Assembly: GCF_000024005.1 (NCBI RefSeq)
Contig: NC_013132.1
Span: forward strand, 7,186,001-7,250,000
Direction: 5' to 3'
Origin: Chitinophaga pinensis DSM 2588
Lineage (GTDB): Bacteria; Bacteroidota; Bacteroidia; Chitinophagales; Chitinophagaceae
DNA: 64,000 nucleotides
The translations under genes were made by a program, and so were the position numbers. The notes under the pieces were generated by a model, which was not told the DNA's origin, made no database searches, and saw nothing but the letters and a program-made list of their open reading frames with translations. Positions 1-64,000 of the stretch are shown here, piece after piece (the first letter of the stretch is position 1; each line of letters begins with the position of its first letter).

Positions 1-260
1 TCTTCCGGCGTTCCCTTCTCCCGGTCTTTCGAAGCAAAAGGCATGCGCTGCTCACGGAAGATCTCTACCGTATAATGTCCATCCGCAGTAAATATGGCAA
101 TGCCATGCGGATTAGCGCCATAGTCTCTCTCCTGCTTACCATCCGGCATGATCATATCGGCAGCTGTCAGTTGCCAGGTACCTGTCAGCTGTTGCCCGGT
201 CGCCGGCAAAGCGATATAAGCACCCAGTGTAGTCAGGAAAAAGGGAAGTATGTGTTTCAT
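1..260 (-). CDS. Lipocalin-like domain protein, 3' end cut by the window edge
   Basis: An ATG at 258-260 on the minus strand opens a frame that stays open to base 1, about 86 codons, so the C-terminal part lies outside the window. The N-terminus has a short hydrophobic signal sequence (about residues 3-20, ending near ATGQQ), suggesting export. The mature start LTGTWQLTAAD, followed by a conserved-looking stretch with DGKQERDYG, PHGIAIFTADGHYTV and EIFREQRMPF, is the pattern of the small lipocalin-like (Lipocalin_5 type) proteins that are common as lone genes in Bacteroidota; their ligands are mostly unknown. It is divergent from the Crp/Fnr gene at 452, with about 190 bases between the two starts. 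The family call comes from the pattern of the first strands only. Confidence 0.7.
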   Translation of the reverse strand, partial: MKHILPFFLTTLGAYIALPATGQQLTGTWQLTAADMIMPDGKQERDYGANPHGIAIFTADGHYTVEIFREQRMPFASKDREKGTPE

Positions 261-403
261 TTTTCATCAGATCGTGCAGGTAAATGGCTGCACTGACCCT
301 ACAAAACTAGGCCGGCCCATCTGCCCTTACCTGTAAGATTTTACCAAAAATCTGTACATTCCAGTAAGTATATCTGGTATTCCGGAACGCGGAGTGCAAT
401 TTC

Positions 404-447
404 TTGTCAAATGACAATACGTTATATCCCCGGACAACGTAATTTTC
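404..447 (+). promoter_or_regulatory. Crp/Fnr-type palindromic operator and promoter of the Crp/Fnr gene
   Basis: TTGTCAAATGACAA at 404-417 is a perfect two-arm palindrome (TTGTCA, 2 bases, TGACAA), the layout of a Crp/Fnr dimer site. TAATTTTC at 440-447 is one base off the Bacteroidota -7 box TAnnTTTG. The same 14 bases, with the same 22-base gap to a -7-like box, recur at 1031 before purA. The site is centred near -41 of the inferred start of transcription, where class II Crp/Fnr activators bind. Because the inferred start lies at about 451, the regulator mRNA would be nearly leaderless. Sequence and spacing are seen; regulation is inferred. Confidence 0.65.
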
Positions 448-451
448 AGTA

Positions 452-1021
452 ATGGAACAACTCATCGCATATGTGGAACAGTTCGGTCAGCTGACTGCCT
501 CGCAGAAAAGTCTGGTCCTCGCCGGCGTGGAAGAACAAGTCATTCCAAAAGGGAACTATTTCGTGGAATCAGGCAAGATCTGCGCATCCATTGGCTTTGT
601 GTATAACGGCATTTTCCGTTCCTGTTATTACAATAAACAGGGAGATAGCTTCACCCGGTACTTTATTTATGAAGGCCGTTTCGTAGGAGATATCAATGGC
701 TTTCTTGACAGAACCCCTTCCTCAGAATATATAGAAGCGATTACAGATGCGAAGCTCTGGGTGATCAGCAGGGAATACTTTGCCTTACTGGAATCGCAGA
801 TACCTGCCTGGGCGCAACTGCTCGCCCGGCTCAATTCTTCCGTACTGGAAAATAAAATGCGAGCCGTCAGCAACATGCTGACACAAGACGCACAAACCCG
901 TTACCTCAATTTCCTGGAACATTATCCCGGATTAGCCAATCGTGTACCACAATCTATGCTGGCATCCTATCTGGGCATCACACCATCCTCCCTCAGCCGT
1001 ATCCGGAAAAATATCACCTGA
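452..1021 (+). CDS. Crp/Fnr family transcriptional regulator
   Basis: This 189-residue protein has the two-domain Crp/Fnr plan: a cyclic-nucleotide-binding-type beta roll over about residues 1-120 (VIPKGNYFVESGKICASIGF, then RYFIYEGRFVGDI) and a C-terminal winged helix whose recognition region reads MLASYLGITPSSLSRIRK (about 168-186). There is no cysteine cluster of the Fnr iron-sulfur type and no Arg-Ser phosphate-binding cassette of true cAMP receptors, so the ligand is unknown, as for most Bacteroidota members. The ATG at 452 follows a palindromic operator that is repeated before purA at 1110, which suggests autoregulation and control of the next gene. Length is normal for the family (about 190). 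Confidence 0.88.
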   Translation: MEQLIAYVEQFGQLTASQKSLVLAGVEEQVIPKGNYFVESGKICASIGFVYNGIFRSCYYNKQGDSFTRYFIYEGRFVGDINGFLDRTPSSEYIEAITDAKLWVISREYFALLESQIPAWAQLLARLNSSVLENKMRAVSNMLTQDAQTRYLNFLEHYPGLANRVPQSMLASYLGITPSSLSRIRKNIT

Positions 1022-1030
1022 GCATTTTTC

Positions 1031-1074
1031 TTGTCAAATGACAATACGATTCTTGTCGCCTGTCCTCAACTTTG
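1031..1074 (+). promoter_or_regulatory. Second copy of the Crp/Fnr-type operator, with the purA promoter
   Basis: The palindrome TTGTCAAATGACAA is repeated exactly at 1031-1044, 10 bases after the regulator's stop codon and 66 bases before the purA start. A -7-like box CAACTTTG lies at 1067-1074. The palindrome starts 36 bases before the start of the box, exactly as at 404/440. The match extends beyond the palindrome on both sides (401-421 against 1028-1048). Two identical sites in identical promoter geometry is strong evidence that the same dimer acts at both; that the dimer is the product of the 452 gene is inferred. Confidence 0.7.
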
Positions 1075-1109
1075 TGCTGTCTTTAATCATCGAATGAACA
1101 GCATCAATT

Positions 1110-2384
1110 ATGAAACTGGATATTGTTTTAGGTCTTCAGTGGGGAGACGAAGGAAAAGGTAAGATCGTGGATGTCCTTGCACCTGCATATGGTATGGTAG
1201 CCCGTTATCACGGTGGTTCGAATGCCGGCCATACAATTGTTTTTGAAGGAAAGAAAATGGTCCTCAATACGGTACCCTCGGGTATATTCAATCAACAGAC
1301 GGCCAATATTATCGGCAGCGGTGTGGTACTGGATCTGCTGGCCTTTCATAAAGAAGTAACAGGTTTACAGGCAAACGGATTTACTGTTGCCGAATGGCAG
1401 AACCTGTCCATCTCACGCAAGGCACATCTCTTACTGCCAACACACCGTCTCATAGACAAACTCTCTGAAGAGTCCCTGGGACTGCAAAAGATCGGTTCTA
1501 CACAGAAAGGTATCAGTCTGGCGTATGCGGATAAAATGTTACGTCGTGGATTACGCGCCGGAGATATCCTCTTACCGGATTTCGAAGAAAAGTGTAAAGA
1601 GCTGTTATCGGCACATACACAACAGATAAAGACACACTATCAACAAGACATAGATACAGATACATTATATGCGGAAATACAGGAGGCACTGAAAACCGTA
1701 TTATTATTCCCCATTATCGATACAGAATCAGGTGTTAATCAATATCTCTGCAAGGGTGGTAAAGTACTGGCAGAAGGCGCACAGGGCACATTGCTGGATA
1801 TAGATCATGGTACTTATCCGTATGTCACTTCTTCCAGCACAACAGCAGCAGGCGCCTGTTCCGGCCTGGGTATCGCACCACAGAAAGTCGGCGAGGTATA
1901 TGGCATCTTCAAAGCGTATACGACACGTGTAGGCAATGGTCCTTTTCCCACAGAACTCACCGATGAAACAGGGACATTACTCCGTACAAAAGGCCATGAA
2001 TTCGGCGCTGTCACCAAACGTCCGCGACGCACAGGATGGCTGGATATTCCTTATCTGAAATATGCGATAATATTGAATGGTGTTACACAACTGGTTTTAA
2101 CGAAACTGGATGTACTACAGGGAATGGAACAGATTGCAGTATGTACACATTACAGCGAAACAGATGGCATATCACTACCGCCATATACGGCAGATGTAAC
2201 ACCTGTTTATCAGGTACTGAAAGGCTGGAATGAAGACCTGACGGGCATCCGCAGTAAAGATGAATTACCTGCAGCATGTCTTGCATACATTGCATTCCTG
2301 GAAGCGCAACTACAGCTGCCTGTCCGTTATATATCAGTAGGCCCAGACAGAGAGCAGATGATTGTGGTTCCCTTTCCAGATTAA
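1110..2384 (+). CDS. purA: Adenylosuccinate synthetase-like protein (divergent PurA paralogue)
   Basis: PurA joins IMP and aspartate using GTP in the first AMP-specific step of purine synthesis. This 424-residue protein keeps QWGDEGKGK (10-18, with the catalytic Asp13), NAGHT (38-42, His41), QGTLLDIDHGTYPYVTSS (225-242), GNGPFPTE (276-282), TKLD (331-334) and GPDR (411-414), so it is clearly in the family. Two normally invariant loops differ: the active-site motif usually GIGPxY is GISLAY (134-139), and the aspartate-binding loop usually ATTGRPRR reads AVTKRPRR (300-307). That suggests a second copy with altered kinetics or amino-acid substrate rather than the housekeeping enzyme; the alternative is ordinary lineage drift. 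It follows the Crp/Fnr gene by 88 bases and has its own operator. Confidence 0.85.
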   Translation: MKLDIVLGLQWGDEGKGKIVDVLAPAYGMVARYHGGSNAGHTIVFEGKKMVLNTVPSGIFNQQTANIIGSGVVLDLLAFHKEVTGLQANGFTVAEWQNLSISRKAHLLLPTHRLIDKLSEESLGLQKIGSTQKGISLAYADKMLRRGLRAGDILLPDFEEKCKELLSAHTQQIKTHYQQDIDTDTLYAEIQEALKTVLLFPIIDTESGVNQYLCKGGKVLAEGAQGTLLDIDHGTYPYVTSSSTTAAGACSGLGIAPQKVGEVYGIFKAYTTRVGNGPFPTELTDETGTLLRTKGHEFGAVTKRPRRTGWLDIPYLKYAIILNGVTQLVLTKLDVLQGMEQIAVCTHYSETDGISLPPYTADVTPVYQVLKGWNEDLTGIRSKDELPAACLAYIAFLEAQLQLPVRYISVGPDREQMIVVPFPD

Positions 2385-2386
2385 CC

Positions 2387-2403
2387 AGTGGTTAACAACC
2401 ACT
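2387..2403 (+). terminator. Small hairpin just after purA
   Basis: AGTGGTT (2387-2393), a three-base loop and AACCACT (2397-2403) form a perfect 7-bp stem starting 3 bases after the purA stop codon. There is no clean run of T after it, so it may be a weak terminator or an mRNA 3'-end stabiliser. Confidence 0.35.
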
Positions 2404-2419
2404 TATATGATTATGTCTT

Positions 2420-2427
2420 TACTTTTG
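2420..2427 (+). promoter_or_regulatory. Bacteroidota -7 box before the 2462 gene
   Basis: TACTTTTG is an exact TAnnTTTG match 34 bases before the ATG at 2462. The -33 region near 2395 has no good TTTG. The position suggests that the 2462 gene has its own transcript rather than depending on purA. Confidence 0.5.
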
Positions 2428-2461
2428 CACTGTCCCTCGTGAGGTTGCTAAAGTATGATGT

Positions 2462-3541
2462 ATGAAATTAATTATTGCCTTTGCCATCTTTTCGCTTCAG
2501 TGTGCCGTAGCGTTTGCACAGACCACTGATACAGCGTCCCGTAATACGGGTACTATGCTGACGCCAGTCATTATCAGATTAAATATTCAGCCAGCGCAAA
2601 AGTATCAATGCTCCTTTCCTGTAAAGGATGTGGAAGTCATGATTGCTAATGGCGATACGAGTCGTCTTGGCTTTGTACAAACCGGCGTGAATAACAAACT
2701 TAGAGAAGCACGTCCGGACAGACCAATTCAGCAGTACATCCATGATTATATTCACGATACTTACAAGGAACAATACAAAAGCGAAGCACCGTACCTGTTA
2801 CTTGTGATTAAATATTTCCGTATCGGCGAACGTACCGGTATAGGCAGAGAAAAGGCGTTTGTACGCCTTAAAGCAGACGCTTTCCGCTCAGATGATAAGA
2901 TGTCTTACCAGCTTGCCTGTACTTTCGACACCGTACTGGAAAGAAAGGGTACTGACGTTACCAAACGCTTTAGTCAGTATATCGGAGAAACCATCGATCT
3001 TTTGATGGCGGCAGCAGATAAACAAGTTGCTACATCCCGCAAGTACCCCAGGGAGGAAGTTGTAAAACGGGAATTACGTCTCTATGAGGCGCCTGCATAT
3101 AATATGGAAAATTATGCAGACGGCGTCTATCTTTCATACAATGAGTTTATCAACAACGCTCCATCTGTAACCTCATTTACGCCACTTTTTGAGGCGAATT
3201 GGGCAAAGATATATGCGCTCAACCGGGATAGCAGTAAGACGCTTATTCCCGCACCCTGGGGCATGTGCTATAAAGGACAATTGTACCTGTATGCGCAACG
3301 TAATCTGATCCCGTTCTCCCGTGATGGCCGGGCCTTTATCTTCCGGCAATATCTGCATACAGCAGACCGGAATAAATCTGTAGCATTGGCATCTGCGGCA
3401 AAGGCCGGTCTCGTCGGACTTGCACTGCCCAATCCGATGTTCAGTCAGGATATTATGAATGTTACCGACATCCCGCATATTGAGGGCATTCTGCCGGAAG
3501 CGACAACGATAGATCCGTTTAGCGGAAAGCTGATGTTTTAG
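2462..3541 (+). CDS. Exported protein of unknown function
   Basis: This 359-residue protein begins with a clear signal peptide (hydrophobic core about 3-19, cleavage likely after AFA at about residue 19-20, next residues QTTD). No Cys sits at the cleavage site, so it is probably periplasmic rather than a lipoprotein. I do not recognise a catalytic family. The body is rich in charged residues and has paired motifs IQQYIHDYIHDTY (about 88-100) and PYLLLVIKYFRIGERTG (about 110-126); the latter beta-rich segment resembles the exported hypothetical proteins common in Chitinophaga. It stands alone between the purA transcript and a strong hairpin at 3565. Reading frame, promoter box and terminator make it a real gene; function is unknown. 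Confidence 0.75.
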   Translation: MKLIIAFAIFSLQCAVAFAQTTDTASRNTGTMLTPVIIRLNIQPAQKYQCSFPVKDVEVMIANGDTSRLGFVQTGVNNKLREARPDRPIQQYIHDYIHDTYKEQYKSEAPYLLLVIKYFRIGERTGIGREKAFVRLKADAFRSDDKMSYQLACTFDTVLERKGTDVTKRFSQYIGETIDLLMAAADKQVATSRKYPREEVVKRELRLYEAPAYNMENYADGVYLSYNEFINNAPSVTSFTPLFEANWAKIYALNRDSSKTLIPAPWGMCYKGQLYLYAQRNLIPFSRDGRAFIFRQYLHTADRNKSVALASAAKAGLVGLALPNPMFSQDIMNVTDIPHIEGILPEATTIDPFSGKLMF

Positions 3542-3564
3542 ATTAATTAAAATTAAATATAAAG

Positions 3565-3620
3565 GATGAAGCCCTGGCATAGAACGGAGATACTTCTCGT
3601 TTGCCAGGGCTTCATCTTTA
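3565..3620 (+). terminator. Long-stem hairpin terminator after the exported unknown
   Basis: GATGAAGCCCTGGCA (3565-3579) and TGCCAGGGCTTCATC (3602-3616) pair perfectly over 15 bp with a 22-base loop, followed by TTTA. It lies 24 bases after the stop codon at 3541. The stem is strong; the T run is short. Confidence 0.7.
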
Positions 3621-3706
3621 AGTACGATTGTTCAGTTTATCTGTCTCTGTTTTTTATCCTTTAAAATCCTTATCTTCAGTAGCACTCATTAAAAAGACAC
3701 CTCACC

Positions 3707-5569
3707 ATGAAAGGACGTGTTCCTGTTTCGCAACCCAACACCCCCTCCCGTGCTACTGCTGACAATATTGGCGTCGCGGGTATCTCCAGACAAGCGGTTA
3801 TACCAGCGCAGACAAAGCCCTTCTCCCCTGTCGTTCAGCGTTTACCCATATTTGAAGAGGACGCAGAGCCAGAGGCGACCAAATACTTCCAGGAGGTCAT
3901 CATGCAGGATCCGGAAGCGAATATGTTTGATTTCCGTATGTTAAAACAACAAGCTATCAGCTACGGATGGAAGGGTCTGGCAGAACTAATGACCCAAAGC
4001 GAAATGAAGCTATTTGAAATGAAAAATACCGGAAAAGTAGAAAAGAAAGAAAAAGAAGAAAAAGAGAAAGAGGAAGATACCCTCCACCTGGAAGACATCA
4101 GCGGCATTTTCGAAGAAGCCATGGAATACTCCCGGAAAGGTTTATATGAAGTCATTGCAATGAACAAAGAATCTCTTGTAATGGATGCTTTGTTTACCGC
4201 TACCATGAAGCTTCAGATATATATGATAACCATGGAGGCCCGTGGGAATAATTATCCCTATCCCGACCTTGACAATCTGAATACAACTGACGATCTCCAG
4301 CGGGGCAGCGACGAGCTTGCCAAAGTAAAACGAGTGCCCACCCTTGATAATTATAGTCATGTATATAATAAGGCATTCGGTTGGAATGAGTTGGAAGACG
4401 AAGAGAAAAGAGAGATTCTTATTGAAAAAGGGGGATTTGAAAAAGAGCTGGCCGACCGAATAAAAATAGATGCCGAAAAAAATGCGAATACCTGGCTGAA
4501 ATACGCAAAGCCTTATATTGAATTAAAAAGAGCATTCCTAGACGGATGGGGTGAACATGCACATGGCGCTTTTGAAAAAAGAGGCTTCTATTATTTCCTC
4601 AGTGGTGAACAGAAAGAAATACAAAAGCTAATTACCGGACAAGGTGACACAGAACTGGTAGAACCGACAGCAGGAAAAGTAACGCTTGCAACAGCGTTAA
4701 AGGAAGTATACAATTCCGCAGCTTGTCATGCAGATGCCATTCAGTTCATAGATATGCTTGGGAAAACAACGCTCAGTACAGGAACATCTAACCAGGACAA
4801 AAAAGGTGGCCTGCAAACAGAGGCATTAATCATATCGGAGTTACTGGACAATTCCACTACACCATTCACAGGTGTAAGACTAAGAGATAGTAATCATCAC
4901 TCGCTTGTGCTGCTGTTTGAACGTGTAGGCAAAGACCGCCTGAAAGGCAACAAATACGACACTGTTGCTGGTAATAACACAGAAGAGATTCTATATTTTA
5001 TGGAGCATACGCAGCCACTGGAAATGAAGACCTCACACGACCTGGTTGTGAAGGGGCTTGATAAAGCAGTCAGACAAACTGAAGGTAATTGGGAAATGGA
5101 ATGGGAGGTATTTACGATAAACGATTTAAGCAAACTGGGAAATAATTTGAAAAGACAAGTATCGTCCACAATTAATAGTATCAGTGAAAGCATGTCGATA
5201 TTTGATAAAAGAAATTTGGAAGATGAAAGTCTACTTAGATTTTCTGGCGTGGATGCTATACCGGCGACAATTGAACACCTTAGCAAACTGAATAAAGAAA
5301 AACCACTGTATCTCGAACAAAAGCAAAGAGAACAGGAAGGTATCAAAGTAGCAGAAGAAGAAGAACAGGAAAGAAGAAGATCGCTTTCCGCCACATTCAA
5401 AGAACAACTTGCAGCAGCTAAAAGTAAAGGTGATACTGAAATAAAATTGGTATTAACTGCAATTAATAATCAATTGGGAGAAGTCGCAGTGTTTACGATT
5501 GCAGAATCATGTAATATCGGTATGCAGAAAGTGAGCACTTTGATGAAGGATGTTTTCGAAGACATCTAG
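3707..5569 (+). CDS. Large cytoplasmic protein with PVVQR N-terminus; possible injection-system cargo
   Basis: This 620-residue protein has no signal peptide. Residues 1-45 are proline- and basic-rich and end in KPFSPVVQR (37-45). A tail ending in P-V-[VI]-Q-R is frequent at the start of Bacteroidota proteins linked to extracellular contractile injection systems (DUF4157-type and other eCIS cargo). Residues 110-124 are a Lys/Glu run, and 530-575 a charged, probably coiled-coil helix. In the middle, a Cys at the head of a helix (C340, AACHADAIQFI), then HHSLVLLFER (H397/H398) and KYDTV (D418), has the order and spacing seen in papain-like Cys-His-Asp hydrolases; this is a hypothesis only. No injection-system gene lies in the window. 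The gene is isolated, between two hairpins. I cannot assign a family. Confidence 0.6.
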   Translation: MKGRVPVSQPNTPSRATADNIGVAGISRQAVIPAQTKPFSPVVQRLPIFEEDAEPEATKYFQEVIMQDPEANMFDFRMLKQQAISYGWKGLAELMTQSEMKLFEMKNTGKVEKKEKEEKEKEEDTLHLEDISGIFEEAMEYSRKGLYEVIAMNKESLVMDALFTATMKLQIYMITMEARGNNYPYPDLDNLNTTDDLQRGSDELAKVKRVPTLDNYSHVYNKAFGWNELEDEEKREILIEKGGFEKELADRIKIDAEKNANTWLKYAKPYIELKRAFLDGWGEHAHGAFEKRGFYYFLSGEQKEIQKLITGQGDTELVEPTAGKVTLATALKEVYNSAACHADAIQFIDMLGKTTLSTGTSNQDKKGGLQTEALIISELLDNSTTPFTGVRLRDSNHHSLVLLFERVGKDRLKGNKYDTVAGNNTEEILYFMEHTQPLEMKTSHDLVVKGLDKAVRQTEGNWEMEWEVFTINDLSKLGNNLKRQVSSTINSISESMSIFDKRNLEDESLLRFSGVDAIPATIEHLSKLNKEKPLYLEQKQREQEGIKVAEEEEQERRRSLSATFKEQLAAAKSKGDTEIKLVLTAINNQLGEVAVFTIAESCNIGMQKVSTLMKDVFEDI

Positions 5570-5593
5570 TTTGTTATTTTACTTTACCAAAGA

Positions 5594-5630
5594 GCTGATG
5601 TAAGCCACAGTAACTATAGCTTACACCAGC
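5594..5630. terminator. Hairpin between two converging genes
   Basis: GCTGATGTAAGC (5594-5605) and GCTTACACCAGC (5619-5630) pair with one mismatch around a 13-base loop. It lies 24 bases after the plus-strand gene ending at 5569 and 50 bases after the end of the minus-strand gene at 5681, so it could serve both. T runs are weak. Confidence 0.5.
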
Positions 5631-5680
5631 ATAGAATTAATTTTTATCAACACAACAGCATGCTAATTGCCGTTGATACT

Positions 5681-7684
5681 TTACTGCGGATTCACTGTCA
5701 GGCCATTCGCCTCTCTCATCAGCTGAAATATATGATCAGGTCTTACTACCTGGTAATTCGCATTCAGTGAATTAGCGACATTCTTAAAGCTGGTCGGCGT
5801 CACGTTTGTCCAGGGTTGTGCCTGTATAATGATAAAACGTGGTGAAGCACCGTTCCAGCCGGCAGCAGCAGAAGCAATATGATCTTTCATGGCCTGCTCA
5901 TTGGTACAGTAGTTACAGGAAAGCGCCATACCCGGCATACTGTTATTATAAATGGTCATACCTCCGCCGGTGTTCTGTGCGGTCAATCCCAATGTATAAG
6001 GTGCATTGGTCGCAAACGATTGTCCGACATTCTGATTAATACCACCAGTGATAGTATTCCAGATCGTGATTACACGGAATCCCGCACGACGGTTATAATT
6101 CTCTGTCTTAGCAACAAACTGATCCAAAGCTGCCTGATTAGGCCAGTTATTAGGATAAGTATAGCCATAACCAGAAGGACCAGAGATCAGGTTATCATTA
6201 TTTGTGGCACTCTGGTAATAATAGTTCAGCGCCCCTGGCATAGCGTCCAGCATAGCAGGAGACAATGTCCATCCTATCGGTACAGCGCCACGGTCAGGAT
6301 TATTCCAGAGCTTACGCATCAGGTGTTCAACATACTGTAAGTTATCCCCATCACTCAGAATAAAAGCTACATACAGTTTATTCTGCAAGGCAGGTTTTGC
6401 CGGCATCGGTTTCACATTCACCGTTCTGGAAGTACCGCTATGTACGGTGAGGTTAGTGGCCCAGTCACTCGCAATGGTAGCGATACCATATTGTGAAGCC
6501 CTTTGTACTCCCGGTGCTTCTTCGGGCCACCAGCCCATATAATTGGAACCGGCAGGCATGGAACTCAGGAAGCTGTTCAGCAGGGTGCTTTCAGCAGCCA
6601 CATTCGGATCCAACCAGATAGTAGCCAGTCCGGTAGCTACCGCATATTCACGTAATGCTGCTTTATGCGCATCGGGGTTCAGACCAATCAATACGCGGTG
6701 ATCAAGGTTAGGCCAGTAAGTATTATACAATGCCTGGTATACCGCCAGTTTGCTGCTGTACTGTCCACGTAAGTCCAGCAGGATAGGCAGATTATAAGGT
6801 GCCGCCTGTAACCTGGACAGGAGCAGCGGAGACGCAATCAGCGCTTTCTTGTCTTTGGCCAGTACAGTTGCCAGATTCACGGTATGGATCTGGTTAGGAT
6901 CATACACGATCAGACCGGAGATTTCATTACGGTACTTGGTAATAAGGTCCCATTTGTTGCTGACCTCATTCCAGTTTAAACCCAGGGATTGCAGCCAGGT
7001 ATACTGTCCTTCTGCAAAGGCGTCTCCTTCATAAGAGAAAAGACGTGGTTGTGTCCTGTTGACAATTCCTTTCAGGGACGCAAAAAGGTACATCTCTGCA
7101 GAGGAACCGTTTTGTTGTACACCAACCCAGTCTACTTTTGTATAGGAGGTACCTCTCCAGTATACGCGGAGCTCAATAGACTGATTGTTGGCCGGCATGG
7201 TAAAAGGCAGGGTAATACTCGTATAGTCTCCTGCTATCGGAAACTGCTTACGGGTAACTGCCCTGGAAGCCAGAATCTGGCCGGTTGTGGCATTTCTGAC
7301 GTCGATATCCACCACAGGATCATCATTAGCGGTGTTGTTATCGACTTTCATTCTGAATTCGGCTACGTTAGGACCGGCAGGAATACTCATGTCATAAGGG
7401 CCATAGATCATGTGCTCATCGGCAGCATCGATGCCCGTCTGACAAAGCCATCCGTCCGACTCCAGCCTTCCCGTCTTATGACTGAGACTGGAGCCTTCTC
7501 CTTCCCAGCGGGTAGAAGATTCACGTAAAATAAATAGATCCTGCGTTTGCGCTGTTGAGGGAAACGAGGGCAACAGTTGTCCCTGTGGCCAGGATATCTG
7601 GGCCACTACCGGCGTGATGAACAACTGAAAAAAGAGTACCAGCGCTGTTGCTATGCGAACAGACAGGTTCAGAGGTTTGATCAT
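5681..7684 (-). CDS. GxGYxYP domain protein, putative secreted glycoside hydrolase
   Basis: The 667-residue product carries a signal peptide (hydrophobic 11-27, cleavage near VVAQ). Residues about 60-200 form a beta-sandwich-like N-terminal domain with carbohydrate-module character (VDIDVRNATTGQ, IELRVYWRGTSYTKVDWVGV). The C-terminal half contains SGPSGYGYTYPNNW, which is the signature GxGYxYP that names the putative glycoside hydrolase family, as well as FILSDGDNLQYVEHLMRKLW, where the paired acidic residues in DGDN are candidate metal or catalytic ligands. Activity of the family is not firmly known. It is separated from the upstream operon by a terminator at 7820-7865 and a 200-base gap, so it is probably an independent transcript next to, rather than part of, the polysaccharide locus. 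Confidence 0.85.
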   Translation of the reverse strand: MIKPLNLSVRIATALVLFFQLFITPVVAQISWPQGQLLPSFPSTAQTQDLFILRESSTRWEGEGSSLSHKTGRLESDGWLCQTGIDAADEHMIYGPYDMSIPAGPNVAEFRMKVDNNTANDDPVVDIDVRNATTGQILASRAVTRKQFPIAGDYTSITLPFTMPANNQSIELRVYWRGTSYTKVDWVGVQQNGSSAEMYLFASLKGIVNRTQPRLFSYEGDAFAEGQYTWLQSLGLNWNEVSNKWDLITKYRNEISGLIVYDPNQIHTVNLATVLAKDKKALIASPLLLSRLQAAPYNLPILLDLRGQYSSKLAVYQALYNTYWPNLDHRVLIGLNPDAHKAALREYAVATGLATIWLDPNVAAESTLLNSFLSSMPAGSNYMGWWPEEAPGVQRASQYGIATIASDWATNLTVHSGTSRTVNVKPMPAKPALQNKLYVAFILSDGDNLQYVEHLMRKLWNNPDRGAVPIGWTLSPAMLDAMPGALNYYYQSATNNDNLISGPSGYGYTYPNNWPNQAALDQFVAKTENYNRRAGFRVITIWNTITGGINQNVGQSFATNAPYTLGLTAQNTGGGMTIYNNSMPGMALSCNYCTNEQAMKDHIASAAAGWNGASPRFIIIQAQPWTNVTPTSFKNVANSLNANYQVVRPDHIFQLMREANGLTVNPQ

Positions 7685-7819
7685 AGGTCAACTCTTTAAC
7701 GGTTAATGAATTAAAACATGTAAGGAGAAAGTACAGGAAAGCATAATGCACGTGGAAGCAATACGCTTTTCAATCGGATTATAAATTGGTTAACAATAAT
7801 GAATACAGGATTAAATATA

Positions 7820-7865
7820 CAAAAAAATAGCAGCGGATCAAGTTAAATATAAGATCAGCTGCCGC
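7820..7865 (-). terminator. Intrinsic terminator of the alpha-galactoside operon
   Basis: Read on the minus strand, GCAGCTGATC, a 13-base loop and GATCCGCTGC form a stem with one bulge, followed by TATTTTTTTG. It lies 28 bases past the stop codon of the GH13 gene at 7894 and marks the end of the long leftward operon that starts near 21400. Confidence 0.8.
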
Positions 7866-7893
7866 AGGCCATATTCAGGAACCGCCATAGTTG

Positions 7894-9516
7894 TCAGCCA
7901 GCCCTGAACCAACGATAGCCATAAGCTTCCAGGGTAATGGTATGCCGGCCTTTTTCATCTTCTATACTTTCAATATTGTCCATCAGATCAACCAATCTGC
8001 GGGTACCTGCCTCCTTTGCCATAAACACCAGTTCCTGTGGCTTTTCGCTGAAATTATGCCAGATAAACAAGCGGCGGTTTTTCCATTTATAATACATCCC
8101 TAATATATGGTCATAACCCGTTTCTATGATCTGCCATTCTCCGTTCCCAATCTCCGGACACTCCCTCCTTAATCTTATCATTGACGTCATCCAGTTCAAC
8201 ATAGAGCCTGCGTCTCTGCGCTGCGCTTCCACATTAATATGCACGTATGAATAATAACCGTCGTCAATCACCGGATGCAGTAATTTATCTGCCTTTGAAA
8301 AACCCGCCTGGTACTCCGCCGACCATTGCATCGGTGTTCTGACGCTGTTCCGGTCATCCAATGCCAGATTATCACCCATTCCTATTTCATCTCCATAGCG
8401 GAGTACCGGTGTGCCGGGTAAGGAAAACATGACACTGTAAGCCAGTTCGTTCTGCTGCCTGCTACCCAACATAGGACCCAGTCTACGGCGGATACCTCTG
8501 AAATATAATTGCATATCCTCTTCAGGTGCAAAGCGCTGGAAAACTTCATTCCTTTCCTTTTCAGACAGTCTCCCCAGGTCCAGTTCGTCATGGTTACGCA
8601 GAAAATGTGCCCACTGTGGTGTAGATGATGTCAACCTTGTCTGCTCCAACGCCTTGATCAGCGGCGTCGTTTTACAGGTGGCCAATGCGTAAAACAGGTA
8701 CTGATTGACAAAAAAGTTGAACATCAGGTGTATACCATCACTGTTTTCACCAAAGTATTTCATACTGTCTTTAGGAAGCACATTCGCCTCTCCCAACAGT
8801 ACGGCATCCCCTTTTCTCCATTGAAGAAAACGACGCATTTCTTTCAGATAATCAAAGTTCATTTTAGGCTTCTTCCCGCCTGGCGCCGGCGATTCCAGGA
8901 TAAATGGAACAGCGTCAACACGGAAACCAGCTACTCCAAGCTGTAACCAGTATCCCATAATACGGGTGATCTCCTCCCTTACAGCAGGATTATCTGTATT
9001 AAGGTCCGGTTCAAACTCATGAAACCGATGAAAATAATAAGTACGGCTCTCCTTATCCAGTGTCCATGTAGACTTCTGAACACCAGGGAAAACCATTCCT
9101 TCGTCCCAGTCAGATGGCTTCTTATCTGACCATACATACCAGTCACGTTTAGGATTATCCTTTGATGATCGGGCCATCACAAACCAGGGGTGTTTATCTG
9201 AAGTATGATTGACAACCAGGTCAATGATCACTTTGATGCCTAACTTGTCAGCTCTGTGCATAAAATCCACAAAATCGCCACTGGAACCATGCCGGGGATC
9301 TACACCGTAATAATCCTGAATGTCATAACCATTATCTTTATTCGGAGTAGGCTGAAAGGGCGCCAGCCATACAGTATCGACTCCCATAGCGTGTAAATAG
9401 TCCAGACGATCACAAAGACCGGCAAAATCGCCCGTGCCGTCATTATTCCCATCCATGAAAGTTTCAAGATCAAGGCTATAAATAACTGAGTTTTTGTACC
9501 AGAGATCGTCCATCAT
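7894..9516 (-). CDS. GH13 alpha-amylase family enzyme, trehalose synthase-like
   Basis: This glycoside hydrolase family 13 protein (540 residues from this start) acts on alpha-glucosides. It has DGNNDGTGDF near the start, VIIDLVVNHTSDKHPWF (region I), GFRVDAVPF with nucleophile D201, LLGEANV with acid/base E243 and FLRNHDELDL with D310. The opening (YKNSVIYSLDLETF) and the end (YGYRWFR) resemble the trehalose synthase/maltose glucosyltransferase branch. There is no signal peptide, so it is cytoplasmic. The frame extends upstream to a TTG at 9552, but the tandem ATG ATG at 9511-9516 fits the family start much better. As last gene of the operon it probably processes the glucose-containing remainder after the alpha-galactosidases act. 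Exact substrate is not determined by the sequence. Confidence 0.85.
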   Translation of the reverse strand: MMDDLWYKNSVIYSLDLETFMDGNNDGTGDFAGLCDRLDYLHAMGVDTVWLAPFQPTPNKDNGYDIQDYYGVDPRHGSSGDFVDFMHRADKLGIKVIIDLVVNHTSDKHPWFVMARSSKDNPKRDWYVWSDKKPSDWDEGMVFPGVQKSTWTLDKESRTYYFHRFHEFEPDLNTDNPAVREEITRIMGYWLQLGVAGFRVDAVPFILESPAPGGKKPKMNFDYLKEMRRFLQWRKGDAVLLGEANVLPKDSMKYFGENSDGIHLMFNFFVNQYLFYALATCKTTPLIKALEQTRLTSSTPQWAHFLRNHDELDLGRLSEKERNEVFQRFAPEEDMQLYFRGIRRRLGPMLGSRQQNELAYSVMFSLPGTPVLRYGDEIGMGDNLALDDRNSVRTPMQWSAEYQAGFSKADKLLHPVIDDGYYSYVHINVEAQRRDAGSMLNWMTSMIRLRRECPEIGNGEWQIIETGYDHILGMYYKWKNRRLFIWHNFSEKPQELVFMAKEAGTRRLVDLMDNIESIEDEKGRHTITLEAYGYRWFRAG

Positions 9517-9573
9517 ATATACAAGCTTTGACGGACCAGAGAACAAAAGCAATGCCTAAGCTATGCGGGTGGA

Positions 9574-11172
9574 TTATTTTGCTAATCCAAGGGGGGAGAA
9601 AATCACAAACAAGGCCACCATTGCCAATAACAGCAACACAGTATAAATATGTCTTTGTTTCCATGGTTGCAGATCTACTACATTATTCCATTGCTGTACA
9701 AAAGGCTCCTTACGGGGCGCAATAGCCGCTACTCCTAACATAAGTAGTACCGTCGCCACAAACAAGATCGACAGCACATGCAGGAAATGCAGACCCGTAT
9801 CCACGACAAACTGTGCAATAGAATAGGTAAGGATAAAGAAGGTCAGTCCCATCTTTGCCGCAATGGCCGGCATCCGCTTATGGACCAATCCCAGGAACAG
9901 GATGGTAAAAATAGGCACACTGAAAAGACCGCTGACCATCTGGATATAAGTATATAGTCCCTGCTGTGCGAAAACGATAAAAGGCGCGATGATCATGGCC
10001 AGTAAACAGACCAGTAATTCAAAACGCCGGCTGACGCGTACCAGCTGACGCTCGCTCACTGCTTCCTGTCGCCAGGCTTTAAAGGGCTTATAGAGGTTCA
10101 GTACAAACAGGGTGCTGGTACTGTTCAAACCTGCATTAAAAGTGGTCAGGGCAGCCCCAAAAGTGATAGCAGCAATAAAGCCGGTCAGCATCGGGGAACA
10201 GACATCGCTGACAATCTTAGGAAAGACTTCCGCCGTATTCGTCAGGTGAGGGTACAGCAATACCGCAATCAGACCAGGTATATTCAGCAGCAGCGGGGAA
10301 ATGATCTTGCCCACACTGGCGACGGCAATCCCCTTCTGGCTTTCCGCCAGACTACGGGAGGCCAGCGCCTGTTGTACAATATATTGCTCCGTACCCCAGT
10401 AATAGAGGTTCACCAGGAACATACCGGTGAAGATAGTAGGAAAAGGAACGGCATCCTGCGGACCGCCAATCGCATTAAAATGGTCCCTGCGGGAAGCTAA
10501 TAGTATATCCAGCCCTGTGCCTGCGGAACCATGTCCCAGGTATTTCAGGGCGGCATAAGGCAGTAAAATCCCCCCTGCAAACATCCCCACTCCCAATACA
10601 GTATCTGAGATAGCCACGGCTTTTAATCCTCCGAGGATCGTATACAGACAGCCAATAAACCCGATCAGCCATACCAGTATCCAGATCGTGACCCAGTAAT
10701 CGATATGCAGGGTTTCTGATACCCGGAATAAGCCGTTAAAGGAAATAGCGCCACTGTACAGTACAGAAGGCAGCATATTGACAATATAGCTGACAAGGAA
10801 GATCACCGACACGAATCGCTTCGTGCCGGTGTCATATCTTTCTTCAAGAAAATCAGGTGTTGTAGAGATACCGCTGCGCAGGTAAACCGGCATAATGAAC
10901 TCGGATACCAGCAACATGGCAAATACCGAGGATAGCCCCCAGGCCATGACGCTCATGTTATTGGTATAGACAAGCTCATTCTCACCAATAAACTGTACTG
11001 CGCTGATATTTGTAAAGAACAGGGCGCCACCGACAACGAGGAAACCCAGGTTACGGTTGGCAAAAAAGAGGCCCGCGGCAGTCTGCAGGTTTTCTCTCCG
11101 GGTTTTATACCAGGAAATCAACGCCACAAAGATGGTTACCAGCAGAAAACTCAGTAAAGCCCCAACATTCAT
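9574..11172 (-). CDS. Sodium:solute symporter (SSS family), sugar transporter-like
   Basis: This 532-residue, very hydrophobic protein has about 14 membrane segments, beginning with GALLSFLLVTIFVALISWY. The conserved region GGALFFTNISAVQFIGENE (48-66) matches the first-helix region of vSGLT-type sodium/sugar symporters, and GGLKAVAISDTVLGVGMF and PEIYWGTEQ-like NLYYWGTEQYIVQQALAS are SSS family landmarks. It would carry a monosaccharide or small oligosaccharide across the inner membrane using the sodium gradient. It lies 4 bases after the regulator stop codon and 57 bases before the GH13 start, in one operon with two alpha-galactosidases, so galactose, melibiose or sucrose-type products are the likely cargo. 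Confidence 0.88.
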   Translation of the reverse strand: MNVGALLSFLLVTIFVALISWYKTRRENLQTAAGLFFANRNLGFLVVGGALFFTNISAVQFIGENELVYTNNMSVMAWGLSSVFAMLLVSEFIMPVYLRSGISTTPDFLEERYDTGTKRFVSVIFLVSYIVNMLPSVLYSGAISFNGLFRVSETLHIDYWVTIWILVWLIGFIGCLYTILGGLKAVAISDTVLGVGMFAGGILLPYAALKYLGHGSAGTGLDILLASRRDHFNAIGGPQDAVPFPTIFTGMFLVNLYYWGTEQYIVQQALASRSLAESQKGIAVASVGKIISPLLLNIPGLIAVLLYPHLTNTAEVFPKIVSDVCSPMLTGFIAAITFGAALTTFNAGLNSTSTLFVLNLYKPFKAWRQEAVSERQLVRVSRRFELLVCLLAMIIAPFIVFAQQGLYTYIQMVSGLFSVPIFTILFLGLVHKRMPAIAAKMGLTFFILTYSIAQFVVDTGLHFLHVLSILFVATVLLMLGVAAIAPRKEPFVQQWNNVVDLQPWKQRHIYTVLLLLAMVALFVIFSPLGLAK

Positions 11173-11176
11173 ATTA

Positions 11177-12235
11177 TCATAGAGAGTTACGTCGGATCAG
11201 GTTGGTGGGCAGCACCTGGTGCACCGGTTCCCGGCTGAGGACTGCCTGAGCCGCCCTTTTACCCATCTCACTGAAACTGACCGAGTAGGTCGTGATACCA
11301 TTGCCGACAAGCTCTTTTACCGGCTCGTCATTATGGGAAAGAATACCTATATCCTTTCCCGGTTCTATTTTTCTTGCATTGCAATCCCTTAACAGGTTCC
11401 ACAACTCAGCGTTCTCGTTCACATAATACACTACGCCTTTTTCTACTGAGCCGGGTTCATATTCACGTAGCACCTCTCCTTTGATCCCGTGCTCCTGCGT
11501 GAAGTTCCGGAAAGATCTGACAATTTCCGGAGGAAACAATGAATCCGGATTATGAAAGAAGACCATCTTATCAAATTGCTTAATCACATCGGCCAGTTCT
11601 TCAAAGATATGATAGGAAGATTGTTCAAATTCCTGTACCACATAATTGAAATCTCCTTCCAGCGGTTCATAACGGTCAAACATGAGCAATTTCTGCCGCG
11701 GGATGGTATTCAGCAGTTCCCTGGTACGGGGATGATGAATAGGAGAAATGACGTACATGCCGTAATGTCTGTTCTTCACCAACGAGAACATGGTCTCAAA
11801 CACCTCAATGTTCCCGTGGTGAAAAAACACGTCCAGGTGAACGCCAGCACCGAGTTCGTTGCGGAAGCTACGGTAAAACTGTTCCTGGAAAGTATCGATC
11901 GTATACATCAGCAGCGCTACCTTCAGCGATTGCTTGGTATTATCGTCAGCAACAAAGTAACCCAGGCGGTTCTTGGCCTCAATCAGACCACGGTTCTGCA
12001 GTTCGCGGTAACCCTTGATCACCGTTTCCCTGGCAAACCCCAGCCCGGAGATCATCGAATTTACCGAAGGCAGTGCGTCTCCCACACAGATGATCCTGTC
12101 ATTGATCGCATTGACAATGCCCTCGACAAAGCGCTCATGCTTGGAATAAGAAGGTACCTCATCCAGCTCCTGTATCTTTTCAAAAATTGTCTTCATCACT
12201 TCATAGTTGTTTATGCATTTAGCACGTCTCGCCAT
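11177..12235 (-). CDS. GntR-type regulator with LacI-like sugar-binding domain
   Basis: The N-terminal winged helix (about residues 15-100) has the GntR form: a short helix, then GDALPSVNSMISGLGFARETVIKGYRELQNRGLIE-type spacing (PSVNSM, ARETVIKGYREL) and a wing ending GYFVADD. The rest is a periplasmic-binding-protein fold like that of LacI/AraR regulators (VALLMYTIDTFQEQFYRSF, DIGILSHNDEPVKEL, and a final LPTNLIRR). Such hybrid regulators respond to a sugar. The ATG at 12235 overlaps the previous stop (TAATG), favouring this start through coupling; a second ATG 13 codons later is possible. It sits inside the operon it presumably controls, in place of the more usual SusR or hybrid two-component sensor. 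Confidence 0.87.
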   Translation of the reverse strand: MARRAKCINNYEVMKTIFEKIQELDEVPSYSKHERFVEGIVNAINDRIICVGDALPSVNSMISGLGFARETVIKGYRELQNRGLIEAKNRLGYFVADDNTKQSLKVALLMYTIDTFQEQFYRSFRNELGAGVHLDVFFHHGNIEVFETMFSLVKNRHYGMYVISPIHHPRTRELLNTIPRQKLLMFDRYEPLEGDFNYVVQEFEQSSYHIFEELADVIKQFDKMVFFHNPDSLFPPEIVRSFRNFTQEHGIKGEVLREYEPGSVEKGVVYYVNENAELWNLLRDCNARKIEPGKDIGILSHNDEPVKELVGNGITTYSVSFSEMGKRAAQAVLSREPVHQVLPTNLIRRNSL

Positions 12236-14415
12236 TATTCTACAACTTCCAGTTCCAGTATGCGGCTATGCAATTTAGTCGAAGTAAATAAATCCAGTCC
12301 GATTTTCATCAGGTAATCTCCGGAATATACCTTTCCGTTGAATGCATCTGCTGGGTTATTACCCGACATGAGGTTGATTTCCTTTACACGGTATTTCGCG
12401 GCAGGATTCAGTCCCTGGCATTGTACCGGCTGCAGGATCTCGGAGTAACGGGGGAAGATATCATATGCATATACCAGTGCCTGTTTCTTCGACTGGCTCA
12501 CATACATGACAGCCGAGTGGTTACCATCGTAAGGAGATACCAGTCTGTACTGGTCGCCATCGTAGTTGATGTTTTTCAGTCTGTCGTAGTTTGCCACCGC
12601 TTCTTTACAGAACGTCTGTTCTTCAGCACGCAACTCCTTTATATTGATATCGAAGCCCAGTTTACACTGCATGGCAACATCTACACGGAATTTGATGCTC
12701 GCATCATGGTTCCAGCTGGTGACGTGCGCTGCCATGGATTTTGCCGGGAAGAACTGCGAATAACCCCACTGAATATATAAGCGTTCTACCGGATCGGTAT
12801 TATCGCTTGGCCAGAATTCAGTGAAATAACGCAGTCCTTCATAGTCTGTTCGGCCTCCACCACCGGAACAGAGCATCATCGGCAGAGTGGGATATTTACC
12901 TCTGATACGGTCCAGTACTTTGTATAAACCGCGTACATACTCTATGTAAAGGTTACCTTGTTTTTCCTTCAGATAAGGAGAATAGATATTGGTGATCGGA
13001 CTGTTACAATCCCATTTCATATAAGCCAGATCAGGATTCTCTGTCATCAGGTGATCTACGACGTTGAATACGTGCTCCTGTACTGCCGGATTGCTCAGGT
13101 CCAGTACCAGCTGATTACGGAAATAGTAACGCTCACGGTTAGGCAGCATGATCACCCAGTCAGGATGTTTCTCAAAGAGTTCGCTCTTCGCACTCACCAT
13201 CTCAGGCTCGATCCAGATACCGAATTTCACACCGGTTGCTTTGGCTGCTTTTACCAGGGCAGGTATTCCGTTTGGCAGTTTATTGGCAGTAGGCGCCCAG
13301 TCACCCAGCCCCTGTGTATCGCTATGACGGGGATATTTATTGGCAAACCATCCATCGTCCAGCAGGAACATGTCCGCTCCCAGGTATTTGGTTTCTTCGA
13401 TCAGGCTTTTCAGTTTCTCTTCATTAAAGTCAAAACCGGTTGACTCCCAGTTATTCAGCAGGGTCATACGATCGCCGTTACCATCTTTCAAACGGTAATT
13501 ACGCGCCCAGCGCTGCAGGTCGCGGCTACCTTTACCAGTACCCTGATTGCTCAGCGTAAAGATGAAAGAAGGCGTGGTAAATACCTTGCCCGGATCCAGG
13601 GTATACTCAGAAGCGAATGGGTTGATACCTGAGATCACGCGCAGGTTGTGCTCATTATCTACTTCGAATGTAAAGCGGAAATTACCGGTCCATGCCAGGG
13701 TACCCATCAGTACCTGTCCGTCGTTTTCACGCGGAGTATCCCCCAGACCTACCGTAAAGAACGGAGATACGTGCAGGTTTGCCCTGGAACCCAGTTTGGA
13801 ATCAACCATTTTTTTACCGAAAGCCAGCGGTGTAGTGGTCATATTTACTTCTTTCGCCCAGTCTCCGCTGAATTCAGTCAGGAAGTACTGACTGCGTTTC
13901 CAGTATAACATGGAAGAAGCATAGTTATTGATGCTGACTGCTTTCTTTTCGTTGTGGCTGATCTCAGTCCAGGATTCAATGATATTATCCTTTGCAAATG
14001 TGCGATAGAAGAGTTTCACCTGTACAGGATACAGATCGTCTTTCAGTGTAATAACCGTTTCGGTCACATCGTCAGAAACTTTCTTTGTAGTATGAGAAAC
14101 ATATTTCAGCACGGTAGCCTGGTTACCATCATTATGACGGATACCGAACGCAGGTTCGAAATAGGTTTCTGTGCCGGATACAGGATAGGCTTCCCATGCC
14201 TGTCCATCGCTCTTTCCCTTCATATTGGCGGTCAGATGATTGTAGTCATCCGCAACGGCCAGACGGGGGCCGAGATACAATTGAAACAGCCGTCCGTTTT
14301 GTGCGGTCTGTAATACCAGTTCTGTCTCTTTAGTGGCAATGTGGATCGTCTCCGCATGTGCGGAAAGGGTTATAACAACCAGGAAAAACAAAATGGATAA
14401 TATCTTTCTGCTCAT
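12235..14415 (-). CDS. Alpha-galactosidase, GH36
   Basis: This 726-residue enzyme removes terminal alpha-galactose from melibiose, raffinose-type sugars or galactomannan side chains. A signal peptide covers residues 1-21 (cleavage near AHA/AET). An N-terminal beta-supersandwich is followed by the TIM barrel with NNWESTGFDF, FLLDDGWF (351-357), GIWIEPEMVS, the nucleophile in MKWDCNS (D469), MMLCSGGGGR and the acid/base in WPSDNTDP (D538). The C-terminal beta domain ends normally, and length is typical of GH36. It is 22 bases after the other alpha-galactosidase and its stop codon overlaps the start of the regulator by one base. Signal peptide points to periplasmic action after SusC import. Confidence 0.93.
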   Translation of the reverse strand: MSRKILSILFFLVVITLSAHAETIHIATKETELVLQTAQNGRLFQLYLGPRLAVADDYNHLTANMKGKSDGQAWEAYPVSGTETYFEPAFGIRHNDGNQATVLKYVSHTTKKVSDDVTETVITLKDDLYPVQVKLFYRTFAKDNIIESWTEISHNEKKAVSINNYASSMLYWKRSQYFLTEFSGDWAKEVNMTTTPLAFGKKMVDSKLGSRANLHVSPFFTVGLGDTPRENDGQVLMGTLAWTGNFRFTFEVDNEHNLRVISGINPFASEYTLDPGKVFTTPSFIFTLSNQGTGKGSRDLQRWARNYRLKDGNGDRMTLLNNWESTGFDFNEEKLKSLIEETKYLGADMFLLDDGWFANKYPRHSDTQGLGDWAPTANKLPNGIPALVKAAKATGVKFGIWIEPEMVSAKSELFEKHPDWVIMLPNRERYYFRNQLVLDLSNPAVQEHVFNVVDHLMTENPDLAYMKWDCNSPITNIYSPYLKEKQGNLYIEYVRGLYKVLDRIRGKYPTLPMMLCSGGGGRTDYEGLRYFTEFWPSDNTDPVERLYIQWGYSQFFPAKSMAAHVTSWNHDASIKFRVDVAMQCKLGFDINIKELRAEEQTFCKEAVANYDRLKNINYDGDQYRLVSPYDGNHSAVMYVSQSKKQALVYAYDIFPRYSEILQPVQCQGLNPAAKYRVKEINLMSGNNPADAFNGKVYSGDYLMKIGLDLFTSTKLHSRILELEVVE

Positions 14416-14437
14416 GGATACAAGTTATTAATCTGCT

Positions 14438-16438
14438 TTATTTGCTATTGATTTTCAAAAAAAGAACGTCTTTGGCCGGAATCGTCAGTGTGCTGGTGGC
14501 ATCGACATCAGCATGTGACCAGAGGTTACGTACGCCATACTGTTTAGCAGGGTTCAGGCCCAGTCTCTCCAGTGGCAGTTGTATACTACGTGGCTCTTCT
14601 GTATAGTTGAAAACGGCATAATAGGTGTTGCCCTTTGCATCAGTCAGCACAAACTGGTTTTCGGAACGTTCACCGGTTCCTTCCACCGGACGGAAACTGT
14701 GGCCCATGGCAGCAGCATTCACTTCGGCATTGGTTAAGAATTGCTTCGCTTTTGTTTTTCCTTCTTCACTACCTTCTTTACTGAAATCATCGCCGGCAAT
14801 AAATAAACCGGTGATCACGGCAGAGGTCACGCGGGCTCGGTTCTCTCCTTCTGATGCCTGCTGGAGCACAACGTGGTCAGCATCATTGAACTGATAGATC
14901 TTATTGATCCACCATCCGTAAGAAACAGCATTCAGGGTGTATTCTGTGTCCTTTATCTTATTCCAGGCATCACAGGCGATACGACGGGACTGTGCATACT
15001 GGGCAGGGAATATCGGTGCAATGGACAGGTTGATGTACATATCGCCAAAGTATTTATCCAGCAGCTGCATACCATAATTGTAAGCTGCGATACCGGATTT
15101 CACCTGGGGATTGTACCACTTATCTGCATTGATCGCCCCATGCGCCATAAAGTCAACCTTCACATACTGGAAACCACAACGATGGAACAGGTCAGCCACC
15201 TTTTTCATACGCTGCTCGATGGCAGGATGAGTAGGGTCTATAGCATAGGCGCCGTCAAGGTCTTGCGGCTGACCATTCGCATAAAGATAAACATCTTTGA
15301 ATTTATATTCAGGTGCTTCTTTGATGCTTCTGTCCGGGCTTTTACCCCAGTCAGTGAACGGCGTCCAGTAGATACCTGCCATCTGGCCATTGGCCTTACA
15401 GTGTTTTACAAAGTCCTTCAGTTGTTCTTCGCTGAAACGATCCCAGCCTGAATCCAGTCCGATCACTACTTCGTTATCTTTATTCACAAAGTGTTGTGGC
15501 TGGAGATTTTGGTGGAAGAAATCAGATACTTCCAGTGCTTTCTCATAGCTGATATTGAACTGTAATACGCCCCAGCTGTTCCAGCCCATCGGCATTGCTT
15601 TCTTCCAGGCTCTTGGCGGAGCGATAACTGCATTCGCAGCACCATAAGCATCCATGCCATTACGCCAGTCGGTGAATACGCCCAGCATTACTTTAGGAGA
15701 ACGGATCAGGCGACCTTCCTTTGCACCATGTGGTATCAGGTCGCGGGTGGTAGAATCAGCAGCGCCACCGTAGCAGGTCAGTGTGTAGGTAGACCCGTCT
15801 TCGGCTTTGTTCATGATAACAGCTGATTTCCAGAAATCGTGTTCCACAGAACCGACTACAAGTCCCTGACGGGAATTACCGTTGAAAACAGCGGTTGCTT
15901 CATAGCTGGTTAAGGAAGTAAAGTCCAGCGGATGGGACTGAAAGCGGATCCATTTGTCATTGTCAAACGGAATAAAAAGTGCACGTCTGTCACCTGTACC
16001 CAATACCTGGGTCATGTCTTCCAGATTTACCGGCGCCATATAATTGGACGCTATGCTGCCGGACCGCGCTTGTAAAGTAAAGTCAGTCAGCAGGTAATCT
16101 TTGCCTGCGTACTGATAAAAAGATTGTACCAGTGTTGGTAATTTCTCAGCATAATAAGTGACCTGTAACAGTGAGCCTTTTCCGAAAGCGTCATTCAGTG
16201 GCTTCACTACGATTGTGTTGCGCGCGTAGTCTTTGGTGGTGATCAGCTGGCCATTCCATTTAAAGGAAGCATACTGGAGGAGATCCACATTACCGGCTGC
16301 TCTCTTGAGACGCAGCGTCTTACTGGTTTTTTCATATACTATTTTCCAGTCGGTCGGTGTGCCTGCCTGTAAGGCGCCCGAGATTAGCATGATCACCGCA
16401 AACATCAACAGCGGCGTAATCCGTGATATATTTCTCAT
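14438..16438 (-). CDS. Second alpha-galactosidase-like enzyme, clan GH-D (GH27/GH36-like)
   Basis: The 666-residue protein has a signal peptide (about 1-25, ending LQAG). Residues 30-280 form an N-terminal beta domain; the barrel begins with PMGWNSWG (283-290), the classic first strand of GH27-type melibiases, then VVIGLDSGWDRF (325-336), MAGIYWTPFTDWG and YVKVDFMAHG with the likely nucleophile D429. It differs from the neighbouring GH36 in every motif, so the two are not a recent duplication and may take different linkages or chain lengths. Which clan GH-D family it belongs to needs a profile search. It follows susD by 60 bases in the same operon. Confidence 0.82.
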   Translation of the reverse strand: MRNISRITPLLMFAVIMLISGALQAGTPTDWKIVYEKTSKTLRLKRAAGNVDLLQYASFKWNGQLITTKDYARNTIVVKPLNDAFGKGSLLQVTYYAEKLPTLVQSFYQYAGKDYLLTDFTLQARSGSIASNYMAPVNLEDMTQVLGTGDRRALFIPFDNDKWIRFQSHPLDFTSLTSYEATAVFNGNSRQGLVVGSVEHDFWKSAVIMNKAEDGSTYTLTCYGGAADSTTRDLIPHGAKEGRLIRSPKVMLGVFTDWRNGMDAYGAANAVIAPPRAWKKAMPMGWNSWGVLQFNISYEKALEVSDFFHQNLQPQHFVNKDNEVVIGLDSGWDRFSEEQLKDFVKHCKANGQMAGIYWTPFTDWGKSPDRSIKEAPEYKFKDVYLYANGQPQDLDGAYAIDPTHPAIEQRMKKVADLFHRCGFQYVKVDFMAHGAINADKWYNPQVKSGIAAYNYGMQLLDKYFGDMYINLSIAPIFPAQYAQSRRIACDAWNKIKDTEYTLNAVSYGWWINKIYQFNDADHVVLQQASEGENRARVTSAVITGLFIAGDDFSKEGSEEGKTKAKQFLTNAEVNAAAMGHSFRPVEGTGERSENQFVLTDAKGNTYYAVFNYTEEPRSIQLPLERLGLNPAKQYGVRNLWSHADVDATSTLTIPAKDVLFLKINSK

Positions 16439-16498
16439 AATAATATTAAAAGCAGGCCAGCTGCTACCTGCAACGGCCTGCTTCTTTAAAAATAATGA

Positions 16499-18061
16499 TT
16501 AACGATAACCTGGATTCTGATCTGCCGGAGTAATATCCGGGTTCAGTTTCATTTCCGTATCCGGAATCGGGAATAAAGTGTTGAATTCCTGTATGGTACC
16601 AGATTGTTTGGTCCATTTGTTACGTGCTTTTACTAATTCCACGTATTTGCCTGTACGGATCAGGTCAATACGGCGCCAGTCTTCTGCGAAAAGCTCGCGC
16701 ATACGCTCGTCCAGGATAGCGGTACGGAACGCATCCTGTGACATAGCTTTCCATTTTTTGTCCTCCGGCAGTACGCCGCCCCATGCACGTGCTCTTACTT
16801 CATTCACTACAATAATAGCTTCTGCACCACGGTTCAGCTCATTCAGACATTCTGCATAGCTTAATTTAGCATCCGCCAGGCGAAGCACCGGAATATTTTT
16901 ACCGGAGTTCCACATGTTATTAATCTTGTTTTCGGTATGCTTATCAGTACGGAAGTCTTCATATTTTTTCACGTGTGGCAGCAATTCATCATAGTCATTA
17001 CCCAGGTCTTCCCATTTAAGCGGATCCAGATTCGGCACTTCACCATAATAAGTGAAATCGTAACGGATCGCTTCAAAACGACGCTGATCACCAGGTTCCC
17101 ATACACCACCGCTATCTACAGAAGAGTAAGCGTAATGGGTAGGCACCAGTTTATCATAACCAGAGTAGTAGCAACCATCGCCAAAGAAAGCCTGTACTGC
17201 ACGGGAACCAATCTGGAACTGTATTTTATTGTTGTTTGGATACACCGGACTAAACTGGAATTCCAGTACTGCCTCAGCCGTGTTTGGCGTAGCATAATCA
17301 AACAGGTTCTTGTAAGGGACCAGGGAATAATCACCCATCATCTTTTCAAAGCAGGCAGCCGCTTTGGCGAAGTCGCGCAGACCAGTACTTACCGGCGCCG
17401 ACATATACGCCTTACCCAGCATCATCCAGGCAGCACCGGAAGTAGCACGTCCCGGATCGTTGGTCTTAGGACAGTTGTCCGCCGCACGTTGCAAATCAGC
17501 AATGATAAATGCCCATACATCTTTTAACGGCTGACGGTGACCACCGATTTCACTGGCACGGTCAGGATCAGAGATAGGAATTTCACCCCAGTACATCGCC
17601 AGTTGAAAATCGAGGAAGCCACGTATAAAAGAAGCTTCACCCAGTAATTTAGCCTCGCGGGAACCTGATTCTACCGGATTGGCGCCAAGACCTTTTACAA
17701 TTTTAGCCGCCTCAGTCACCATTGGCCAGCGGATGTTCCACTGATTAGTGATATGTCCCTGTGAAGAGTTCAGGTTACCGTCAAAACGATCCAGGCCACC
17801 TTTGCTCGCATCACTTTTCATCTGTAAAGCGCCCTGCTGTGTTTCATCGGTACCCATCATCGGGATGAGCCCCTGCTCATCTGTACGGATACCCTTCCAG
17901 TTAGCGTAAATACCTTTAAGACTTGTTTCAACGAGATTTACGTCAGAGTATACCTGGCCTTCATCCAGTCTGGTCAGACTCTTTTCATCGAGGAAATTGC
18001 TGCAGGAAGCTGAAAACATTGCAATACCTGCAGCCAGCGTCCATTTTATAGTGCTTTTCAT
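16499..18061 (-). CDS. SusD/RagB family outer-membrane glycan-binding lipoprotein
   Basis: SusD proteins sit as lids on SusC and bind the glycan at the cell surface. This 520-residue protein has a lipoprotein signal with lipobox FSASCSN (Cys20) followed directly by the standard FLDEK, then the helical TPR-like core and the usual late motifs PVLRLADAKLSYAECLNELN and DERMRELFAEDWRRIDLIRTG, ending with PDTEMKLNPDITPADQNPGY as most family members do. Length is typical. It lies 20 bases after susC. Ligand is inferred as an alpha-galactoside from the enzymes downstream. Confidence 0.95.
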   Translation of the reverse strand: MKSTIKWTLAAGIAMFSASCSNFLDEKSLTRLDEGQVYSDVNLVETSLKGIYANWKGIRTDEQGLIPMMGTDETQQGALQMKSDASKGGLDRFDGNLNSSQGHITNQWNIRWPMVTEAAKIVKGLGANPVESGSREAKLLGEASFIRGFLDFQLAMYWGEIPISDPDRASEIGGHRQPLKDVWAFIIADLQRAADNCPKTNDPGRATSGAAWMMLGKAYMSAPVSTGLRDFAKAAACFEKMMGDYSLVPYKNLFDYATPNTAEAVLEFQFSPVYPNNNKIQFQIGSRAVQAFFGDGCYYSGYDKLVPTHYAYSSVDSGGVWEPGDQRRFEAIRYDFTYYGEVPNLDPLKWEDLGNDYDELLPHVKKYEDFRTDKHTENKINNMWNSGKNIPVLRLADAKLSYAECLNELNRGAEAIIVVNEVRARAWGGVLPEDKKWKAMSQDAFRTAILDERMRELFAEDWRRIDLIRTGKYVELVKARNKWTKQSGTIQEFNTLFPIPDTEMKLNPDITPADQNPGYR

Positions 18062-18081
18062 AATAATCTAGCAGTTGAAGT

Positions 18082-21000
18082 TTAGAAACCTACATTCAAT
18101 CCTAATACATACATTTTCACCGGAGGGTAACCGTAGTCGCCGGTTTCCGGATCCATACCCTTGTACTTTGTGATACAGAACAGGTTAGAACCAGTTGCAT
18201 ACAGACGCAGGTTGTTCATTTTCCAGCTGCTCAGCATTTTCTCAGGCAGTGTGTAAGACAGCGTGAGTGCAGACAGACGCAGGAATGAAGCGTTCTGGAC
18301 AGCGTAGTCCAGATCGGACGGATTAAAACGGTTGTAGCTGGTATTGCCGATCACACGTGGAACAGTTGTATTGGTATTCGTTGGCGTCCAGCGGTTCAGC
18401 AGGTCTACAGATGCCATGCTCTCACCGATACTGTTCGCCAGACCTTCATAGTAACTGCTGATCTTTTTAGCGCCGTAAGAGTAAGTGAACATTGCGCTCA
18501 CGGAGAATGCTTTGTAACCGAGGTTGGTAGAGAAACCACCATAAAATTTAGGATCTGTTTTCGCTACGACGGTTCTGTCATAGGTCAGGTCTACTATACC
18601 ATCAGGTACACCGTTAGGACCAGAGATGTCTTTTGCAAAGAGGTCGCCCGGATTAACCGTCTTACCATTGTAATTGATATTTTCCCAGTCACGACGGTTA
18701 GATTCCTGTGCAATACCACCAGATTTCAGGGTGTAGATGCTATGGATAGACTGACCCAGGAAGATGTTGCCTTCACGTTGGATGGAGTTTTCATAGAGAT
18801 TATAGATCTCTGTAGCATTACCATACAGACGGGTCACTTTGTTCTTGTCGAAAGAGATGTTAGCCGATACGTTCCAGTTGAAGTTTTTCGTCTGGATCAC
18901 TTCACCATTTACAGCGAACTCCATACCCTTGTTATTTACACGTCCTACGTTTTCCCACTGTTTGCTATAACCAGTAGTAAATGCCAGGGAACGGTCCAGT
19001 AACAGGTTGTCGTTATTGATGTAGAAGAAGTCGGCAGTGACAGTCAATCTTGATTTCAGGAAGCCCATATCCAGCCCCAGGTTGGTCTGTTTCTGTTTTT
19101 CCCAGGTAATATTCGGATTACCACGACGACCATCATTTGCAATCAGTGCATTACCGTTATCGATCTTGGAACCGTACAGTGTCTGGAAGGCGTAGTTACC
19201 GATATCCTGGTTACCAACCACACCATAACCTGCACGCAGTTTCAACTGTGTGAATACCGGCACGTCTTTCATGAAATCTTCCTTGATGATATCCCATGCA
19301 GCGGACATAGACGGGAAGATACCCCAGCGGTTGCCTGCAGCGAAACGGGAAGAACCATCATAACGGGCAGTAGCCGTCAGGTGATATTTATCTTTATAGC
19401 TATAGTTTACGCGACCGATGAAAGACATCAGACTGTAAGCATAGAAGTCAGAACCGAGTACTGCTTTTTCCAGTGCAGCAGCGCCACCCAGGTCATAATA
19501 ACCCAGATCATCACTTGCAAAACGGTCGCCCTGTGCTTTGGAATAGTTAGAAGAACGTTTGCTGGAGCTGGTACCCACCAACGCTGTCAGTTTATGGTCA
19601 GTTCCCAACATGGTATTATATGTCAGGGTGTTATCCCACTGCCAGTAAGTATCGCTCCATCTTTCATGTTTAGCGCGCGCATCACCATTGTAGTGACGGA
19701 TCGCTTCCTGGATGTTATGTGGTGTGAATTCAAACCAGTCCTGTGCACCGTAATCCAGGGAATAGCTGGAACGGAAGTTCAGACCTTTTATAGGAGAGAT
19801 GTCTACATAGTTAGCAGTAGTTACACGGCTACGCGTACGATCGCGCTGCATTAACAGAGAGTTGAACGGGTTGAAATCGTTGTTGTTCTGCTCACCATGT
19901 GAACGGTAATAAAGTGTGAGGTAGTCGTAAGTAAAACGGGTAGCCGGATCGCGGTAAGGCGCATAGTCCAGCAGCGGGTTACCGTTCAGTGCTTTACCAT
20001 ATACATCATCAGATGGCATACCATCATTTAGACGGGTAAAGCCGGTGTTGGTACCTACTTTTAACCATTTCTTGATATTGTATTCGGCATTGAAACGGCC
20101 GGTATATTTTTTCTGGTCAGTATTTTCTACCACACCTTTAACACCTGCGTAACCAAGGCTGAGATAGAAGATACCACGGTCAGATCCACCAGAGAAGCTC
20201 AAAGCATGGTTCTGCTGAAAGCCCGTACGGGTTACCTGGTCGAGCCAGTTAAAGCTTTGGTTTTTGTTATGCGTATCGAACTCCTGATTAGAGAAAGCGA
20301 TGTTTGTCTTCATCAGGGTATTATCGATATAATCCTGGCGATTAGCGTTCGGATTATCCTTCATATAACCATTCGCATAAGCGTCGATACGCAGATCGAA
20401 CAGCTGCTGTGCATTCATCGTTTTAGGAATGCGGGTAAAGTCAGACACGCCAGCCCAGGCATCGTAGGTCACAAGACCGTCTCCACCTCTGCGCTGACCT
20501 TTCTTGGTGGTGATCACCACAACGCCGTTTGCACCACGGGAACCGTATAATGCGGTAGCAGAAGCGTCTTTCAGTACCTGTACGGAAGCAACGTCATTCA
20601 CGTTTACGGAGTTAAAGCCACCCTGGTTGTTTTCCATGATGACACCATCCACAACGTAGATAGGAGAAGAACCAGCGTTGATCGTATTGATACCACGTAC
20701 CCGGATGGTAGCATCGTCGCTAGGACGGGTACCATTACTTACGAATACGCCGGCAGCATTACCCTGTAACGCCTGGTTGATGTTGGTAGCAGGACGCTCC
20801 AGCAGTTTCTTTGAATCTACTGTAGCCACTGAACCAGTCAGATCAGACTTTTTCATGCTGGCGCCCACTACGACCACTTCATCCACATTGGCTGTCGCCT
20901 GTTGTAGTTTGACTTTGATCGGCTGCGAGCCGGAAAAAACGACCGTTTGTATTTCAAATCCCAGGAAACTGAATTCCAGCGTACCTTTTTCAGTAGCATT

Positions 21001-21219
21001 CAGCGAGAAAGCACCATTCAGGTCCGTGACAGTACCGGTTTTGGTGCCGGTCAGCTTCACCGATACACCGGGAAGCGCTTGTCCTTGAATGTCCGTGACG
21101 GTCCCGGAGATTTTGCCACTCTGGGCAAAGGCAGGCATGGCGCCGGTCAGCATAGCTATGAAGGACAGGAGCATCCATAGCCTCTTAGAAGCATTTTTTA
21201 CATGCATAACGTGAAGCAT
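18082..21219 (-). CDS. SusC/RagA family TonB-linked outer membrane transporter
   Basis: The 1045-residue protein has a signal peptide, a carboxypeptidase-like regulatory domain at about 35-110 (GKISGTVTDIQGQALPGVSV), a plug domain with the SusC hallmarks DEVVVVGASMKKSDLTGSV and VQVLKDASATALYGSRGANGVV, and a C-terminal 22-strand barrel ending in LGLNVGF. It imports oligosaccharides across the outer membrane with TonB energy and works with the SusD protein next to it. It is the first gene of the operon. The first ATG at 21219 is used here; a second in-frame ATG at 21207 is equally good. The inferred 5' leader is about 180 bases. Confidence 0.95.
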   Translation of the reverse strand: MLHVMHVKNASKRLWMLLSFIAMLTGAMPAFAQSGKISGTVTDIQGQALPGVSVKLTGTKTGTVTDLNGAFSLNATEKGTLEFSFLGFEIQTVVFSGSQPIKVKLQQATANVDEVVVVGASMKKSDLTGSVATVDSKKLLERPATNINQALQGNAAGVFVSNGTRPSDDATIRVRGINTINAGSSPIYVVDGVIMENNQGGFNSVNVNDVASVQVLKDASATALYGSRGANGVVVITTKKGQRRGGDGLVTYDAWAGVSDFTRIPKTMNAQQLFDLRIDAYANGYMKDNPNANRQDYIDNTLMKTNIAFSNQEFDTHNKNQSFNWLDQVTRTGFQQNHALSFSGGSDRGIFYLSLGYAGVKGVVENTDQKKYTGRFNAEYNIKKWLKVGTNTGFTRLNDGMPSDDVYGKALNGNPLLDYAPYRDPATRFTYDYLTLYYRSHGEQNNNDFNPFNSLLMQRDRTRSRVTTANYVDISPIKGLNFRSSYSLDYGAQDWFEFTPHNIQEAIRHYNGDARAKHERWSDTYWQWDNTLTYNTMLGTDHKLTALVGTSSSKRSSNYSKAQGDRFASDDLGYYDLGGAAALEKAVLGSDFYAYSLMSFIGRVNYSYKDKYHLTATARYDGSSRFAAGNRWGIFPSMSAAWDIIKEDFMKDVPVFTQLKLRAGYGVVGNQDIGNYAFQTLYGSKIDNGNALIANDGRRGNPNITWEKQKQTNLGLDMGFLKSRLTVTADFFYINNDNLLLDRSLAFTTGYSKQWENVGRVNNKGMEFAVNGEVIQTKNFNWNVSANISFDKNKVTRLYGNATEIYNLYENSIQREGNIFLGQSIHSIYTLKSGGIAQESNRRDWENINYNGKTVNPGDLFAKDISGPNGVPDGIVDLTYDRTVVAKTDPKFYGGFSTNLGYKAFSVSAMFTYSYGAKKISSYYEGLANSIGESMASVDLLNRWTPTNTNTTVPRVIGNTSYNRFNPSDLDYAVQNASFLRLSALTLSYTLPEKMLSSWKMNNLRLYATGSNLFCITKYKGMDPETGDYGYPPVKMYVLGLNVGF

Positions 21220-21406
21220 AAAGTGTTTGTAAAGATTCTTTTTAATGACAGGTATAAAAGCTAATTGGCATTCCCCTATTAACGTGAAATTTGCGATTCC
21301 GAACTTGTCCCCTGACTATAAAGCCATGTCGATCATACTATAAACAATTGATAATCAGATACGACTTATAGACTCTAGTTGGTTTGTTCTATTCTGGTCT
21401 ACTCAA

Positions 21407-21436
21407 CAAATATAGGGTTAGTTTGGAATATTCAAA
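21407..21436 (-). promoter_or_regulatory. Promoter of the alpha-galactoside operon
   Basis: On the minus strand TTTG (21433-21436) is followed after 18 bases by TATATTTG (21407-21414), a full match to the Bacteroidota -33/-7 consensus. It reads toward susC at 21219 with an untranslated leader of about 180 bases, long enough to hold regulation. This is the only strong promoter I see for the seven-gene operon. Confidence 0.75.
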
Positions 21437-21604
21437 CTTTATTTTTTTAAATAGTAAGGGGGCAACAGATTTAAATGATGTTAATGCCGCAAGGATACAG
21501 GAGAAGACCTGTTTTTGTATCTTCACCTGACAGATAGCTCGCGGCGGCCTATCCCCTCTTCAAACTATCTTGTAAGCATAACAGACCAGGCAAATACCAG
21601 ACTT

Positions 21605-22219
21605 GTGAAACGTAAAAACCCGGAACAGCATATAACTACTGCTATACATGCACCCTTATTAGCCGCTATCAGGTCACTGATACCACTTAGTGAGGCGGAA
21701 GAAGCAATAGTATGTCAGCTGTTCAAAGAAAAACACTATAAAAAAGGGTCCTTTTTTCTGGCAGAGAATGAAATCTGTCGCCAGGCAGCATTTGTGATCA
21801 GTGGCTTTATGCGTTATTACATCAATGATGATGGTGAGGAAAAGACCTATAGCTTTGCAAAGCCCTACAATTTTGCCTGTAACTATGAAAGCTTCGTACC
21901 GCAAAAGCCTTCTGCACAGATCATACAGGCACTTGAGGATTGTGTATTACTAACGATTTCCTATGATGATCTTTTGCTGCTTTATGAACAGGTGCGTTAT
22001 GGCGATCGTCTCGGCAGACTGGTCATAGAACAGGTATTTATTCAGACGCTGAAAGACAGGAATTCATTTTATACAGATTCACCGGAAAGCAGGTACGAAA
22101 AGTTTGTCAACGAACATAAAGACCTCTTACAGCAGATCTCACAGTATCATATTGCCTCCTTCGTAGGTATCAAACCACAATCACTCAGCCGTATCAGAAA
22201 ACGTCTTGCCGGCAATTAA
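21605..22219 (+). CDS. Crp/Fnr family transcriptional regulator
   Basis: A beta-roll domain (YKKGSFFLAENEICRQAAFV, then YYINDDGEEKTYSFAKP) and a C-terminal winged helix with HIASFVGIKPQSLSRIRKR show a Crp/Fnr regulator of the same type as the one at 452 (both end in [KT]PxSLSRIRK). The open frame begins upstream with a TTG at 21515, but the extra 30 residues do not look like the family, so I prefer the GTG at 21605, giving about 204 residues. No cysteine motif or cAMP cassette is visible, so the signal is unknown. It is divergent from susC, but such regulators in Bacteroidota usually control nearby stress or membrane genes; here the DUF4267 gene follows in the same direction. Confidence 0.82.
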   Translation: MKRKNPEQHITTAIHAPLLAAIRSLIPLSEAEEAIVCQLFKEKHYKKGSFFLAENEICRQAAFVISGFMRYYINDDGEEKTYSFAKPYNFACNYESFVPQKPSAQIIQALEDCVLLTISYDDLLLLYEQVRYGDRLGRLVIEQVFIQTLKDRNSFYTDSPESRYEKFVNEHKDLLQQISQYHIASFVGIKPQSLSRIRKRLAGN

Positions 22220-22305
22220 TTAACCCAGGTGCACGAAATCGTCTTTTAATCGCCGGAGCTTTGTGTCATAAAAATTCAAACACATTGCATACAACGATTA
22301 AACAC

Positions 22306-22689
22306 ATGGCCGGCTGGCTGGCAGCACTCACCGGTATCGGCATTATCTTTATCGGCGCACGCTTTTTCTTTGTGCCTGTCAGTGCAGAACACGCCTTTGG
22401 CATACATGTCGATGCTGACAATCATGCCTTCCATTATATTAAAGGTATCAGGGATATTTTCTCCGGTGTCATTGTACTACTGCTCCTGCTGACTAAAGAA
22501 TACCGGGCATTAGGGCTGACGCTGCTGTCAGTAGTGATCGTACCGCTGACCGATTTTATGATCGTCTATCAGCAACCTGCACCCGAGTATGCAAAGCTGA
22601 TTCCTCATATCATTGCAGTGATCATTGTTATATTACTGGGTATATACTATTTCTTCAATGCTCCAAAACGCAACAGTCATGCTATTTAA
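22306..22689 (+). CDS. DUF4267 small membrane protein
   Basis: From the ATG at 22306 this is a 127-residue protein with four hydrophobic segments (LAALTGIGIIFIGARFFF, DIFSGVIVLLLLL, ALGLTLLSVVIVPLTDFMIV and IIAVIIVILLGIYYFF). The central HYIKGIRDIFSGVI is the conserved block of DUF4267 proteins, whose function is unknown. The frame runs upstream to a TTG at 22261, but a -7-like box GAGCTTTG overlaps that point, so the ATG is the likelier start. It overlaps the next small membrane gene by 11 bases, suggesting that the two are made together. Confidence 0.75.
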   Translation: MAGWLAALTGIGIIFIGARFFFVPVSAEHAFGIHVDADNHAFHYIKGIRDIFSGVIVLLLLLTKEYRALGLTLLSVVIVPLTDFMIVYQQPAPEYAKLIPHIIAVIIVILLGIYYFFNAPKRNSHAI

Positions 22690-23005
22690 TATTGTGCTGC
22701 TCATACACTTCCTGGCATTTCTGACCTTTGCCGGACAACTGCTACTCCTCTATCCGCAGCCAGAAAAACGAACCAATAACCTGACAAGAATAATTGGCAT
22801 CGTGTTATTAGTCACGAGCGGTTTGCTGGTAGCATTAAAGTATCCTGCATTAAATTATTACAAGATATTGCCCAAGCTGAGCTGCTTTCTGATCTGTTCC
22901 CTGCTGATAGGCATCTACAGCGGAAGGACGATGCCGGAGAAGGTGTACAAAACTGTCTTCGGTCTTGTGATACTGGCAGCCCTGATCGCCGTAGTAAAGG
23001 TATAG
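22679..23005 (+). CDS. Small integral membrane protein, unknown
   Basis: About 108 residues with three or four membrane helices (LFNIVLLIHFLAFLTFAGQLLLLY, IIGIVLLVTSGLLVALKY, CFLICSLLIGIY and FGLVILAALIAVVKV). The arrangement is that of small four-helix Bacteroidota membrane proteins with no known role. The ATG at 22679 lies inside the end of the DUF4267 gene, an 11-base overlap that implies translational coupling; upstream extension would overlap more and is less likely. Confidence 0.65.
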   Translation: MLFNIVLLIHFLAFLTFAGQLLLLYPQPEKRTNNLTRIIGIVLLVTSGLLVALKYPALNYYKILPKLSCFLICSLLIGIYSGRTMPEKVYKTVFGLVILAALIAVVKV

Positions 23006-23081
23006 ACAGCGATAATATGCTGCATTTTTCGCCGTATATTAGTCAGGATAATGTGATGCTCCAAACAGTTGAATAATACAT

Positions 23082-23855
23082 ATGACGACAGATCACGCGC
23101 AACATGACCGGGAAGCAGAAGAGAAAATCCTGCACGACGTAGAAAAGTATGGTTGTCACATCGCCATGCTGGAAGCGGAAGACCACCTGCCTTCCTTCGC
23201 CTATACCATAGGCTTGTATAAGACTTTCGGACAACCGGAGATCATCTGTTTTGGCCTGCCGGTAAAAACGATGGCAGGGCTACTCAATGATGCAGCAGAT
23301 ATTATCAGGGAAGGCGGTTCATTCGTTACTGGCAAATTGTATGCAACATTCCTGGTTGATTATTACATTCAGTTCCTGGAAGTCAACAAAGCCAGTTATC
23401 GTGATTATGTAGGTTATGCGGGTTGGTTCAATGGTAATTTTGATTTTCCCTTGTTACAGTTTGTATGGCCCGACAAGCAACATCATTTTCCCTGGGAAGA
23501 AAGCTTCAATCCAGACTGGCAATTCCTGCAACCCTTACTGGACAGGAACATGGATTTTAAATTTCCTGAAAAGAAAAACCTGGCCGTATTTGTAATGAAA
23601 CAGGCATTTGAAGGAATGCCGGTACTAAAAATCTATCATGGCCATGACGGAGACTGGGAATTTCATACACACGATGATTACCAGATAGAAGATGTCATAC
23701 TGGTAGCGTTGGAAAGGATGACCAAACTGGACCCGAGTATCAATCGTGTCTTTGGTCTTCCGAGAGGGTACAAAGCATGGCGGGAAAGCAGGGAAGATGA
23801 TTGGGAATATGCGCCGTATGAGGCTTCAGAAGATGACGAGGAAGAGGATATATAG
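23082..23855 (+). CDS. DUF4262 domain protein
   Basis: The 257-residue soluble protein opens with EEKILHDVEKYGCHIAML and SFAYTIGLYKTFGQPEIICFGL, the conserved DUF4262 block (about 12-70), and continues with QFLQPLLD typical of the end of that domain (about 160). The last third, VFVMKQAFEGMPVLKIYHGHDGDWEF (split at about residue 165-190) and a very acidic tail DEEEDI, resembles the short immunity-like DUF2185 fold, although I am unsure. DUF4262 proteins are found widely and often near toxin-immunity genes; the biochemical role is unknown. No toxin is adjacent here. It appears to be a single gene. Confidence 0.78.
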   Translation: MTTDHAQHDREAEEKILHDVEKYGCHIAMLEAEDHLPSFAYTIGLYKTFGQPEIICFGLPVKTMAGLLNDAADIIREGGSFVTGKLYATFLVDYYIQFLEVNKASYRDYVGYAGWFNGNFDFPLLQFVWPDKQHHFPWEESFNPDWQFLQPLLDRNMDFKFPEKKNLAVFVMKQAFEGMPVLKIYHGHDGDWEFHTHDDYQIEDVILVALERMTKLDPSINRVFGLPRGYKAWRESREDDWEYAPYEASEDDEEEDI

Positions 23856-23927
23856 TCTTTACAGATTGCTTGATATTGCCTTCTTTTCAGTATCTTTCAG
23901 TAACGCTTTTACATAATAGTCTGACTA

Positions 23928-23982
23928 TACTCATCCTACGCTAATGCTACCAAAAAAACGGAGCATTAACGTAGGATGAGTA
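23928..23982. terminator. Long hairpin after the DUF4262 gene
   Basis: Arms at 23928-23948 and 23962-23982 pair over 21 bp with one mismatch (core CTCATCCTACG / CGTAGGATGAG) and a 13-base loop containing a run of seven A. On the minus strand that run is T, but it is inside the loop. It stands 73 bases after the plus-strand stop and may end both flanking transcripts. Confidence 0.55.
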
Positions 23983-24080
23983 CATTTTAACCCTTATATA
24001 ACGCTCATTTTGGTCCTGGGAAATAGGTAAATATTCACCCGATAGCGAAGCTTTAAACAGCGCACTGTCTTTAACAGCAT

Positions 24081-24110
24081 AAAAAGAAAGCCCTCCGCTG
24101 AGGAAGGGCC
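24081..24110 (-). terminator. Intrinsic terminator of the SDR gene
   Basis: On the minus strand GCCCTTCC, loop TCAGC and GGAGGGC form a stem with one bulge, followed by TTTCTTTTT. It begins about 9 bases after the stop codon of the SDR gene at 24119. Confidence 0.75.
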
Positions 24111-24118
24111 ATATATCG

Positions 24119-24877
24119 TTACAATACCATACCACCTGCTACTTCAATCCGCTGTCCGTTTACCCACCGATTGTTATCCGATAACAAAGATGCGATCATC
24201 GGACCAAGATCATCCGGTACACCAGGACGACCCAGCGCAGTCATACTGGATACCATTTTGTTCACTTCCGGATTATCTCTTACTACGCCCCCGCTGAAGT
24301 CAGTCTGAACAGCTCCCGGAGCAACCGTATTCACCGTAATCTTCCGTGGACCAAACTCTTTCGCCATATAACGGGTCAGTACTTCAACCGCGCCTTTCAT
24401 AGCCGCGTAAGGACCGCTCTGCGGTACACTGACACGCGTAAGACCAGAAGAAATGTTAATGATCCTGCCGCCATCATTTATAACCGGCAATAATTTCTGT
24501 GTAAGAAAGAAGACGCCTTTAAAGTGTACATTATACAATGTATCCAGTTCTTCTTCTGTTGTTTTTTCAATAGTGTTATGATGTGAAGTACCTGCATTAT
24601 TGACCAGGTAATCAAACCGCTCTGCACCTAATGTTTTCAGTGCCTCCTGTACCTCTTTCACAAACTGATCAAATGTGCCGATCTTTCCGGTATCCAGGTG
24701 TAAGGCAATTGCTTTTACACCTGCTTCCGCTGCTTCTTTTACGACCTCTTCTGCTTTGTCCTTGCTGCCATTATAAGTAAAAATTGACTGAACACCCTGT
24801 CTTGAAAGGCTGAGTACTGTATTTCTTCCGATACCACGGCTACCGCCGGTTACTATTGCAATTTTTAATGTGCTCAT
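24119..24877 (-). CDS. SDR family NAD(P)-dependent oxidoreductase
   Basis: A classical short-chain dehydrogenase/reductase of about 252 residues: cofactor motif TGGSRGIGRN (about 10-19), NNAGTSHH (about 94-101), catalytic Ser in NISSGL, YAAMK active site (Tyr and Lys) and the final VNGQRIEVAGG. It reduces or oxidises a carbonyl/alcohol substrate that sequence cannot define. The frame continues 30 codons upstream, but MSTLKIAIVTGG at 24877 is the normal family start and lies 27 bases after a TAATTTTG promoter box. Confidence 0.9.
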   Translation of the reverse strand: MSTLKIAIVTGGSRGIGRNTVLSLSRQGVQSIFTYNGSKDKAEEVVKEAAEAGVKAIALHLDTGKIGTFDQFVKEVQEALKTLGAERFDYLVNNAGTSHHNTIEKTTEEELDTLYNVHFKGVFFLTQKLLPVINDGGRIINISSGLTRVSVPQSGPYAAMKGAVEVLTRYMAKEFGPRKITVNTVAPGAVQTDFSGGVVRDNPEVNKMVSSMTALGRPGVPDDLGPMIASLLSDNNRWVNGQRIEVAGGMVL

Positions 24878-24903
24878 CGCTGATTCTTTTTGTTTTGTTA
24901 TCA

Positions 24904-24911
24904 CAAAATTA
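24904..24911 (-). promoter_or_regulatory. -7 box of the SDR gene
   Basis: On the minus strand TAATTTTG is an exact TAnnTTTG box 27 bases before the ATG at 24877. It also excludes the longer upstream reading of the SDR gene. No clear -33 TTTG is seen at the expected distance. Confidence 0.55.
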
Positions 24912-24988
24912 GCACAGGAAGGAGGTGCGCTGTTTGCGTGTATCAATCCATCATTTGCAAATTTCAAATAACTGATTTAAAAATTTTC

Positions 24989-25031
24989 TTATGAAATATT
25001 TTGTTGTTTCATAAAATACTTCCTAGCTTTG
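24989..25031 (+). promoter_or_regulatory. Promoter with overlapping perfect palindrome, driving a tiny transcript
   Basis: TTTG (25000-25003), 20 bases, and TAGCTTTG (25024-25031) fit the Bacteroidota promoter pattern. TTATGAAA (24989-24996), ten bases and TTTCATAA (25007-25014) form a perfect 8-bp inverted repeat that encloses the -33 element, so a dimeric protein bound there would block or help polymerase. Transcription should begin near 25037. Confidence 0.7.
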
Positions 25032-25036
25032 CTGTC

Positions 25037-25105
25037 ATGAAAACAAGTACATTATATAGCCGTTCGTTATCCAGTTACTCATGGAGTAACCGGGAGGGCT
25101 TATAA
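25037..25105 (+). CDS. 22-residue serine-rich small ORF, possible leader peptide
   Basis: ATG at 25037 to TAA at 25103-25105 encodes 22 residues, seven of them Ser spread over five different codons (AGT, AGC, TCG, TCC, TCA). The ATG falls at the inferred transcription start, so it would be leaderless. GTTACTC, ATG, GAGTAAC (25074-25090) forms a perfect 7-bp hairpin inside it, and a strong terminator follows 22 bases after the stop. The order promoter, short ORF, hairpin, terminator is that of an attenuator, but the next gene rightward is a tRNA, not a biosynthetic operon. It may equally be part of a small non-coding RNA. Confidence 0.4.
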   Translation: MKTSTLYSRSLSSYSWSNREGL

Positions 25106-25127
25106 TGTTTTAAATACAAAGCTATTT

Positions 25128-25165
25128 AAACGCCTCCTGGATCAATCCAGGAGGCGTTTTTCTTT
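25128..25165 (+). terminator. Strong intrinsic terminator of the tiny transcript
   Basis: AAACGCCTCCTGGA (25128-25141), loop TCAA and TCCAGGAGGCGTTT (25146-25159) form a perfect 14-bp stem followed by TTCTTTT. It is among the best terminators in the window. Confidence 0.85.
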
Positions 25166-25317
25166 TGCCCCTGTGTATCGTTAACCACTCTCACAAGGGC
25201 TGCTTCCGGGACTGATAAAGGTTTTATAAAATAATACGAAATGCATATTCCGTAAAAGGATTTCTCATGTTAAAAACTACGTGTATTCATCTATGTTATA
25301 GTTAATTAAACATATTT

Positions 25318-25401
25318 CCTCCCATGATGAAATTGGTATACAAGAGGGATTTAAAACCCCTTGCCGTTATCGGCGTGCGAGTTCGAGTCTCGCTGGGAGG
25401 A
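25318..25401 (+). tRNA. tRNA-Leu (anticodon TAA), atypical
   Basis: A class II cloverleaf fits: acceptor CCTCCCA (25318-25324) with TGGGAGG (25394-25400) and discriminator A, anticodon loop TTTAAAA giving TAA, a long variable arm (TGCCG/CGGCG) and a perfect T arm GCGAG-TTCGAGT-CTCGC. No CCA is encoded. Oddities are a C at position 1, a very weak D stem and an A-C mismatch at the base of the anticodon loop. Relative to the Leu unit at 25505, stems differ by paired changes, which argues that folding is or recently was under selection. It is probably an accessory rather than housekeeping tRNA. Confidence 0.7.
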
Positions 25402-25407
25402 CTGTTT

Positions 25408-25493
25408 GGAGGATAGGCAAATGTTGGTTTGTTGCGGCATCCTGCTAAGATGTTCCGGTGATACCGGTGAGGGTTCGATTCCCTTGTCCTCCG
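25408..25493 (+). tRNA. tRNA-Ser (anticodon GCT), atypical
   Basis: Acceptor GGAGGAT (25408-25414) pairs with GTCCTCC (25486-25492) with one wobble and discriminator G, as usual for Ser. D stem GCAA/TTGC, anticodon stem GCATC/GATGT with loop CTGCTAA (anticodon GCT), long variable arm TCCGGTG..CACCGG-like and T arm GAGGG-TTCGATT-CCCTT complete a class II cloverleaf. Position 8 is A, where U is almost invariant. It is separated from the Leu units by 6 and 11 bases. Confidence 0.7.
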
Positions 25494-25504
25494 CTTTGTT
25501 TTAT

Positions 25505-25587
25505 TCTCCTGTGATGGAATTGGTATACAAAAGGGATTCAAAATCCCTTGCCTTTATGGTGTGCGGGTTCGAGTCCCGCCAGGAGAA
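25505..25587 (+). tRNA. tRNA-Leu (anticodon CAA), atypical
   Basis: Acceptor TCTCCTG (25505-25511) pairs perfectly with CAGGAGA (25580-25586), discriminator A; anticodon stem AGGGA/TCCCT is perfect around TTCAAAA (anticodon CAA); T arm GCGGG-TTCGAGT-CCCGC is perfect; the variable arm is long. The D stem is weak, as in the 25318 unit, with which it shares GATGGAATTGGTATACAA-like sequence through the D arm. A decayed copy lies at 38087. Confidence 0.75.
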
Positions 25588-25594
25588 CTTTTAT

Positions 25595-25638
25595 GGAGGA
25601 TAGGCAGATAGTGGTTTGTTCCTTTACCTTCTACCTCC
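25595..25638 (+). pseudogene. Truncated tRNA-Ser-like remnant
   Basis: GGAGGATAGGCAGATAGTGG at the start matches the first 20 bases of the tRNA-Ser unit at 25408 with two or three changes, and the stretch closes with ACCTCC, which can pair with the beginning. The anticodon and T arms are missing. It is the fourth, broken unit of the array. Confidence 0.6.
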
Positions 25639-25980
25639 ATTTCAACCCATTATGGATATAATATAGCTTTAAAACATCTCGACTATTTTCTTTTCACCAG
25701 TGGCGGGCCATTTTAAACCAGCAGCATATTTTGCGCATTAAATAACAAATGAGCGCTGATGTGAAGTATAAAATACTGTTACATAAAATCTGTTTATGTC
25801 TGCAGAATCTTTAATAATGTATACATCCGATGTCTGGAGAACATCATAAATGTCAACAAATACAAAATAGCGGGAAGCAATAAAATAATGCAAATGATAT
25901 CAATTATTGAACCAACGAATAGAAACTAGCAGTTAGTGCTGGGAAAATTAAATTAATGTAAGCAAAGAAACAAAATGCTT
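25639..25980. other. AT-rich stretch without a recognisable gene
   Basis: No reading frame with family features, no strong promoter box and no hairpin stands out in these 340 bases between the tRNA array and the small minus-strand frame at 25981. Confidence 0.5.
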
Positions 25981-26220
25981 CTATGCCATAAATAAAATAT
26001 TCAGAGAGTCTTGCTGGAACACCATCACAATAATAAACATACAATCTACAAAAGCCATCGCTAACAGCGTGAGAAATATAAAGCGCAACTGTATCAATTT
26101 AAACAAAAAATTGGTATAATAAAAAATTGATCTTAAATTCAACTCATGTTGATCACCCCAAAAACCAGCGGGCTCTCTAATATATACCCATATTTTTCTA
26201 TTGATGGAGGATCTTTTCAT
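25981..26220 (-). CDS. Hypothetical 79-residue membrane protein
   Basis: An ATG-started frame of 79 codons: a basic N-terminus (MKRSSINRKIWVY), then a long hydrophobic segment (FIFLTLLAMAFVDCMFIIVMVF, about 46-68 as two parts) and a short tail. There are no overlapping longer frames, but no recognisable family, promoter box or ribosome site either. It could be a small membrane protein of the accessory region or chance in AT-rich DNA. Confidence 0.3.
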   Translation of the reverse strand: MKRSSINRKIWVYIREPAGFWGDQHELNLRSIFYYTNFLFKLIQLRFIFLTLLAMAFVDCMFIIVMVFQQDSLNILFMA

Positions 26221-26273
26221 ATACTCATTACGGCTATATTTATTCGATGAATATATTCTTAATCCGGTTCAGG

Positions 26274-26432
26274 TTAAATACTCCTTATGCAATTTGTCCC
26301 AAAAAGAATCGCAAGCCGTACTACAAGTACCAGGCCAATTAGTAAAAGCTCGCTTAATAACGAGCTAAGTTTAATTACCGCTATCTTATACACCTGCTTT
26401 ATTCGTTCATCCCTATTCAGATTCGATCCCAT
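26274..26432 (-). CDS. Hypothetical 52-residue membrane peptide
   Basis: ATG at 26430-26432 to TAA at 26274-26276. The peptide has a charged head (MGSNLNRDERIKQVYK) and one hydrophobic helix (LLSELLLIGLVLVVRLAILF), the build of a single-pass small membrane protein. It runs in the same direction as the 25981 frame, 53 bases before it, so the two could be one transcript. There is no homology that I recognise. Confidence 0.35.
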   Translation of the reverse strand: MGSNLNRDERIKQVYKIAVIKLSSLLSELLLIGLVLVVRLAILFGTNCIRSI

Positions 26433-26705
26433 ATTCTCGACCAGTTATTTTCGCCCAACGGTGCATATGTAATTGCTGCACTTTTGTTTTCCATAGTTTT
26501 TTTTCATTGGATTGTATGGGCAATAGGAATTTTTAAACTTTTCCTGTATGTGATTTACAGGAATCATTCATAAGATGAAAGTGAGTGCTAAAGTAATAAA
26601 CATTAACTCCATCATTCCGGGGTAATGGATATAAAATTACTTATAATGTGTCTTCCCTTTTAATCGCTTACTTAAAATTTGAGGAAAATATAAGATCAGT
26701 AATCA

Positions 26706-28298
26706 TTGAAAGCATTAGCACAAATATTATTTATTATCATATGCCTGATATTCATAGCTGCAATTGGCAGATTAATTTTTGGAATACCAAACAGTAAGCT
26801 GGATTCGGTGTTTAATGAAAATGATGTGTTTTTTAACCGAAGACTAAAGTTGGAAAGAGTCCTCGGAAAAAGGTTTGGGAATACTCTTCTTTTACCTTCG
26901 ACTATTTCCATTTCAATCTTCCTACTAACAACCTTCGGCCCTAGCAGAGATTACCCCTTTATTGTGGCGAAAATAAACCATATGCTTTTTATAATCGTAT
27001 GTTGGAAGGCAGTAAGTTATAAAAACCTAATTATAAGGAAAAAGACACTTATCAAATGGAAAGCATTTTTACTTGTTACGGTCGCCTTATCAATTTCACA
27101 TCCATTTTTATTACCATTAGTTTTGTTTCAGCATATTTTTTTCTTCAATGGATGGCTACATCACTCACAATTAGTTTCGCGAATTATGATGTGTCAGATA
27201 TCTTTTATGATATCATTTAGTTTATCAAATCTGGTCCTTCCAGAATATTCGATAAACATTTTATGTTCAAATAGCTACGTAATCCTTTTATTTTCAATAG
27301 TCTTTTCACATTATTTAATTCCGGGTATAGGAAAAGTACGCATAGGAAAAAAATGGTATTCATGGATTAAGAATGATCAATTACAGTATCTTCTTTCATC
27401 AGCCTACATCTGGGGATGGTGCAGGTTTCTTCCTGAAAAAAAGGTCATAAATTTTATAAGTCGATTAGATGGATATACTATTTACCTGAAGACAGCTGCA
27501 GTTATGGTTGAATGTAGTACGCTGTTTATTATGTTGGATGGACATTTGGCAATTTATATCACCCTTTCGGTATTGTTATTCCAACTATCAGTATTCGTTT
27601 TTTCCGGAATATTCTTTTTTGAGAATATTCTGGTTTTGTTTACTTTGCTTACAATAATTCCCCAACTGGACGACTCCTATTTCGGTATAAAAAGCTTTTT
27701 TATTTCTTTATTAATCCTAATCTTCCCGGTCAACGGATTGTGTTGGCAGCCTTATAAATTAAGTTGGTGGAACGCTCCCTTAGCTGGCCGTATTCATTGG
27801 TTAGTGAAAGGAAGGTCAGGGAAAATATACGAATTACACAATGATTGTTTTGATGCTTACGAAAGGTTATTCGGACGTGTCTATGGCTACTTTTTAACTG
27901 ATGAAAATATTCCATACTATCATTTAGGTGAGATATTTGAGGAACAGGTTAAGTCAGATATATTAGAAACAAAAGGTAATTCAAAGCTAGTGGCAGAAAT
28001 TAAACTGAAACACGGAAAGTATATGCGGAATCGCCAGGCGGAGCAAGTCCATGACGTGTTTATAATGAAATATGTTGGTAAACTTTCGAAAAGAAAAGAA
28101 AACCTATTTGTAAAGTTCGTTAATAGACTCGCTTTCCCCGGTGGACAATGGTACTATTGGAGCGATTATCCAAAGTATGAGAACCAAGAAGGTATCGAAA
28201 AGCTTCTGATACAGTTTGATGAAGTCTACTTCACTGGAAAAGAATTCAAAAAGATAAACACCTATATTATAAAAGAAATTGACATGTCGCTCGTATGA
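26706..28298 (+). CDS. Multi-pass membrane protein with cytoplasmic C-terminal domain, unknown
   Basis: A 530-residue protein with about nine or ten hydrophobic helices over residues 1-355 (for example AQILFIIICLIFIAAIGRLIF, LSVLLFQLSVFVFSGIFFF, FISLLILIFPVNGLCW) and a soluble C-terminal part of about 170 residues rich in Lys, Tyr and Trp. The general plan, with QLQYLLSSAYIWGWCRFL in the middle, is reminiscent of HTTM-type membrane proteins, but I cannot confirm a family. The only usable start is a TTG at 26706, preceded immediately by an in-frame stop; no ATG occurs before residue 90. It overlaps the next gene by ATGA. First gene of an AT-rich operon with two glycosyltransferases. Confidence 0.6.
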   Translation: MKALAQILFIIICLIFIAAIGRLIFGIPNSKLDSVFNENDVFFNRRLKLERVLGKRFGNTLLLPSTISISIFLLTTFGPSRDYPFIVAKINHMLFIIVCWKAVSYKNLIIRKKTLIKWKAFLLVTVALSISHPFLLPLVLFQHIFFFNGWLHHSQLVSRIMMCQISFMISFSLSNLVLPEYSINILCSNSYVILLFSIVFSHYLIPGIGKVRIGKKWYSWIKNDQLQYLLSSAYIWGWCRFLPEKKVINFISRLDGYTIYLKTAAVMVECSTLFIMLDGHLAIYITLSVLLFQLSVFVFSGIFFFENILVLFTLLTIIPQLDDSYFGIKSFFISLLILIFPVNGLCWQPYKLSWWNAPLAGRIHWLVKGRSGKIYELHNDCFDAYERLFGRVYGYFLTDENIPYYHLGEIFEEQVKSDILETKGNSKLVAEIKLKHGKYMRNRQAEQVHDVFIMKYVGKLSKRKENLFVKFVNRLAFPGGQWYYWSDYPKYENQEGIEKLLIQFDEVYFTGKEFKKINTYIIKEIDMSLV

Positions 28299-29389
28299 AA
28301 GAAAATAAAAAAATCCTTATCGGGATTTGCGGCGCAGGATTAGGACATTCTCTACGTCAACTCCCAATTATTGAATATTTTATAGAAAAAGGTTGTGAGA
28401 TCATTCTATTTTGTTTTGACCAAAGTCTGAAGTTTTACAAAGATCGATTCAATGGCATTGAGGTTTTCGATGTTTCCGTTATATGGACTGAGGGTGGTCC
28501 CGACGGAATAGACTTTCTAAAGTCATCGCGGGCAGAAAGAAATACTTGGGATAACCTAAAAAAAAGATTTGATGCCTATGGTCGGGTACAGGAACTATTT
28601 AGCGGAGGGCCAGATCTGGTAATAAGCGACTTCGAATTTGCTTCAGTACAATTCTCCTATTACTATAACTGCGAATTAATAACCCTCGATCAACAAAGTA
28701 AGTTTCTCGGCTATAATTTTGAAGATATCGATGGATTTTCCGCAAGTGAAGAAAAAAAAAGGCTACGTTTTTTTGTCCCAAAGGCCCAACTGCGCATAGC
28801 TACGTCATTTTATAAGATTGACAAAACCGTCGACCCCGATTTTAGTGTAAAAATAATACCTCCTATAATAAGACCATCCATAAGAGTGCTGCAAAAAATT
28901 TATGAAAATCTAATTGTTGGATACTTCTCTCCCTATGAGTCTGATAAATTCGACTTGAGCCACATTGCGTCGGTTTTGTCGGAATTTAGCCAGTTTCAAT
29001 TTTTAATCTTCAACAATAAACTAGAAGAAAGAAAGTCTTCAAATGTTTCTTTTTCAAAATACAATGCGAGCAATTTCGAACAAGCGCTGTCAATTGCATC
29101 AGCAGCTATCTGCAATGCTGGACATACATTGATTTCTGAATTAATGTACCTGAATATCCCTTGCTATATCATTCCGTTTGATACCTATGACCAACAATGT
29201 TGCGCAAATGTTATAGACAAAAACGGTTTTGGCATAAAAGCCACTGACATCAACAGCGAATCTGTACGCCTATTTTTGGAGAATATCGAGGTATACCGCG
29301 AAAATATAAAAGGATCTTCCCTACTTTATCATGACCGTGACGGATTGGATGAGCTGAAAATTATATTTGAAAAAAAGCTTCAATCGTGA
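28295..29389 (+). CDS. Glycosyltransferase of the GT28/MurG-like fold
   Basis: The 364-residue protein starts KKILIGICGAGLGHSLRQLPI (split for length), the glycine-rich first strand of GT-B glycosyltransferases of the MJ1255/VC2487 kind, and has the donor-binding C-terminal segment AAICNAGHTLISELMYLNIPCYIIPF with the expected GGxxxxxE-like NAGHTLISE. It would move a sugar from a nucleotide donor, acceptor unknown. Start ATG overlaps the previous stop by four bases (ATGA) and its own stop overlaps the next start (GTGA), so the three genes are coupled. Confidence 0.75.
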   Translation: MKENKKILIGICGAGLGHSLRQLPIIEYFIEKGCEIILFCFDQSLKFYKDRFNGIEVFDVSVIWTEGGPDGIDFLKSSRAERNTWDNLKKRFDAYGRVQELFSGGPDLVISDFEFASVQFSYYYNCELITLDQQSKFLGYNFEDIDGFSASEEKKRLRFFVPKAQLRIATSFYKIDKTVDPDFSVKIIPPIIRPSIRVLQKIYENLIVGYFSPYESDKFDLSHIASVLSEFSQFQFLIFNNKLEERKSSNVSFSKYNASNFEQALSIASAAICNAGHTLISELMYLNIPCYIIPFDTYDQQCCANVIDKNGFGIKATDINSESVRLFLENIEVYRENIKGSSLLYHDRDGLDELKIIFEKKLQS

Positions 29390-30297
29390 CTACAACGACA
29401 ATCTCAATAGTTATTCCCACATTAAATAGAAGAAATTTTCTGGAAAAATGTCTAAGATGTATCGCGGAACAAGATACTGTCAGATTGACAAAAGTTATTG
29501 TTGTCTATAACTATTCTACAGATGTTCCAATGGCACACTTCAGTCAGACATTTTCCAACAAATTAAATTTTCTGAAAGTTGATGGGAAGAGTTCTATCTA
29601 CAAAAGGAATTATGGAGCCAGCCATATAACTGATGACTATATCGCTTTTCTTGATGACGATAGTTATATTGATTCCTCTTGGATTGATTGTCTGCTTAAC
29701 GAATTTGATAACAATTCAACGACTTTGGCACAGGTTGGTAAGATTATATGGTGCGGGAAACTAAATTCTCTGAGAAGTCAGTCTCTATTTTCTTCGGTAC
29801 TGCCCCTTATGAGACAAAAAACATATGACCACCGCCATAAAATTTTTACATCGGATGAGTATTCAAAAGAGATCAACAACTTTTTTCATTTAGGAAACTT
29901 GGGAAATGTAAAACATTTGTCTACACATCTTTCAGCCGGCAACTGCGCTATGAGCAGAGAACTATTTGAAAATCTAGGCGGATTTGACATCAATTATATA
30001 ATCCAATACGATAAAGAACTTGCATTCCGAATGTTGAAACGTGGCCATGCTATCATTTATAATCCCAATATGATTATCTCCCACGATCACGACAATTCAT
30101 TTAAGAGGTTAGCTATTCTAAGCGTAAAGACTCCTAAATACCAAATCCTATTGCAAAAACGATACCCCGATCTGACAAAATTTTCCCTCACCAATACCGA
30201 AACGATAAAATTAACGTGGTATGAACATTTAATCAAGGGACTAATCAATTTTATAAATAAAGGGACTCTCAGGTTTTATGAAAAAAATAATTATTAG
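29386..30297 (+). CDS. Glycosyltransferase family 2
   Basis: A GT-A fold enzyme of 303 residues: ISIVIPTLNRRNFLEKCLRC (6-25 approximately), a KRNYGAS motif, the metal-binding FLDDDSYID (about 85-93), and later GGFDINYIIQYDKELAFRMLKRG, which is the ED-type catalytic base region of family 2 enzymes. It starts with GTG at 29386, overlapping the previous stop. Probably adds a sugar to an envelope glycan or lipid-linked intermediate together with the GT28-like neighbour. Confidence 0.85.
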   Translation: MTTTTISIVIPTLNRRNFLEKCLRCIAEQDTVRLTKVIVVYNYSTDVPMAHFSQTFSNKLNFLKVDGKSSIYKRNYGASHITDDYIAFLDDDSYIDSSWIDCLLNEFDNNSTTLAQVGKIIWCGKLNSLRSQSLFSSVLPLMRQKTYDHRHKIFTSDEYSKEINNFFHLGNLGNVKHLSTHLSAGNCAMSRELFENLGGFDINYIIQYDKELAFRMLKRGHAIIYNPNMIISHDHDNSFKRLAILSVKTPKYQILLQKRYPDLTKFSLTNTETIKLTWYEHLIKGLINFINKGTLRFYEKNNY

Positions 30298-30973
30298 GCT
30301 GGATGACGTTGGCGGCAATGATTGGCAATCATATATGGTTATGAATAGTTTCTTAACCTTAAAAATCCCAGTTTCATATCAAGTTGTACCAGATTGGTTA
30401 ACGTATGAGAGGGCTGAACATATAAAAAAAATGGTTTCTGAATATCCCGAATATGCTGAAATCGTACAGCACGGATATAAGCATGTCAGCTATCACAGAA
30501 CTGGCCAACAAAAGAAATTTGAGTTCGGTTTTTCCAGGTCTTTAGCCGAAGAATATAATGATATTCTTTCGGGCAATCTGATATTAAGAAAATACTTTGG
30601 GGATTATTTGACTATGGCATTCACAGCACCCTGGGAAGCTCAAAGCCAAACTACCTTGCAGGCATTAAAGTTGGTAGGCATAAATATCCTGTTAGCATCC
30701 CCAATGTCACTTTCATTATTGGGTTATAGCCCAGAAGTCCGTACGATATTATTTGACATTGATACGAGCAGAAAGATTGATGGCTTCAGGCTTCAACGCC
30801 CCCCCCAAGATATAATAAACGACATCAATAAAAGTACTAAGGATTTGATAGGGATAGTACTCCATGCAAAGGAGTTAGAATCTGTAGACCTCTTTTACGA
30901 TCTCGCCTCTCGCCTAAAACAGCTGGAGAAAAATGGTTTTTCTTTCGCCTTGATCAAAAACCTTTTTTATTGA
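30278..30973 (+). CDS. Polysaccharide deacetylase-like protein (NodB fold)
   Basis: The 231-residue protein has IIIRLDDVGG with D9/D10, VQHGYKHV with H65 and H69 (the H-x3-H metal pair of NodB-type deacetylases) and FTAPWEA. This gives the Asp-His-His zinc site expected of a sugar deacetylase, in the short DUF2334-like form. There is no signal peptide, so it would act on a cytoplasmic or membrane-linked sugar. It starts 20 bases inside the end of the GT2 gene. Confidence 0.75.
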   Translation: MKKIIIRLDDVGGNDWQSYMVMNSFLTLKIPVSYQVVPDWLTYERAEHIKKMVSEYPEYAEIVQHGYKHVSYHRTGQQKKFEFGFSRSLAEEYNDILSGNLILRKYFGDYLTMAFTAPWEAQSQTTLQALKLVGINILLASPMSLSLLGYSPEVRTILFDIDTSRKIDGFRLQRPPQDIINDINKSTKDLIGIVLHAKELESVDLFYDLASRLKQLEKNGFSFALIKNLFY

Positions 30974-30998
30974 TGTTTAATTAATAGAAATAATTTGT

Positions 30999-31730
30999 AT
31001 GGAAAATCCAAAGAATTCTATAAAAAACGATATAGATAATATCTTCTGGTCTTCGAACCTATCTAATATATATAGATTCACCAAACAACGTTTTTGGGAA
31101 AGGGAAACAGAAAATCATGAAAAATCGATAGCCATAGACGGCCTAAATTCAGTGGGAACTACGTGTAGGCGAACTGAAAGCGTCAGCGAACATTCCTGGC
31201 ATTTGGCGGATATTTGTCTGATCTTAGCTCCGAAATATCCAAAACTGGATTTGCAGCTCTGTGTAACATTGGCAATTCTTCATGACAAACTAGAAATTAT
31301 AACAGGGGATTTTGACCCGTTAGGACGCTATGGAGATGGCTTAGATACTCATGCTTTTGATCCAATAAAGAGGCAACAAAAGGCCAATGCAGAAGAAAAT
31401 GCCTTGCTAGAATATCTATCGATGTTGAGCATTCCTGAAAGATCTTATCACGAATTACTATTCAGGCAGATCTTAGACCTGAGTACGTCCGAGGCTCTTT
31501 TTTTGAAGGCACTTGATAAAATTCATCCGTTGATCTATGTCATTCAGAAGAAAAACGGAGCTATGGAAGACGCCCACATACATTTTACCCTAAGATACTC
31601 CGGGCAATTCAAACAATATTTCCCTGAATTAGAACCTTACTACAGGGAACTTTCACGAAGGTTGATAGAAAGTGTAAGTTCCTATAGAAATGTGGATATT
31701 CAAATATTAAAACATCTTCTGCATGAATAG
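30999..31730 (+). CDS. HD-domain phosphohydrolase, YfbR/HDDC2-like
   Basis: The 243-residue protein has RRTESVSEHSWHLADICLIL (58-77) and LHDKLEIITGDFDP (94-107), the H...HD...E arrangement (H65, H95-D96, E99) of the small HD hydrolases that remove phosphate from deoxynucleoside 5'-monophosphates. An additional DK in ALDKIHPL supplies the last metal ligand. Start ATG at 30999 is 25 bases past the deacetylase gene. A nucleotidase next to a nucleotide kinase inside a glycosyltransferase operon is unusual and suggests that a nucleotide or nucleotide-sugar is being reshaped. Substrate is not shown by sequence. Confidence 0.75.
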   Translation: MENPKNSIKNDIDNIFWSSNLSNIYRFTKQRFWERETENHEKSIAIDGLNSVGTTCRRTESVSEHSWHLADICLILAPKYPKLDLQLCVTLAILHDKLEIITGDFDPLGRYGDGLDTHAFDPIKRQQKANAEENALLEYLSMLSIPERSYHELLFRQILDLSTSEALFLKALDKIHPLIYVIQKKNGAMEDAHIHFTLRYSGQFKQYFPELEPYYRELSRRLIESVSSYRNVDIQILKHLLHE

Positions 31731-32232
31731 TGATCAAATAAAAATTGCATTGTCAGGTAAGTCTGGGTCGGGTAAAACTGAAATAGCCAAATTCCTAGCA
31801 AAAAACTACAATCTGCGCATTTGCCATACGGGCGCTCTTGTTAGAAAATTGGCAATTCAATATTTTGCATCAGAATCAAAAGATATACTCCAAAAAATCG
31901 ATGATTCATTTAACAATATCGAGAGAGGAGTATGGTTAAAAGCTGCGTTAAGAGAGATTGACAATAACACGAGTCATATTGTTATTGACAGCCTAAGATA
32001 TATCGAAGACTACGAATATGCAAAGCGGAATGGTTTCTCTATCTGGAGGATCGAATGCGAACAAAATTCGCGATATGATCGACTTAGGTCAAGGGGTCAA
32101 CTCTTTTCTACACAAAACGAAATGCATTCAAGTGAATGCGACCTTGACGGATATCCCGTGGATGTCCTTATCACCAACAATTCAAACAGTCTTATAAAAC
32201 TACATGAAATCATTCAAGCAGTTATTAAATAA
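31723..32232 (+). CDS. P-loop nucleotide kinase-like protein
   Basis: A 169-residue protein with Walker A GKSGSGKTE (12-20), a base-binding-like DSLRYIEDYEYAK (about 87-99) and a lid RYDRLRSRG (about 114-122), in the size and order of dNMP kinase or dephospho-CoA kinase-like enzymes. It overlaps the HD gene by 8 bases and is the last gene of the operon; no clear terminator follows. Together with the HD enzyme it could set the phosphorylation state of one nucleotide pool. Which nucleotide is unknown. Confidence 0.7.
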   Translation: MNSDQIKIALSGKSGSGKTEIAKFLAKNYNLRICHTGALVRKLAIQYFASESKDILQKIDDSFNNIERGVWLKAALREIDNNTSHIVIDSLRYIEDYEYAKRNGFSIWRIECEQNSRYDRLRSRGQLFSTQNEMHSSECDLDGYPVDVLITNNSNSLIKLHEIIQAVIK

Positions 32233-32515
32233 AATTCTTTGACTAGGATTCGACTTTCGCAATCATGGTTCATTTGAGAATTTTAATCGAATTTTGAAGA
32301 TGCCTGAAAACATACAAAAAAACGCAAAATCCTAACACCATGTGAATCAGATAAATAAAATCTTACGAATGGCGTCCGCAAAATGTCGAAATATACTTTA
32401 TAAAAGTCCTTACAAATGTAGAACTAGAAAAACTCTAAAGTTTTAAAGTTTGCGCAGAGTAAAGTCATAATTTTACGCGCTTTTGCATCTTACCCCACCA
32501 TCTAAATGCTATTGA
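32233..32515 (+). other. Intergenic gap at the end of the AT-rich operon
   Basis: These 283 bases hold no frame that I can support and no convincing terminator. A loose promoter-like region (TTTG then a T-rich stretch ending CTTTTGCATC near 32480-32490) may serve the lipoprotein gene at 32516. Confidence 0.4.
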
Positions 32516-33226
32516 ATGTTCAACAGATTATCTTACATTATCGGACTCACATTATTAACGCTGGTTATCTTTAGTTGTTCAAGTCCTAACGCCCCAACAG
32601 ACGAAAAGACGAAGTCACCTACCAGCAACAACTACGATATTTTGAGTGAAGAAAAATATGAGACAAGTGGCAAGGCTCAACTTTTGGAATATGCGGTTTA
32701 TAAAGATAGTATCTATACAAAAGTCGCCTTGGAAAAGATCGTCTTAGAAATCTATAACCTTAATCGGGATAAAAATATTTTCAAACAACATGACGCTCCA
32801 ACTGTTATTGGCGTCTATTTATACACATCCCAAAACGCATTTAAAGATAGGGCTGAATGGATAGCCATGTTAACTAAAGGACCATATGATTCAGAACCCA
32901 GGATTAGTTTTAATGATTTCAAGATAACTGCACTAAATGGTCAGAATGATAGTTCGAAAACTAACGATGAAATCGAACTAGAGAAACTTAAATCATATCT
33001 TCAGGAAAGAGGTTTAGAATTATGTACGTTTGCTGATACACTAAAAAAGGTCGAGCTTGACAACATTCATAAAGCTGATGCAAAATATCCTGATTATGGG
33101 GATAAGCATATGGCTATGATCAAACAATTAGATACTCAATTTTATGAATCACTGAAAAAGAAGCATAAAATGAACGAAAATATAATCACTAAGGTTGCCA
33201 TTTTCGCCATGTCTTATTGTAAATAA
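32516..33226 (+). CDS. Hypothetical lipoprotein
   Basis: The 236-residue product has a lipoprotein signal: hydrophobic IIGLTLLTLVIF followed by lipobox FSC with Cys21 and SSPNAPT. The mature protein is charged and mainly helical, without a fold or motif that I recognise. It has its own gap on each side and GC content a little above that of the preceding operon. Probably anchored in the inner leaflet of the outer membrane. No function proposed. Confidence 0.65.
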   Translation: MFNRLSYIIGLTLLTLVIFSCSSPNAPTDEKTKSPTSNNYDILSEEKYETSGKAQLLEYAVYKDSIYTKVALEKIVLEIYNLNRDKNIFKQHDAPTVIGVYLYTSQNAFKDRAEWIAMLTKGPYDSEPRISFNDFKITALNGQNDSSKTNDEIELEKLKSYLQERGLELCTFADTLKKVELDNIHKADAKYPDYGDKHMAMIKQLDTQFYESLKKKHKMNENIITKVAIFAMSYCK

Positions 33227-33368
33227 TCATACACTATCCATTCAAATTATTTTAACCACGTTCCCCACAGGGAATGAAAGCATTCAGATATACTCTGAAG
33301 GCTTTTCCACTTTAGATTGGTTGTACAAATAAACCCAACCCTTGTTGAGCCAGATAAAATAAGAAAAC

Positions 33369-34167
33369 ATGGATAATAATATTCTTCAACATAATCTTCT
33401 GTATGCATGTGGATATCAAAAGGTACAAAGCAGCGAACATTACTTTCCCGAACATGCTTTAGGGATCATGCTTTCAGGGGAATCGTATTATTTCACCAAT
33501 GAGGGGACATTTGTGATGAATAAAGATGCCATATGTCTGATGCGCAGAAATCAGTTATTCAAAAAGCTGATCAAAATGGAGAAGCACCTTCATTAATATG
33601 CATATTCATAGACCAAAATACTTTACACAAATATGCAGCAGAAAATAATATACCCAAACAAGGTTTGTATAAAGATAAAGCTTTAATAGACCTGACGGGG
33701 AATGTATTTTTAAAGGGGTTCTTTGACTCATTATTGCCATATCTTAATGAACCGAAAAAATTACCGAAAAGATAGCGGCGCCTAAAACGCAGGAAGCAAT
33801 TGAGCTATTGTTACAAACAGGAGATATATTCCAGCATTTCCTGTTTGATTTTCAGGAACCGCATAAGATAGATCTGGAGACGTATATGAGTCATAATTAT
33901 AAGTATAATATCCCGCTGCTATCCTTTGGTAAACTTACCGGGCGGAGTCTCTCTACTTTTAAAAGAGATTTTACAAAGATATTCGATACAACTCCTGAAA
34001 AATGGTTGCAGAAAAAACGTTTGGAACAAGCTCATTATCTTATTTTAAAAAAGAAACAACGTCCTTCAGATATATATCTTGAAGTGGGATTTGAGAATCT
34101 ATCTCATTTTTCTTTTGCATTTAAGAAACAATATGGGATGACTCCTACGGAGTTGACAGAACAATGA
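33369..34167 (+). pseudogene. AraC family regulator broken by two frameshifts
   Basis: Three overlapping frames together give one normal AraC regulator: a cupin-like N-terminal domain from the ATG at 33369 (HYFPEHALGIMLSGESYYF, CLMRRNQL), a middle part in another frame (CIFIDQNTLHKYAAENN, FLKGFFDSLLPYLNE) and the C-terminal double HTH in the third frame (LLSFGKLTGRSLSTFKRDF, DIYLEVGFENLSHFSFAFKK). Frame changes fall near 33571-33580 and in the A run at 33755-33760 (CCGAAAAAATT). Both lie in A-rich tracts, so a sequencing error is possible, but two independent shifts in one gene favour true decay. A strong terminator follows. Confidence 0.8.
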
Positions 34168-34205
34168 AAAAACGCCTTCAGATTTGCGTCTGAAGGCGTT
34201 TTTGT
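34167..34205. terminator. Bidirectional intrinsic terminator
   Basis: AACGCCTTCAGA (34171-34182), loop TTTGCG and TCTGAAGGCGTT (34189-34200) with A run before and T run after. It separates the AraC remnant from the converging rhamnosidase gene and can work on both strands. Confidence 0.85.
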
Positions 34206-34237
34206 TGTGGAACGGAGAATAAGTTTTATCAGAATAG

Positions 34238-37200
34238 CTATTGCTTCACTATCGTCTTACTGACAACTTTATTTCCGATAGTAACACTTACAATATAGAC
34301 ACCGGCAGGCAGCGCAGACAAGTTGAACTGCTGACCACTATAAATTTTCTGTGCAGGACTTACCAGCATACCAGTTGCATTATAAATACGCATATAAAGT
34401 TTCTCTTCTTTTTTACTGGTCACTTTCACTGTTATCATGTTTGCGACAGGGTTAGGATCTAATGCAAGAGCGGAGGTATTTTCTGTACTGGCTGACGCCG
34501 TCCCCGCAGTAAAAGTCCACTGTCCATTCACTTGTCCTGTATTTGACCATTGATGCACCTGTCCTCCACCTGAAACACCATTCACCTGCAATACTTTCCC
34601 ACTATGTCTGGCAATGATTTTATAGTATCCATCATCGGTCGCGACGATGATAAAGTTCTGTTGAGGCTCCACCGGATCATGGTAGGGATATTGAATTACA
34701 TTAGTACCATTCAAAAGAGAAGCGGTATTTACGTCCAGCGATTTACCGCTGTGTTTTGCAAGGATCTTGTAATTCCCATCACCAAGATGCGTAAATACAA
34801 ATTGTTGGTTAGCGTTACCATTGTATTCAGAATGAATAACACTGGCGCCATCGGCAGTAGAAGCACCATTTACATCCATCTGTAATCCACTGGCTCTGTT
34901 ACGTATAAAATACGTACCCGACAGGTTGGTTACACCGTTCGTCAATACCCGTATAGATGTCGTTCTATCATGTAGCGCTGACCAGGTAATACAGTTATTA
35001 TTAGCAGTCAGCGTTTCCGTCTGACCTGTAAAATTATCATCCGCATATAGTATTACCTTATAACCTTCCGCTACTACCAATGAAGAAACAGCGTCATCAG
35101 TGATACCTCTTGCCTGCATCTGTGCCAGTGTATAGTTACCAACAGGCAGACTAACAGCATTTCCGCTATAATTGCAATCCATATAAGTGATCACCGGGTC
35201 TGTACTTGTGAATGGCCGCGCAGTGAATTGCCAGCTTCCTGGTGTCACTTTAAATTGCACCGATTTGTCATCCTGCCGGAAGAATGTAACACCATTCACA
35301 CCACCTGAAAAAGTACCATTTTTCCATACAGTAACACCACCAACCTGAATCTCAGCAACAAGCGTAGAGAAGATATCCTTTGGCACACTAACGATGGCAG
35401 TCGTACCTGAAGGTGCAATCAGGCTTTGTGTGAAGCTGTTGCTACCGAGAGAAAAGCTGGCGGAGATATTCCCTTTAACACTTGGTATCAGGCCGGAATA
35501 CTGTGTAACACCTCCGGGCTGTGGTGCAAATATAAACTCCGCATAAGCGGGCTGTGTTGGACGAATGCCCAACATATAAGCACTCATTACGTACAACGGC
35601 CCCGCTGACCATGCATGATTATTGCTGGAATATCCTGCATTACTATTGGCCTCTGTAAAATCTTCCCACAGGGTAGATGACCAGCTGTTAATCATCGGCG
35701 TAAAACGATTCTTCATACGTGTAATTGCAGCAGTTGGATCATACCTGAAAAGTGCTTCTTCGATATACATCTCCTGGTAAGGACCTGCATCATTTCTGCT
35801 TCTTAAGACACTTAATGCACCTGCTTTCTGCTGATCATTGGCTAGACCGGTCAATAAAGCCCAGGCATTACTTCTGTCGTCTACTACAGCGGAAGACACA
35901 TTACCGGATACATAGGCACGTAATGCATCTTTCCAGAAATAATTATTAAAGTTATTCTTCACTTTTGTCTGCAAACTCTGATAATACGTTACATCAGTAG
36001 TCTGACCTAAAAGACCTGCCGTATTAATGGCAGTCTCCAGAACGGAAATATAAAGTGCGTTGAATACAGTGTTGGCACTACCCACTGGTAAAGCCCCTAT
36101 ATTAGTACCCCAGTCGATCCAGTTCCATGCATCACTTTGTAAAAGGAGCATACCATCTGCATTAGAACAGTTGACACAAAACTGAATGTATTTCTTTAAC
36201 TGTGGATAGATTTCCTGTAACAACGCCCTGTCTCCGCTATACATATAGTATTTCCAGATCATAGCCACTGCCGCAAGGTTCTGATCAGGCAGATGAAAGC
36301 TGGTACCTGGTGCTGTCGTGTAAAGGGAGCCATTTGCCTTTTGTGTACTCATCAGTTCCCGGAAAGCTTTACGCGTCAGTTTATTTACACTGGTATCGTA
36401 TAAGTAGCATGAGTAAAGAATCTGTTCAGATACATCTCCCCACCACTGGCCACGTTCGCGGTCGGGACAATCATAGTACTGATCCCTCATACATACCCTC
36501 GAGGTGTTTTTAGATTTTGTCCATAAAGTGTTCAACGCTACATCAGAAGAATTAAACTGGCCAATGATGTCTGCATTGTAACTGGTCTCCCGGTATTTCA
36601 GATCCAGTATCTGTATCGTACCAGTTACATTGGTAAACTCATAGGTGACGGTATGATTACTCGAATTTTGCCAGGCCAGACACTCAAATTCCTGCTCACC
36701 GGCTTTGGTAATATACTCCTGCCAGTAATGCCTGTTTACAATGATCTTAACCTTCACGCCTGCGGGCGCATTGACGCGCAAATAAGGACGTAATTGAATG
36801 TTGGTACCAACAGTTCCAGTGATGGTCGTATTTGCTGTAATAGATGTAGGTATTGTATTCTGATAATTGCTTAAGCCAGCTTCTTTCCAGAATGGAATAC
36901 CCCGCGGTACGAGCGAATTCCACGGACCAATTGGCGGAACGCCTTTCTTTACTGCCGCTGACCAGGATGCATCGTTAAAACCTACGCTGTTCCAGCCGGC
37001 AGGTTCATTTGCAGCATTGTAGGAAACCGGGAATGCGATCCATTTGTAATCTTGTCCGTTCAGAATTAACTGGGTTGTAGCGGCAAAAGAAGGGTGAACA
37101 GTGCACTTCCAGGTATCATCTGACACTACCACGGAACCAGCATCGAATAATAAACCGCCATTGCCGACAGCCCTCTCTGAATAACCATTCTGTCCACCTT

Positions 37201-37801
37201 TATACCACACCAGTATGGCAATCGTATTTTCACCCGCTTGCAGATAGGGGGCAATATCTACTTCATCATAATAGGTATTCACCAGATCAGGGCGCAAAGA
37301 GAGTCCTCCATCTTTTACCACCAGCTGATTATTCATATACAGCCAGTACTTATTCTCCGCAGCAATCTTAGTGAGTGCCGTAGCAGGTCTGGAAGACAGT
37401 GTAATTTTTTTTCGGAAGGCTACCCAGGTGTTTGCCGGACCTGCATTGGGAGTCCAGATCCAGTTAGCGGTTCCCTGGCCGGGAGGAATGATGCTGACAA
37501 TAAAAGAGGTCACCTGGTCATTCCATTCTGCACCGATCCATGTTGAAGAAGTTGTAACACTAAAGCTTTTACCGGTAAAATTATCATCTGCAAAAAAGGT
37601 AATCTGATACCCTGCGGGTATTGAAAAAGAGGAAACGGCATCATCCGGGAATCCTGCCGCATTCATATCTGCGAGACGATAGTTTCCAACGGGGAATGAG
37701 ACAGCGGCGCCTCCATAATTAATGTCACTGTAGAGTGTCACCTGGGCATTGGTGGACAACATACAGATTAGCAATGATATGATCATTGTCGCGTACTTCA
37801 T
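34238..37801 (-). CDS. Secreted alpha-L-rhamnosidase (GH78) with beta/gamma-crystallin, ricin-type and type IX sorting domains
   Basis: The 1187-residue protein has a signal peptide (1-19), a beta/gamma-crystallin-like domain at about 20-105 (LYSDINYGG, FFADDNFTGKSF), GH78 N-terminal beta modules (about 110-415), the (alpha/alpha)6 catalytic barrel (about 425-800) with YYDCPDRERGQWWGDVSEQ, which carries the general-acid region of the family, a C-terminal beta domain, a second crystallin-like domain at about 871-962 (YMDCNYSGN, LYADDNFTGQTE), a ricin-type trefoil (about 963-1103; three SGKxLxV units) and a Por tail (about 1104-1187; LDPNPVANMITV, LPAGVYIVSV). It removes rhamnose from plant or bacterial glycans at the cell surface after type IX export. 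It converges on a terminator and is not in a PUL. Confidence 0.9.
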   Translation of the reverse strand: MKYATMIISLLICMLSTNAQVTLYSDINYGGAAVSFPVGNYRLADMNAAGFPDDAVSSFSIPAGYQITFFADDNFTGKSFSVTTSSTWIGAEWNDQVTSFIVSIIPPGQGTANWIWTPNAGPANTWVAFRKKITLSSRPATALTKIAAENKYWLYMNNQLVVKDGGLSLRPDLVNTYYDEVDIAPYLQAGENTIAILVWYKGGQNGYSERAVGNGGLLFDAGSVVVSDDTWKCTVHPSFAATTQLILNGQDYKWIAFPVSYNAANEPAGWNSVGFNDASWSAAVKKGVPPIGPWNSLVPRGIPFWKEAGLSNYQNTIPTSITANTTITGTVGTNIQLRPYLRVNAPAGVKVKIIVNRHYWQEYITKAGEQEFECLAWQNSSNHTVTYEFTNVTGTIQILDLKYRETSYNADIIGQFNSSDVALNTLWTKSKNTSRVCMRDQYYDCPDRERGQWWGDVSEQILYSCYLYDTSVNKLTRKAFRELMSTQKANGSLYTTAPGTSFHLPDQNLAAVAMIWKYYMYSGDRALLQEIYPQLKKYIQFCVNCSNADGMLLLQSDAWNWIDWGTNIGALPVGSANTVFNALYISVLETAINTAGLLGQTTDVTYYQSLQTKVKNNFNNYFWKDALRAYVSGNVSSAVVDDRSNAWALLTGLANDQQKAGALSVLRSRNDAGPYQEMYIEEALFRYDPTAAITRMKNRFTPMINSWSSTLWEDFTEANSNAGYSSNNHAWSAGPLYVMSAYMLGIRPTQPAYAEFIFAPQPGGVTQYSGLIPSVKGNISASFSLGSNSFTQSLIAPSGTTAIVSVPKDIFSTLVAEIQVGGVTVWKNGTFSGGVNGVTFFRQDDKSVQFKVTPGSWQFTARPFTSTDPVITYMDCNYSGNAVSLPVGNYTLAQMQARGITDDAVSSLVVAEGYKVILYADDNFTGQTETLTANNNCITWSALHDRTTSIRVLTNGVTNLSGTYFIRNRASGLQMDVNGASTADGASVIHSEYNGNANQQFVFTHLGDGNYKILAKHSGKSLDVNTASLLNGTNVIQYPYHDPVEPQQNFIIVATDDGYYKIIARHSGKVLQVNGVSGGGQVHQWSNTGQVNGQWTFTAGTASASTENTSALALDPNPVANMITVKVTSKKEEKLYMRIYNATGMLVSPAQKIYSGQQFNLSALPAGVYIVSVTIGNKVVSKTIVKQ

Positions 37802-38086
37802 AGGTTATTGATTTTTAAGGGGTTAATGGTTAAACGTGAACTAACGGTCATCGCCGTTCATAACTGAAATTTTATTTATCACTCAAAAAGTAATCATAAA
37901 ATACTGTTCAACTGTCCTTAGCTGTCTATGCGTATGCTGATAAACCTTCTACGTGACCTTAATAGATCAAAAATAGCTAGCTGTTCAGAACCTGATGACT
38001 TACTATCACCAATAAGCGCTGAATCACAGATAGATAGATAATTAATAAACCGGTTCTAAAGTTGTATCCGGTACGCTTTACTTTAT
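37802..38086. other. Intergenic region before the decayed tRNA copy
   Basis: These 285 bases carry the promoter region of the rhamnosidase gene and no frame or RNA that I can support. I see no exact TAnnTTTG box reading leftward. Confidence 0.4.
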
Positions 38087-38170
38087 TCTCCTGCGATGAA
38101 ATTGGTATACAAAAGGGATTTAAAGCCACCTTGCTTTGATGGTGTGCGGGTTCAAATTCTGCCAGGAAAA
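38087..38170 (+). pseudogene. Decayed tRNA-Leu copy
   Basis: This stretch matches the tRNA-Leu(CAA) at 25505 through acceptor, D arm and first half of the anticodon arm (shared GAAATTGGTATACAAAAGGG), and the match continues upstream (CGCTTTnnTTTATTCTCCTG). The 3' half of the anticodon stem is rearranged (AAGCCACCTT), position 8 is C, the T stem needs two wobbles and the acceptor has a mismatch. It cannot be a normal tRNA. Orientation is the same as in the 25-kb array. Confidence 0.8.
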
Positions 38171-38285
38171 CTTTGTAGAGATAAGCAAATATTGGATAGC
38201 ATTGGGATATAAAAGGTATTCTCCCCTACCTTTTATTGTTGAGGATTTTAGTCTTTCCAGGAGAACTTTTATCGAGAATATGCGC
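38171..38285 (+). repeat. Further remnants of the tRNA array
   Basis: GTAGAGATAAGCAAATATTGG is a degraded match to the Ser-like unit start at 25595 and 25408, and CCAGGAGAACTTTTAT (38257-38272) repeats exactly the 3' end of tRNA-Leu(CAA) plus flank at 25579-25594. The order Leu, Ser-like, Leu 3' end suggests an old copy of the whole array. Confidence 0.65.
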
Positions 38286-38286
38286 A

Positions 38287-39204
38287 TTAATTAAACGCCG
38301 ACCTGAATTCCGCAGGAGAGACATTTGTTTTGCTCTTGAACAGGCGGCTGAAAGACTGCGGATGCTCAAAGCCTAACAGATACGCTACTTCACTGACGTT
38401 CATATTCGTCGTAGACAACATCTCTTTTGACCGCTCTATGAGATTCTGATGGATATGCTGTTGCGCATTGAGGCCGGTAAGTGAACGTAACATGTCACTT
38501 AAATAATTAGCAGTATAGTTCAACTGATCTGCGAGATATTGAACGGTGGGCACACCGAGGCTGACCGGTTTTTCTTCTTCGAAGTAATTATTCAACAGTT
38601 GTTCGAATTGTTGCAGCAGATCACTAGTAGCCGACTGCCGGGTCAGGAACTGACGTTTGTAAAAACGCTTTGCATAACTCAGCAGCAGTTCGATTTGTGC
38701 AATGATTACTTCATGACTGAAGTCATCGATCCTGCTATTCAGTTCTTCACGAATGATCGTATAAATGGCGAGCATAGTGGCTCTCTCCTGCTCTGACAGA
38801 TGCAATGCCTCATTGGAAGAATAAGAAAAGAAATTATATTTTTTGATCTTATTGGCCAATGAATAACCTTGCAGGAAATCCGGATGAATGAGCAATGAAT
38901 AACCCATAATGTCTTCATCCGCTTCTATACCGCCTATGACCTGGTTAGGTGAGGCGAACAATAAACTGCCTTCATTAAAGTCGTAGTAGCCCTGACCATA
39001 CTTCACCTTTCCGCCCAGTTTGGTCACAAAAGAGATCTTGTAGAAATGCAGCACACGACTCTGGGGCAGCTTGCATAAATCGAGTTGGCCGTCTGTCAGG
39101 TCCAATATGGTAATCAGCGGATGAATAGGTCCCGGAAGGCCTAATACCCGGTGTATTTCCGGTATGGAGTCTAATCCTTGCGTCTTCGGTGTTTCACTTT
39201 TCAT
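38287..39204 (-). CDS. AraC family transcriptional regulator
   Basis: From the ATG at 39204 the product has about 305 residues: an N-terminal cupin-like sensor (FYKISFVTKLGGKVKYGQGY, SLLFASPNQVIGG) and a C-terminal pair of helix-turn-helix units (VQYLADQLNYTANYLSDMLR and VSEVAYLLGFEHPQSFSRLF). The frame extends to a TTG upstream, and an ATG at 39252 is another possible start. It lies 77 bases after the SDR gene in the same direction, a common pairing in Bacteroidota in which the AraC protein controls the oxidoreductase in response to an unknown signal. Confidence 0.87.
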   Translation of the reverse strand: MKSETPKTQGLDSIPEIHRVLGLPGPIHPLITILDLTDGQLDLCKLPQSRVLHFYKISFVTKLGGKVKYGQGYYDFNEGSLLFASPNQVIGGIEADEDIMGYSLLIHPDFLQGYSLANKIKKYNFFSYSSNEALHLSEQERATMLAIYTIIREELNSRIDDFSHEVIIAQIELLLSYAKRFYKRQFLTRQSATSDLLQQFEQLLNNYFEEEKPVSLGVPTVQYLADQLNYTANYLSDMLRSLTGLNAQQHIHQNLIERSKEMLSTTNMNVSEVAYLLGFEHPQSFSRLFKSKTNVSPAEFRSAFN

Positions 39205-39280
39205 ATCTAAAGATAATAAGTATGACCGGTGACTCTGTCTATCACCGGTCATAAAACAGATAATTGGTTTCAATGTTTAG

Positions 39281-40054
39281 TTACCAGGGTAAGGGGCCGT
39301 CCGGACCGGTAAAACCTCCGGTTGGGCCATCCGTCTCCAATGCTACACGCACTGGTTCCCGGGAGCCTACTTCCAGACTATCGGTACCCTGGAAATTATT
39401 CAAAGCGGTCGCTGTATAACCCGGACTTGTTGCATTCACCTTGATATTCTCTTTTTCAAGCTCCATGGCAAAGGCAAGGGTAACCGCATTGAGGGCTGTT
39501 TTGGAAGCCGCATAGACGATACCAAAATGCTCTCTGGCCCAACATGTAGGATCTGAGATCCAGGTGAGGGAACCTAATCCGCTGGATACATTCACGATAC
39601 GGCCGGCCTTTGATTTCCGCAGTAAGGGTATGGCTGCCTGGGTAACGGCAATAACGGCGAATACATTGGTATCCCAGACGGTTCGCACCTCGTCAATTGA
39701 CACTGTGCTGGGCCGGCTTTTCGCTACCATTTCTTCCGGCGTACGCGCAGTTGTTCCGGCATGTGCGATACCTGCATTGTTCACCAGCAGATCCAGGCGC
39801 CCCTGTTCTTTCATGATACGTTCTACTGCCGCATTAATGGTCGCCTGCTTCGTAACGTCCAACTCGATAGCATAGGTAGCGCCGCCAATTTCAGCAGCTG
39901 CCTTTTCTCCGTTGCTCAGGTTACGCGACCCGAGGTATACATAATAGCCATTCGCTGACAATTCTTTGGCAATCTGGAAACCTACTCCCTGGTTGGCCCC
40001 GGTAACAAGGGCCACAAGCTGTTCGTTCGTTGACTTTTCTATCTTATTTTCCAT
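39281..40054 (-). CDS. SDR family NAD(P)-dependent oxidoreductase
   Basis: About 257 residues from the ATG at 40054: cofactor loop TGANQGVGFQIA, NNAGIAHAG, catalytic Ser in NVSSGLGSL and YAASKTALNAV (Tyr and Lys). This is the longer carbonyl-reductase-like SDR type often annotated as a general stress or aldehyde reductase. The open frame continues upstream by 52 codons without family features, so the internal ATG is chosen. Upstream of the AraC gene, probably one transcript. Confidence 0.88.
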   Translation of the reverse strand: MENKIEKSTNEQLVALVTGANQGVGFQIAKELSANGYYVYLGSRNLSNGEKAAAEIGGATYAIELDVTKQATINAAVERIMKEQGRLDLLVNNAGIAHAGTTARTPEEMVAKSRPSTVSIDEVRTVWDTNVFAVIAVTQAAIPLLRKSKAGRIVNVSSGLGSLTWISDPTCWAREHFGIVYAASKTALNAVTLAFAMELEKENIKVNATSPGYTATALNNFQGTDSLEVGSREPVRVALETDGPTGGFTGPDGPLPW

Positions 40055-40260
40055 GTGAATAACGATTAAAGAATGATAGCTCAAAATTCCAGCTTCGTTA
40101 TTATTCACAGATAACCGAATCAAGGACATACATAACCAAATTACTTGAGGCGAGGTATTCAACAGGAGAACGGAGAAAGGGAATATGAGCACTCTGATTT
40201 TGCGATTCATAGCAGCGCAATCAGTTACGAAGTTGTCAATACTGTTATCTGAAATATCTG

Positions 40261-42003
40261 TTAGTTCCCAGCCACCACTGAAATCTCTACAGCGGCATCC
40301 TTCACCAGTTTATCTACCTGTACCAGGGTACGGGCAGGATAGGGAGCAGAAAAGAATGTGCGGTAAACTTCATTAAAATCATTCAGCTGTTTAATTTCCC
40401 TGAGGTAAACTGTCACGTTTACTACGTCACCTAATGTCAATCCTGCGGATGCTAATGCCTGTTGTACATTGGTCAATGCCTGTGTTGTTTCCTCTTTGAA
40501 GCTTGTCTTTTTTCCTCTCCCTTCATTGATTCCTATCTGTCCTGCAACAAAAAATGTCTGCCTGGCGGACCGTATATTGCTGAAAGGCGCTGGTACATCT
40601 AATCCGTGCTCGCTCGTCAGAGCGGCCATACCAGCTAAAGCAGCGGCACCCAGCTCCAGTTCACGTTTACTGACCTTATCGAAGGTATCTGCAGCAGAAT
40701 GATGAATATCAAATAAACGCTGATCATCACAATCCAGACTAATGACTGCTTTTGCAATTCCCTTCATCGGACCTATGTCTACCCCACGATGTTGCGGGGT
40801 CAGGCCGTCTGCTTTATAGGGTCTGAATAACGTACTCCGGTTTTTGAATATAGCCATGATCTCAGGAGCTGCATCGATCCGAAAGCCATGGGGAAAGAAT
40901 CCGCCAGCATCTGTTTCAAATACGGCCAGGTGTTGTTCACGGGATTGTCTTGCCCATGCGGCATATTGCAATCCACCGCGATTCCCATTTTCTTCGTTGA
41001 TATACAGGATGATCCTGATCGTTCTTGCCGGATGTGGTAACACTGTTCTTAGGATGCGTAAGGCGTCTATGACCTGTACCAGTCCGGCGCCATCGTCACT
41101 GGCACTCTCCGACAGATCCCAGGAGTCAATATGTGCGCCGATCGTAACAACCTCATTAGGCGCTACGGTACCTTTTATTTCTGCGATGACATTGGCGGAT
41201 GCCACGTCTGTTAAACGTTGACAGTCCAGTTCCAGGGAGAGCCGGAGTTCCGGCTTCTGTATCAGGGCTTTACTCAGCCAGTCAGCACCATTGGTACTTA
41301 CCGCTGCCGCGGGTATCATGGCTACACTACTATCATAGGAGACAGCCCCTGTATGTGGCAGATCATCCTTTGACAGTGTCAATGAGCGTACAATCGTGGC
41401 AATCGCCCCTTTTCTGGCGGCAGCAACGGCCCCGGTGTTCCGTTGGTCGACAGCTTCCAGGTAGGCCGTAAAAGGTTCTATAATACGAGGATCCATGGGC
41501 CGGTTAAAGAAGACGATCTTTCCCCTGACATCCTTCGCAGGTAATGAGTCAAGTTGCCGCCAGGACCTGATCTCAATGACGGGCGCTGTGAGGCGGCCGT
41601 TGGTACCAATGGAACCTCCCAATGCGCAGATGTTCAGTTGCATCGTATTGTCCTTATAGGGGACGGACGCTGAAGCGATCTTTCCCCTGTTCCAGCGGGG
41701 TACCCATACCTTTTGGAGGTATACGCTATCGGCACCCGCTTTCTTTAACAGGGTCCTCCCCCATTCTATCGTCTGTGTAGCCTGGGGTGTGCCCGTCAGT
41801 CGCTCACCTATTGTGGTGGTCAGCTCCTGCAGGTTATGATATGCTTCGCTATGCAGCAAAGATTCGTCGTAGATCCTGCGGAGCAGCATAGAATCATCGG
41901 TAGGGGCAGATTGTGCCATTACCCCATATCCCAGGAGCAATAAAAGGAGGCTGATAATACCGTTCTTGCTGACCTGAGCGATCTGTTTATTGTCCGCTGC
42001 CAT
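40261..42003 (-). CDS. M28-family zinc peptidase fused to a C-terminal RidA domain
   Basis: Residues 1-31 are a signal or anchor segment (IISLLLLLLGYGVMA). Residues about 40-465 form an exported M28 aminopeptidase/carboxypeptidase with zinc ligands in GAHIDSWD (H291), SASDDGAG (D303/D304), INEENGNRGG (E337/E338), ETDAGG and DIHHSAADT (H434). Residues about 475-580 are a RidA (YjgF) domain: FVAGQIG, SFKEETTQALTNVQQAL, PYPARTLVQV with the catalytic-type Arg558, and VEISVVAG with E573. RidA proteins destroy reactive enamine/imine intermediates and are normally free, 125-130-residue, cytoplasmic proteins. The first strand of the RidA fold is shortened. Its start overlaps the metallo-beta-lactamase gene by 17 bases. 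Confidence 0.85.
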   Translation of the reverse strand: MAADNKQIAQVSKNGIISLLLLLLGYGVMAQSAPTDDSMLLRRIYDESLLHSEAYHNLQELTTTIGERLTGTPQATQTIEWGRTLLKKAGADSVYLQKVWVPRWNRGKIASASVPYKDNTMQLNICALGGSIGTNGRLTAPVIEIRSWRQLDSLPAKDVRGKIVFFNRPMDPRIIEPFTAYLEAVDQRNTGAVAAARKGAIATIVRSLTLSKDDLPHTGAVSYDSSVAMIPAAAVSTNGADWLSKALIQKPELRLSLELDCQRLTDVASANVIAEIKGTVAPNEVVTIGAHIDSWDLSESASDDGAGLVQVIDALRILRTVLPHPARTIRIILYINEENGNRGGLQYAAWARQSREQHLAVFETDAGGFFPHGFRIDAAPEIMAIFKNRSTLFRPYKADGLTPQHRGVDIGPMKGIAKAVISLDCDDQRLFDIHHSAADTFDKVSKRELELGAAALAGMAALTSEHGLDVPAPFSNIRSARQTFFVAGQIGINEGRGKKTSFKEETTQALTNVQQALASAGLTLGDVVNVTVYLREIKQLNDFNEVYRTFFSAPYPARTLVQVDKLVKDAAVEISVVAGN

Positions 42004-42952
42004 AAGTGCTGTAGTTTACGGGGATCCATTCAAAACCGGTTTCTTTCTGTCTCAGGTGTCCGATACCAGGGAAAGAAATATGATCGACCGCGATCCAGTA
42101 TTTGCCTTGTGCCGCTTCTTTGAAGGCTTTTATCCTGGCAGCCGCAGCTGCTGCCGGATCGATGTCAAAGCGGATGGTGACAGCAGGGTCTGCAAACTGT
42201 ACCGGTGCGACGTGCATGATATCTCCCCAGAAAAGGATTTTCTCTCCTTTGCTTTCCACGGCATAAAAAGTATGTCCTGGCGTATGTCCTGGTGTAGCAA
42301 CCGGGGTGATGCCGGGTAATAGTTCGCCGCCATAGTCAAACATTTTCACTTTACCGGCCTTCAGATAGGGGCCGACTTTTGTACGTCCTTCGATAAAATA
42401 TTTCTTTTTATCAGCGGGCGCTTTCTGCATCTGTTCATCGCTGAACCAGAAGTCCACTTCCGGGCGACTGATATAAACGGTTGCATTAGGGAATACCATC
42501 CTATTTCCTTCCATCAAACCACCTGTATGATCAGTATGGATATGGGTGATCAGGATCTTACGGATATCCTCGGGTTTATATCCTGCTGCCCGGATACTTT
42601 CCGGCAGATGTCCCAGTGTAGGTCCGTATAACTCAGCCGTACCCGCGTCTACCATGATCAGTTCCTTTCCTGTATTGATGATATAAGCATTGACAGATGC
42701 TTCCAGGGGAAGCGCCTGAAAATTGTATTGTAAGAGGGAGTCGATCTGTCCGGGCCTGGTATTCATCAGTAACTGATCTGCTGCCAGGGGAACGGTACCG
42801 TCTGAAAGGGCGGTGATCTCCAGGTCGCCGAGTTTCATCCGGTAATACCCTGGTTGTGCTAATTTATGGCTGGCCTTGTCCTGCGCCGTCACCCCGGAAA
42901 AAGGGATGCTCAGTAACAGGCAGGCATACAATAACGATCCTAATTTCTTCAT
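41987..42952 (-). CDS. Secreted metallo-beta-lactamase-fold hydrolase
   Basis: About 321 residues from the ATG at 42952, with a signal peptide (LLYACLLLSIPFSGVTAQ). The fold is marked by the metal motif THIHTDHTGG (about 136-145), the TPGHTPGHTFY His and the WGDIMH Asp. This is the AHL-lactonase-like/quorum-quenching branch by order of motifs, but substrate is not fixed by them. It is the first gene of a leftward pair with the M28-RidA gene (17-base overlap) and is divergent from an HxlR regulator. Confidence 0.87.
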   Translation of the reverse strand: MKKLGSLLYACLLLSIPFSGVTAQDKASHKLAQPGYYRMKLGDLEITALSDGTVPLAADQLLMNTRPGQIDSLLQYNFQALPLEASVNAYIINTGKELIMVDAGTAELYGPTLGHLPESIRAAGYKPEDIRKILITHIHTDHTGGLMEGNRMVFPNATVYISRPEVDFWFSDEQMQKAPADKKKYFIEGRTKVGPYLKAGKVKMFDYGGELLPGITPVATPGHTPGHTFYAVESKGEKILFWGDIMHVAPVQFADPAVTIRFDIDPAAAAAARIKAFKEAAQGKYWIAVDHISFPGIGHLRQKETGFEWIPVNYSTYGSGQ

Positions 42953-43028
42953 CTTTATCACTTTTAATTGTTCTTTTGTTCATCCATCTTCTATTATTGC
43001 CGGCATGAATCAGGATTGATTTCGATGA

Positions 43029-43068
43029 CAAAATTGAGCAGAACTACACAACAGGACAAGTACGTACT
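43029..43068 (-). promoter_or_regulatory. Probable promoter of the hydrolase-peptidase pair with palindromic operator
   Basis: On the minus strand CTTG (43057-43060), about 20 bases, and CAATTTTG (43029-43036 approximately) approximate the -33/-7 pattern. AGTACGTACT (43059-43068) is a perfect 10-bp palindrome overlapping the -33 element, a good position for the divergently encoded HxlR protein. Each box has one base off consensus. Confidence 0.45.
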
Positions 43069-43122
43069 GTATTATCATATAGGGATAATTTTATCACATA
43101 TGTACATTTAAGTAACAAGCTG

Positions 43123-43130
43123 TAATTTTG
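43123..43130 (+). promoter_or_regulatory. -7 box of the HxlR gene; fixes its start codon
   Basis: TAATTTTG is an exact TAnnTTTG box. It overlaps the TTG at 43128 that would otherwise be the first possible start of the HxlR frame, so the true start must be the ATG at 43149. Confidence 0.6.
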
Positions 43131-43148
43131 CAAGCAAATGCTGTGAAG

Positions 43149-43508
43149 ATGTACGAGCGAAAAATTCCTTTAGACCTGAATTGTGGGATGGCTGTCATTA
43201 TGGAGATCATTGGCGGCAAATGGAAACCTTGTCTGATCTTTAACATATCCAGGGGGATCAGAAGACCCGGAGAACTGCAACGGTATAATCCTGCTGCTAC
43301 CCGGCGGGTGCTTACGCAACAGTTGAAGGAACTGGAAGAGCATGGGATCATCAGGCGTGTCGTATATGCCGAAGTACCACCCAAAGTGGAATACTATCTT
43401 ACAGAGAAGGGTGAATCCCTGATGCCTGTCATCAATGCGATGGAGAACTGGGGCGCCGGCCATCTGCCGGAAACACTATTGGAACAAGTAGTAGCCCTTC
43501 CCCAATAA
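43149..43508 (+). CDS. HxlR family winged-helix regulator
   Basis: A small MarR-like regulator of about 119 residues with the HxlR order: KWKPCLIFNISRGIRRPGEL (wHTH start), ATRRVLTQQLKELEEHGIIRR (recognition helix) and VPPKVEYYLTEKGESL (wing). HxlR proteins sense reactive electrophiles or oxidants and usually control a divergent oxidoreductase or hydrolase gene. Here the divergent gene is the beta-lactamase-fold hydrolase, and the D-lactate dehydrogenase follows 63 bases downstream. Confidence 0.9.
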   Translation: MYERKIPLDLNCGMAVIMEIIGGKWKPCLIFNISRGIRRPGELQRYNPAATRRVLTQQLKELEEHGIIRRVVYAEVPPKVEYYLTEKGESLMPVINAMENWGAGHLPETLLEQVVALPQ

Positions 43509-43571
43509 TATGACCAAATTTTAACCTGCGGCGGGCCCTTTTTTGCAGGTATCATGTATCTTTAAGATACC

Positions 43572-44570
43572 ATGAAGACTATATTCTTTTCCACCAAACC
43601 TTATGATAAAACTTTCTTCAATACCCATAACAGCAGCCACCAGCTACAACTTGAATTCCTGGAGACACATCTGGGACCACATATCGTCAATGCGGTAGAC
43701 GAAGGCACTTTTGCCGTATGCGTATTTGTCAATGACCGTCTTACCGAAGAAGTGATCAGGGTATTGGCCGGCAAAGGAGTCAAAGTGATTGCGCTCCGCT
43801 GTGCAGGATTTAATAATGTGGATCTGGAAGCGGCACGGGCACATGGTATCAGGGTATGCCGGGTACCGGCCTATTCACCGGAAGCTGTTGCCGAACATGC
43901 GGTTGCCATGTTGCTGACGCTCAACCGTAAAACGCATAAAGCCTATAATCGGGTAAGGGAACAGAACTTTTCACTAAATGGATTGTTAGGATTCAATCTT
44001 CATGGCAAAACTGTCAGTGTGATTGGTACGGGCAAGATTGGTAAGGCATTCTGTAAGATCATGCTGGGATTCGGATGTAAGGTACTGGCTTACGACATCG
44101 TGCGGGATGAAACCCTGGAAGCGGCGGGTGTGGTATATAGCGACTTTGAGACATTATTACGCCATGCGGATATTCTGTCGCTGCATTGTCCGCTGACGCC
44201 GGAAAGCCGCTATCTGATCAATGAGCAAAGCTTACAGGGCATGAAATCAGGTGTAACCATCATCAATACCAGCCGGGGAGCCCTGATCAATACGAATGAT
44301 GCTATTAATGCCCTTAAAACAGGCCATATCGCCTATCTGGGTATTGATGTATATGAGCAGGAGGAAAAGCTGTTTTTCAAGGACCTTTCGGGCAGTATTA
44401 TTGAAGATGATACGATACAACGGCTGATGAGTTTTCCCAATGTGCTGGTCACCGGTCATCAGGCATTTTTTACCAATGAGGCACTGGACGAGATTGCGGC
44501 CACGACCCTGGATAACATTGCAAAGCTCAGCCGGGGTAAAGAACCGGATAAAAGCAGGATATTAGTGTAA
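43572..44570 (+). CDS. ldhA: D-lactate dehydrogenase (D-2-hydroxyacid dehydrogenase family)
   Basis: The 332-residue protein reduces pyruvate to D-lactate with NADH. The Rossmann core shows VSVIGTGKIGKAFC (about 149-162), the substrate Arg in INTSRGALIN, the Glu in DVYEQEEKLFF and the catalytic His in VTGHQAFFTNEAL; PAYSPEAVAEHAVAMLL is the family's first hinge. The motif set DVYEQE..LFF is that of fermentative LdhA rather than of phosphoglycerate dehydrogenase. It follows HxlR in the same direction. The 3' end of this gene is copied twice downstream. Confidence 0.92.
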   Translation: MKTIFFSTKPYDKTFFNTHNSSHQLQLEFLETHLGPHIVNAVDEGTFAVCVFVNDRLTEEVIRVLAGKGVKVIALRCAGFNNVDLEAARAHGIRVCRVPAYSPEAVAEHAVAMLLTLNRKTHKAYNRVREQNFSLNGLLGFNLHGKTVSVIGTGKIGKAFCKIMLGFGCKVLAYDIVRDETLEAAGVVYSDFETLLRHADILSLHCPLTPESRYLINEQSLQGMKSGVTIINTSRGALINTNDAINALKTGHIAYLGIDVYEQEEKLFFKDLSGSIIEDDTIQRLMSFPNVLVTGHQAFFTNEALDEIAATTLDNIAKLSRGKEPDKSRILV

Positions 44571-44900
44571 ACACGGTTATTATTTGTCTGTCATTATTGG
44601 TAGTTTGAATTTTAACTAATAAGACGCCGGATTAGATTCCCCGCTCTCGATAGCATTGCAAAGCGCGGCCGGAGTGAAACCCTGGAAAAAGCGGCATATT
44701 GGTGTAAACATGGCTATTATCTGCCTGTTTTATCGGCATTTACCGGTTTTAACCAATAAGACGCTTGGCAACATTGCTTGCTGTATAGCCCTGCAAAGCC
44801 TTCGGAAGGCTATCATCTGAGAAAGCAGCAGGTGGTATAAACCAAGCGATTACTTGCCTGCTTTATCGGTTTTTATATCTTTTTCCGGATCCGGCATTGC
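44511..44900 (+). repeat. Three decayed tandem units derived from the ldhA 3' end
   Basis: Units of about 135-138 bases start at 44511, 44649 and 44784. Each begins GATA[AG]C[AC]..TGCAAAGC, continues through a stretch matching the last 20 codons of ldhA, then a [GT]GTAAACA..G-TATTA..TGCCTGT-like block and TTTTAAC[TC]AATAAGACGC (units 1 and 2). Unit 1 contains the real stop codon; units 2 and 3 are non-coding and progressively diverged. This fills most of the 395-base gap before the YceI gene. Confidence 0.75.
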
Positions 44901-44965
44901 CGATTAAATGCAATTCTATATTTTCGTTGTTGTAACACATAAATTAAAATTTAAATTAAAAAAGT

Positions 44966-45637
44966 ATGAAGCAAACAGTACCTGCTTTTATCCTGCTGCT
45001 GACACTGGCAGCTTGTGGTGGAGCCTCCAGCGATCAGGCAAAAACCGAGGAAAAGAAAGAAGCAGCTGCGACCACCGGCGTAGCTTATGCGATTGACACA
45101 ACAGCAACTTCTGTTCAATGGCGCGCTACTCACAAAGGTGGATTTGCACCACGCTTTGGCACTATTAAAGTTGTTGACGGTACCCTGAACGTAGAAAACG
45201 GCACTATCAGCAGTGGTAATTTCGACGTAAACCTGAACTCCCTGACAACTGACCCTGCGTCTGTTACAGAGAAAGACAAAAAGTCAACTGACCTGGATGG
45301 CCATCTGAAGAGCCCGGATTTCTTCGATGCAGCTAACCATCCGATGGCTAAATTCGTTATCACCAGTGTTACTGCGTACGACAGCACCAAAGAAAAAAGC
45401 CTGCTGCCTGGCGCGACTAACCTGATCAGCGGTAACCTGACCCTGAAAGACAGCACCCTGAACATCACTTTCCCTGCACAGATCGTTGTAGGCGAAAATG
45501 ACGTTACTGCTAACGCGAAATTCGTGATAGACAGAACTGCATGGGGTATCAACTACAAAACTGAAGGTAGTCCTGAAAACTGGGCGATCAGCAAAGATGT
45601 AGAAATTGGTTTCACGCTGAAAGCGGCGAAGAAATAG
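44966..45637 (+). CDS. YceI family lipoprotein
   Basis: A lipoprotein signal with lipobox LAAC (Cys17) and a Lys/Glu/Ala linker lead into a YceI domain (about 40-223): TSVQWRATHKGGF, TLNVENGTISSGNFDVNL, LKSPDFFDAANHPMAKFVIT, TLNITFPAQIVV, and the final IGFTLKA. YceI domains are lipocalin-like barrels that bind isoprenoid-type lipids; in Bacteroidota they are often lipoproteins of unknown role. Its start is preceded by an AT-rich leader and it ends at a strong terminator. Confidence 0.92.
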   Translation: MKQTVPAFILLLTLAACGGASSDQAKTEEKKEAAATTGVAYAIDTTATSVQWRATHKGGFAPRFGTIKVVDGTLNVENGTISSGNFDVNLNSLTTDPASVTEKDKKSTDLDGHLKSPDFFDAANHPMAKFVITSVTAYDSTKEKSLLPGATNLISGNLTLKDSTLNITFPAQIVVGENDVTANAKFVIDRTAWGINYKTEGSPENWAISKDVEIGFTLKAAKK

Positions 45638-45670
45638 TCTTACAAAGCTAAAGGAACTTCATTTATAAGA

Positions 45671-45706
45671 AAGGGCTGACGTTTCAATACGTCGGCCCTT
45701 TTTAAT
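45671..45706 (+). terminator. Intrinsic terminator of the YceI gene
   Basis: AAGGGCTGACGT (45671-45682), loop TTCAAT and ACGTCGGCCCTT (45689-45700) with one G-U pair, followed by TTTAATTAATT. Confidence 0.85.
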
Positions 45707-45707
45707 T

Positions 45708-45740
45708 AATTAAGAATTATGAATTAAGAATTAAGAATTA
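45708..45740. repeat. Inverted copies of the heptanucleotide
   Basis: TTAAGAATTATGAATTAAG and neighbouring bases contain three to four copies of TAAGAAT, the reverse complement of the ATTCTTA unit that is repeated at 45811-46002. The two sets can pair across 70 bases of unique sequence. Confidence 0.7.
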
Positions 45741-45810
45741 GTTAGCCTTACGAGATGTTATGTCTGACATTTGACTGCGTAGTTATATAATATACCTGAC
45801 CGACAATAAA

Positions 45811-46002
45811 ATTCTTAATTCTTAATTCTTAATTCTTAATTCTTAATTCTTAATTCTTAATTCTTAATTCTTAATTCTTAATTCTTAATTCTTAATTCTT
45901 AATTCTTAATTCTTAATTCTTAATTCTTAATTCTTAATTCTTAATTCTTAATTCTTAATTCTTAATTCTTAATTCTTAATTCTTAATTCCTAATTCTTAA
46001 TT
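45811..46002. repeat. Heptanucleotide tandem array (ATTCTTA), about 27 copies
   Basis: 192 bases of head-to-tail ATTCTTA, perfect except for one unit with C for T near 45989. The last units overlap the stop codon (45997-45999) and final Asn codon of hxlA. Such an array is expected to change length by slippage; a seven-base unit would shift the frame if it extended into coding DNA, but here it can only alter the 3' end or mRNA tail. Confidence 0.95.
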
Positions 46003-46632
46003 GGCTGCATCTATTGCCTCACGCAATGCTTTTGCTGCTGCAGCTGGATCCTGCGCTGCATAAATAGCCGCTCCGGCTACTGCTACCTTTGCACCTGCTT
46101 TTATTACTGCCTGTACGTTCTGCAGATTCACGCCCCCTGCTATTGAAACCGGTGTTTCTGCGGTTGCTGCTTCGTCGATCAGTACCTGGATGGAGTAACC
46201 TGGCGTCCACTGTTCGTCCAGTCCTGCGTGCAGTTCTACAAATTCAACACCCAGTGCCGCTACTTCTTTTGCACGCGCTACTCTGTCTGGTGCACCGATG
46301 GTATCTACTACCACGCCTTTACCATGTGCTTTTGCTGCTTTTACCGCCCCTACGATGGTCGCATTACCTGCAACGCCTAATACGGTTACCAGGTCAGCAC
46401 CTGCTTTAAAAGCGATATCAGCTTCCAGTTCTCCGGCATCCGCTGTTTTCAGATCCGCAAATACAATTTTATCCGGATGTGCGCTCTTCATAGCTGTGAT
46501 AACGCTTACACCCATGTTCTTGATCAGTGGTGTACCTAATTCAATAATATCGACATAAGGAGCTACTTTACCCGCCAGTGCCAATGCTTCTTCTGTAGTC
46601 AGCAAATCAATTGCTACCTGTAATTTTGCCAT
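45997..46632 (-). CDS. hxlA: 3-hexulose-6-phosphate synthase
   Basis: HxlA condenses formaldehyde with ribulose 5-phosphate to hexulose 6-phosphate. The 211-residue TIM-barrel protein of the orotidine decarboxylase suprafamily shows LQVAIDLLTTEEAL, IIELGTPLIKNMG, the catalytic DLKTADAGELEADIAF, VTVLGVAGNATI and PVSIAGGVNLQN, the full set of the family. It lies 22 bases after hxlB in the same direction. The C-terminus IDAAN ends within the heptanucleotide array. In a non-methylotroph the pair most likely detoxifies formaldehyde or interconverts pentose phosphates. Confidence 0.94.
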   Translation of the reverse strand: MAKLQVAIDLLTTEEALALAGKVAPYVDIIELGTPLIKNMGVSVITAMKSAHPDKIVFADLKTADAGELEADIAFKAGADLVTVLGVAGNATIVGAVKAAKAHGKGVVVDTIGAPDRVARAKEVAALGVEFVELHAGLDEQWTPGYSIQVLIDEAATAETPVSIAGGVNLQNVQAVIKAGAKVAVAGAAIYAAQDPAAAAKALREAIDAAN

Positions 46633-46654
46633 ATATGTTGTTTTAAATAGTTAC

Positions 46655-47239
46655 TTATTCCATATTCGCATGTCGCTTCCAGACCTCTTCCGGTGCGGCA
46701 TCGCTTAGTTTCCATATTGTCTGAAACAAGGCGTCTGCGATCAGCAGGATGCTTTGTTCGAAAAGACTACCTGCGTATTGCCTGGATATTGTTCCGTTGA
46801 AATCCTGCTTTTGTGCTGCTGGTATCAGCAATACGAATTGTGCCAGCGCGGCCAGCGGAGATTGTGTAGTGGTTGATAATGCAGCAACAGCCGCGCCGGC
46901 GGCATGTGCTTTTTCTGCTGCTTTGACAATCGAACTGGTGGTACCGGAACCGGAAGCTGCCAGTAAGAGATCGCCTTTCAGGATAGCGGGTGTTGTCGTC
47001 TCTCCTACCACATGTACTGTGAATCCCATATGCATGAACCGCATGGCGGCTGCTTTCATCATTAATCCTGTTCTGCCTGCGCCTGTTATGAATATGCGTT
47101 TCGCCTCCTGCATCAGCAATGCCAATGCCGCTATCTCTTTCACCGAAACCTTCTGCAACAATTGCTGATGCTCCTCCAGGATCATCGGCAGGTCTGCGCT
47201 TAGTGCTTCGGATAATGTGTGTTGATCAAATGAAAACAT
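46655..47239 (-). CDS. hxlB: 6-phospho-3-hexuloisomerase
   Basis: HxlB converts hexulose 6-phosphate to fructose 6-phosphate, completing formaldehyde fixation by the ribulose monophosphate route. The 194-residue SIS-domain protein has IFITGAGRTGLMMKAAAMRF, VHVVGETTTPAI, LLAASGSGTTSSIV and the C-terminal helices LFEQSILLIADAL typical of the family. First gene of the hxlBA pair, 13 bases or so after an inferred transcription start, and divergent from an AraC regulator. Confidence 0.94.
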   Translation of the reverse strand: MFSFDQHTLSEALSADLPMILEEHQQLLQKVSVKEIAALALLMQEAKRIFITGAGRTGLMMKAAAMRFMHMGFTVHVVGETTTPAILKGDLLLAASGSGTTSSIVKAAEKAHAAGAAVAALSTTTQSPLAALAQFVLLIPAAQKQDFNGTISRQYAGSLFEQSILLIADALFQTIWKLSDAAPEEVWKRHANME

Positions 47240-47258
47240 GTCTGCTCTTTTTCTGACA

Positions 47259-47266
47259 CAAAGTTA
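47259..47266 (-). promoter_or_regulatory. -7 box of hxlB
   Basis: On the minus strand TAACTTTG is an exact TAnnTTTG box 20 bases before the ATG. The -33 position has no TTTG, which fits a promoter that needs an activator. Confidence 0.6.
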
Positions 47267-47307
47267 GTCTGCCGGCAGCCTGTTCCTTTTACACTATCTG
47301 CCCAATC

Positions 47308-47370
47308 AATGGGACAATCAGGACACGGGACCGGCCGTCTATCCTCATTATCCAAGCTAATGGGCAAATT
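47308..47370. promoter_or_regulatory. Direct repeats between hxlB and the AraC gene, possible operator
   Basis: AATGGGACAAT (47308-47318) and AATGGGCAAATT (47359-47370) are similar 11-12-base direct repeats 51 bases apart, about five helical turns, upstream of the hxlB -7 box. AraC proteins bind such direct half-sites. Functional assignment is inference. Confidence 0.4.
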
Positions 47371-47420
47371 GTACCATGCAGACTTCGTAACTTTACTTAC
47401 TGAATGAAAATGAGCTGCGT

Positions 47421-48284
47421 ATGTTGGAAAAGGATAACAGTTTACAATTAGACCAAACATTATTATATATCAGGAACCTGGATAGTTGTCCGCCGAGCTA
47501 TCTGTACGATCCTGCCAGGAAGGATTTTTTCGAAGTATTATGGCTACAGGACGAACTTCCCTTACACCAGGTGCCGGAAGATCGGGCGGTCAGGGGACAT
47601 TGGATATACCTCATGCCTCCCTATCGCGTGCATCAGTTAAATAAAGCGGGCAAAAAAGGTATCCTGTTTTCTTTCAAAAGGGAATTGCTGGAAGAAGAAG
47701 ACAAGGAGTTTGCCCTGGACGTATTCAGGATATTTAATATCAGCGGAGAATTTACCACGATGTTACTTTCTCCCGATATGATCGAACGGCTGAACAAGGT
47801 ATACGAGTTGCTGGAAGCGGAATATAAGGAAGACTCCAGTAATCTGCCGATGATCAAATCTTTGCTGAAGGTATTTCTGTTACATCTGACCAAGATGAAA
47901 AAGGAAGAATTCACGACCCTGGATATTAATCAGAAAAGGGCCTATGAGTTTCTGCTGCTACTGGAAGATCATTATATCCATGAAAGAAATATTCAGTTTT
48001 ATGCAAACCAGCTGGGTATCAGTCCGAAACGTCTTAACCAGGTATTAAAGGAAGTCCTGAATCAGACGGGTATTCAGTTGTTGCATGACAGGCTGATACT
48101 GGAAGCGAAGCGACAGATCATACACAGTGAAAACAGTATCAAGGAAGTGGCGTGGTTGCTCGGTTTCCGGGACAGACCTTATTTCAGCAGGTTTTTCAAA
48201 GTACATACCGGACAAACACCGGAAGCCTTTCAGAAGCATGTAAAGAAACATGTGGATACGCTGTTAAATACACTTGTATCGTAG
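47421..48284 (+). CDS. AraC family regulator, probable activator of hxlBA
   Basis: The 287-residue protein has a cupin-type N-terminal half (FFEVLWLQDELPLHQV, RGHWIYLMPPYRVHQL) and a C-terminal AraC DNA-binding domain (IQFYANQLGISPKRLNQVLKE and SIKEVAWLLGFRDRPYFSRFF). It is divergent from hxlB with 180 bases between, in the classic arrangement of a regulator and its target. The inducer could be formaldehyde or a sugar phosphate; sequence does not tell. Confidence 0.88.
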   Translation: MLEKDNSLQLDQTLLYIRNLDSCPPSYLYDPARKDFFEVLWLQDELPLHQVPEDRAVRGHWIYLMPPYRVHQLNKAGKKGILFSFKRELLEEEDKEFALDVFRIFNISGEFTTMLLSPDMIERLNKVYELLEAEYKEDSSNLPMIKSLLKVFLLHLTKMKKEEFTTLDINQKRAYEFLLLLEDHYIHERNIQFYANQLGISPKRLNQVLKEVLNQTGIQLLHDRLILEAKRQIIHSENSIKEVAWLLGFRDRPYFSRFFKVHTGQTPEAFQKHVKKHVDTLLNTLVS

Positions 48285-48309
48285 AGCCGCTGCGACAAAT
48301 AAATAATAA

Positions 48310-48364
48310 AATGCATACCAGGTCATCAATAGCTAAAATGGAGTAACTGGTATGCATCTCTTTT
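48310..48364 (+). terminator. Hairpin terminator after the AraC gene
   Basis: ATGCATACCAG (48310-48320) and CTGGTATGCAT (48346-48356) form a perfect 11-bp stem with a 25-base loop followed by CTCTTTTATT. Confidence 0.7.
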
Positions 48365-48481
48365 ATTAAATTCCACCCCGGAAACTATCAACCCTAATTC
48401 TAAACATCATCTATCCCTGCGGCGGGCCTCACCCCACCCTCAAAATGTATCTTAACCCAAACACTAATGAACATTTACATC

Positions 48482-49744
48482 ATGAAGCATCTCTTTAAGG
48501 CATTCCTATATTCACTGGTATGCGGTTTTTTCCTTATCTCCTGTCAGAAAGATCAGGTACGTGAGCAATCAAAAAACGGAATCACCAATGAGGTGATCGG
48601 ACAGATCAAAGCCCTGGGCTTTAGTACAAATGACGTAAGACGCGTAGACAACGGTTACGTAGTAGAAGGCGATATTTTCCTGTCGGATAAATCGCTGACA
48701 GCAAATAACAATGGCAGAAACCTTGTCATTGCAAAATCAGAACAGTATAAAACCTGGAACATCATCGCTGCTTCCGGACACAGAGTCATCACTGTTTCAG
48801 TGACCAATCTGCCTGCAGCGTATACAACGGCTACAGATGAAGCCATTGCGCGTTACAACGCACTGGGCCTGCGCATCTCTTTCCAGCGTGTAGCCAGTGG
48901 TGGTGAAATCGACATTATCAATGCAAACCTGGGTTCAGGCGTACTGGGACAGTCCGCCGGTTTCCCTGATGCAGCTGGTAATCCGCCAAGCCCTATCAAA
49001 CTGAATGCGTCTTATATCGGCAGCACCCCTAATCAGGGATGGATGGCGACTATCATCGCGCATGAAATCGGTCATACGATCGGTTTCCGTCACACGGACT
49101 ACTTCAACCGTGCTTACAGTTGCGGTATTGGTGGTAATGAAGGCGAGGCCGGCGTAGGAGCTGATCATATTCCTGGTACGCCCACAGCAGCAGATCCTAA
49201 CAGCTTTATGCTGGCTTGTATCGGTACGGGCGTAAATCGTCCTTTCAATGCAAATGACGTAGTAGCACTTACCTATCTGTATGGCGGCAATGTCGGTACG
49301 AATCCGATTCCTGATGGTATTTACAAAATCACCAGCGCTGCCAGCGGAAAAGTACTGGATGTTGAAGCAGGTTCTATTGCCAACAATGGCGCTATCATTC
49401 AACAATGGGATTGGCTGAACGGCGATAACCAGAAATGGGCATTTAATTATCTGGGCAGCGGATATTACCGTATCACCAGTGTAGCCAGCGGAAAAGTGCT
49501 GGACGTTGACGCAAATACGATCGGTAACAACGGCGCTGTCGTGCAACAATGGGACTGGCTGAGCGGCAATAACCAGCAATGGATCGTACGCCCTGAAACC
49601 GGCGGTAGTTTTGCCATTGTGAGCAAAGCCAGCGGAAAAGTACTGGACGTTGACGCCAATGTAATCGGCTCTAACGGCGCCAGAGCACAACAATGGGATT
49701 GGCTGAACGGCGCTAATCAGCGTTGGTTCATACAGGCTCCCTGA
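48482..49744 (+). CDS. HEIGH-type metallopeptidase (M57-like) lipoprotein with ricin-type lectin tail
   Basis: From the second ATG (48482; an earlier ATG at 48467 adds five residues) the protein has about 420 residues. A lipoprotein signal with FFLISC leads to a zinc peptidase domain whose active site is AHEIGHTIGFRHTD (about 193-206: two His and the Glu, third His downstream), the dual-action HEIGH metallopeptidase pattern. From about 280 to the end are three ricin-type repeats, each SGKVLDV...QQWDWL.G.NQ.W, repeating every 48 residues exactly. It probably digests or modifies glycoproteins at the cell surface. Stands alone. Confidence 0.9.
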   Translation: MKHLFKAFLYSLVCGFFLISCQKDQVREQSKNGITNEVIGQIKALGFSTNDVRRVDNGYVVEGDIFLSDKSLTANNNGRNLVIAKSEQYKTWNIIAASGHRVITVSVTNLPAAYTTATDEAIARYNALGLRISFQRVASGGEIDIINANLGSGVLGQSAGFPDAAGNPPSPIKLNASYIGSTPNQGWMATIIAHEIGHTIGFRHTDYFNRAYSCGIGGNEGEAGVGADHIPGTPTAADPNSFMLACIGTGVNRPFNANDVVALTYLYGGNVGTNPIPDGIYKITSAASGKVLDVEAGSIANNGAIIQQWDWLNGDNQKWAFNYLGSGYYRITSVASGKVLDVDANTIGNNGAVVQQWDWLSGNNQQWIVRPETGGSFAIVSKASGKVLDVDANVIGSNGARAQQWDWLNGANQRWFIQAP

Positions 49745-49818
49745 TTATTTTTCCAAATAAGCGGTGGTGAGGCCCGCTTTTCCGCGATTAAAAATAGTAT
49801 GTCTGTCAGGTGAATATC

Positions 49819-52188
49819 TTATTCCGCTTTAAGGCTCTTTATAGGGTTCGTAAACGCCGCTTTCAAAGACTCATAGCTAACAGTCAGCCAGGCAATCATC
49901 AGCGCAGCTAATGGCCCTAAAATGAATATCAGCCAGTTCACCTCGATGTGATAGGCAAAATTCTCCAGCCAGCGGTCAATGGCCAGTAAAGCAAGCGGTA
50001 TAGCAATCACGATAGCGATCAGTATCAGCCGGGTGAAACCGGTTGACAGCAGGTAAACGATGTTGGAGGCAGAAGCACCCATTACTTTCCTGATACCAAT
50101 TTCCCGGGCCCGTTGCTGTGCCAGGAAAGCGGATAATCCATACAGTCCCAGACAGGAGATAAATACTGCCAGTACGGCAAATAAGTTGAAGATATTTCCC
50201 ATCTGCTGTTCTCCCTGATAGAGATTCGCCAGGTCCTGATCCAGGAAATTGTAAGTAAAGGGATAAGCAGGATTGAGTTCACGGCTGATCTTCTCCAATG
50301 CTTTTATCGTTGCTTCTGTAGTACCGCTCTTTGCCCTGATCACGGCAAAACCGCCCCATCTGTTCGGGCACAGTACCAGGGGTTCAATACTTTGCTGGAT
50401 GGGTTTAAAGTTAAAGTCCTTCACTACCCCGATGATCATTCCTTTCACACCATCAAAATACAGGGACTTTCCAACTGCATTGTCCACCGTCATACCCATG
50501 ACCTGCACTGCTTTCTCATTGACCACGAAGCTGCTGGAATCTGCCCGGTAGGCAGTCGAGAATCCTCTACCGTTCAGGATCTGCATATGAAAAACGTCAA
50601 AGAAGTGTTCGTCTACATCCATAGAAGGAATCACGACCTGCGACTCCGGATCCCTTCCCTCCCATTGTACATTCAGGGAACCGGTCGTAAGGTTAATGGG
50701 TAATTCCGAAGTAATGGTATAATCGGCTGTAAGTGCATTTTGTTTTAATGCGGAACCAAGTAATTCCGATCTGCCGGCCACAGCACCATTCATAGGCATG
50801 TATAAGAGGTTTTCTTTCTCAAAACCCATATTCCTGCTTTTGATGTATTGCAGCTGCTGGTACACGACAACAGTCCCTATCAGCAGTACAATGGAAACAA
50901 CAAACTGTGTTACTACCAATCCGTTGCGGAAGAACAGATTCCCTCCGGAGGAAGTCAGGTTACCTTTCAGCACTTTTACCGGCTGGAAACCGGACAGGAA
51001 CAATGCGGGATAACTGCCTGATACTACCCCGGTAGCAAGGGCGATTCCTAACAGCGTCAATACCAGTTTAATATCCAGGAGTTGTAATGATAAATTCTTT
51101 TCAGCCAGGAAATTGAATAGCGGTAGGGTACACCATACCATCACAATGGCCACCATTAAAGAGAAGAAGGAGATCAGCAGCGACTCTGCCATGAACTGAC
51201 GGATCAGTTGTACCCTGACTGCGCCAATGGCTTTTCTTAATCCTACTTCTTTTGCCCTGCGGGCAGATCTGGCGGTAGCCAGGTTCATAAAATTGATACA
51301 GGCTACAATCAGGATGACGATGGCTACGATGAAAAATATATGCACGTACTGGATGTTACCGTGTCCAGGCAGGTCAACCTGGAAGTTGGAATGCAGGTGA
51401 ATGTCTGTGATGGGTTGCAGCCGAAATTCTGCTTTCATACCCATTACGGCATGTTGACGGAAGATTTCGTTCATCTGCTTGTTGAACTTTGCCAATGCGG
51501 CTTCAGTCGGCACGAAGCTTTTATCCAGTTGTATGTAGCTATAGAAATTGAAGTTCCTCCAGGTATTCGTTTTCAGGTCTTCCGCATTGCCGGTATTGGC
51601 AGCGATCGGCAGGATAAAATCGAATTGCAGGTGAGAATTGGCAGGCACATTTGCCAGTACGCCGGTAACCGTCAGGGTCTTACCATTGTCTTGTTTCAGG
51701 GTTTGTCCGACGGCCTCCTTTTCACCGAAATACTTTTTTGCCATATTCTCTGTGAGCAGCACGCCGTCGATACGCTGTAAGGCGCTTTTCGGATCTCCTT
51801 TTAATAGCGGGAAGGAAAATACTTCCAGGAAAGCGGGATCTGCATAGAAAATCCTTTTTTCTTCAAACTTATTGTCACCGGCTTCAAAGAGATGTGTATC
51901 CTGGTGACTCAGGCGCACATAATTCTTCACCTGGGGCATTTCGGCCTGTAATCCGGCTGGCATACCCGCACAATTCACGGCCGCTTTGTAACCACTGGCA
52001 TCTACGACGATACGATAGATTTGTCCGGCGTTTTTATGGAAGCGGTCATAACTGCGTTCATGCTGTACCCATAAAAGGATCAGAATACTGGCGGCCATCC
52101 CTACAGCGAGGCCGGATATATTGATGGCATTATACGCTTTGTGACGTGTAATGTTCCTAAAAGCGATTTTCAGATAGTTCTTTAGCAT
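49819..52188 (-). CDS. ABC transporter permease, MacB/FtsX type
   Basis: The 789-residue protein has eight membrane segments: one near the N-terminus (AYNAINISGLAVGMAASILI), a large periplasmic MacB-type domain (about 45-280), three helices around 285-430 with the FtsX signature MNLATARSARRAKEVGLRKAIGA, a second periplasmic domain and a final three-helix FtsX block with RAREIGIRKVMGAS. This double-FtsX build without a fused ATPase is very common in Bacteroidota, where the ATPase is usually encoded elsewhere; none is adjacent. Substrate is unknown (lipoprotein, peptide or drug export are the family choices). Confidence 0.9.
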   Translation of the reverse strand: MLKNYLKIAFRNITRHKAYNAINISGLAVGMAASILILLWVQHERSYDRFHKNAGQIYRIVVDASGYKAAVNCAGMPAGLQAEMPQVKNYVRLSHQDTHLFEAGDNKFEEKRIFYADPAFLEVFSFPLLKGDPKSALQRIDGVLLTENMAKKYFGEKEAVGQTLKQDNGKTLTVTGVLANVPANSHLQFDFILPIAANTGNAEDLKTNTWRNFNFYSYIQLDKSFVPTEAALAKFNKQMNEIFRQHAVMGMKAEFRLQPITDIHLHSNFQVDLPGHGNIQYVHIFFIVAIVILIVACINFMNLATARSARRAKEVGLRKAIGAVRVQLIRQFMAESLLISFFSLMVAIVMVWCTLPLFNFLAEKNLSLQLLDIKLVLTLLGIALATGVVSGSYPALFLSGFQPVKVLKGNLTSSGGNLFFRNGLVVTQFVVSIVLLIGTVVVYQQLQYIKSRNMGFEKENLLYMPMNGAVAGRSELLGSALKQNALTADYTITSELPINLTTGSLNVQWEGRDPESQVVIPSMDVDEHFFDVFHMQILNGRGFSTAYRADSSSFVVNEKAVQVMGMTVDNAVGKSLYFDGVKGMIIGVVKDFNFKPIQQSIEPLVLCPNRWGGFAVIRAKSGTTEATIKALEKISRELNPAYPFTYNFLDQDLANLYQGEQQMGNIFNLFAVLAVFISCLGLYGLSAFLAQQRAREIGIRKVMGASASNIVYLLSTGFTRLILIAIVIAIPLALLAIDRWLENFAYHIEVNWLIFILGPLAALMIAWLTVSYESLKAAFTNPIKSLKAE

Positions 52189-52322
52189 GGGCGGATTTAT
52201 CAGATGCTTAGTTGCTTCAAAAAGACAGCCATTCTATAAATATGTGAAATTCATATACCTACGAATTGTAACAATTACATTACTGTCCGTATTTGAAACT
52301 GACACTGTCCACTTTTGAGCGT

Positions 52323-53387
52323 TTATGCATTGTTCGGGTAGCTCATTCGCTTTAAAAGCCGCAGGTGTGAGCGGATGCCTCCCCAGTAACTTGTCTGATT
52401 AGGAGTGATATGATTGACCAGCAGGATATTATATAAAATCCTGTTCAGTTGAGGGTAGTGAACGTGGTGTATATGCGGAAACAAATGATGTGCGATATGG
52501 TTATTAAAACCACCCAGGATAAAGTTGGCCGTTTCACTGAAGGGGTGCATATCATTGGAACTTCTGATCTGGTTCATGATCCAGCTTGTATTAATGTAGC
52601 CATTTTCATCGGTAGTCGGATAAGCGGTTGCTTCTACATGGTGTGTCATGAAGAAGGTAAACAGCAGGAACAGCGACTGCGACAGATGCATCAACAGAAA
52701 TCCTGCTAATACAACATACCCCCTTTGCTGGGAAAATAGCAGGGGCAGGATAAGAATGACAGATATATAGAAAATCTTCTGCAACCAAAATGACAAATGA
52801 TAGCGGAATCCTTTACGGGCTTCGTATTCATCCTTCGAATACAGGATCACAAAGTCTTTGATAAATACCCAGAAAAGAGAATAGGTCGTATAGGCCAATG
52901 GGGCGTAAATATGCTGATACTGATGGAACCAGTAATGTTTGCTGTCAGGGATCACACGGATCAGCTTAGAGATCCTGAGATCTGAGTCATAATCCTCCAC
53001 GTTTGGTGCATAGTGATGGGAATTAACATGCCGCTGTTTCCAGGCTTCTGCATGTGCACCAACGATGGCATAGATAAAGATGAAACAAAGATGATTGAGC
53101 TTTTTATTGTTGAAAACGGTGTTGTGCGAGAAGTCGTGTGAAAAATTGAAGGCAAAGAGTAAAGAGAGAAAGCCGTATAAGATGAAGCAGGTGATAAACA
53201 CAGCCGGCGATTCCACCGTATACAGTAAACTATACAAGAAGACAGACAGCGAGCAATAACAGATAAACTTTGTGAATATCTTCCAGAAAGTCTTTCGTTT
53301 ATCGATAACAAGCTGCTCCTCTACCTGGCGGTAAATGGATTGCAACAATTCGCTGTCCTTTGCGATACGTAAATGTTTATCTCTCAA
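52323..53387 (-). CDS. Fatty acid desaturase, second of a tandem pair
   Basis: A membrane di-iron desaturase of 354 residues with the three histidine boxes HDFSHN, HVNSHH and HIAHH and four membrane helices between them, as in front-end or delta-5/6 type acyl-lipid desaturases. The spacing NSHHYAPNVEDYDSDLRI resembles the linoleoyl-CoA desaturase-like group. Only a TTG is available as start (53387), 11 bases inside the end of the upstream desaturase, so translation is probably coupled. It would introduce a double bond into membrane fatty acids. Confidence 0.85.
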   Translation of the reverse strand: MRDKHLRIAKDSELLQSIYRQVEEQLVIDKRKTFWKIFTKFICYCSLSVFLYSLLYTVESPAVFITCFILYGFLSLLFAFNFSHDFSHNTVFNNKKLNHLCFIFIYAIVGAHAEAWKQRHVNSHHYAPNVEDYDSDLRISKLIRVIPDSKHYWFHQYQHIYAPLAYTTYSLFWVFIKDFVILYSKDEYEARKGFRYHLSFWLQKIFYISVILILPLLFSQQRGYVVLAGFLLMHLSQSLFLLFTFFMTHHVEATAYPTTDENGYINTSWIMNQIRSSNDMHPFSETANFILGGFNNHIAHHLFPHIHHVHYPQLNRILYNILLVNHITPNQTSYWGGIRSHLRLLKRMSYPNNA

Positions 53388-54474
53388 AAGGTATCGGATT
53401 AATTGTCTGATGGGCGCCCATTGCCTTTAAAAAGCGGAAGTGTGAGGCAAGGGCTTTATGGTATGGCATCTCCATATAGGTCAGACCATGTTTTTCCGCC
53501 AATTCACGGAAAACAGGTAAAATATCCAGGTAGTGTACATGGCAGATATTGGGCAATAAATGATGCAGTGCATGTGCGTTGAAACCACCTAATGTCCAGT
53601 TAAAAAAAACGCTGTTGGCATTGTAATCAACCGAAGTGGACATCTGCAATTTAGGCCAGCTCATATCGAGTTTATTGTTCCTGTCCGGTACGGGGTGCGA
53701 TACAAAATCAGACAAATGAGATACCCCTAATACGCCTACAAAGATCACGGAGACCATAAAGTGATTCAGTAAAAAAGCCAGCAGTACGGTCTTCAGTCCG
53801 AAAGGTAATAAGACAGCCGGCAGTACGACCATATAACCGATATACAGGAGCTTATAAATGATCAGTTTTACTACTTCATTCCTTGGAATTTCTACCTTAA
53901 TCGTGCGACTTGAATAATTCAGCAACATGAGTGTTTCCCGAAAGAAGAACCAGTTCAGCGAGTAAAGCAGGTAGAGGAACGGCGCATAAATAAACTGGTA
54001 GCGATGATACCATTTCAGTTCCTGGCTTTCCGTCATTCTGAAAAGCGGATTATTCAGCACGTCAATATCACTGCCTTCTACATTGGTATAAAGGTGATGT
54101 GATTCATTGTGGTTCTTTCCCCAGACATATGCATTATTTCCCTGGAGGTTGAAACTGACTGAGAACAATAGCTTATTCCAACGTTTACTTCTTACAGCAA
54201 CACCATGTGCCGCATCGTGGGATACGTTAAAGGCGGTCATCAGGACGGCGAGTCCCATCAGCATATAAAATGTATAAAAACCAACAGGCGTCGTACTGGT
54301 AATCATTAACACATAAAACAACAGATCGAGGCTGAAATAGAGTATGATCTTAAAGATCATCTTGTTATTACCCGTCCTATGCATCCCCTGTTCAGCGAAA
54401 TATTGTTCTATTCTTTCATTCAATTCTTTGTAGAATTCTGAGCCTTCGTCTTTTATGAATTTTAATTTATTCAT
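53377..54474 (-). CDS. Fatty acid desaturase, first of a tandem pair
   Basis: This 365-residue paralogue of the next gene has histidine boxes HDAAHG, HNESHH and HALHH, with NESHHLYTNVEGSDIDVLNN between the second box and the membrane segments. The start ATG at 54474 is followed by a soluble N-terminus and membrane helices near 50-95 and 170-255. The pair share architecture but differ in most residues, so they likely act on different positions or chain lengths. A large hairpin lies upstream at 54589. Confidence 0.87.
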   Translation of the reverse strand: MNKLKFIKDEGSEFYKELNERIEQYFAEQGMHRTGNNKMIFKIILYFSLDLLFYVLMITSTTPVGFYTFYMLMGLAVLMTAFNVSHDAAHGVAVRSKRWNKLLFSVSFNLQGNNAYVWGKNHNESHHLYTNVEGSDIDVLNNPLFRMTESQELKWYHRYQFIYAPFLYLLYSLNWFFFRETLMLLNYSSRTIKVEIPRNEVVKLIIYKLLYIGYMVVLPAVLLPFGLKTVLLAFLLNHFMVSVIFVGVLGVSHLSDFVSHPVPDRNNKLDMSWPKLQMSTSVDYNANSVFFNWTLGGFNAHALHHLLPNICHVHYLDILPVFRELAEKHGLTYMEMPYHKALASHFRFLKAMGAHQTINPIPFER

Positions 54475-54588
54475 TTCCCGAAAGTTGTGGGCTAAAAACT
54501 GTTAATGTTGCATTACCAATATACAGATAATTTCTTATATAGAACAGTCGCTCCGTTCATAACGACGGGAAGCGCCCATTAGAAGGGC

Positions 54589-54658
54589 ATTATACCGTCA
54601 TTATGCCGTTACCGCTACGTTCGTGAACGGACAAATGACGGCGTAATGACGGTATTAT
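54589..54658. promoter_or_regulatory. Large inverted repeat between the histidine kinase and the desaturases
   Basis: Arms at 54589-54609 and 54638-54658 (ATACCGTCATTATGCCGT against ACGGCGTAATGACGGTAT) pair over about 21 bp with one mismatch and one wobble. A second inverted pair, CCGTTCA near 54553 and TGAACGG at 54623-54629, overlaps it, so two folds are possible. It lies 49 bases after the stop of the histidine kinase (minus strand) and about 115 bases before the desaturase start. Could be a terminator, an mRNA switch or a binding site. Confidence 0.55.
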
Positions 54659-54707
54659 ATGGAGATAATACGAAGAAAATATAAAGGCTTGTAAAAGCGT
54701 AAGCTGG

Positions 54708-56966
54708 TTATTCGTAGACGGTGTTAATCTGGAACTGCAGGTAGATCTGTACGCCGTTTTTACTATCGATGTTCAGCACCGCATCCAGCTGTGCGCTCAG
54801 TACTTTGATCAGTTCAAAGCCCAGAGAACCGCCTGTAGCGATATCAAAACCGGCTGGTAATCCGGCGCCATTATCTTTCACTGCAAAAGAGATCATTTCA
54901 TCTTCGACGTGTAAAGTAATCTCAACCAGTCCGTGTTGTGTACCCGGGAAGGCATATTTGAAGATATTCGTAATTGCTTCATTCAAAATCAATCCCAAAG
55001 GTACTGCAATAGCCGCATCCAGTAATACGGCATCTACATCGAGGTGAAAACGTATACGTTCACCGGAACTGAAACTATCTTTCAGGTATTCCAGCATTTC
55101 ACAGATATAAGCTTTGATATTGATCTGTCCTTCTTCTTCTCCCTGATATAGTTTCTGGTGAATCATAGAGATCGACTTCAGGCGGTACTGGCTGTCGTTG
55201 ATAGCACGGATAGCGGCTTCATTATGCAGGTATTTGCTTTGGGTATTCAGTAAACTCATGGTGAGCTGTAAGTTATTCTTTACCCGATGATGGATTTCTT
55301 TGATAAGAAATTCCTTTTCGCGTAAGAGTTTACTTTTCTCGCCGATCATCTTCTCAAGAGAACTATAGGCATGACGGATTTCTTCCTGCTGCTTTTGCAG
55401 CATCGCGTTGGTTTTTATTTTGTTCCTGTATCTGTTGTACAATAAAAGCAATAAGAGCAGTAATACGATACAACCGGCCATGATCACCTTACGGACCAGT
55501 GTTTCTTTATTGATGATTTCCCGCTGTAAACTACTCTGCTTTCTGAGTAGCTGGTTGTCTCTTTCCTTGGCGCCCAGGTCAAACTTTGCCTGCATTTCTT
55601 CTGCCTGTTTCAGCTTTTCTATGGTGAAAGCGGAATCTGTCAGTTTATTGTATTGCTGCAAATGTTTTACTGCGGATAACAGATTCCCTGCAGCGGAATC
55701 TATTCTGAATCTCAGCAATGAAAGGTTCCTGCTCGTTTTCAAGTCCCAATGCTTAACAGGATTTTTCAATATACGCTGCAGATAGATCTCCGCTTTTTTG
55801 TGTCGGTGCGTTTCGATATAAAACTGACTGATCTTCATCAGGTCACGATTTATATCATCTCCCTCTCCGATAAGGTCAGCATATTTCAGGTAATATTGCT
55901 CTGCCCTCGTATAGTCTTTCAGGGCCAGGTAACAGTCTGCAATAGAAAAAGCCAGGTCTACTTTCTGATGTTCTTCCAAAGGTGGTTGTCTTTTGTTGGT
56001 CAGCAATAAATAGCCAAGTGCCTCATTCACCTTATTATCTTTGATCAGCTGTTCGGTGAGTTCCCCCAACACATGATAGGTTAAAGCCGAGTAAGGATTA
56101 TTCAGCTGGTTGAGCAATGATTTCTTGAGAAATTCCTGGTATTTTGCATAGTTCTTCGCACCCTGGTAGGCGGCGGCAAGACGCCAGTAGAAAAGTCCTA
56201 ATATTTGAACATCGCCTGCTTTTTCTGCACTACTAATGGCGGCCATGGCATTTTCCTGTGCCCGGGCAAAATCACCTTTCCATTGGTACACTGCTGAAAG
56301 CAGGTCATACGTGTAATAGATTCTATCATAGTGCAGCGCCTGATACATTTGCAGTACCTGTAACAGTTCTTTTTCCGCCAGTTCGTATTCTCCCTTGCCG
56401 AAATGGAAATCTGCAAATTCCTTCAGCACCTCAGCTTCTTTCAGACGGTCCTGTAAATTGCTGTAGACGGCTAATGCTTCTTTCAAGGCTGGCAGTGAGA
56501 TGCTATCTTCCGGATCGCTTTTGGCCATTTCCAGTAACAAGGTTCCCAATTGTTCCTTATAACCTGCCTTCCGGCAAAAGTCAATTGCTTTGCGGAGATG
56601 CTGCCGTGCTTTGTCCAGTTGTCCTGTATTATAATACAGATATCCCCAGGACAAAGCGATATCGCTTCTCAGGTTATTCAGTTGCTGACTGGAAATAATG
56701 AGTTCCGCTTCTTTATAAAATTGCGTTGCCGTATCAATATCCCCTTTTACGCTACCTGCCTTGTCTTCCCAACGTTGCCCCAGGGCGATCAGTACTCTCG
56801 CCTTTACGGAATCCTCTGGTTGCGTATTACGCAGACGAAGCAATTCTGCTGTACCCAACCGGTAGAAATCTGTCACCTTCATCCGCCGCAGATCTTGTGC
56901 CTTTAATGGGAAGCTGGCAAGCAGCAGCAGGATCACCTGACAGATGACCATCATTCGTTTACGAAA
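54708..56966 (-). CDS. Sensor histidine kinase with TPR repeats (HisKA_2 type)
   Basis: From the ATG at 56966 (a GTG at 56999 is the other choice) about 752 residues: signal peptide (VILLLLASFPLKAQ), a long periplasmic array of TPR helices (about 30-450; for example AEKELLQVLQMYQAL, ARQHLRKAIDFCRKAGY), one membrane helix (VIMAGCIVLLLLLLLLYN), a coiled linker, the phosphoacceptor helix FLIKEIHHRVKNNLQLTMSL with the substrate His, and a HATPase domain (LILNEAITNIFKYAF, DNGAGLP, GSLGFELIKVL). No receiver or HTH is fused and no response regulator gene is adjacent, so the partner is elsewhere. A palindrome lies upstream at 57036. Confidence 0.9.
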   Translation of the reverse strand, partial: FRKRMMVICQVILLLLASFPLKAQDLRRMKVTDFYRLGTAELLRLRNTQPEDSVKARVLIALGQRWEDKAGSVKGDIDTATQFYKEAELIISSQQLNNLRSDIALSWGYLYYNTGQLDKARQHLRKAIDFCRKAGYKEQLGTLLLEMAKSDPEDSISLPALKEALAVYSNLQDRLKEAEVLKEFADFHFGKGEYELAEKELLQVLQMYQALHYDRIYYTYDLLSAVYQWKGDFARAQENAMAAISSAEKAGDVQILGLFYWRLAAAYQGAKNYAKYQEFLKKSLLNQLNNPYSALTYHVLGELTEQLIKDNKVNEALGYLLLTNKRQPPLEEHQKVDLAFSIADCYLALKDYTRAEQYYLKYADLIGEGDDINRDLMKISQFYIETHRHKKAEIYLQRILKNPVKHWDLKTSRNLSLLRFRIDSAAGNLLSAVKHLQQYNKLTDSAFTIEKLKQAEEMQAKFDLGAKERDNQLLRKQSSLQREIINKETLVRKVIMAGCIVLLLLLLLLYNRYRNKIKTNAMLQKQQEEIRHAYSSLEKMIGEKSKLLREKEFLIKEIHHRVKNNLQLTMSLLNTQSKYLHNEAAIRAINDSQYRLKSISMIHQKLYQGEEEGQINIKAYICEMLEYLKDSFSSGERIRFHLDVDAVLLDAAIAVPLGLILNEAITNIFKYAFPGTQHGLVEITLHVEDEMISFAVKDNGAGLPAGFDIATGGSLGFELIKVLSAQLDAVLNIDSKNGVQIYLQFQINTVYE

Positions 56967-57035
56967 CATTGTAAGGAGGGTGTTAATTGTCCTTTTCACG
57001 TTTAAAAGTAGAAAAAAAAGGTGTTGGGTGCAACA

Positions 57036-57052
57036 TTCGTAAGTACTACGAA
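57036..57052. promoter_or_regulatory. Palindrome between the histidine kinase and the type IX protein
   Basis: TTCGTA, five bases, TACGAA is a perfect inverted repeat in the 210-base gap between two divergent genes, about 70 bases before the histidine kinase start. It has the size of a dimeric regulator site. Confidence 0.4.
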
Positions 57053-57176
57053 GTAAGATGGCTTAAAATTTGTTGCCTCATAGTATCTTAAAACTGTAGT
57101 TGCCCCGGATATTAACCTTTTACACCTTACTGAATCCACTAAGACACTTGTTTCATTAATCACCCTTTATCATGTC

Positions 57177-58712
57177 ATGATGAGAACTTTACTATTGCTC
57201 ACACTATTACTATGTCTCACTGTTAATGCCAGCGCTACACACAAACCCGTTCGTTGGTCGGTACAAGCCTGTTCGCTTATCGTCAACTGTGGAAAAAATG
57301 CCCTGCTGACGGCCAGGGTGACTGCTCCGGAACCACGGTACACGATCAGCTGGAGTACCGGACAGCGGTCGCCGGTTATACAGGTAGGGCGTAACGGCCG
57401 GTATATCGTTACCTTAAAAGATCATCAAGGCATTATACGTGCCAGGGACACGATCAATTTATTACTGAAAAAACCGTTCGAAGCGAGTATCAGACTGCAT
57501 TCCGGTGCTACCGTTGATACGCTGGTTGCTTATCCTCAGAATGGTCGTCTCACCAGGTATACATATCAATGGTACAGGAATGATACGCTGGTTAAAAAGG
57601 GATCTTCTCCACGTTATGTAGCACCGCTTGCCGGCATGTATAAAGTCGCGGTAACGGGCATTACTGGTTGCAGGGATGTCTCGGATACCCTGACTTACCG
57701 GGTGTCTGCACCACTCTCTGTAGATTACACGTATAAAACGGCATCCTGCAGTGAGCAGGAATTAGCATTTACGCCGGTTGTTACTACGACGGATAGTATT
57801 GTCAGTTACCTGTGGAATTTTGGTGATCAGAGCCAGGTTTCGATACCTAATCCTGTACATGGATTCGCCCCGGGTAGTTATACTGTTTCCCTGACGGTGA
57901 CTTCCCTCGCCGGACAGACGGGGACTGTCAGTAAAGAGATTGTGATACCACCAGTGACACCGTGGGAAGTTAGTATCCTTCAGCATCCGAATGCCTGTGG
58001 AGATGCTGTAGAACTACAGGTGGTCACCTCACCGCAAGCCCGATACTTTGAGTGGAATGGTTTGCCTGACCGGGATCGTATTACGGTTACCAGATCCGGC
58101 AGATATGTGGTGCAGGTATATGATAGTTGTACAGTATTAAGAGGTACGGCGACGGTCGATGTTACTGTGCAGACAGCTTTTGTTGCCGAGATACGCATTA
58201 TTCCCGGGGTAAATAGTGGTGATACACTGGTTGCGGCAGTTGCAGGGGGTGCAGCTTTCCCGACGGGTATCCCTCCAGCGGGGTATTACTTTACCTGGTA
58301 CCTGAATGGAACGCCGATCGGAGGACCAGAGCCCTGGATCACCGACCTGGTATCCGGGCAGTATACCGTGTTGATTGAAACCCAGAGCGGTTGTTCTTCT
58401 TTGTCTGCGCCGTTTGGTTATATTTCCGGTACTGCGTTGCGGTTAAAGGCTGGTAATATTCCGTCAGCAGATAGCGGTAAGGTCAGTGCGTTCCCGAATC
58501 CTTCATTAGGGCAGTTTAATCTACGGTTTGATAAACCTTTGGAGAAGAGGGTTATCATACAGGTGTATGATATGCAGGGACGGGTTATGTATACGCGGAC
58601 GACGCAGCAACAGCAGCAGTTGATTGATATTTCAGGGTTGCCGAAAGGGCAGTATTTTATAAATATAATTGGGGATGGTGAGCGGAAGACGCTAACGCTG
58701 TTATTGCAGTGA
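57177..58712 (+). CDS. Secreted PKD-domain protein with type IX sorting tail
   Basis: The 511-residue protein has a signal peptide (LLLLTLLLCLTVNASA), several beta-sandwich modules of PKD/Ig type (about 190-260 contains YLWNFGDQSQVSIPNPVHGF, the PKD signature) and a C-terminal Por tail of about 75 residues (SAFPNPSLGQFNLRF, IIQVYDMQGRVMYT, LPKGQYFINI). It has no catalytic domain, so it is probably an adhesin or surface-layer component exported by the type IX system. Transcribed away from the histidine kinase. Confidence 0.85.
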   Translation: MMRTLLLLTLLLCLTVNASATHKPVRWSVQACSLIVNCGKNALLTARVTAPEPRYTISWSTGQRSPVIQVGRNGRYIVTLKDHQGIIRARDTINLLLKKPFEASIRLHSGATVDTLVAYPQNGRLTRYTYQWYRNDTLVKKGSSPRYVAPLAGMYKVAVTGITGCRDVSDTLTYRVSAPLSVDYTYKTASCSEQELAFTPVVTTTDSIVSYLWNFGDQSQVSIPNPVHGFAPGSYTVSLTVTSLAGQTGTVSKEIVIPPVTPWEVSILQHPNACGDAVELQVVTSPQARYFEWNGLPDRDRITVTRSGRYVVQVYDSCTVLRGTATVDVTVQTAFVAEIRIIPGVNSGDTLVAAVAGGAAFPTGIPPAGYYFTWYLNGTPIGGPEPWITDLVSGQYTVLIETQSGCSSLSAPFGYISGTALRLKAGNIPSADSGKVSAFPNPSLGQFNLRFDKPLEKRVIIQVYDMQGRVMYTRTTQQQQQLIDISGLPKGQYFINIIGDGERKTLTLLLQ

Positions 58713-58735
58713 TTAACCGGTTTTTGTTTATGTGG

Positions 58736-58770
58736 CAGCGGCTTCGGGATTACCGGGGCCGCTGTTGTTT
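58736..58770 (+). terminator. Hairpin after the PKD protein gene
   Basis: CAGCGGC (58736-58742) and GCCGCTG (58758-58764) pair, with CGGG/CCCG-like extra pairing inside, followed by TTGTTTTG. Confidence 0.65.
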
Positions 58771-58777
58771 TGTGTGT

Positions 58778-58981
58778 TAGACAGGGGATACGCTGCGGTT
58801 TCAGATGGTGTCGCGGACTAGGGCCCGTTAAGGTCATGGATGGTGCTGTTGTTCCGGCCTGGGGACTGGGGGTAGATTGGGCGTTAGCGGGATGCAGGGG
58901 ACGGGCTAAGGTCCGCTTTACCATCTGAAAGCCTGCGCTGTATTCTGTTGTCTATTCGGGCTTTTGGGGTGGTGATGATAA
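58778..58981. repeat. First copy of a 204-bp tandem duplication
   Basis: Starts TAGACAGGGGATACGCTGCGG and is followed directly by a near-identical second copy. Each copy holds an inverted repeat (TTTCAGATGGT at 58799-58809 and ACCATCTGAAA at 58920-58930) extended inward by GCGGAC..GGGCCCG against CGGGCTAAGGTCCGC. GC is higher than in the surroundings. No frame is supported. Confidence 0.9.
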
Positions 58982-59188
58982 TAGACAGGGGGATACGCTA
59001 CGGTTTCAGATGATGTCGCGGACTAGGGCCCGTTAAGGTCAGGAATGGTGCTGTTGTTCCGGCCTGGGGACTTGGGGGTAGATTGGGCGGTAGCGGGATG
59101 CAGGGGACGGGCTAAGGTCCGCTTTACCATCTGAAAGCCTGCGCTGTATTCTGTTATCTATTCGGGCTTTTGGGGTGGTGGAGGTAAG
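58982..59188. repeat. Second copy of the 204-bp tandem duplication
   Basis: Differs from the first copy by about ten substitutions or single-base indels. The 240 bases that follow, up to the epoxide hydrolase, hold only the promoter at 59392. Confidence 0.9.
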
Positions 59189-59391
59189 AGACGTGTGTAA
59201 TTTAATGCATGATTGTTTGTTGCTTTGAGTTGACTTGGGGGATGGTGGTGGAGATTGTGCAGGTATTGGGTTTTGGAAGGTAGAGATAAAAGGTTTTGAC
59301 AGGGGGAGTTATTCGGGTTTCAAAACGTCCATTTCGGGAGTTAATTCGTCCACCAGGCGGCATGGCGCTTCTGCTGTAGTTGTGGTCAATC

Positions 59392-59399
59392 TACATTTG
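59392..59399 (+). promoter_or_regulatory. -7 box of the epoxide hydrolase gene
   Basis: TACATTTG is an exact TAnnTTTG box 30 bases before the ATG at 59430. The -33 element is weak (TTCT). Confidence 0.5.
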
Positions 59400-59429
59400 T
59401 GTCATCATCAACTTTTTTAAACTAAAACG

Positions 59430-60710
59430 ATGAAAAAGAGTAAAATTATCATGGTGGCTGCGATGCTGGTAAGCGTCGCTACGATGGAAGCGAAAACGAG
59501 TCATGCACAAACTGTAGCAACAACGAATAGGGTATCTGCTGAGAGTATCCGACCTTTTAAAGTACATGTTGAACAACAGGAATTAGATGATCTTATACGG
59601 AGGGTGAAGGCGACGAAATTTCCGGATAAAGAAACGGTAGGTGATATTTCAGAGGGGGTGCCGTTAAATACCTTGCAGGCGCTGGCGAAGTATTGGGGTA
59701 ACGGTTATGACTGGCGTAAGGCGGAAGCAAAACTGAATGCCTTTCCACAATTTATGACGACGATCGATGGTGTTGACATTCATTTTATTCATGTACGTTC
59801 GAAAGAGAAGAATGCATTACCAATAATATTGACACACGGATGGCCGGGTTCTATCTTTGAGTTTCTGAAAGTAATAGATCCGCTGACTAATCCGACTGCT
59901 TATGGCGGAAAACCAACAGATGCTTTTGATGTAATTATACCTTCTATGCCGGGTTACGGTTTCTCCGGTAAACCTACTGCTACTGGCTGGGGACCTGAGC
60001 GTATTGCAAGTGCCTGGATCACTTTAATGGATCGTCTGGGTTACAAGAAATATGTAGCGCAAGGTGGAGACTGGGGCGCGATTATCACTGATCAGATGGC
60101 ATTACAGGCGCCAAAAGCTCTGATCGGTATACATACGAATATGCCAGGTGCTGTTCCTGCGGATATTGATAAAGCAACACATGCTGGTACACCTGCTCCG
60201 GCCGGACTCTCGGCAGATGAACAGAAAGCTTATGGTCAGCTGACATTCCTGTACAATCATGTTTATTATGCGTATTACATGCATTCCCGTCCGCAGTCGC
60301 TGGCTGGTTTAGCGGATTCTCCTACCGGATTGGCAGCATTCCTCCTGGATCATGATGCGCGTAGTCTGGAGCTGATTTCCCGTGTTTTCGAAGGAAAGAA
60401 GGAAGGGCTGACAAAGGATGATGTACTGGACAATATCTCTCTTTACTGGCTGACAAATACCGGTGTTTCTGCGGCACGTCTGTACAAGGAAAATAACCTT
60501 GATTATTTTAGTCCGAAGGGTGTGAAGATTCCGGTTGCGGTGAGTGCATTCCCTGATGAACTGTATCAGGCGCCAAAGAAATGGGCGGAACAAGCTTATT
60601 CAAACCTGATCTATTATAACAGACCTAATGCAGGCGGACACTTTGCTGCATGGGAACAACCGAAGCTATTCAGTGAAGAACTGCGTGCATCTTTTCAATC
60701 TTTAAGATAA
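59430..60710 (+). CDS. Exported epoxide hydrolase (EHN-type alpha/beta hydrolase)
   Basis: The 426-residue protein has a signal peptide (about 1-26, cleavage near SHA/QTV), an epoxide hydrolase N-terminal segment (about 40-145; FKVHVEQQELDDLIRRVKAT, GYDWRKAEAKLNAFPQFMT) and the alpha/beta-hydrolase core: oxyanion HGWPGS (136-141), nucleophile QGGDWGA (D214), LLDHDARSLELIS in the cap, and the catalytic His in GGHFAAWEQP near the end. This is the juvenile-hormone/microsomal epoxide hydrolase type that turns epoxides into diols; export suggests a detoxifying role outside the cytoplasm. Monocistronic, between its own promoter and terminator. Confidence 0.9.
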   Translation: MKKSKIIMVAAMLVSVATMEAKTSHAQTVATTNRVSAESIRPFKVHVEQQELDDLIRRVKATKFPDKETVGDISEGVPLNTLQALAKYWGNGYDWRKAEAKLNAFPQFMTTIDGVDIHFIHVRSKEKNALPIILTHGWPGSIFEFLKVIDPLTNPTAYGGKPTDAFDVIIPSMPGYGFSGKPTATGWGPERIASAWITLMDRLGYKKYVAQGGDWGAIITDQMALQAPKALIGIHTNMPGAVPADIDKATHAGTPAPAGLSADEQKAYGQLTFLYNHVYYAYYMHSRPQSLAGLADSPTGLAAFLLDHDARSLELISRVFEGKKEGLTKDDVLDNISLYWLTNTGVSAARLYKENNLDYFSPKGVKIPVAVSAFPDELYQAPKKWAEQAYSNLIYYNRPNAGGHFAAWEQPKLFSEELRASFQSLR

Positions 60711-60748
60711 CGCTTTTGCAATTGATCATATAACCCGTACGAGGGGAG

Positions 60749-60792
60749 AAAAAGAAGCATGTAAGGCAAACGCTTTACATGCTTCTTTTTTT
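60749..60792. terminator. Bidirectional terminator between converging genes
   Basis: AGAAGCATGTAA (60753-60764), 10-base loop and TTACATGCTTCT (60775-60786) with A run before and T run after; serves the epoxide hydrolase and the TonB receptor gene. Confidence 0.85.
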
Positions 60793-60810
60793 AAAGACAA
60801 ATATTATTTC

Positions 60811-63171
60811 CTATCTGAATTTAAATGTTACTGTTGCGCTGAATCTGCGTGGCATCATTCTGCTGACATAACTACCCCAATATACTTCATTGGTCAGGTT
60901 GTCCAGTTTACAACTGATCCGGTATACTGAATGTTCATAACTCAATACGGCATTCAGTACTTTATAAGAAGGCAGATAAAACTCTCCCTGTGAACGGGAT
61001 TGCTGTATGTAGGCTTTCCCGTTGTAGTTACCGCCAACACCAATACCCAGACCTTTCAGGGCGGTATTGAACAGGTGGTAGCTCAGCCAGAGATTCGCCA
61101 TATGAGCAGGACCAGTCCATTGATGCAGACCATCTGCATCAGGATCGGTATTTATAGTATAAATATCGTTATAAGCATATCCGGCAATAATATTCAGTCC
61201 TTGTATCGGATTCGCGATCACTTCAGCTTCAAAACCTTTGCTTAATTGTCCGCCGTCCTGTACCTGGAAGCCTGCTTTTTCCGGATCAAAACTATTATGG
61301 ATCATGTCATCCACTTTGATATGATAATAGCTCAGGGTACTGTTTACTTTTCCGTTAAAGAGTTCCAGTTTTACACCTCCCTCCCACTGATTCGCGCGAC
61401 TTGGTTTAAAGGATGTAAAGGTGCCGTCAGGTTGCCTTACAGGGGCATTATTACTGAAGCCGTTCATGTAGTTACCGAATACGGCCAGCTGTTTAGGGAT
61501 CAGCTGGTATACTAACCCCAGTTTAGGCGACAGGGTCGTCTGGTTGTATTTGCCGGTGGTCGTATCAAGGTTGATATTATAAGTACCTCCATTCACAAAG
61601 TGGTCAACACGCAGACTGGCCATTACCAATAGGTTATCTGTGATATTCAGTACGTCGGAGAAATAGGCGCTATATGCGCTTTGTTTGCTCCGGCTTTTAG
61701 CATAAGGGATGGCAGAGAATGCCTGTTGCAGCGCGGGTACTGTCAGTTCGTTGTAACGTGGATCTGCCTGATGGATATAGACTTCATCAAAACCATATAT
61801 GCTGGCAGATGAACTGGTTGTCGTATTTGTAAAATAGTCAAGGCCGATCACTACTCTGTTCCGCAGACGACCAATACTGAAATCTCCATTGAAGTTCTGT
61901 TGTACTTCTGTATAATCATAATTGGTTTGTTGATAGCCAGGATTACGCGATACTAAACTGTCTCCCACTATGCTGTTCCAGCTCCAGTAGCCTTCTACGT
62001 CTGCACTTGTACGGGAAAAGCTGGTCTGCGATTTCCAGTGATCAGAGAGCTGGTAGTTAACAGCGCCAAAGAGGCTGACGGAAGGTGATGTTTCATACAG
62101 ATCATTGCTGCTATATGAGCGAAGCCAGTCAAAGTTCAGGTCGCGGGGATTGGTCTTCGCAAAAGAGGCTTCCGGAAACATGCGATTGAAATCATTGGCT
62201 TTCTGTGTGTAGATCTCTGCGTCGAGTAATACCGTCAGGCGGTCATTTACTTTATATAGTAAGGAGGGCGCGAAAAAGAAACGTTTGGTAAAACCGGCGT
62301 CCTGGTAACTACGTTCGTCATGATAAGCGACGTTGGTACGCAGGAGAAGTCCTTTCTCCTTATTCAGCGGCGTGTTAAAGTCAGCGCTCACACGGTTCAG
62401 GCCAAAGCCGCCAGTTGTGTAAGTCACTTCACCACTAAAAGTTTCGAAAGGTTTTTTAGTGACGCGGTTCAGTAAACCACCGAAGGATACCAGGGAGCTA
62501 CCAAACAAGGTGGCAGAAGGTCCTTTCAGTACTTCTATACGTTCGATATTAGTGACTTCAATGCTATTCGCCTTATTATCCTGGAGACCATTGCGGAGGT
62601 AGCTGGTGGTGAAGAAACCACGCAGGTTAAAGGAGTTAGAACCATTTACCAATGCCTGACTGACACCGGTTACATTCTTCAGTACATCATTGTAGCTGAT
62701 GATCACCTGATCCTGCAGGAGTTCTTTTGGTACAACATGGTATACCTGTGGATTTTCCAGATTCAGGAGCGGCATACGGGCTACGTTTTCCGTTTCCTTT
62801 CTGGCGAACTTATTATAGCCTGAAGTGACATTCACTTCCTGTAAGGTGCGGTTATCTTCCTGCAGGGTGAAGTTGATGATCAGTGGTTGACCAGCCAGGA
62901 GATCTGCCTCCTGCTGTTGTATTTTCAGGCCGGTAAAACTGGCTACCACGATATGTTTGCCTGGTTTTACATTATTAATCTCATAGTGGCCCGTCTGATC
63001 GACAGTTGTGTGTGCACCACTGGGCTGAAGGAAAATGTTTACAAAGGCGGCTGGCTTACCATCTGCGGTCTTCACTTCACCACGTATGACACTATTTTGT
63101 GCAAACGAAGCAAAGCCGCTCAGGAGAATTGAAAAAGCAATCAGGATGCTTTTGGGAGTGTTAAGGTTCAT
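60811..63171 (-). CDS. TonB-dependent siderophore-type receptor
   Basis: About 786 residues from the ATG at 63171 (the frame extends to a TTG without features). Signal peptide (ILIAFSILLSGFASFA), a carboxypeptidase-like domain (IRGEVKTADGKPAAFVNIFL), the plug with NVTSGYNKFARKETENVARM, IISYNDVLKNVTGVSQ and IERIEVLKGPSATLFGSSLV, and a barrel that ends in MPRRFSATVTFKFR. The plug-barrel order and the FNLRGFFTT motif match FhuA/FpvA-like receptors for ferric siderophores. No FecR/sigma pair and no siderophore genes are adjacent. Confidence 0.93.
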   Translation of the reverse strand: MNLNTPKSILIAFSILLSGFASFAQNSVIRGEVKTADGKPAAFVNIFLQPSGAHTTVDQTGHYEINNVKPGKHIVVASFTGLKIQQQEADLLAGQPLIINFTLQEDNRTLQEVNVTSGYNKFARKETENVARMPLLNLENPQVYHVVPKELLQDQVIISYNDVLKNVTGVSQALVNGSNSFNLRGFFTTSYLRNGLQDNKANSIEVTNIERIEVLKGPSATLFGSSLVSFGGLLNRVTKKPFETFSGEVTYTTGGFGLNRVSADFNTPLNKEKGLLLRTNVAYHDERSYQDAGFTKRFFFAPSLLYKVNDRLTVLLDAEIYTQKANDFNRMFPEASFAKTNPRDLNFDWLRSYSSNDLYETSPSVSLFGAVNYQLSDHWKSQTSFSRTSADVEGYWSWNSIVGDSLVSRNPGYQQTNYDYTEVQQNFNGDFSIGRLRNRVVIGLDYFTNTTTSSSASIYGFDEVYIHQADPRYNELTVPALQQAFSAIPYAKSRSKQSAYSAYFSDVLNITDNLLVMASLRVDHFVNGGTYNINLDTTTGKYNQTTLSPKLGLVYQLIPKQLAVFGNYMNGFSNNAPVRQPDGTFTSFKPSRANQWEGGVKLELFNGKVNSTLSYYHIKVDDMIHNSFDPEKAGFQVQDGGQLSKGFEAEVIANPIQGLNIIAGYAYNDIYTINTDPDADGLHQWTGPAHMANLWLSYHLFNTALKGLGIGVGGNYNGKAYIQQSRSQGEFYLPSYKVLNAVLSYEHSVYRISCKLDNLTNEVYWGSYVSRMMPRRFSATVTFKFR

Positions 63172-63392
63172 TATTATGTCTGGTTTATGGAAATGCAATA
63201 GCTGTCACCACACAACATGGAGTGTTGTTATGATTAGTAAGCAAACAGGTTGGGGAATACACATGCCATGTAGTCAAAAGCGCGATGCTAAATTAGTATA
63301 GTCTTGTCTGCGGGGTTTACGAATTTGGGAATTTTATCAGACAGTAAATACATCGCTTTCGATCATGTATATTTGTTTTTTTGCGATAATAA
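63172..63392. other. Promoter region of the TonB receptor
   Basis: These 220 bases contain no supported frame. On the minus strand I see no exact TAnnTTTG box; iron control through a Fur-type site cannot be judged by eye. Confidence 0.35.
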
Positions 63393-63539
63393 GATCATGG
63401 ATTAATCGCCCGCTACGAAGATGCCTTAGCGGCCCGTAATGATTTCCTGGCAAACAATACTGACGAGAAATATGCGGTTAAAAATATCGCAGCTATCTGG
63501 CGTCGCAGGGTTATCGGACACCAGATGGCTGCGAACTAA
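63393..63539 (+). pseudogene. C-terminal remnant of an unidentified protein
   Basis: A 48-codon frame runs from directly after a stop codon to TAA at 63537-63539 and has no start codon. Its translation looks protein-like: IARYEDALAARNDFLAN, then YAVKNIAAIWRRRVIGHQM. The amphipathic helix pattern and codon usage resemble a real C-terminus. The rest of the gene is absent upstream. Origin unknown. Confidence 0.35.
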
Positions 63540-63551
63540 TATCTCGGAAAG

Positions 63552-64000
63552 TTATCTTTTTGCATTTTTTAAACGTAATAAGGTATTCACGAGCAGATCC
63601 ACATCTGCGCAGGTGTTATAGAAAGCCAGTGATGGTCTTACTGTACTTTCCAGTCCGAACCTGCGTAATATAGGCTGTGCACAATGGTGTCCTGTTCTGA
63701 CGGCAATACCTTCTTTATTCAATGCCTGTCCTACCTGGTCATTGGAATAGCCTTCGAGTGTGAAAGACAAGACGCTTGCTTTCTCCTTAGCCGTACCGAC
63801 GGGACGAAGACCAGGTACTGTTTTCATTAAGCGGGTGGCATATTCCAGCAGATAGTGTTCATATAAGGCGATGTTATCGATACCCAGTTTGTTGATATAA
63901 TCGATAGCGGCGCCTAATCCTACAGCATCTGCAATATTACCGGTTCCTGCTTCGAAGCGACCAGGAGCGGCGTGATATTCTGTATGTTCGAAGGTCACAT
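63552..64000 (-). CDS. Cysteine desulfurase (class V aminotransferase, SufS-like), C-terminal part
   Basis: The frame is open to the end of the window, so the N-terminus with the PLP lysine lies beyond base 64000. The visible 149 residues contain RFEAGTGNIADAVGLGAAID and the sulfur-transfer loop IAVRTGHHCAQP with the catalytic Cys, followed by VRPSLAFYNTCADVDLLV, which is the SufS group-II order. The wording RTGHHCAQP...FGLE.TVRPSLAFYNT is closer, as I remember it, to the cargo cysteine desulfurases of family 2 encapsulins than to E. coli SufS. It mobilises sulfur from cysteine. Converges on the remnant at 63539. Confidence 0.85.
   Translation of the reverse strand, partial: VTFEHTEYHAAPGRFEAGTGNIADAVGLGAAIDYINKLGIDNIALYEHYLLEYATRLMKTVPGLRPVGTAKEKASVLSFTLEGYSNDQVGQALNKEGIAVRTGHHCAQPILRRFGLESTVRPSLAFYNTCADVDLLVNTLLRLKNAKR

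What the first reader, a model, noticed from the sequence alone, without database searches (positions are those of the whole stretch)
26706..32232. AT-rich, fully overlapping six-gene operon joining glycosyltransferases with nucleotide enzymes
Membrane protein, GT28-like, GT2, NodB-like deacetylase, HD phosphohydrolase and P-loop kinase are linked by ATGA, GTGA and 8-20-base overlaps. Base counts by hand give 27% GC at 29401-29460 and 25% at 31021-31080, against about 43% at 36001-36060. I know of no described system with this set. It may build an unusual glycan or nucleotide-derived small molecule, or act in defence.
Basis: partly seen in the sequence, partly recalled or inferred. Interest (0 to 1): 0.75.

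Follow-up and report, generated by a model that had tools for sequence, protein, structure and literature searches.

The report
Glycan genes joined to nucleotide enzymes
A foreign-looking stretch of a bacterial genome carries four genes that probably build a modified sugar product, followed by two nucleotide enzymes whose readable relatives come with a different, nucleoside-splitting type of protein, so it looks more like two small gene modules placed end to end than one new pathway.

Summary
All six genes are real reading frames in one AT-rich run (35.9% GC; window 44.1%). They are not fully overlapping: genes 4 and 5 are 25 bases apart, and that gap separates two modules. Genes 1-4 (orphan membrane protein with 4 known members, faintly HTTM-like; GT1-type and GT2 glycosyltransferases; DUF2334/NodB-type deacetylase) look like a small glycan or glycolipid module. 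Genes 5-6 are an HD nucleotidase-like enzyme and a deoxynucleotide-kinase-like protein. A pattern scan of about 85,000 species genomes gave four full-length relatives of gene 5 whose surroundings could be read (two Acidobacteriota, one Streptomyces, one Novosphingobium). All four have a kinase (adjacent in three) and the same large protein, which carries a PNP nucleosidase-type domain (domain seen in three; the fourth contig ends first). None has a relative of genes 1-4 nearby. That protein was not detected in this genome. The run follows a tRNA array, with decayed tRNA copies 12.6 kb on; one same-genus genome has the array without the run. Best reading: an acquired strip of two modules. One shared nucleoside-glycan pathway, or defence, remains possible; the surroundings of the closest gene 5 relatives could not be read.

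The parts
26706..28298 (+). g1: orphan multi-pass membrane protein, 530 aa, TTG start, possible distant HTTM-like core (about residues 203-346)
   Evidence: ORF; no Pfam family for it, no NCBIfam family; 4 proteins found incl. itself; HHalign to HTTM score 34.5, 0 of 120 block shuffles reached it
28295..29389 (+). g2: GT1-type glycosyltransferase (Glyco_trans_1_3, MJ1255/VC2487-like)
   Evidence: PF13528 E 7.5e-32; TIGR00661 E 4.8e-34 but below its cut-off
29386..30297 (+). g3: GT2 glycosyltransferase, GTG start, DDD motif
   Evidence: PF00535 E 4.6e-18; sequence 'FLDDDS', its metal role recalled
30278..30973 (+). g4: DUF2334 / NodB-superfamily deacetylase-like
   Evidence: PF10096 34.5 bits, above cut-off 26; LDD and HGYKH motifs in the sequence, metal role and NodB kinship recalled
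30974..30998 (+). 25-base gap between the two modules
30999..31730 (+). g5: HD_3 / YfbR-like nucleotidase
31723..32232 (+). g6: P-loop (d)NMP-kinase-like protein
   Evidence: phrog_139 deoxynucleoside monophosphate kinase E 1.9e-23; AAA_18 E 2.6e-12; 38% and 34% identical to the kinases of L004 and L006
25318..25588 (+). tRNA-Leu(taa), tRNA-Ser(gct), tRNA-Leu(caa) array at the left edge of the AT-rich run
38088..38283 (+). two decayed tRNA-Leu-like copies (38088-38180, 38222-38283), not called as tRNAs

Best explanation
A horizontally acquired, AT-rich strip at a tRNA array carries two modules placed end to end and possibly transcribed together. Module A (g1-g4) most likely adds sugars to a membrane-bound acceptor: g2 and g3 transfer two sugars, g4 removes an acetyl group from one of them, and the polytopic g1 handles or modifies the lipid or the finished product in the membrane. 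Module B (g5-g6) is a nucleotide-handling pair. The kinase phosphorylates and the HD enzyme dephosphorylates a (deoxy)nucleotide; in the four readable relatives the pair goes with a protein bearing a PNP-superfamily (nucleosidase-type) domain that is not detected here. Shown: gene structure, families, composition, tRNA context, the module B association in four loci. Inferred: acquisition, co-transcription, substrates, reaction directions, and that the modules are functionally separate.
For: The only gap lies at the A/B junction. In 4 of 4 full-length HD relatives the same large protein follows (PNP_UDP_1 domain seen in L004, L005 and L006; in L003 only its start, before the contig ends). A kinase is adjacent in 3 (L003, L004, L006) and about 4.5 kb away on the other strand in 1 (L005, 22% identical). 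No relative of g1-g4 in any of the four at E 1e-4. The PNP protein was not detected in the window or the genome. g1 was found in 1 of 198 order genomes and the g4 protein in 1 of 395 class genomes, the own one each time. g4-like domains lie in glycosyltransferase/ABC clusters on both Manganitrophus plasmids opened, of four that matched. GC step and tRNA copies; G585 has the SDR gene and tRNAs but not the run.
Against: The closest HD relatives (P0006-P0008, 46-51%), which group with g5 in the tree, and a 99% relative (P0005, 6-kb contig) come from contigs I could not read, so a glycan-linked version is not excluded. g5 starts only 25 bases after g4, so the six could still be one transcription unit. 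Two of the four comparison loci are short (7.5 and 8.1 kb). The PNP domain itself is unseen in L003, and the L005 kinase is neither adjacent nor close in sequence. DUF2334 as a family is widespread (rings in 7 of 14 control genomes), so g4 is rare only as a sequence. No integrase was recognised by eye among the listed neighbouring ORFs, and no clean empty site was shown. The HTTM link of g1 has an HHalign probability of 13%.
Confidence: 0.55

Rival explanations
1. One pathway: the six genes make a nucleoside-containing glycolipid or nucleoside antibiotic (in the manner of tunicamycin-type compounds, recalled), with GTs and deacetylase building the sugar part and the HD enzyme and kinase trimming or activating the nucleotide part.
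Against: No radical SAM, ligase or acyltransferase family was seen among the six (g1 has no family). The four readable HD relatives have no relatives of g1-g4 nearby.
Confidence: 0.2
2. Module B, or the whole strip, is an anti-phage system that alters the nucleotide pool or the cell surface.
For: Acquired-looking strip at a tRNA. The partner PNP proteins of L004, L005 and L006 hit PADLOC models PDC-M60C and PN-superfamily Effector (best E 4.4e-20). PNP (PF01048) is listed as a (d)ATP-degrading/cell-death defence domain (PMC10952713, one passage). L006 carries a tyrosine recombinase about 1.4 kb upstream of its HD gene.
Against: The effector-like partner is not detected here. No PADLOC hit for g1-g5, and for g6 only kinase/AAA parts of several models. 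PADLOC was run on the six genes and on eight proteins of L004-L006, not on other neighbours.
Confidence: 0.17
3. Plain strain-specific surface-polysaccharide cluster whose two last genes are incidental salvage enzymes; nothing unusual.
For: GTs and deacetylases are common in such clusters (recalled); relatives of g2 occur in 48 of 395 class genomes, own included, at E 1e-8; DUF2334 rings in 7 of 14 control genomes.
Against: g1 was found nowhere else in 198 order genomes and close relatives of g4 nowhere else in 395 class genomes; full-length relatives of g5 are few. No recognisable sugar-nucleotide synthesis, flippase or polymerase family among the eight proteins of the run scanned (g1, without a family, could be one).
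Confidence: 0.08

Closest known systems
HDDC2 / YfbR 5'-deoxynucleotidases (HD_3)
   Different: 18-26% identical over the aligned part; an N-terminal extension of about 50 residues; g5 and P0006-P0008 share a 7-residue insert before H65. Foldseek alone gave no match at E 0.001 or better (best 3.9e-3)
HD - kinase - PNP-domain cassette seen in L003-L006 (no published name found)
   Same: HD and kinase, adjacent in three of four loci, HD 38-43% identical over most of the length
   Different: The PNP-domain protein is not detected here; glycan genes stand in front instead
Phage deoxynucleoside monophosphate kinases (phrog_139, PF21448)
   Same: g6 matches phrog_139 over 166 residues, E 1.9e-23; intact P-loop
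   Different: Short (169 aa), PF21448 itself only E 0.047
MJ1255/VC2487 glycosyltransferases (TIGR00661) and N-acetylglucosaminyl phosphatidylglycerol deacetylase (NF053788)
   Same: g2 E 4.8e-34 to TIGR00661; g4 E 0.0024 to NF053788
   Different: Both below the curated cut-offs (118.1 of 195.9 bits; 17.4 of 280 bits), so not members
HTTM (PF05090) membrane proteins
   Same: HHalign aligns residues 203-346 of g1 to the HTTM core, score 34.5
   Different: No Pfam hit; about 180 further residues after that core

Membership tests
HD_3 / YfbR-type 5'-deoxynucleotidase superfamily (g5) | Profile match above curated cut-off | tested here: met
   PF13023 65.4 bits (cut-off 22.5), PF12917 36.3 bits (cut-off 25.9)
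HD_3 / YfbR-type 5'-deoxynucleotidase superfamily (g5) | Metal-binding H...HD...D set conserved | tested here: met
   H65, H95, D96, D173 invariant in 20 of 20 rows of A2; their role is recalled
HD_3 / YfbR-type 5'-deoxynucleotidase superfamily (g5) | 5'-deoxynucleotidase activity | not testable with these tools
   needs enzyme assay
5'-deoxynucleotidase YfbR equivalog (NF003009) | Score above curated cut-off | tested here: not met
   20.9 against 122 bits
HD-kinase-PNP cassette | HD orthologue next to kinase | tested here: met
   g5 and g6 overlap by 8 bases; kinase 38% and 34% identical to L004 and L006
HD-kinase-PNP cassette | PNP-domain protein in the same locus | tested here: not met
   no tblastn match in the window (best E 0.96) and none in the genome at 1e-3; the genome search had no positive control
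Known anti-phage systems in PADLOC-DB | Genes matching a system's models | tested here: not met
   0 families for g1-g5; g6 hits only kinase/AAA parts of dCTPase, VakA and others
MJ1255/VC2487 glycosyltransferase (TIGR00661) | Score above curated cut-off | tested here: not met
   118.1 against 195.9 bits
DUF2334 (PF10096) | Score above curated cut-off | tested here: met
   34.5 against 26 bits
HTTM (PF05090) for g1 | Profile match | tested here: inconclusive
   no hmmscan hit; HHalign probability 13%, P 0.002, above all 120 block shuffles and the reversed alignment; a five-protein HTTM alignment gave only probability 4%, and P0002 and P0003 alone scored 19.6 and 16.0, within the shuffles; no other membrane families were tried as controls

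The most novel reading that the evidence does not exclude
HD nucleotidase, (d)NMP kinase and PNP-domain protein form an undescribed mobile nucleotide-based immune cassette. In this genome the nucleosidase has been replaced by an orphan membrane protein with glycosyltransferases and a deacetylase, so that the nucleotide signal or its breakdown now controls, or is built into, a surface glycan.
Probability: 0.1. Interest if true: 0.75.

Novelty: new variant of a known kind. Interest (0 to 1): 0.38.

Why it matters
It separates a real but composite locus into parts that can be tested. The more general lead is the rare HD-kinase pair that recurs with a PNP-domain protein in loci of three phyla, once near a tyrosine recombinase. 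If that set is a defence or nucleotide-salvage cassette, it would be a new use of the HD-nucleotidase and PNP families. The orphan membrane family (4 members found) also has no described function in the libraries searched.

Tried and rejected
g1 structure: model mean pLDDT 43.7 from a 4-row alignment; Foldseek best E 2.0, so nothing is drawn from it. PDB profile search with A1: 0 hits up to E 10. Viral contigs: no relative of g1; only distant HD proteins (4 loci, 24-34%). Plasmids: no g1 or g2; g3 only in 2 records at 27-28%; HD only below 32% identity (14 records). Phages: 4 distant HD records. PDB by sequence: none for g4 or g2, weak nucleotide-kinase hits for g6.

Class sampling for HD: 23 of 395 genomes, own included, match A2 at E 1e-3, but apart from g5 itself (342 bits) the best match is 56.7 bits, so these look like other YfbR-like proteins. 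1 of 399 genomes in the class of the L004 genome at E 1e-25 (that genome itself). 0 of 131 in family f88, chosen by a guess from genome size and GC that it might hold Fibrella; that empty answer shows nothing.

g2 neighbourhoods: the nine best other-genome matches (47 other genomes matched) were read out to about 8-9 kb on each side, except L140 with only about 1 kb before its match; no relative of g1 or g3-g6 at E 1e-3.

Clean empty site: not obtained. G585 keeps the left flank, but its order beyond the tRNAs differs. One recalled Bacteroidota-type promoter consensus has no exact match in the window; sigma-70-type matches number 30 against 24.6 (sd 5.1) in shuffles.

Rows left out: A2 holds 19 of the 33 hits plus the window (P0005, P0013, P0025 and P0027-P0037 left out). 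The tree leaves out P0005 and P0013; 17 of its 33 inner branches are drawn open, that is weakly supported. Papers: searches; only one paper opened (PMC10952713, one passage); the rest seen as listings and starts of abstracts.
Full report
WHERE IT IS. The window is 7186001-7250000 of a single-contig genome of 9,127,347 bases. From memory that size is that of Chitinophaga pinensis; no call names it.

OBSERVATION. Overlaps are 4, 4, 20 and 8 bases, but g4 and g5 are 25 bases apart, so the run is tight but not fully overlapping. Composition is as counted: 35.9% GC over the six genes against 44.1% for the window; the eight 1-kb bins from 26001 to 34000 are all at 37.3% or less, and the lowest bin outside 25001-34000 is 39.2%.

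CO-OCCURRENCE. A pattern scan of genome contigs (described by the tool as 84,980 species; the window's own genome may be left out) gave 66 loci encoding some HD relative, of which four are near-full-length relatives at 38-43%: L003 and L004 (Acidobacteriota MAGs), L005 (Streptomyces cylindrosporus), L006 (Novosphingobium). Relatives lacking both peptide patterns would be missed. In L003, L004 and L006 a g6-like kinase follows directly (in L003 within the same reading frame); no other locus has a g6 relative at E 1e-4. In L005 a DNMK-like kinase (22% identical to g6) lies about 4.5 kb away on the other strand, beside radical SAM and PurA-like genes. In all four the same large protein follows. 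Its C-terminal PNP_UDP_1 domain is seen in L004 (where the protein is split into two ORFs), L005 and L006; in L003 only the first 70-odd residues precede the contig end. None of the four has a relative of g1-g4 at E 1e-4 in the 7.5-20.7 kb held. That PNP protein was not detected in the window or the genome (without positive control). So, in the loci that can be read, the pair recurs with a nucleosidase-type protein, not with glycosyltransferases of the g2/g3 kind.

LIMITS. g5 groups with P0006 (96/87 support) and less surely with P0007 and P0008 (93/89, not starred) in a poorly resolved tree. Their contigs, and that of the 99% relative P0005, could not be read, so a glycan-linked form remains possible. 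L003 and L004 are short.

ORIGIN. The AT-rich run begins just after tRNA-Leu, tRNA-Ser and tRNA-Leu genes (25318-25588). Two decayed tRNA-Leu-like copies lie at 38088-38283, 12.6 kb on. A same-genus genome, G585, keeps the SDR gene and tRNAs and then has other genes, not the run. This fits acquisition at a tRNA hot spot. No integrase was recognised by eye among the ORFs listed at 23000-48000 (they were not all scanned by profile), no clean empty site was found, and the right boundary is not fixed.

MECHANISM. Most likely module A makes a small deacetylated glycan or glycolipid at the membrane, and module B interconverts nucleotides; both are inferred from families. The 25-base gap at the module border and the other partner of the pair argue that the six are a composite. 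The defence idea gains only indirect support: the partner PNP proteins match PADLOC PDC-M60C and PN-superfamily Effector models, and PNP is listed as a (d)ATP-degrading defence domain (PMC10952713, one passage). The one-pathway idea has a parallel in nucleotidases of nucleoside-antibiotic clusters (PMC11592144, start of abstract in the listing).

VERDICT. Real, rare, probably composite. No paper on this set or on the HD-kinase-PNP cassette appeared, which cover only the held open-access library and only those terms.

Noticed in passing
L003 6048-7487, L004 1800-4958, L006 9848-13107: Conserved order HD - (d)NMP kinase - PNP-domain protein with a conserved N-terminal part of about 370 residues without a Pfam hit; L006 lies near a tyrosine recombinase.
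   Followed up: partly
L005 9878-15861: Streptomyces version: HD and PNP protein facing a radical SAM gene, a PurA-like gene and a DNMK-like kinase; may be a separate nucleotide pathway.
   Followed up: partly
L003 5841-7241: HD and kinase lie in one reading frame, and the kinase part has an unusual P-loop region; possible fusion or assembly error.
   Followed up: no
window 25594-25620: A 27-base copy (89%) of the 5' end of tRNA-Ser right after the tRNA array.
   Followed up: no
window 33350-34170: AraC-type regulator that seems to be in pieces: an ORF at 33808-34167 carries the HTH domain, and 33533-33775 may be part of the same gene.
   Followed up: no
window 27604-27633: Thirteen-pair hairpin followed by T-rich DNA inside g1, of terminator-like form.
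   Followed up: no
window 1110-2360: A PurA (adenylosuccinate synthetase) relative, 33% identical to the PurA-like protein of L005; probably the ordinary housekeeping gene.
   Followed up: no
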